From: Candidatus Woesearchaeota archaeon
Lineage (GTDB): Archaea; Nanobdellota; Nanobdellia; Woesearchaeales; UBA525
DNA: 14,886 bases
Direction of reading: 5' to 3'
Assembly: GCA_013331575.1 (NCBI GenBank)
Contig: DUGD01000006.1
Location: forward strand, 1-14,886
Of this stretch, positions 1-14,886 are shown piece after piece. The notes below the pieces were generated by a model. The model had not been told where the DNA came from, did no database searches, and saw nothing but the letters and a program-made list of their open reading frames with translations. Position 1 is the stretch's first letter; each line of letters starts with the position of its first letter. A program made the position numbers and the translations under genes.

Positions 1-455
1 CCTGCTTCGACATCGCGCATCGCGTCGCGGGCGTGCTTGCCCTCGACCATGACGCCCATGCTGTTGCAGGGGCCGATGATCTCCATGACGCGGTCCGTCG
101 GCGTCTTGCCGTGCAGGTTCGCATCCTTCATCTTGCTGATCTTGATGATCTGCTCGATACGCAGGTCGGCGACGTGGTCGACGTGCGGCTTGCCGGAGCC
201 CTTCTCGAGGCCCGCCTCTTTCTTGATGAGCGCGGACGACGGCGGCGTGCCGACGGTCACTTCGAACGTCTTAGCGGTGCGGTCGAAGATGACCTTGATA
301 GGGACTTGCATGCCCTTGAAGGCTGCAGTCTTGTTGTTGATCTCAGCGATGACCTGACCCACGTTCAGGCCGGAAGGGCCCAGCGCGGGACCAAGGGGCG
401 GTGCGGCCGATGCCTTGCCGCCTTCGATGAGCGCTTCTATCGTCTCAGTAGCCAT
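1..455 (-). CDS. rpl11: Large ribosomal subunit protein L11 (uL11), 3' end cut by the window
   Basis: L11 binds 23S rRNA at the GTPase-associated centre at the base of the ribosomal stalk. The reading frame begins MATETIEALIEGGKAS and continues with the proline/glycine-rich rRNA-binding N-terminal segment (APPLGPALGPSGLNVGQ, about residues 18-34), then the conserved HVADLRIEQIIKISKMKD region (about 92-109) and a C-terminal domain with GKTPTDRVMEIIG. About 151 codons lie in the window. Archaeal L11 proteins run to roughly 160 residues, so only a short tail is missing. The ATG at 455 has a TGAGG-type ribosome-binding site about 9 bases upstream, and a TATA box lies across the end of the preceding pirin gene. 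In most archaea rpl11 follows spt5 directly; here pirin and a repeat-bearing gap come between them. The identification is secure. Confidence 0.96.
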   Translation of the reverse strand, partial: MATETIEALIEGGKASAAPPLGPALGPSGLNVGQVIAEINNKTAAFKGMQVPIKVIFDRTAKTFEVTVGTPPSSALIKKEAGLEKGSGKPHVDHVADLRIEQIIKISKMKDANLHGKTPTDRVMEIIGPCNSMGVMVEGKHARDAMRDVEA

Positions 456-501
456 AGTAATTCCTCAAGGATTAGTTGTATGACGGGCGAATCCGGGTGG
501 C

Positions 502-510
502 TTTTTAAAG
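502..510 (-). promoter_or_regulatory. TATA box for rpl11
   Basis: The minus strand reads CTTTAAAAAG here, about 50 bases upstream of the rpl11 ATG and touching the pirin stop codon. It predicts a start of transcription near position 480 and a leader of about 25 bases containing the TGAGG ribosome-binding site. rpl11 therefore probably has its own promoter despite lying in line with spt5 and pirin. This is inferred from sequence only. Confidence 0.5.
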
Positions 511-511
511 G

Positions 512-1225
512 TTACTGGTGGAGTGGAGTATCGATGAGCAGCACGCGTGACGATACAGAAGCGACAACCCGCAAATTCTGTTCGCCAGAGACTGCCACGG
601 CGTCCTGCTTATGAATAATCTTGCCGTTGATATCCACCACACCATCGACCAAGAACACATAGACACCACGGCCTACTCCTGAATTCTTAACAGCATAATG
701 TACATCCTTGCCAGGATCGAGATTGCAAAAGAGCATACGCGCGTCCTGACGTAGCGTAAGCGCGCCATCTTCCCCCGAAGGATCGACGACGGCAATGAGC
801 GCGTTGCGTCTCATTGGAAGAGAACGTTCCGAGTAGCTCGGCGTATGATTTCGCTTGTCGGGCCGTATCCATATTTGAAGCAGATGTGTCAGGACATCCT
901 TGGAAATATTCCGTTCAGAATGGAGGACGCCGGTGCCCGCAGTCATGTGCTGCGCCTGTCCGGTCTTGATGATACCATGATTGCCCATACTATCACGGTG
1001 CTCGATAGCCCCGGAGAGCAGCACCGTGACAATCTCCATGTCATTATGCGAGTGCATCTCAAAACCTTTTCCGGGGAGGATATAATCCTCGTTAATGACG
1101 CGCAGCGCCCCGAAACCTAACCGTGAGGCATCGTAGAACTCGCCAAACGAGAACGAGTGATAACTCTCAAGCCAATCTGTTCGTGTCCGCCCCCGATCAC
1201 CCGCGGGATAGTACTGCATCGGCAT
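512..1225 (-). CDS. Pirin family protein (YhhW-like bicupin)
   Basis: The 237-residue protein has the two-cupin layout of the pirin family, close in length to E. coli YhhW (about 231). Seen features are the N-terminal WLESYHSFSFGEFYD and LRVINEDYILPGKGFEMHSHNDMEI blocks. The metal-binding residues fall where the family predicts: H58 and H60 in HSH, then H102 and E104 in GVLHSE. Family members are nuclear cofactors in eukaryotes, and some bacterial ones act as quercetin 2,3-dioxygenases; the substrate here cannot be told. The chosen ATG (1225) lies 3 bases after GAGGT; a second ATG two codons on (1219) has better spacing and is a real alternative. The gene sits between spt5 and rpl11, which is unusual in archaea, and pirins are often transferred between lineages. 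Function beyond the family level is inference. Confidence 0.93.
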   Translation of the reverse strand: MPMQYYPAGDRGRTRTDWLESYHSFSFGEFYDASRLGFGALRVINEDYILPGKGFEMHSHNDMEIVTVLLSGAIEHRDSMGNHGIIKTGQAQHMTAGTGVLHSERNISKDVLTHLLQIWIRPDKRNHTPSYSERSLPMRRNALIAVVDPSGEDGALTLRQDARMLFCNLDPGKDVHYAVKNSGVGRGVYVFLVDGVVDINGKIIHKQDAVAVSGEQNLRVVASVSSRVLLIDTPLHQ

Positions 1226-1379
1226 AGGACCTCTCGAGGCTGATCAGGTGATAAACGTTTTCCAGAATCGGCAGGCAAGGATACGGCTCTCGAATACGAG
1301 GTTCTACTCCTAGGACTGCGGAGCATTTTCTGCGCTTCGCAGCATGGTCTCGCCGCTCGCATAGTCGCTTCGCCTTCCT

Positions 1380-1459
1380 CCAGTCACTTCGTTCCGGAGT
1401 TCGCCCTCTTCGAGCGCGAACGGCTCGCGAACTCGCGGCTCGTATCTGCTCCAAGGCAG
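1380..1459. repeat. Dispersed intergenic hairpin repeat, copy 1
   Basis: This 80-base stretch matches 12877-12958. Shared blocks are CCAGTCA, TTCCGGAGTTCGCC, a GCGAAC arm, a GCTCG stretch and CCAAGGCAG at the end. It forms a hairpin of GTTCGC (1399-1404) with GCGAAC (1416-1421), then a C-C mismatch and an inner CTC/GAG stem (1406-1408 with 1412-1414) closing a TTC loop. A longer alternative pairing, GAGTTCGC (1397-1404) with GCGAACTC (1427-1434), exists only in this copy. No coding frame is shared between the copies. Confidence 0.7.
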
Positions 1460-1486
1460 TCTGTATTCACCAACTACAAACCGAAG

Positions 1487-1586
1487 AATTATTGCGCCTA
1501 ACATAAGCACGCCAGTAATCTACTAGCGACTTCTGAAATTATTGCGTCTAACACTAGCAGCGCTAGAAACCTCTACGCGTAAACCG
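1487..1586. repeat. Two degenerate tandem copies of a 50-base unit
   Basis: AATTATTGCG recurs at exactly 50 bases (1487 and 1537), and similarity continues through CTAACA, AGCA and a final CTA-GCG/CTACGCG stretch. The second copy ends just before the spt5 terminator. A shorter version of its core (TTATTGCG, two bases, TAAC) also lies between ftsZ and secE at 2417-2430. The function is unknown. Two copies are too few, and too divergent, to be a CRISPR array. Confidence 0.5.
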
Positions 1587-1590
1587 GGGG

Positions 1591-1620
1591 AGAATATATA
1601 GAAAAAAGAGAAATATAAAA
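1591..1620 (-). terminator. T-rich archaeal terminator after spt5
   Basis: Reading the minus strand just past the spt5 stop gives CTTTTATATTTCTCTTTTTT followed by CTATATATTC, a pyrimidine/T-rich tract without a hairpin. That is how archaeal transcription usually ends. It suggests that the ftsZ-secE-spt5 transcript stops here and does not read into pirin and rpl11. Confidence 0.6.
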
Positions 1621-1625
1621 GATAA

Positions 1626-2120
1626 TCACTCGTCGCGGCGGATGACTTTCACTGCATCCAGCTTGAGCGTGATGGGGATGGGCACTGCCGCCTCCAAGAG
1701 CTCGACGACGACCTCTTCCTTCGTCTTGTCCACGCGGCTGACCTTCGCGTTCTCGCGCTTGAAAGGACCGCTTATGATCTCGACGATGTCGTTCTTCTGG
1801 ATGTTGACGTCCTTCTTCACCTGCTCGAGCATGTGCTCGATCTCCTTGTACTGGATCTCGGCAGGGAGGATGCCCTTCGCGTAGGGAATGCCGAACGCTG
1901 ATTGCTCAGCGGCGACGGCGTCGGCCGCCTCGATGAAGATGTAGCCGCGCATGCCGTGCGGCGAGATGACCGCAGTGATGGGGATCTTCTTGCGCGCGGC
2001 ATTGCTCGCGACGAACGCAAGGACCTGGTCCTCGCGGTTGGCAGTGGTTCGCAGCGCGAAGATGTGCGTAGGCACCTCTGCGGGCGCGTCGGTGGGTTGT
2101 GTGGAATCAGTCTCGGTCAT
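1626..2120 (-). CDS. spt5: Transcription elongation factor Spt5 (NusG homologue)
   Basis: Spt5 pairs with Spt4 and clamps RNA polymerase closed during elongation. The 164-residue protein has an NGN domain at about residues 18-98 (THIFALRTTANREDQV at its start, then HGMRGYIFIEA and GIPYAKGILP) and a KOW domain at about 107-160 (IQKNDIVEIISGPFKRENAKV). The first 17 residues form an acidic Thr/Pro-rich extension that is probably disordered. The ATG at 2120 has GAGG about 9-10 bases upstream. It lies 74 bases after secE in the same direction, the usual archaeal secE-spt5 pairing. The next gene is not rpl11, as would be expected, but a repeat gap and pirin. A T-rich terminator follows directly. 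Length and domains are normal for an archaeal Spt5. Confidence 0.96.
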   Translation of the reverse strand: MTETDSTQPTDAPAEVPTHIFALRTTANREDQVLAFVASNAARKKIPITAVISPHGMRGYIFIEAADAVAAEQSAFGIPYAKGILPAEIQYKEIEHMLEQVKKDVNIQKNDIVEIISGPFKRENAKVSRVDKTKEEVVVELLEAAVPIPITLKLDAVKVIRRDE

Positions 2121-2194
2121 AAATTCATTCCTCGTATGCAGTAATGCGATGATTGTGTATCAATAAAATGATCATTTCGTATAACTCACACCGC

Positions 2195-2401
2195 CTAGGC
2201 GGGCAGCACCAGCACCTTGATGACGTGGAGGAGGAACCCCAAAAAGCCGATGACGGCGATGCCGAGGCCGCTCACCTTGATGAGCGTCCGGTACTCGTCG
2301 CGATCGGGCTTCCGGGTCACTTTCAGCACGCGTGCGCACTGGATGATGAAGCTCTTCGCCTTCGTCTTGAACGTCTGCTCCTCTTCGATAGGTTCGTACA
2401 T
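2195..2401 (-). CDS. secE: Protein translocase subunit SecE (Sec61 gamma)
   Basis: This is the small essential subunit of the SecYE translocation channel in the cytoplasmic membrane. The 68-residue protein has the archaeal signature in its amphipathic helix (CARVLKVTRKPDRDEYRTL, about residues 22-40), then one transmembrane helix (about 45-66, GLGIAVIGFLGFLLHVIKVL). Length is normal for archaea. A G-rich ribosome-binding site (AGGGGGA) precedes the ATG at 2401. It is 43 bases downstream of ftsZ and 74 upstream of spt5, all on the same strand, so the three are likely one transcript. A GTTAT...ATAAC inverted repeat (2416-2430) lies in the ftsZ-secE gap. Confidence 0.96.
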   Translation of the reverse strand: MYEPIEEEQTFKTKAKSFIIQCARVLKVTRKPDRDEYRTLIKVSGLGIAVIGFLGFLLHVIKVLVLPA

Positions 2402-2444
2402 GTGTTCCCCCTTGAGTTATTGCGTATAACTATGATGCGTTGTG

Positions 2445-3569
2445 TCAGTTGATGAAATCGATACCGAGCTCGTCCTCGATCTTCTTCGTCCCTTCGGACT
2501 CGCCGACATCGGTCTTCGCGCGGCCGACGATCTGCTTGGACTTGACCCCGGTCACGATGAGCATCGCGCGGATGGTGCCGGTGAGGTCCTCGCTTATCTG
2601 CGCTCCCCAGATGATGCGCGCATCCTCGTCGAGTTTCACGCTGATAGACTCCACCACGCGGCGTGCCTCCTCGAGCGTCATGTCGGGACCACCCGCCACG
2701 TTGATGAGCGCGCCTGATGCGCCGCTGATATCGACGTCGAGCAAAGGATTACTGATGGCTTTCTGCACCGCTTCGACCGCGCGGTTCTCCCCGTCGGACT
2801 CGCCGACGCCGATGAGCGCGACGCCGCCGTTGCCCATGACCGTGCGGATATCCGCGAAGTCGAGGTTGACAAGACCCGTCTTGGTGACGAGCTCGGCGAT
2901 GCCTTTGACGCTGTTAGTGAGTATCTCGTCGGCGACCTTGAACGCTGTGTGCAGCGGCAAGTCGGGCGCGACCTCAAGCAACTTGTCATTAGGGATGACA
3001 ATGAGTGTGTCGACGTTGCGTTCCATGCGTTCGAGGCCGGAGAGCGCGTTCTCGTAACGGCGGCTTCCCTCCATACTGAACGGCAAGGTAACGACGCCGA
3101 CGGTGAGCGCACCCATCTTCTTGGCAAGCTCTGCGACGACTGGAGCGCTGCCCGTACCGGTCCCGCCGCCGAGGCCGCAGGTGATGAACACCAGGTCGGC
3201 GCCTGCGATGGCGTCCTTTATCTCGCGCTCGCTCTCGCGGGCGCTGTCCTCGCCGACTTTCGGTATCGCTCCTGCGCCGAGACCTTTCGTGAGCTCGCGA
3301 CCGATGAGTATCTTGTGATCGGATGTCGTGTAGAGGAGGTCTTGCGCATCGGTGTTGATAGCGACGGTCTCCGCCCCTTCGATGCCGACCTCGCTGATGC
3401 GGTTGATAGTGTTGTTCCCGCCACCGCCGCAGCCGACGACCTTGATTCGAGCTTTGTGCTGAGTGAGGAGCGCCTCGAGTTCGGCGTCCATAGCATTCGC
3501 TTTACGAGGCTCTGGCGATTGGCCTTTGACGGTTTTGATGATCTTGTCCACTCGAGTCACCTCCGGCAT
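2445..3569 (-). CDS. ftsZ: Cell division GTPase FtsZ (archaeal FtsZ1 type)
   Basis: FtsZ polymerises on GTP into the mid-cell division ring. The 374-residue protein has the tubulin signature [10 protein letters not shown] (134-143), the early glycine-rich loop [10 protein letters not shown] (44-53), INTDAQDL (71-78), and the T7 loop [11 protein letters not shown] (235-245) with the catalytic aspartates D237 and D240. A 40-residue N-terminal extension matches known archaeal FtsZ1 proteins such as that of Methanocaldococcus. The tail ends GIDFIN, the type of C-terminal peptide that in archaea is thought to recruit SepF. The ATG at 3569 lies about 35 bases after a TATA box. A later ATG (codon 27) lacks a ribosome-binding site. 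The start codon is inside a short perfect hairpin (3562-3576). Gene order ftsZ-secE-spt5 is common in archaea. Confidence 0.97.
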
Positions 3570-3597
3570 CGCCGGATGGGAGTTTCTGCGTTGCTGA

Positions 3598-3608
3598 CTA
3601 TAAAAAGG
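3598..3608 (-). promoter_or_regulatory. TATA box for the ftsZ-secE-spt5 operon
   Basis: The minus strand reads CCTTTTTATAG, between the FKBP stop and the ftsZ start. It predicts transcription from about 3577, leaving a leader of only about 8 bases. The first bases of the transcript would be the hairpin TCCGGC-GAT-GCCGGA that overlaps the ATG. Confidence 0.6.
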
Positions 3609-3620
3609 TTGCCGACGAGC

Positions 3621-4292
3621 TCATGCCGCCTTGTGAGCGGCAGTCTTATTGGCAGGAGGTATGCCGGCTTCGAAGCTGACAGTCTTGATAGCGACCAGTT
3701 CCGCGATGCGCGCTTGGAGCGCGTCAAGGAGCGGTTTGGGGAGCATCTGCGCGAAGTGCACGGTCGCGTGCTCGCCCGCCAAGTGCACGCCGGTGAATGG
3801 GAGCCCCGATGCGGAGAGCAAAGCGTTGATCTGCTCCTTCTTATCTTCGACTATCGATATCACTTCGACATCGTAGACGACGTCTTGGCTCGCGAGCGGA
3901 TGGTTGAAGTCCACCACGGTGCGGCCCGAACTGACGCTGCGCACGACGCCATAGTTGCCGTCGATGTTCAAGCGCAATCCTGGGTGCGGGTTGATCTTCT
4001 GGGCGTGGAGTTGCGCGAGCGGGATGATCTTGATGAGGCGGGCGTCCTTGCGGCCGAACGCTGTGTCGGGCGTGAGCGCGACTGAAAAACGGCCCGGGCC
4101 TTTGCCGATGAGCGCGGCGTCAAGCCCCGCGACGAGCATGTGCTGGCCGACGCAGATGGTCACGGGAGAGAGGCTTTTCGTCCCCTCGAGGCCTTCGTGT
4201 TTCGCGACAGCAGCATCAGTCGTATCGAAGACAGTGCCGTCGGAGAGCTTGCCGGTGTAGTTGAGCTTGACGAAATCACCATGCTGGATCAT
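3621..4292 (-). CDS. FKBP-type peptidyl-prolyl cis-trans isomerase (long archaeal, SlyD-like)
   Basis: The product catalyses proline isomerisation and probably acts as a cytoplasmic folding chaperone. From the ATG at 4292 it has 223 residues, near the size of the long archaeal FKBPs. Seen motifs are the start GDFVKLNYTGKLSDGTVFDTT (1-25 region), MLVAGLDAALIGKGPGRF (about 52-69), an inserted chaperone (IF-type) domain around 85-130, then the hallmark VVDFNHPLA (about 126-134) closing the FKBP fold. A C-terminal domain of about 75 residues ends in a Lys/Ala tail. The frame extends upstream to a TTG at 4367, but AAGGTG about 8 bases before 4292 and family alignment favour the ATG. A TATA box near 4404 gives a leader of about 85 bases. 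Confidence 0.94.
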   Translation of the reverse strand: MIQHGDFVKLNYTGKLSDGTVFDTTDAAVAKHEGLEGTKSLSPVTICVGQHMLVAGLDAALIGKGPGRFSVALTPDTAFGRKDARLIKIIPLAQLHAQKINPHPGLRLNIDGNYGVVRSVSSGRTVVDFNHPLASQDVVYDVEVISIVEDKKEQINALLSASGLPFTGVHLAGEHATVHFAQMLPKPLLDALQARIAELVAIKTVSFEAGIPPANKTAAHKAA

Positions 4293-4399
4293 GTGCGTGC
4301 ACCTTCTCTCGCCCCGATCATCGTCGGGAATCTCTATGGTCGACAGCCTAGCTCTCGGAAGAGTCAAGCTGAAGAACTCCTTGAAGGGACGGGTAGCGA

Positions 4400-4408
4400 T
4401 TTATAAAG
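4400..4408 (-). promoter_or_regulatory. TATA box for the FKBP gene
   Basis: CTTTATAAA on the minus strand lies between the CMP-kinase-like stop (4446) and the FKBP start. The predicted transcription start is about 4378. The FKBP gene is thus probably transcribed separately from the upstream kinase gene. Confidence 0.6.
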
Positions 4409-4445
4409 TTTGCGTCGTGATTCAACCGACGGGGATAACCGGTAA

Positions 4446-5009
4446 TCAGTCCGTATCTCTAGGCACCACTATGCCGCGCTCTTTGAGATATTTCCTGACC
4501 GCGTGCAACACTGCAAGTGGCTTCATGTGCGTCGTATCAATCACGAGGTCGAAGTTCTTCTCATCGTAGGGGTTGAGGCCGTAGTATTTCTTGTAGCGAC
4601 GCAAGTCGGACGCCGCGCGCTCTTCGACGGAACGCACCCCATCCTCGATGGACCTCCAATGCTCCTCATGCCGCTTCATGGCATAAATCCGTTCCGCTGC
4701 GGCGCGAGAATCGACCTTGAGATAGACCTTGAAACTCTGCGGCAAGAAGTGATACCCGAGCCGCGAATCGATGACGAACGATGGCGTAGTCTCAGGAAGC
4801 TTTGATTGGTACTCATCCACCATCTTATCCGACGCGGGATCGTTCTCGCCGCGAGCGTTGAGCTCAGCGAGCGTCATCCCGTGCTCGTTCGCGAACTCGC
4901 GGCGTACATCCCCCATGCTGAAGAAAGGTATTCCCAGACGGACCGCTATCATACGACCGACAGTCGACTTGCCGCTTCCAGGCATGCCGCCGATGGTGAT
5001 GATAACCAT
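4446..5009 (-). CDS. cmk: Cytidylate kinase-like P-loop NMP kinase (archaeal type)
   Basis: It is likely to phosphorylate CMP/dCMP using ATP in the cytoplasm. From the ATG at 5009 it has 187 residues. The Walker A loop GMPGSGKST lies at about 8-16, followed by the archaeal CMK-like pattern GIPFFSMGDVRREFANEHGM (about 26-45), FVIDSRLGYHF, then a LID-like RSVEERAASDLRRYKKYYGLNPYD segment typical of the family. The frame can begin at a GTG (5027), but that codon abuts GAGG with no spacer. A TATA box at 5031-5040 puts the transcript start right at the ATG, so a leaderless ATG start is preferred. It is the first gene of the minus-strand block, divergent from the thermosome. Substrate could also be another nucleoside monophosphate. 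Confidence 0.85.
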   Translation of the reverse strand: MVIITIGGMPGSGKSTVGRMIAVRLGIPFFSMGDVRREFANEHGMTLAELNARGENDPASDKMVDEYQSKLPETTPSFVIDSRLGYHFLPQSFKVYLKVDSRAAAERIYAMKRHEEHWRSIEDGVRSVEERAASDLRRYKKYYGLNPYDEKNFDLVIDTTHMKPLAVLHAVRKYLKERGIVVPRDTD

Positions 5010-5030
5010 GCTTGATGCGACCACCACCTC

Positions 5031-5040
5031 AATATAAAGA
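5031..5040 (-). promoter_or_regulatory. TATA box for the CMP-kinase-like gene
   Basis: TCTTTATATT on the minus strand is centred about 26 bases before the ATG at 5009, as expected for a leaderless archaeal transcript. It is one half of the divergent promoter region shared with the thermosome. Confidence 0.6.
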
Positions 5041-5067
5041 TTTGCGATGGGAGACGATGCGGAAATG

Positions 5068-5076
5068 TATTTAAAC
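5068..5076 (+). promoter_or_regulatory. TATA box for the thermosome gene
   Basis: TATTTAAAC preceded by the purine-rich GCGGAAATG (possible BRE) predicts a start near 5098. The leader would be about 55 bases and GC-rich. It can fold: CGGAG (5124-5128) pairs with CTCCG (5131-5135), and GGCGG (5100-5104) can pair with CCGCC (5133-5137) as an alternative. No clear Shine-Dalgarno site precedes the ATG. Confidence 0.6.
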
Positions 5077-5153
5077 TAGCGAAGGCGCCACAGATCCGGG
5101 GCGGGGATGGTGCGATAGTCCGTCGGAGTTCTCCGCCACCGTAGGCACAATCC

Positions 5154-6866
5154 ATGAACAACTCAAACAACGTCCAACCTATCTTCATCCTTCCGCAAGA
5201 CACTAAGCGCACTGTGGGGCGCGAGGCGCAGCGCATGAATATCGCCGCGGCCAAACTCGTCGCCGAGACCGTACGCACCACGCTCGGACCCAAAGGCATG
5301 GATAAGATGATCGTGGATGCGATGGGCGATGTCATCGTGACGAACGACGGCGTGACGATCCTCAAGGAGATGCAGATAGAGCATCCTAGCGCGAAGATGA
5401 TAGTCGAGATAGCGAAGACCCAGGAGCACGAAGTGGGCGATGGTACGACCACGGCAGTCGTCCTCGCGGGCGAGCTTCTCAAGAACGCTGAAGCGCTCCT
5501 TGACCGCGACATCCACCCGACCATCATCGCACGCGGGTACCGTCTCGCTGCCGAGCAGGCACAGGCAGTTCTTGCATCGCTTGCCAAACCGGTCACGCTC
5601 AAGGACCGCGATATGCTACGCAAGATAGCGATGACAGCGATGACAGGAAAAGGCGCCGAGGCCGATAAAGAGCACCTTGCGAGCCTTATCGTCACCGCTA
5701 TCGAGATCGTTGTGGCAGAGAACGCTACGAACAACGTGGCGATCGGAAGCGCGGTTGCCCATACGGACAAGACCAAGAAACACGCTGACAACAGAGTATC
5801 TGTAGTCGATAGGTCCGCAGTCAGCATCGAGGTGAAATCGGGTGGGACCGTTGAAGAGACAGAGCTCATCAGCGGCATACTCCTAGACAAGGAGAAAATC
5901 AGCTCGACCATGCCGCAGCACGTGGACGCGGCGAAGATAGCGCTTCTCGATTGCGCCGTGGAGATAAAGAACACCGAGATCGACGCGAAGATAAGCATCA
6001 CCGATCCCAAGCACATGCAGGCATTCCTCGACATGGAGGAGCAGATGCTCCGCAAGATGACGGAACGCATCATCCAATCCGGCGCGACAGTCCTCTTCTG
6101 CCAGAAAGGCATCGATGACCTCGCGCAGCACTTCCTCTCAAAAGCCGGTATCTACGCTTGCCGCCGCGTCAAGAAGTCGGATATGGAACGCATCGGCAAG
6201 GCGACCGGCGCCCGCATCGTCTCGAACATCGACGACCTGTCCGCGAAGGACTTGGGCAACGCCGGACTCGTCGAGGAATCGCGTGTCGGCGAAGAGATGA
6301 TGACGTTCATCCGCGAATGCCCTCATGCGAAAGCAGTCACGATCCTGGTGCGCGGCAGCACGGAGCACGTCATCGCCGAGATCAAGCGCGCGCTCGAGGA
6401 CGCCGTCGGGGATATCGCGGCGGCACTCGCTAACGGCAAAGTTGTGGCGGGAGCGGGCTCCATCGAAGTGGAGGTCGCACGCCACTTGCACGCGTACGCC
6501 AACAAGCTCTCTGGCCGCGAGCAGCTCGCCGTGCGCGCGTTCGCGGACACGCTCGAAGTCATCCCTCGCACGCTCGCAGAGAACGCCGGCCTCGATCCTA
6601 TCGATGCCATGACCGACCTCAAAGCGGCGCATGACAAGGGACAAGAATGGGCTGGCATCGATGTCTTCACCGGCAAGACGTTCGACGCATGGGAGGCCGG
6701 CGTCATCGAACCGTTGCGGATAAAGACGCAAGCGATAGCATCGGCAAGTGAAGTCGCGGTGATGATACTCCGCATCGACGACGTCATCGCGGGCGGCAAG
6801 GCGCCCGACGCGGGCAATCCGCCCGGCGGCCCGCAAGGGATGCACTCTCCGCACGCGGACTACTAA
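5154..6866 (+). CDS. ths: Thermosome subunit (group II chaperonin, CCT/TCP-1 family)
   Basis: Thermosome subunits form the double-ring, ATP-driven chamber that folds proteins in the archaeal cytosol. The 570-residue protein has the full family length. Seen motifs are TVRTTLGPKGMDKMIVD (about 39-55), VTNDGVTIL (62-70), the ATPase motif GDGTTTAVVLAGELL (95-109), and near the end GAGSIEVEVARHL, GREQLAVRAFADTLEVIPRTLAENAGLDP and GIDVFTGKTFDAWEAGVIEPL. The apical domain lies in between. The tail is GGPQGMHSPHADY, so it lacks the repeated GGM tail of some relatives. The ATG at 5154 is the first sensible start and gives the usual N-terminus (TVGREAQRMNIAAAKL). Only one subunit gene is visible, so a homo-oligomer or partner genes elsewhere are both possible. 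Confidence 0.98.
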   Translation: MNNSNNVQPIFILPQDTKRTVGREAQRMNIAAAKLVAETVRTTLGPKGMDKMIVDAMGDVIVTNDGVTILKEMQIEHPSAKMIVEIAKTQEHEVGDGTTTAVVLAGELLKNAEALLDRDIHPTIIARGYRLAAEQAQAVLASLAKPVTLKDRDMLRKIAMTAMTGKGAEADKEHLASLIVTAIEIVVAENATNNVAIGSAVAHTDKTKKHADNRVSVVDRSAVSIEVKSGGTVEETELISGILLDKEKISSTMPQHVDAAKIALLDCAVEIKNTEIDAKISITDPKHMQAFLDMEEQMLRKMTERIIQSGATVLFCQKGIDDLAQHFLSKAGIYACRRVKKSDMERIGKATGARIVSNIDDLSAKDLGNAGLVEESRVGEEMMTFIRECPHAKAVTILVRGSTEHVIAEIKRALEDAVGDIAAALANGKVVAGAGSIEVEVARHLHAYANKLSGREQLAVRAFADTLEVIPRTLAENAGLDPIDAMTDLKAAHDKGQEWAGIDVFTGKTFDAWEAGVIEPLRIKTQAIASASEVAVMILRIDDVIAGGKAPDAGNPPGGPQGMHSPHADY

Positions 6867-6879
6867 TTTCCTAAAGCAT

Positions 6880-7422
6880 ATGCGCATCTACATCATAGGA
6901 AATGCTGGCTCGGGGAAAACTACGCTAGCACATATGCTAAGCAAGGAGTTTGATCTGCCGGTCTACAGCAAAGATGATATTCTCTACGCACGAAAATTTG
7001 ACATCACACGATCGAAAGAGGAACGCATCGCGATGCTCAGACCCATCGCCCGCAACCCAGATTGGATTATCGAAGGCGGCAGCGCGTTCTGGACGATATC
7101 AGCGATACAGCGCGCGGACATCATTATCGAGCTTAAGACGCATCGCGTCGTCTGCATCAGCCGCGCGCTCCGCCGTTCGGTCAGACGCGCATTCTCCAGA
7201 GACAGACCTCGCGAATCGATACGCGGAGTCTTTGAACTGTGCAAGTATATATGGGACGCAGAGCATCCGCGCAAAGAGCATGCGCAACGATATCGTAAGG
7301 TCATGCAGCACGCCAAAGGCCAGCACATACAAGTGAAGACGCCTGAAGACCTGGCGCTTGCCAAAGCGACGATGCACCTCATCCGCGCATCGAAGGTAGC
7401 TCCGAGGAAATCTTCTCGATGA
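6880..7422 (+). CDS. Small P-loop kinase, adenylate-kinase/FlaR-like (topology-modulation type)
   Basis: The 180-residue protein begins MRIYIIGNAGSGKTTLAHML with the Walker A loop at residues 7-15 (K13, T14). It continues with a YSKDDIL segment (29-35) and WIIEGG (62-67), in the positions seen in proteins annotated as 'DNA topology modulation' or adenylate-kinase-like kinases. An Arg-rich stretch (RALRRSVRRAFSRDRPRESIRG, about 95-116, of which this is a part) could serve as the LID region. The real substrate of this family is poorly known. It starts 13 bases after the thermosome stop and may be cotranscribed with it, though it lacks a clear ribosome-binding site. Its last codons overlap the left arm of the interlocked inverted repeats described separately. 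Confidence 0.75.
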   Translation: MRIYIIGNAGSGKTTLAHMLSKEFDLPVYSKDDILYARKFDITRSKEERIAMLRPIARNPDWIIEGGSAFWTISAIQRADIIIELKTHRVVCISRALRRSVRRAFSRDRPRESIRGVFELCKYIWDAEHPRKEHAQRYRKVMQHAKGQHIQVKTPEDLALAKATMHLIRASKVAPRKSSR

Positions 7423-7515
7423 AATGCAGTGGAGAACGCTATTCGTTGATATGAATCTATCTCCACTGCATACGGATAGCACGAATTGTTAGAGAAGATT
7501 AGTAGTGCTATCCGT
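7409..7515. repeat. Three interlocked perfect inverted repeats, pseudoknot-like
   Basis: Arm A AATCTTCTC (7409-7417) is complementary to A' GAGAAGATT (7492-7500). B ATGCAGTGGAGA (7424-7435) pairs with B' TCTCCACTGCAT (7460-7471), 12 bp with a 24-base loop. C ACGGATAGCAC (7472-7482) pairs with C' GTGCTATCCGT (7505-7515), 11 bp with a 22-base loop. B' and C are directly adjacent, so these stems could stack. A' lies inside the C loop, so A-A' and C-C' cross as in a pseudoknot. The element runs from the last codons of the kinase gene to just before a TATA box. It could be a structured RNA, a 3'-UTR element or a pair of operators. Confidence 0.7.
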
Positions 7516-7519
7516 TATA

Positions 7520-7528
7520 CTTAAATAC
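7520..7528 (+). promoter_or_regulatory. TATA box for the coiled-coil gene
   Basis: CTTAAATAC five bases beyond inverted-repeat arm C' predicts transcription from about 7549 with a leader of about 18 bases. The inverted repeat therefore sits where an upstream regulator of this promoter would bind. Confidence 0.55.
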
Positions 7529-7566
7529 TCCTCCTCGTAAGAAACAGGCATCATAGGGGTGAGGCA

Positions 7567-8187
7567 GTGCGATCGGACGATGAATATGAGTTGATGCCCC
7601 GTACGGAGCTCGAGTACCTGCGCAAGGAAGTGGAGAAGATAAAACGCAATCCGCTCGGTGACACGCAGGCCTCTATTACGCTTCTCGATTCCATGAGCAA
7701 GCTCAACATATCAGTCTCGCGGCTCAATGAGATATTCGAGGGTGCGAACGATGAGATGGTCAAAGCGTTCAATGAGACCGCTGTGCAAGAGCAACTGCGT
7801 AAGATGATGGAGCAGCAAGAGAAACTCGCTCGCGGTATCGTCGCGGTGGCAGAGATGGTCAAAGACCTTGAGAAGAAGATGAACACACCGCTCCCATCGC
7901 TCGATCAGATCGCACCGCCAAAAGCGCCAGTACAACCATCAGTGCAGATAAGCGAATCAGTCATCAAGACGGAATTGAACGCGTCACAGGATTCAAGCAT
8001 GCAGACGCGTAATCCGTTCGCATTCGATGGCAACAGCGCTCCGGCATACCAGCCTATACTCTCCAATCCGCTACCAAGACCGGGTGGAAACGCACCACCA
8101 CCGCAAGGCGGGATGACCCAACAGGCTCAACAACCCGGCCCCATACCCGATTCTGACATCCCACCGCCGCCGCCACGGCGGTTCTAG
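7567..8187 (+). CDS. Uncharacterised coiled-coil protein with a proline-rich tail
   Basis: The 206-residue protein divides into two halves. Residues about 11-105 are highly charged and helical with heptad-like spacing (LEYLRKEVEKIKR, then NEIFEGANDEMVKAFNETAVQEQL and LARGIVAVAEMVKDLEKKM), which suggests a coiled coil. Residues about 107-206 are Pro/Gln/Ser-rich and probably disordered, ending DIPPPPPPRRF. Similar short coiled-coil proteins with a polyproline-arginine end recur in DPANN genomes as I recall, but no function is known to me. It begins with GTG at 7567, chosen because GGGGTGAGG lies just upstream; an ATG at 7594 is possible but has no good ribosome-binding site. The next gene starts 36 bases on with a strong GGAGG site, so the two form an operon. 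There is no signal peptide or membrane segment. Confidence 0.85.
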   Translation: MRSDDEYELMPRTELEYLRKEVEKIKRNPLGDTQASITLLDSMSKLNISVSRLNEIFEGANDEMVKAFNETAVQEQLRKMMEQQEKLARGIVAVAEMVKDLEKKMNTPLPSLDQIAPPKAPVQPSVQISESVIKTELNASQDSSMQTRNPFAFDGNSAPAYQPILSNPLPRPGGNAPPPQGGMTQQAQQPGPIPDSDIPPPPPRRF

Positions 8188-8223
8188 CGAAGGATGTGAA
8201 CAATAAACGATAAGGAGGCAGGC

Positions 8224-8433
8224 ATGGTACGACACGATCTTGTTGCAGCGGCATTCTTGCGCCTGTCCATGCGCGCCAAGATTCATCAGCACCTCGACAC
8301 GCTTGATGATAGAAAAGAGCGCGTCATGAATCGCATCGAGAAGGATGAGATATCGGTCTATGCTGATGACATGGAGTATTCAGATCTCGAGCGCATGAAA
8401 CAAGAGGCTCTCGCCATCAGATTCTTGGAATAG
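8224..8433 (+). CDS. Uncharacterised 69-residue helical protein
   Basis: I do not recognise this family. The protein is short, charged and almost wholly helix-forming, with a hydrophobic N-terminal third (LVAAAFLRLSMRAKIHQHL) and an acidic C-terminal part ending LAIRFLE. There are no cysteines and no transmembrane stretch. The start is firm: AAGGAGG lies 6 bases before the ATG. It follows the coiled-coil/proline-rich gene by 36 bases on the same strand and is probably cotranscribed, which suggests the two products work together. No T-rich terminator is obvious before the convergent histone gene. Confidence 0.75.
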   Translation: MVRHDLVAAAFLRLSMRAKIHQHLDTLDDRKERVMNRIEKDEISVYADDMEYSDLERMKQEALAIRFLE

Positions 8434-8513
8434 ACAATGGAGAGACTGACTGTCCATCTTTGCAGGATAGAACATCACCATGAAATCGATAGCAACAGCT
8501 ATCTTACGATTGA

Positions 8514-8528
8514 TACAAAAAGAAGAAT
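8514..8528 (-). terminator. T-rich terminator after the histone-fold gene
   Basis: The minus strand reads TTCTTCTTTTTGTATC about 20 bases past the histone-fold stop codon. It is a pyrimidine run with no hairpin, consistent with archaeal termination. Confidence 0.45.
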
Positions 8529-8547
8529 CGACTATACGCGATTACGC

Positions 8548-8709
8548 TTACAAGTCTTTGGCCATGACGGTCTTGCGGCCGTTGCCCTCTGCGCGCTTCA
8601 CAGCCTCTTTCACGAGCGCTTCGACCTTCGCGTTGAGCGCGTCAGCGAAATCACCCGCGACATTGTATTCACCAGTAAGCTCTTTGATCTTGGCTTTCAC
8701 AACAATCAT
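8548..8709 (-). CDS. Single histone-fold protein, DUF1931-like (53 residues)
   Basis: The small frame begins MIVVKAKIKELTGEYN and ends GRKTVMAKDL followed by TAA. It contains AGDFADALNAKVEALVKEAVKRAEGNG, the long central helix of a histone fold, and the RKTVMAKDL segment that matches the loop and start of the last helix in archaeal histone and DUF1931 proteins. It probably binds DNA, or pairs with another histone-fold protein. It is shorter than classical archaeal histones (about 66 residues) because the last helix is cut down. The start is firm: GAGGTGG lies 4 bases before the ATG, and a TATA box about 48 bases before it. It is convergent with the coiled-coil operon. Whether it packs the chromosome or has a narrower role cannot be told. 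Confidence 0.85.
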   Translation of the reverse strand: MIVVKAKIKELTGEYNVAGDFADALNAKVEALVKEAVKRAEGNGRKTVMAKDL

Positions 8710-8754
8710 CGGACCACCTCAGGTACCATTCTACAGCGTTTTCAGCCGTTCTCC

Positions 8755-8763
8755 TATTTAAAC
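8755..8763 (-). promoter_or_regulatory. TATA box for the histone-fold gene
   Basis: GTTTAAATA on the minus strand predicts transcription from about 8733, a leader of about 24 bases that contains the GAGGTGG ribosome-binding site. Confidence 0.6.
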
Positions 8764-8782
8764 GTTGTCGTAAAATGAATGA

Positions 8783-8948
8783 CCCTGCCCTAAAGGGCGG
8801 GGTATCCTATGCGTCAACTTGATGAACGCGGAGCATCTAACTCACGCTCGGAAACGCCTTTGCGTTTCCGGCGTCCCGGGAACTTCGTTCCCGAGGACTC
8901 CGTTCCGTTAACATACGAAAAGTCGCCTGCATGAATCGGCGACTTTTC
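8783..8948. repeat. Cluster of four strong hairpins, possible IS200/IS605-type end
   Basis: Four hairpins lie in 166 bases: CCCTGCCC-TAAA-GGGCGGGG (8783-8802), CGGAAACGC-CTTT-GCGTTTCCG (8849-8870), GTCC plus CGGGAAC-TTC-GTTCCCG plus GGAC with one bulged A (8873-8898), and GAAAAGTCGCC with GGCGACTTTTC around a 10-base loop (8917-8948). On the minus strand the first reads CCCCGCCC-TTTA-GGGCAGGG then TCATTCA, which resembles the right-end hairpin of IS200/IS605 elements. The other stems would then be in the place of the TnpB-linked guide RNA. No transposase or TnpB frame is present, so at most this is a scar. Confidence 0.5.
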
Positions 8949-9196
8949 TGGAAAAACTCCAAGACGTTCACCCTCGAGCTGAAGCACGAGGTACTCCTAT
9001 ATTAACAGAGCACAAACTGCTCAATAACCGCTGTGGCCGCCTTGGCGGGGTTCTCGCAAGACACAGGAACGAACACGCAATAGGAAACACAGTGCTAACA
9101 ACGACGGCACTCCGCCGCGGCCACGAACAACCAGAACATAACAGATAACACACGCGCACACATCATAAGACGCCCCTTACGACACGCCTACAACGA
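8949..9196. other. Gene-free region between the hairpin cluster and gltX, with further pairing potential
   Basis: No convincing coding frame is present. The plus strand is rich in A and C. Complementary pairs are GAGCA/TGCTC (9008-9012 with 9018-9022), GTGGCCGC/GCGGCCAC (9033-9040 with 9117-9124), and AGTGC/GCACT (9091-9095 with 9107-9111) inside the latter. This nested arrangement could be a small structured RNA or more debris of a mobile element. No promoter is clear on either strand. Confidence 0.3.
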
Positions 9197-10888
9197 TCAC
9201 TTATGCGTAAACCAGAACGTGTAGACAGGGCCTGCAGGGGTTTGCGTTATCGCATCCAATCGGCAGAAGCCGAAACGCTCGAATTGGATGATATCATCAA
9301 CGTTGAGCCCCACTATCGACCGCTCAGCCAACCCATTCTTTATCGTGGCGTCCGGCATCATGACCTCGACCGTAATAGTCTGCTCCTGCTCGGCAGGCAC
9401 CCAATTGATGGCGGTATCATGGCCATCCTTGATGGTCTCGTAGCGCACGAGCGCGTACCCCTCGCCCGCTTCGGCGAACGTCAGATTGCCCATGAGCCTG
9501 ACCCGTTTCCCAGTGATAACCAGCAAGTCTGCTGCGCTGATGAAGAACTTGTCAGTCACCGGTAGCTCACGGCCTCCTTTACGCTTCGGGTGCAGATCCT
9601 GCTCAACAGTCCGTGGTTCGGCACCGGCGATAACGATGAGCGTCGGGTCGGGCACAAAGGAGTATCGCGGCGAGTCTTCTATGAATTTGCGGTTCGCCGC
9701 GGCAAGCATGGTGAAATCAAGCGACACCGGGTAGGGAGAGAGTCCTATCTGCTTGAGCAGTTCGACATACGCCTCACGTTTGATACCGCGGCGCTTGAGC
9801 GCTTTGAGCGTGACAAGGCGCGGGTCGTCCCAACCGAGGTAGTTCCCACTCTCGATCGCCTCACGGATCTCACGGCCCTGCGTGGTCGCGCCCGCGACAT
9901 TGAAACGGCCATACTGGAGCACGTCCTGCTCCGGCAGGCCGAAGATGCGCTTTATCCGCGTCTGCAATTCGACACGCAACTCGAACTCATTGCTGCGTAG
10001 TATATGCGTGACGCCGCACAGCGCCTCCTCTATGGCACTGTAGAAATCATACGTCGGCCAGACCTTGTACTTGTCTCCGTGGCGGAAATGCTTCGCGCCG
10101 ACATAGCGGTACATGACCGGGTCGCGCAGCACGGTATTCTGGCTTTTCATATCGCCCTTGAAGCGCAAGATAGCCTCGCCTTTCATATAGGCGCCGCCCT
10201 TGAACGTCTCCCACTCTTTGAGGTGGTGCTCGACAGGTTGATGGCGGCACGCGCAATCGCGCTCCTCTTCGCGGTATTTGCTCATCGTCTCGCGGTCGCA
10301 AAAGCACATGTAGCCGTTTCCGGTCTCGATGAGCTTGCGAGCGTACTCGTAGAGCAACTCCATATCATCGGAGACGAAGAGTATCTTCGCCGGTTTGATA
10401 CCGAGGTATCCGGTGATATCATCAGTCATCATGTCCACGAACTCTTGGCTCACTTTTTCCGGATTAGCATCCTCGAAGCGGATGATGACCTGACCATGGT
10501 ATCGCTCAGCGTACACTGCATTCATGAGGAACGTGAGGGTATGGCCCAGATGGTTGTACTTGCTCGGCTCCGGCGGGATACGAGTGATGACTTTTCCGTC
10601 GATGGCACCCGGGAGCGGAGGGAGTTCTCGCTCTTTATGCTCTTTCTTCTCGAGGAGTTCAGGCGCAAGCGCTTCGAGTCTCGCACGCTGGACATCAGTG
10701 TTAAGGAGATTCACTGCCGCAACTATCTCGTCGATCTGCTTGCGCACGCCTTGGATGTCCTTCTTGATATCGGGAAATTCGCCGATGATCTTCGGCAAGA
10801 CATTACCAGGATTCGCCTTGCCGTTGTACTTGAGGGCATTGGCGAGCGCGTGCGCTTCGATGCGCGAGTGGAGGTCGGCCATGCGCAT
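9197..10888 (-). CDS. gltX: Glutamyl-tRNA synthetase (archaeal, probably non-discriminating)
   Basis: It charges glutamate onto tRNA-Glu, and in archaea usually also onto tRNA-Gln for later amidation. The 563-residue protein has an N-terminal helical region (about 1-90), then the class I catalytic core with the HIGH-type motif PPEPSKYNHLGH (about 106-117), RFEDANPEKVSQEFVD, a CxC...C...H zinc-site-like stretch (CFCDRETM, then CACRH), and THILRSNEFELRVELQ. The KMSKS region reads GATTQGREIRE, lacking the usual lysine, followed by GWDDPRLVTLKALKRRG. The C-terminal beta-barrel domain binds the anticodon and ends FWFTHK. As I recall this form is usual in DPANN GluRS. The TATA box fits a leaderless start at the third codon (ATG at 10882) slightly better than at 10888. 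Confidence 0.96.
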   Translation of the reverse strand: MRMADLHSRIEAHALANALKYNGKANPGNVLPKIIGEFPDIKKDIQGVRKQIDEIVAAVNLLNTDVQRARLEALAPELLEKKEHKERELPPLPGAIDGKVITRIPPEPSKYNHLGHTLTFLMNAVYAERYHGQVIIRFEDANPEKVSQEFVDMMTDDITGYLGIKPAKILFVSDDMELLYEYARKLIETGNGYMCFCDRETMSKYREEERDCACRHQPVEHHLKEWETFKGGAYMKGEAILRFKGDMKSQNTVLRDPVMYRYVGAKHFRHGDKYKVWPTYDFYSAIEEALCGVTHILRSNEFELRVELQTRIKRIFGLPEQDVLQYGRFNVAGATTQGREIREAIESGNYLGWDDPRLVTLKALKRRGIKREAYVELLKQIGLSPYPVSLDFTMLAAANRKFIEDSPRYSFVPDPTLIVIAGAEPRTVEQDLHPKRKGGRELPVTDKFFISAADLLVITGKRVRLMGNLTFAEAGEGYALVRYETIKDGHDTAINWVPAEQEQTITVEVMMPDATIKNGLAERSIVGLNVDDIIQFERFGFCRLDAITQTPAGPVYTFWFTHK

Positions 10889-10902
10889 TAGAACCTTGTA
10901 CG

Positions 10903-10911
10903 TTTTATAAA
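10903..10911 (-). promoter_or_regulatory. TATA box for gltX
   Basis: TTTATAAAA on the minus strand is centred about 25 bases upstream of the ATG at 10882 and 19 upstream of that at 10888. This favours the inner ATG if the message is leaderless. Confidence 0.6.
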
Positions 10912-10939
10912 TTCATCGCGGAAGAAACGACACGCTGCA

Positions 10940-11263
10940 TCACTGCAATTCATCGATATCAGTCACCATTTTCACAGTGCCGAGAGAGATTCTCCGCGCA
11001 TAGTCCTGATTCATCGTCTGCAAGCTATCGGCGTATCTTTGCAGTAGCCGTTTAGTCACCTTAACCCCCTCAATCATCGGAGTCATATCAATAAAACGAT
11101 CTCGATCGAGCATATAACGCGAAAATAAGCGCACAGAGGCATTTCCCTTACTGAATGTCACCGGAACCAGCAAGAAGTTCGGCGCCGCTTCATTCACGTA
11201 CGCTCGGGGCTCTATCTTCACGCACATGCCGTTGAACTCATACACGAGATGTTCAAGCGGCAT
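10940..11263 (-). CDS. Uncharacterised 107-residue protein
   Basis: I do not recognise this family. The protein starts MPLEHLVYEFNGMCVKIEPR, a beta-rich first half (NFLLVPVTFSKGNASVRLF), then a helical second half (EGVKVTKRLLQRYADSLQTMNQDYARR) ending in an acidic DIDELQ tail. It has no membrane segment, signal peptide or cysteine pair. The ATG at 11263 sits 26 bases after a TATA box (11284-11293), so the message is probably leaderless. It runs divergently from the 307-residue orphan gene and ends 51 bases before the gltX start, on the same strand. The coding frame and promoter spacing make it likely real. Confidence 0.7.
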   Translation of the reverse strand: MPLEHLVYEFNGMCVKIEPRAYVNEAAPNFLLVPVTFSKGNASVRLFSRYMLDRDRFIDMTPMIEGVKVTKRLLQRYADSLQTMNQDYARRISLGTVKMVTDIDELQ

Positions 11264-11283
11264 ACGTCACGACAACCACCGTT

Positions 11284-11293
11284 GTTTTATAAA
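11284..11293. promoter_or_regulatory. Palindromic TATA box in a divergent promoter
   Basis: TTTTATAAAA is a perfect palindrome. On the minus strand it is 26 bases upstream of the ATG at 11263. On the plus strand it could also drive transcription from about 11315 towards the 307-residue gene, giving a leader of about 30 bases. Confidence 0.55.
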
Positions 11294-11314
11294 AGTGTTG
11301 CCCTGCAAGAGCAA

Positions 11315-11323
11315 TGTTTATGA
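11315..11323 (+). promoter_or_regulatory. Possible TATA box for the 307-residue gene
   Basis: TGTTTATGA is centred about 26 bases before the ATG at 11346, fitting a leaderless start. It is a weaker match than the palindromic box at 11284-11293. Confidence 0.4.
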
Positions 11324-11345
11324 GACAGACAACAATTCTGAATCT

Positions 11346-12269
11346 ATGAAAATAACTTTCGAAGACGCGAGTTGGGGCAATGCACGCACCGGCGGTCCGG
11401 TATACTGTGAACCGTACAAGGGTTTCTTCGCAGAGAAAGGATTCCCGCCGAAAAAATTCGGGTCCGAATATTGCGATCTTGAATCGAGCGACGGCATCAC
11501 CATGTTCGCCCTGCTCGGAAGTGAGGATCCGGACTGCCGCCCACGCATAGGCCCGGCATTCTCCTCTCGCCACGTCATATTCTACAGTGTCGGAGACGGT
11601 AATATCAGGCTCGGAAGTATGGGCTGCGGCAAGAGTACCTCCACAGACGATTGGACTCTCAGCGGGTATCTCAAGGGTTACGACGCAGGAGATTTGACTA
11701 TGATGGAGCAGCAAGGTCAAGATACCGTTCGGGCCATACGCGAGGTGAATGATGCATTGCGGCAGCGAGGCGGTGCCGCATGGGCGGGCCATCTCCTCTC
11801 AGCACAGACTGCCTACTCTACACAGAGCATGGTACTTAACGAATCACCGGATGCCGGCGCGAAAGCCGATGCATTTGTCACATTCATGGAGCGAGCGGTG
11901 TCCGATGCGTATTCAGGGCTCAGCGGTTGGCGTGTGAATCGTGCACGAAAGAAGATGCGCAAACTCTACAACCAGGCGGGCAGCATGTTCGCTGAGCGTT
12001 ATTTCGCGCAGCTCGATAACGTCCCGACAGAGTGCGACCTTGAAGAGACGGGCAAGCTTTCTGCACGTTTCCAAGAGCCCATAACACTCTGGACACAAGG
12101 ATACGCAAAACTGCGTGCCAAAGTTGGACTGCGAGCAGCAGATGATACGCTGTACGCCGCAGTAGAACAGTACGCCGAAGAGAACAACATTCCCATCGTC
12201 GGTTCTGAAAAAGGGGACGCACTCATCGAAGCGACATTACGCGGCCATCTTGAAGATGTATTGCCATAA
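11346..12269 (+). CDS. Uncharacterised 307-residue protein
   Basis: I do not recognise this family. The first 110 residues are mixed, with several aromatic and Gly residues (SRHVIFYSVGDGNIRLG at about 74-90) and scattered cysteines (C21, C43, C64, C94). A string GSMGCGKS (90-97) fits the Walker A pattern, but there is no matching Walker B or other P-loop motif, so ATP binding is doubtful. Residues about 118-307 are mainly helical (AIREVNDALRQRGG, NRARKKMRKLYNQAGSMFAERYFAQL, and AAVEQYAEENN). The frame is open upstream to 11226, but that part overlaps the divergent gene and promoter. The ATG at 11346, with a TATA-like box 26 bases before it, is chosen. No signal peptide or transmembrane helix is visible. 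It appears monocistronic. Confidence 0.8.
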   Translation: MKITFEDASWGNARTGGPVYCEPYKGFFAEKGFPPKKFGSEYCDLESSDGITMFALLGSEDPDCRPRIGPAFSSRHVIFYSVGDGNIRLGSMGCGKSTSTDDWTLSGYLKGYDAGDLTMMEQQGQDTVRAIREVNDALRQRGGAAWAGHLLSAQTAYSTQSMVLNESPDAGAKADAFVTFMERAVSDAYSGLSGWRVNRARKKMRKLYNQAGSMFAERYFAQLDNVPTECDLEETGKLSARFQEPITLWTQGYAKLRAKVGLRAADDTLYAAVEQYAEENNIPIVGSEKGDALIEATLRGHLEDVLP

Positions 12270-12352
12270 GCAGTTGTCTAGACGATACACGTCGTCAAAA
12301 GAAGACACGTTCAATCTCAAAGATATTAGGTATCACTGCCAAGTAACAAAGA

Positions 12353-12362
12353 TTTTATATAG
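12353..12362 (+). promoter_or_regulatory. TATA box for the 119-residue orphan gene
   Basis: TTTTATATAG predicts a transcript start near 12384 and a leader of about 33 bases carrying the ribosome-binding site GAGGATGA (12405-12412). Confidence 0.6.
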
Positions 12363-12416
12363 ATTCGCAGACCTCCAACACAAAGAGACATTACCAAAAT
12401 CATAGAGGATGACACT

Positions 12417-12776
12417 ATGGATGCAATTTACGATGAACGATCATTCAACGCAGGCATGGAAGCAGCGCACGAGTCCCTGGAGGAGGAAGCGTACAATCAC
12501 GGAGAGGATTCCGTCAGATACAGGCTTTTCCGCAGCAAGCGCGACGGAGTCGAACGGTTTGTTGTCGCCAAAGCAGACGTGAACGTCCGCGATAGATTCA
12601 CCGAAGGGAACTTCGTGCCAGTCACCCGCGTGATGCAACCGCCGCGCATCATCTACGACGGCAACGACATCAACACGGCGTACAGGACGATTGCAGAGGA
12701 TGCGACCGATGTCCAAGAGGTCTCTGTGCGTATGCCGCTGGGACCATACACGCCGAATCCGCAACGGTTCAAGTGA
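12417..12776 (+). CDS. Uncharacterised 119-residue protein
   Basis: I do not recognise this family. The N-terminal 30 residues are acidic and helical (NAGMEAAHESLEEEAYNHGED). The rest looks beta-rich (YRLFRSKRDGVERFVVAKADVNV, FVPVTRVMQPPRIIYDG) and ends with a Pro/Gly-rich tail (GPYTPNPQRFK). There are no cysteines, membrane segments or known motifs. The start is well supported: GAGGATGA lies 4 bases before the ATG and a clear TATA box lies farther upstream. A T-rich stretch follows the stop. It stands alone between the 307-residue orphan and a repeat-bearing gap before the tRNA. Confidence 0.78.
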   Translation: MDAIYDERSFNAGMEAAHESLEEEAYNHGEDSVRYRLFRSKRDGVERFVVAKADVNVRDRFTEGNFVPVTRVMQPPRIIYDGNDINTAYRTIAEDATDVQEVSVRMPLGPYTPNPQRFK

Positions 12777-12782
12777 TACGCA

Positions 12783-12797
12783 TCTCCTCTTTTTTCT
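12783..12797 (+). terminator. T-rich terminator after the 119-residue gene
   Basis: TCTCCTCTTTTTTCT begins 7 bases past the stop codon, a pyrimidine run typical of archaeal termination, without a hairpin. Confidence 0.55.
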
Positions 12798-12876
12798 AAA
12801 GTATTTCTTGTTACATTCTCGCGCTGCGGCCGATACGCTCTCGAAGGATTTCGCGCCTCACAGGATGGCTCGCGTT

Positions 12877-12958
12877 CCAGTCATTTCATTCCGGAGTTCG
12901 CCTCCTCCGGACGCGAACCGCTCGCCATATTCGGCGCTCGGGATATGCACCAAGGCAG
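12877..12958. repeat. Dispersed intergenic hairpin repeat, copy 2
   Basis: The second copy of the element at 1380-1459, in the same orientation. The hairpin is GTTCGC (12896-12901) with GCGAAC (12913-12918), a C-C mismatch, and an inner TCC/GGA stem (12903-12905 with 12909-12911). Compared with CTC/GAG in copy 1, two of the three inner pairs have changed on both sides. The surrounding gap (12777-13057) has no other recognisable content except the terminator and the tRNA promoter. Confidence 0.7.
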
Positions 12959-13005
12959 CGCGACAACGTTATTCGCTACGACACTGACCGATACGCCTTC
13001 GATAT

Positions 13006-13014
13006 CTTTAAAAG
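13006..13014 (+). promoter_or_regulatory. TATA box for tRNA-Ala
   Basis: CTTTAAAAG lies about 48 bases before the mature tRNA 5' end, predicting a transcript start near 13035 and a leader of about 23 bases. This archaeal-style promoter argues that the tRNA belongs to the archaeal side of the window. Confidence 0.5.
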
Positions 13015-13057
13015 AGGCTTTCTAATCACTAACAGAAGTACCGATAAGCACAATCAA

Positions 13058-13129
13058 GGGCGCTTAGCTCAGCGGTAGAGCGTTCGCATGGCATGCGAAA
13101 GGTAGCGGGTTCGAATCCCGCACGGTCCA
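13058..13129 (+). tRNA. tRNA-Ala (anticodon GGC), with a defective acceptor stem
   Basis: All arms are present. The D arm is GCTC/GAGC (13067-13070, 13078-13081). The anticodon arm is TTCGC/GCGAA with loop ATGGCAT, anticodon GGC at 13090-13092. The variable loop is AGGTA and the T arm is GCGGG-TTCGAAT-CCCGC. The acceptor pair G3-U70 (13060 with 13126), the alanine identity mark, and discriminator A (13129) agree with tRNA-Ala reading GCC/GCU. In the acceptor stem, GGGCGCT against ACGGTCC leaves two adjacent mismatches: 5-68 is G-G and 6-67 is C-C. Swapping bases 13062-13063 from GC to CG would restore a full stem. CCA is not encoded. It may be functional, a decaying copy, or carry a sequence error. 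Confidence 0.92.
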
Positions 13130-13146
13130 CAAAAACATAGAGTGTA

Positions 13147-13180
13147 ACACCTCTACCAACTAAGGAAAGGTGTAGTTTTT
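13147..13180 (+). terminator. Possible hairpin plus T-run after the tRNA
   Basis: ACACCT (13147-13152) can pair with AGGTGT (13168-13173), followed by AGTTTTT. This is a bacterial-style terminator shape with a weak 6-bp stem and a 15-base loop. It lies in the A/T-rich stretch where the bacterial-looking segment begins. Confidence 0.25.
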
Positions 13181-13259
13181 ATCTAGTTCAAACCACACTT
13201 CGCCTTTATCAAAAAAGGAATTTGTGATATAACTACAACTAAAGATTTATCAAAAACTT

Positions 13260-14357
13260 ATGGATGTATACGCGCAAAAAAGAGTACTCATTATATTTAC
13301 CGGAGGGACGATTGCGGGTAACGTTGCGGAGAGCAAGGTTTCCGAATCCGTAAAATCGGACCCAAACAGCTTTATTTCCATTGTCGAGAATTCGACGGAA
13401 ATGGTAAAGAAGAATTGGAACATCGAGATTAAGACGGAAATCGCGGAGCTCTTCAACGTCGACAGTTCCAATATCACACCGGAAAATTGGACGGCACTCG
13501 CCGGAAAGATTGAGGAAGCGTATGACCAGTTTGATGCGTTCATTGTGTTGCACGGAACGAATACGATGGGGTACACGTGCGCAGCTTTGTCCTTCGCCCT
13601 TGGAAATATAAACAAGCCGGTGATTGTAACCGGAGCGCAGGTCCCCTTGGGATACCTTGGGAGCGATGCGGCGACAAATCTCATCAACGCCCTCCGCCTC
13701 TCGGTGTGGGGGTATCATCCCGTGAAAGGCGTGATGGCGGTTTTCGGAAGCAAAATTATCTCCGGAGTACGGGTGAAGAAAGGAACGGATTTTGATTACG
13801 ACCCATTTTCCTCATTTATTACCGGTTCTCTCGGGCAGATAGGAAGATTTATGCGAATAAACGTTCCGGCGCTCGAAAAACATGTTTCGTACCTCTCGAA
13901 GGTCAAACCGCTTGCCATACAGTCGAGAGTATTGAGCGTGAAGAAAAACTTCAACACATCGAAGATAGCGTCCCTCACCGAGCTTCCCGGAATGTCCCCT
14001 GATATTTTCAAGTCACTTGTTGAAAACGTCGGAATGAAGGCATTTATTTTCAGGGCGTTTGGAGCGGGTGACCCGAGCTCAAATTTATTCGGCGGATTTG
14101 AATATCTCAAAGAGAAAAAGATACCGATTGTTGTGACGACACAGGCACCGAGCGGTATCGCAAGCTTTCAGGTAAACGAGACTGGAAAGTATCTGAGAGA
14201 CAACGATCTGGCGATTCCTGCATTTGATATGAGTATAGAATCCATGACGGTAAAACTCGCTTGGCTTATTGCTCAAGGCGCTGATTACGAGGAAATCAAA
14301 ACTGAAATGGGAAAAGATTTACACGGTGAAATAAACATAGAGAACGAATTGCTATAA
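13260..14357 (+). CDS. Asparaginase-family protein, bacterial (CPR-like) type
   Basis: The 365-residue protein has the asparaginase/glutaminase fold. The N-terminal motif IIFTGGTIAGN holds the nucleophile-type threonine T17. The second motif is LHGTNTMGYT (98-106) with T100, where the usual catalytic Asp (D90 of E. coli type II enzyme) is Asn101. A lysine matching K162 appears to be present (VRVKKGTDFDYDP, K174). The late motif GIASFQVNETGKY and IPAFDMSIESMTVKLAWL close the C-terminal domain. It lacks the tRNA-binding extension of archaeal GatD, so a role in Gln-tRNA formation is unlikely; it may hydrolyse asparagine in the cytoplasm. Base composition is more A/T-rich, and glycine is often GGA, unlike the genes left of the tRNA. 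No Shine-Dalgarno or TATA box is clear. Transfer from bacteria or an assembly join is suspected. Confidence 0.9.
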   Translation: MDVYAQKRVLIIFTGGTIAGNVAESKVSESVKSDPNSFISIVENSTEMVKKNWNIEIKTEIAELFNVDSSNITPENWTALAGKIEEAYDQFDAFIVLHGTNTMGYTCAALSFALGNINKPVIVTGAQVPLGYLGSDAATNLINALRLSVWGYHPVKGVMAVFGSKIISGVRVKKGTDFDYDPFSSFITGSLGQIGRFMRINVPALEKHVSYLSKVKPLAIQSRVLSVKKNFNTSKIASLTELPGMSPDIFKSLVENVGMKAFIFRAFGAGDPSSNLFGGFEYLKEKKIPIVVTTQAPSGIASFQVNETGKYLRDNDLAIPAFDMSIESMTVKLAWLIAQGADYEEIKTEMGKDLHGEINIENELL

Positions 14358-14366
14358 TAAATATAT

Positions 14367-14886
14367 ATGAAACTAACTAAAGGTGAGTTGATGTCCATTG
14401 TGCTCACATTGGTCGCAATCGGGGTAGGGATATATTTTTATCCCATGCTTCCCGAGCGGGTCGCGTCGCACTGGGGTGTGAACGGTGAGGTGAATGGATA
14501 TATGCCGCGTTTCTGGGGGGCGTTCCTCCTTCCTGTTGTCTTCGCGTTCCTCTCCGCGCTTTTTATCGTGATACCGCGGATTGATCCGAAGAAAGAAAAT
14601 ATAAAAAAGTTTAGGGGATATTTTGACGCCTTTATCGTCGCCATCTTTCTCTTTCTCTCATATATCTATGCACTCTCGCTCGCATGGAATACTGGAAGCC
14701 GTTTTAATATGACACAGTATATGGCTCCGGCTCTGGGCGCACTTTTTATCTGTGCGGGGGTGCTTATTTCGAAAGCGGAACCGAACTGGACGATCGGCAT
14801 CCGCACACCGTGGACCCTCTCAAGTGAGACGGTGTGGAAGAAGACGCACGCGCTTTCCGGAACGCTTTTCAAAATTTCGGGTATAA
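14367..14886 (+). CDS. SdpI-like membrane protein with DUF1648 domain, 3' end cut by the window
   Basis: The frame runs from an ATG 9 bases after the asparaginase-family stop to the window end (173 codons) with no stop. The DUF1648 motif LPERVASHWGVNGEVNGY (28-45) follows a first membrane helix (about 8-25). Three more hydrophobic segments lie at about 50-69, 88-108 and 118-135. Then comes the SdpI hallmark GIRTPWTLSSETVWKKTHALSG (about 144-165, in part). SdpI proteins protect Bacillus from the SdpC toxin and regulate its operon; many homologues, common in CPR bacteria, have no tested role. Codon choice matches the preceding gene and differs from the archaeal block. One or two more helices are expected beyond the window edge. 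Confidence 0.88.
   Translation, partial: MKLTKGELMSIVLTLVAIGVGIYFYPMLPERVASHWGVNGEVNGYMPRFWGAFLLPVVFAFLSALFIVIPRIDPKKENIKKFRGYFDAFIVAIFLFLSYIYALSLAWNTGSRFNMTQYMAPALGALFICAGVLISKAEPNWTIGIRTPWTLSSETVWKKTHALSGTLFKISGI

Follow-up and report, generated by a model that had tools for sequence, protein, structure and literature searches.

IS200/IS605-derived elements and REP/REPIN sequences carry hairpins at their ends, an internal arm of which may pair with the target, and IS200/IS605 insertion takes place without target duplication. Integron attC sites are mobile as a folded single strand, conserved in structure and variable in sequence. For prokaryotic MITEs, archaeal examples from Sulfolobus, Halobacterium, Haloquadratum and others are named in the part of the account considered here (PMC10969869). 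In the sponge mitochondrial elements, the corresponding excerpt describes conserved stems and variable loops and argues against tertiary contacts between the loops (PMC2800124).

The locus described here lies in a 14,886-nt stretch of a Candidatus Woesearchaeota genome (the window), and our reading, to which we give a probability of about 0.78 from comparison of sequences, is that it holds a member of a family of ~92-bp non-coding, non-autonomous, MITE-like mobile elements of Woesearchaeota, the window copy of which would occupy positions 7427-7517. We know of no autonomous parent of this double-hairpin element. It resembles the IS200/IS605-derived and REP/REPIN sequences in its end hairpins and in a possible pairing between internal arm and target, but differs from them in its target duplication and in that its own genome has no Y1 match; with attC sites it would share a folded single strand that is mobile, variable in sequence and conserved in structure, but it consists of two separate hairpins and is scattered over contigs rather than gathered in cassette arrays. 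Like prokaryotic MITEs as described in PMC10969869, the element is short, non-coding, intergenic, AT-rich and multicopy in several genomes, with target duplication and with transcripts predicted to fold, whereas its short degenerate terminal repeats are each the outer arm of a hairpin of their own and compensatory substitutions preserve its fold over many genera, together with a loop-loop helix. The mitochondrial repetitive or double hairpin-forming elements are likewise short and intergenic, with double hairpins among them, and genome invasion has been suggested for them (PMC2800124); compared by description, they differ in that here stem changes are compensated and the loops change in concert. 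No published account of such an element was found among the papers listed by searches of the open-licence PMC literature, and the family has apparently not been described before.

The genome of origin comprises 1,625,642 bases and is 74.59% complete. Pfam matches in the window include FtsZ (closest named relative Candidatus Woesearchaeota, 84% identical), a thermosome-type chaperonin, a cytidylate-kinase-like protein and a Glu/Gln-type tRNA synthetase, and the sole Rfam match at the gathering score is a tRNA at 13058-13129. The features around the locus are as follows.

6880-7422, + strand: upstream kinase-like ORF, with Pfam P-loop matches below the curated cut-offs
7409-7417, + strand: arm A of the crossing pair, inside the kinase ORF and not part of the element
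7409-7417 with 7492-7500, + strand: crossing pair A:A', 9 bp, 74 nt between the arms
7424-7471, + strand: hairpin P1, arms 7424-7435/7460-7471 (12 bp), loop 7436-7459 (24 nt)
7425-7426, + strand: TG, presumed changed copy of the left TA border, from the family and the empty site in G002
7427-7517, + strand: putative mobile double-hairpin element, its probable extent taken between the border dinucleotides
7472-7515, + strand: hairpin P2, arms 7472-7482/7505-7515 (11 bp), loop 7483-7504 (22 nt)
7518-7519, + strand: right TA border, TA in 33/49 copies on that side
7520-7527, + strand: TATA-like CTTAAATA, putative promoter element for the downstream ORF, an identical string in the same place in G001, G002 and G003
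7567-8187, + strand: downstream ORF, termed coiled-coil in the preliminary description, conserved in the order (38/58 genomes)

The downstream ORF has no Pfam family. The kinase-like ORF is present in 7/58 genomes and stands directly 5' of the downstream ORF in its own genome and in one other, that of the congener G002, where the junction of the two genes is without the element and the stop codon of the kinase gene overlaps the TATA-like box. In the window, the kinase stop codon is at 7420-7422, with P1 starting one base later, and P2 ends at 7515, immediately 5' of TATACTTAAATA. A metagenomic relative of the kinase (73% identical) has the C-terminus APRESSRRLH where the window has APRKSSR, so the coding end beside the insertion varies between close relatives.

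The three perfect pairings reported in the preliminary description are exact, an inverted-repeat search returning just those three pairs, and its statement that the two hairpins are far beyond chance is borne out: when the 117-bp region was shuffled 3000 times with dinucleotides preserved, none of the shuffles held two perfect repeats of at least 11 bp and 9 held a single one. Some repeat of at least 9 bp with a spacer of at most 80 was present in 75 of these shuffles, which leaves the crossing pair weak when taken by itself. The arms are perfect and without a G-U pair, and the outermost pairs of P1 take in the border dinucleotide. Folded as RNA, the + strand reaches -42.3 kcal/mol (z -6.2) and the - strand a z of -6.1, with none of 200 shuffles as stable in either case. 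A single repeat of this kind is unremarkable in this genome, since the window and 40 further stretches sampled from it (499,527 unmasked bases) hold 12 other single perfect repeats of at least 11 bp with loops of 12-40; in the same material, the second-best case of neighbouring hairpins, both with long loops, has stems of 9 and 8 bp and falls within a long open frame. Archaeal terminators have a T-rich tract at the 3' end, and this candidate role was set aside, inspection by eye finding no run of five T immediately 3' of P1 or P2 on either of the two strands. An alternative fold in which loop 1 would bind the 5' arm of P2 was also rejected (ensemble probability 0, no conservation seen).

At the level of DNA similarity, the 191 bp around the site gave, outside its own genome and among 58 genomes, short matches only (best E 0.005) and no homologue of the hairpins, and both this search and the covariance models described below find a single copy in the own genome. 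A covariance model built from the window copy alone (R2) matched 2 of 19 genomes at E<=1, its own included, and found a full-length homologue in another place of the congener G002 (36.5 bits, E 1.6e-4). The two copies align without gaps over 99 columns and show compensated changes in both stems; the G002 copy has a fold z of -3.9 and adjoins a different ORF. With the two-sequence model made from them (R3), 35 of the order's 352 genomes gave a match at E<=1, and 33 still did so at E<=1e-3; among the 83 matches listed, of which at least two are reverse-strand readings overlapping another match, 65 reach E<=1e-3 and all span the whole model, with up to 11 copies per genome (G243). Within the nine genomes of its own family, R3 matched only the own genome and G002, under stricter filters, which lose weak matches. 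Forty-nine copies were examined, mostly the best-scoring rather than a random sample: 47 are among the 83 R3 matches and two came from fetched loci only (L186 1252-1346 and L192 1132-1229). Three loci (L170, L176, L181) were removed because they hold the copies already taken from L192, L199 and L205. Nine matches of lower significance (E 0.0006 to 0.06), mostly on the reverse strand, were excluded; one of these came back as L192 1132-1229. This last copy (-) lies 12 bp from another at 1022-1119 (+), the two belonging to different subfamilies and facing in opposite orientation. Rfam gave no match for 7350-7600 at E<=2, nor for 12 of 30 R3-match loci at E<=0.5. The arm pattern of stem 2 had the window as its sole match in the 352 genomes; in viral contigs, the stem 1 pattern and three family patterns (exact matching only) had none, and the one match of the stem 2 pattern (L102), inside a run of ACGGAT-like repeats, was judged a coincidence.

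The preliminary description had suggested that covarying pairs be sought in relatives, and the stems do covary, in support of its view of a structured element. In an alignment of 35 copies that was fitted to the structure, 91.8% of 693 stem pair cells are standard and 19 of 20 stem pairs are changed on both sides, comprising 10 of the 11 modelled pairs of P1 (94.0% of cells paired) and all nine of P2 (89.0%). The covariation score is 0.581 against 0.228 in shuffles, none of 500 shuffles reached any of five covariation measures, and sliding the partners by 1-3 columns left 38-51% of cells paired. An unfitted alignment of the 49 copies returned P1 only; by reading, the spacer between the hairpins varies by a base or so among subfamilies. 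Over the 49 copies, the 1078 stem cells include 1020 Watson-Crick, 35 G-U and 9 A-C, in a register chosen for pairing that scores G-U above A-C and with related copies counted repeatedly; the excess of G-U over A-C favours the shown strand as the one that folds. At pair 7/57 of the alignment (A8), which joins the P1 internal arm to the border dinucleotide, the counts are AU 26, UA 6, GC 2 and other 1.

The loops also appear to pair with each other, by a helix other than the one first proposed. In 31 copies, pairing between loops 1 and 2 is better within a copy than between copies, none of 5000 permutations reaching the observed mean. Because differences in base composition could inflate this result, within-copy shuffles were added, and over 27 non-redundant copies these gave a combined p of 3e-5, with 6 of 27 individually at p<0.05; the window copy gave p 0.58. 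With loops anchored on the stems, one register in 30 copies has 75% of cells paired and 24 two-sided changes, and none of 400 shuffles was as high. GCATA/TATGC and CGAAC/GTTCG are examples of this helix. Neither the window copy nor the G002 copy pairs in the family register. A loop pseudoknot is thus likely for the family, and in the window copy it would be absent or lost. The crossing pair A:A', described earlier as forming a pseudoknot, is not supported as part of the structure, arm A lying in the kinase ORF beyond the element edges and A' in a loop without conserved sequence. Two kissing pairs proposed from two sequences, AATCT/AGATT and ATCGCT/AGCGAT, were set aside because the family register differs; 71 of 20000 shuffled sets were as good.

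Mobility is indicated by the borders. Edges were taken from copies with unrelated flanks and from the empty site in G002, and the 5' edge of the window copy is placed by comparison with these, since neither the TA border nor the initial T of the element is intact there. Between its borders the element measures ~92 bp and has no coding capacity. In G243, G286 and G301, 20 stretches hold 21 copies with unrelated flanks, and copies of the same subfamily are nearly alike inside and unrelated outside. None of the 49 copies lies within a non-overlapping ORF of at least 80 aa, and some overlap an ORF end, by at most 79 nt. TA stands on both sides of 32 of the 49 copies (left 33/49, right 33/49), a feature that by itself cannot be told from element sequence. 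In copies of the NTT type, the base before equals the base after in 13 of 14, including 6 of 6 in which that base is not T, and the whole triplet is duplicated in 11 of 14. The terminal inverted repeats are short and degenerate, the 14-nt ends being 62% alike in inverted sense against 40% when shuffled. Likeness inside with unrelated flanks, intergenic position, and TA or duplicated NTT at the borders together point to a short non-coding mobile element, and dispersed sharp-edged copies, target duplication and terminal inverted repeats are features by which a MITE is recognized. Against this reading stand the single copy in the own genome, with its left TA border not intact; the lack of an autonomous partner there, where Y1 and TnpB zinc-ribbon families were searched; and the occurrence of a 3-bp duplication in one group and TA in another, which is unusual for one transposase.

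The borders also bear on what might move the element. Mobilization by a single-strand HUH/Y1 transposase, with the copies as IS200/IS605 derivatives or REP-like sequences and the hairpins as binding sites, would account for the two terminal hairpins of every copy, the strand asymmetry of the stem cells and the covariation of the P1 internal arm with the border dinucleotide at pair 7/57, which we take to be reminiscent of guide pairing. We consider it unlikely, as duplication of NTT in 11 of 14 copies conflicts with the lack of duplication that marks IS200/IS605 insertion, and the own genome, at 74.59% completeness, has no match to the Y1 transposase.

Much of the evidence for the fold would also be expected if the copies were a duplicated family of structured small-RNA genes, in which the function of the transcript, and not mobility, keeps the structure: the covariation of stems and loops is strong, G-U cells outnumber A-C, and the own genome and G002 each have a single copy with intact stems. 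Genes of this kind would fit poorly with borders made of TA or duplicated NTT, with a patchy presence (35/352 genomes) at up to 11 copies, and with flanks in which no promoter-like box was seen by eye at a constant distance, so that we hold this to be improbable.

In the window, the MITE-like element sits in what we take to be a promoter. The TATA-like CTTAAATA at 7520-7527 presumably serves the downstream ORF, and CGAAA just 5' of the box, which we take for a BRE, is found in G001, G002 and several family members and is absent in G003. Excising 7425-7517 restores GAAATACTTAAATA, as at the empty site of G002, and the joined host flanks (to 7424 and from 7518) read CTTCTCGATGAAATACTTAAATACTCCTCCTC, which scores 39 against the G002 promoter, where none of 500 shuffles exceeded 30, and matches it exactly over a block of 14 nt that spans the junction. 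The junctions 7424/7518 and 7425/7519 fit the empty site, and 7410/7518 and 7411/7519 fit equally because GAAAT occurs twice. At the left end, TG stands in place of the border TA and C in place of the element's initial T, and both changes are matched in the other P1 arm, P1 keeping its 12 perfect pairs. The empty site in G002 thus suggests that insertion separated the BRE-like from the TATA-like part of the promoter. Its target would have been a TA lying after the BRE-like GAAA and before the TATA-like CTTAAATA, with the element end CCGTTA set beside the TATA box, and a read-through transcript from the kinase would carry two strong hairpins. The insertion has probably altered the promoter of the downstream ORF and may have changed its expression.

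The position just upstream of the TATA box had been noted correctly in the preliminary description, and insertion at TA inside the promoter region explains it. There, with mobility not among the readings, it was taken as locus-specific, namely as a 3'-UTR pseudoknot, a small RNA or a pair of operators for the kinase or coiled-coil gene, for which its place between the kinase stop and the TATA box and the stability of the fold can be cited. We find this very improbable: homologues adjoin unrelated genes, A-A' falls outside the element, and none of 29 other loci upstream of the same gene has a like structure. A conserved structured leader before the coiled-coil gene was rejected on the same loci (30 of 38 matching loci read, 29 besides our own, none alike), where the lowest fold z was -3.8, at an AT-rich locus. 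The idea of two similar operators of that gene fails as well, given homologous copies beside unrelated genes with unrelated flanks. That the arms are functionless inverted copies from polymerase template switching, as their perfection without G-U in the window copy might suggest, is next to impossible, being refuted by compensatory covariation across the family, whose diverged homologues carry compensated arms.

Other repeats occur in the same genome. A second structured repeat, with the apical motif CTGCATRAATCGG, lies at 8818-8981 (+) of the window, with weaker instances at 1308-1473 (+) and 9023-9128 (-); its model, R1, scores 78.8, 24.8 and 18.7 bits on its window matches. The own genome holds the exact motif 24 times (control 0), and 19 copies give a three-way-junction consensus with variable, mostly paired stems. 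Many copies of the repeat run on into a longer one that includes another GC-rich hairpin. R1 matched 88 times in the own genome, 18 in G002, 47 in G003, 4 in G004, 54 in G006, 1 in G007 and 16 in G008, with 0 matches in G001, G005 and each of 10 genomes outside the family. Rfam gave no match above chance in 8700-9100. The double-hairpin element is distinct from this repeat, R1 having no match at 7409-7515. Short-loop double hairpins, which recall the mitochondrial double hairpin elements, are found in the window at 8848-8892 and elsewhere at L140 4381-4425 and 5481-5527, L085 664-713, L092 13132-13176, L097 9935-9978, and L101 1205-1248 and 16945-16998. They often read gcgc-[AAG..CTT]-gcgc-[AAG..CTT]-gcg, with stems that differ and are perfectly paired, and some are nested inside the CTGCATRAATCGG repeat. 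A recurrent hairpin, GACTGYCGTC..GACGRCAGTC, occurs five times in some 279 kb of the own genome (L087 15126-15159, L090 1297-1330, L091 5444-5477, L097 10024-10057 and 16285-16316). Upstream of the G002 copy of the double-hairpin element, at about 1650-1720 (-) of L161, TGATGATG..CTGA was seen by eye, which we take to resemble the C and D boxes of an archaeal guide RNA.

As to how the MITE-like element might move, a transposase acting in trans may be responsible, and selection would act on the folded strand, be it RNA or single-stranded DNA, in which both loops could also pair in most copies. The internal end of the P1 arm is TA in TA-inserted copies and mostly AA in TT-inserted ones, with one exception (L187, a TTT insertion with internal TA). 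We tentatively suggest that the element moves as a folded single strand, an enzyme reading the stems joined by kissing loops and the base of the P1 stem acting as a guide that pairs with the target, although we think this specific scheme rather unlikely. If true, it would represent a transposition, in DPANN archaea, that is read from structure, directed by pairing and accompanied by target duplication. The family would in any case be a widespread mobile element with a conserved fold in archaea for which our searches turned up no such description, and the window offers a concrete case in which an insertion may have parted the BRE-like from the TATA-like portion of an archaeal promoter region. 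With covarying stems and loops, the recognition of mobile DNA in these cells as a folded single strand becomes a testable idea.
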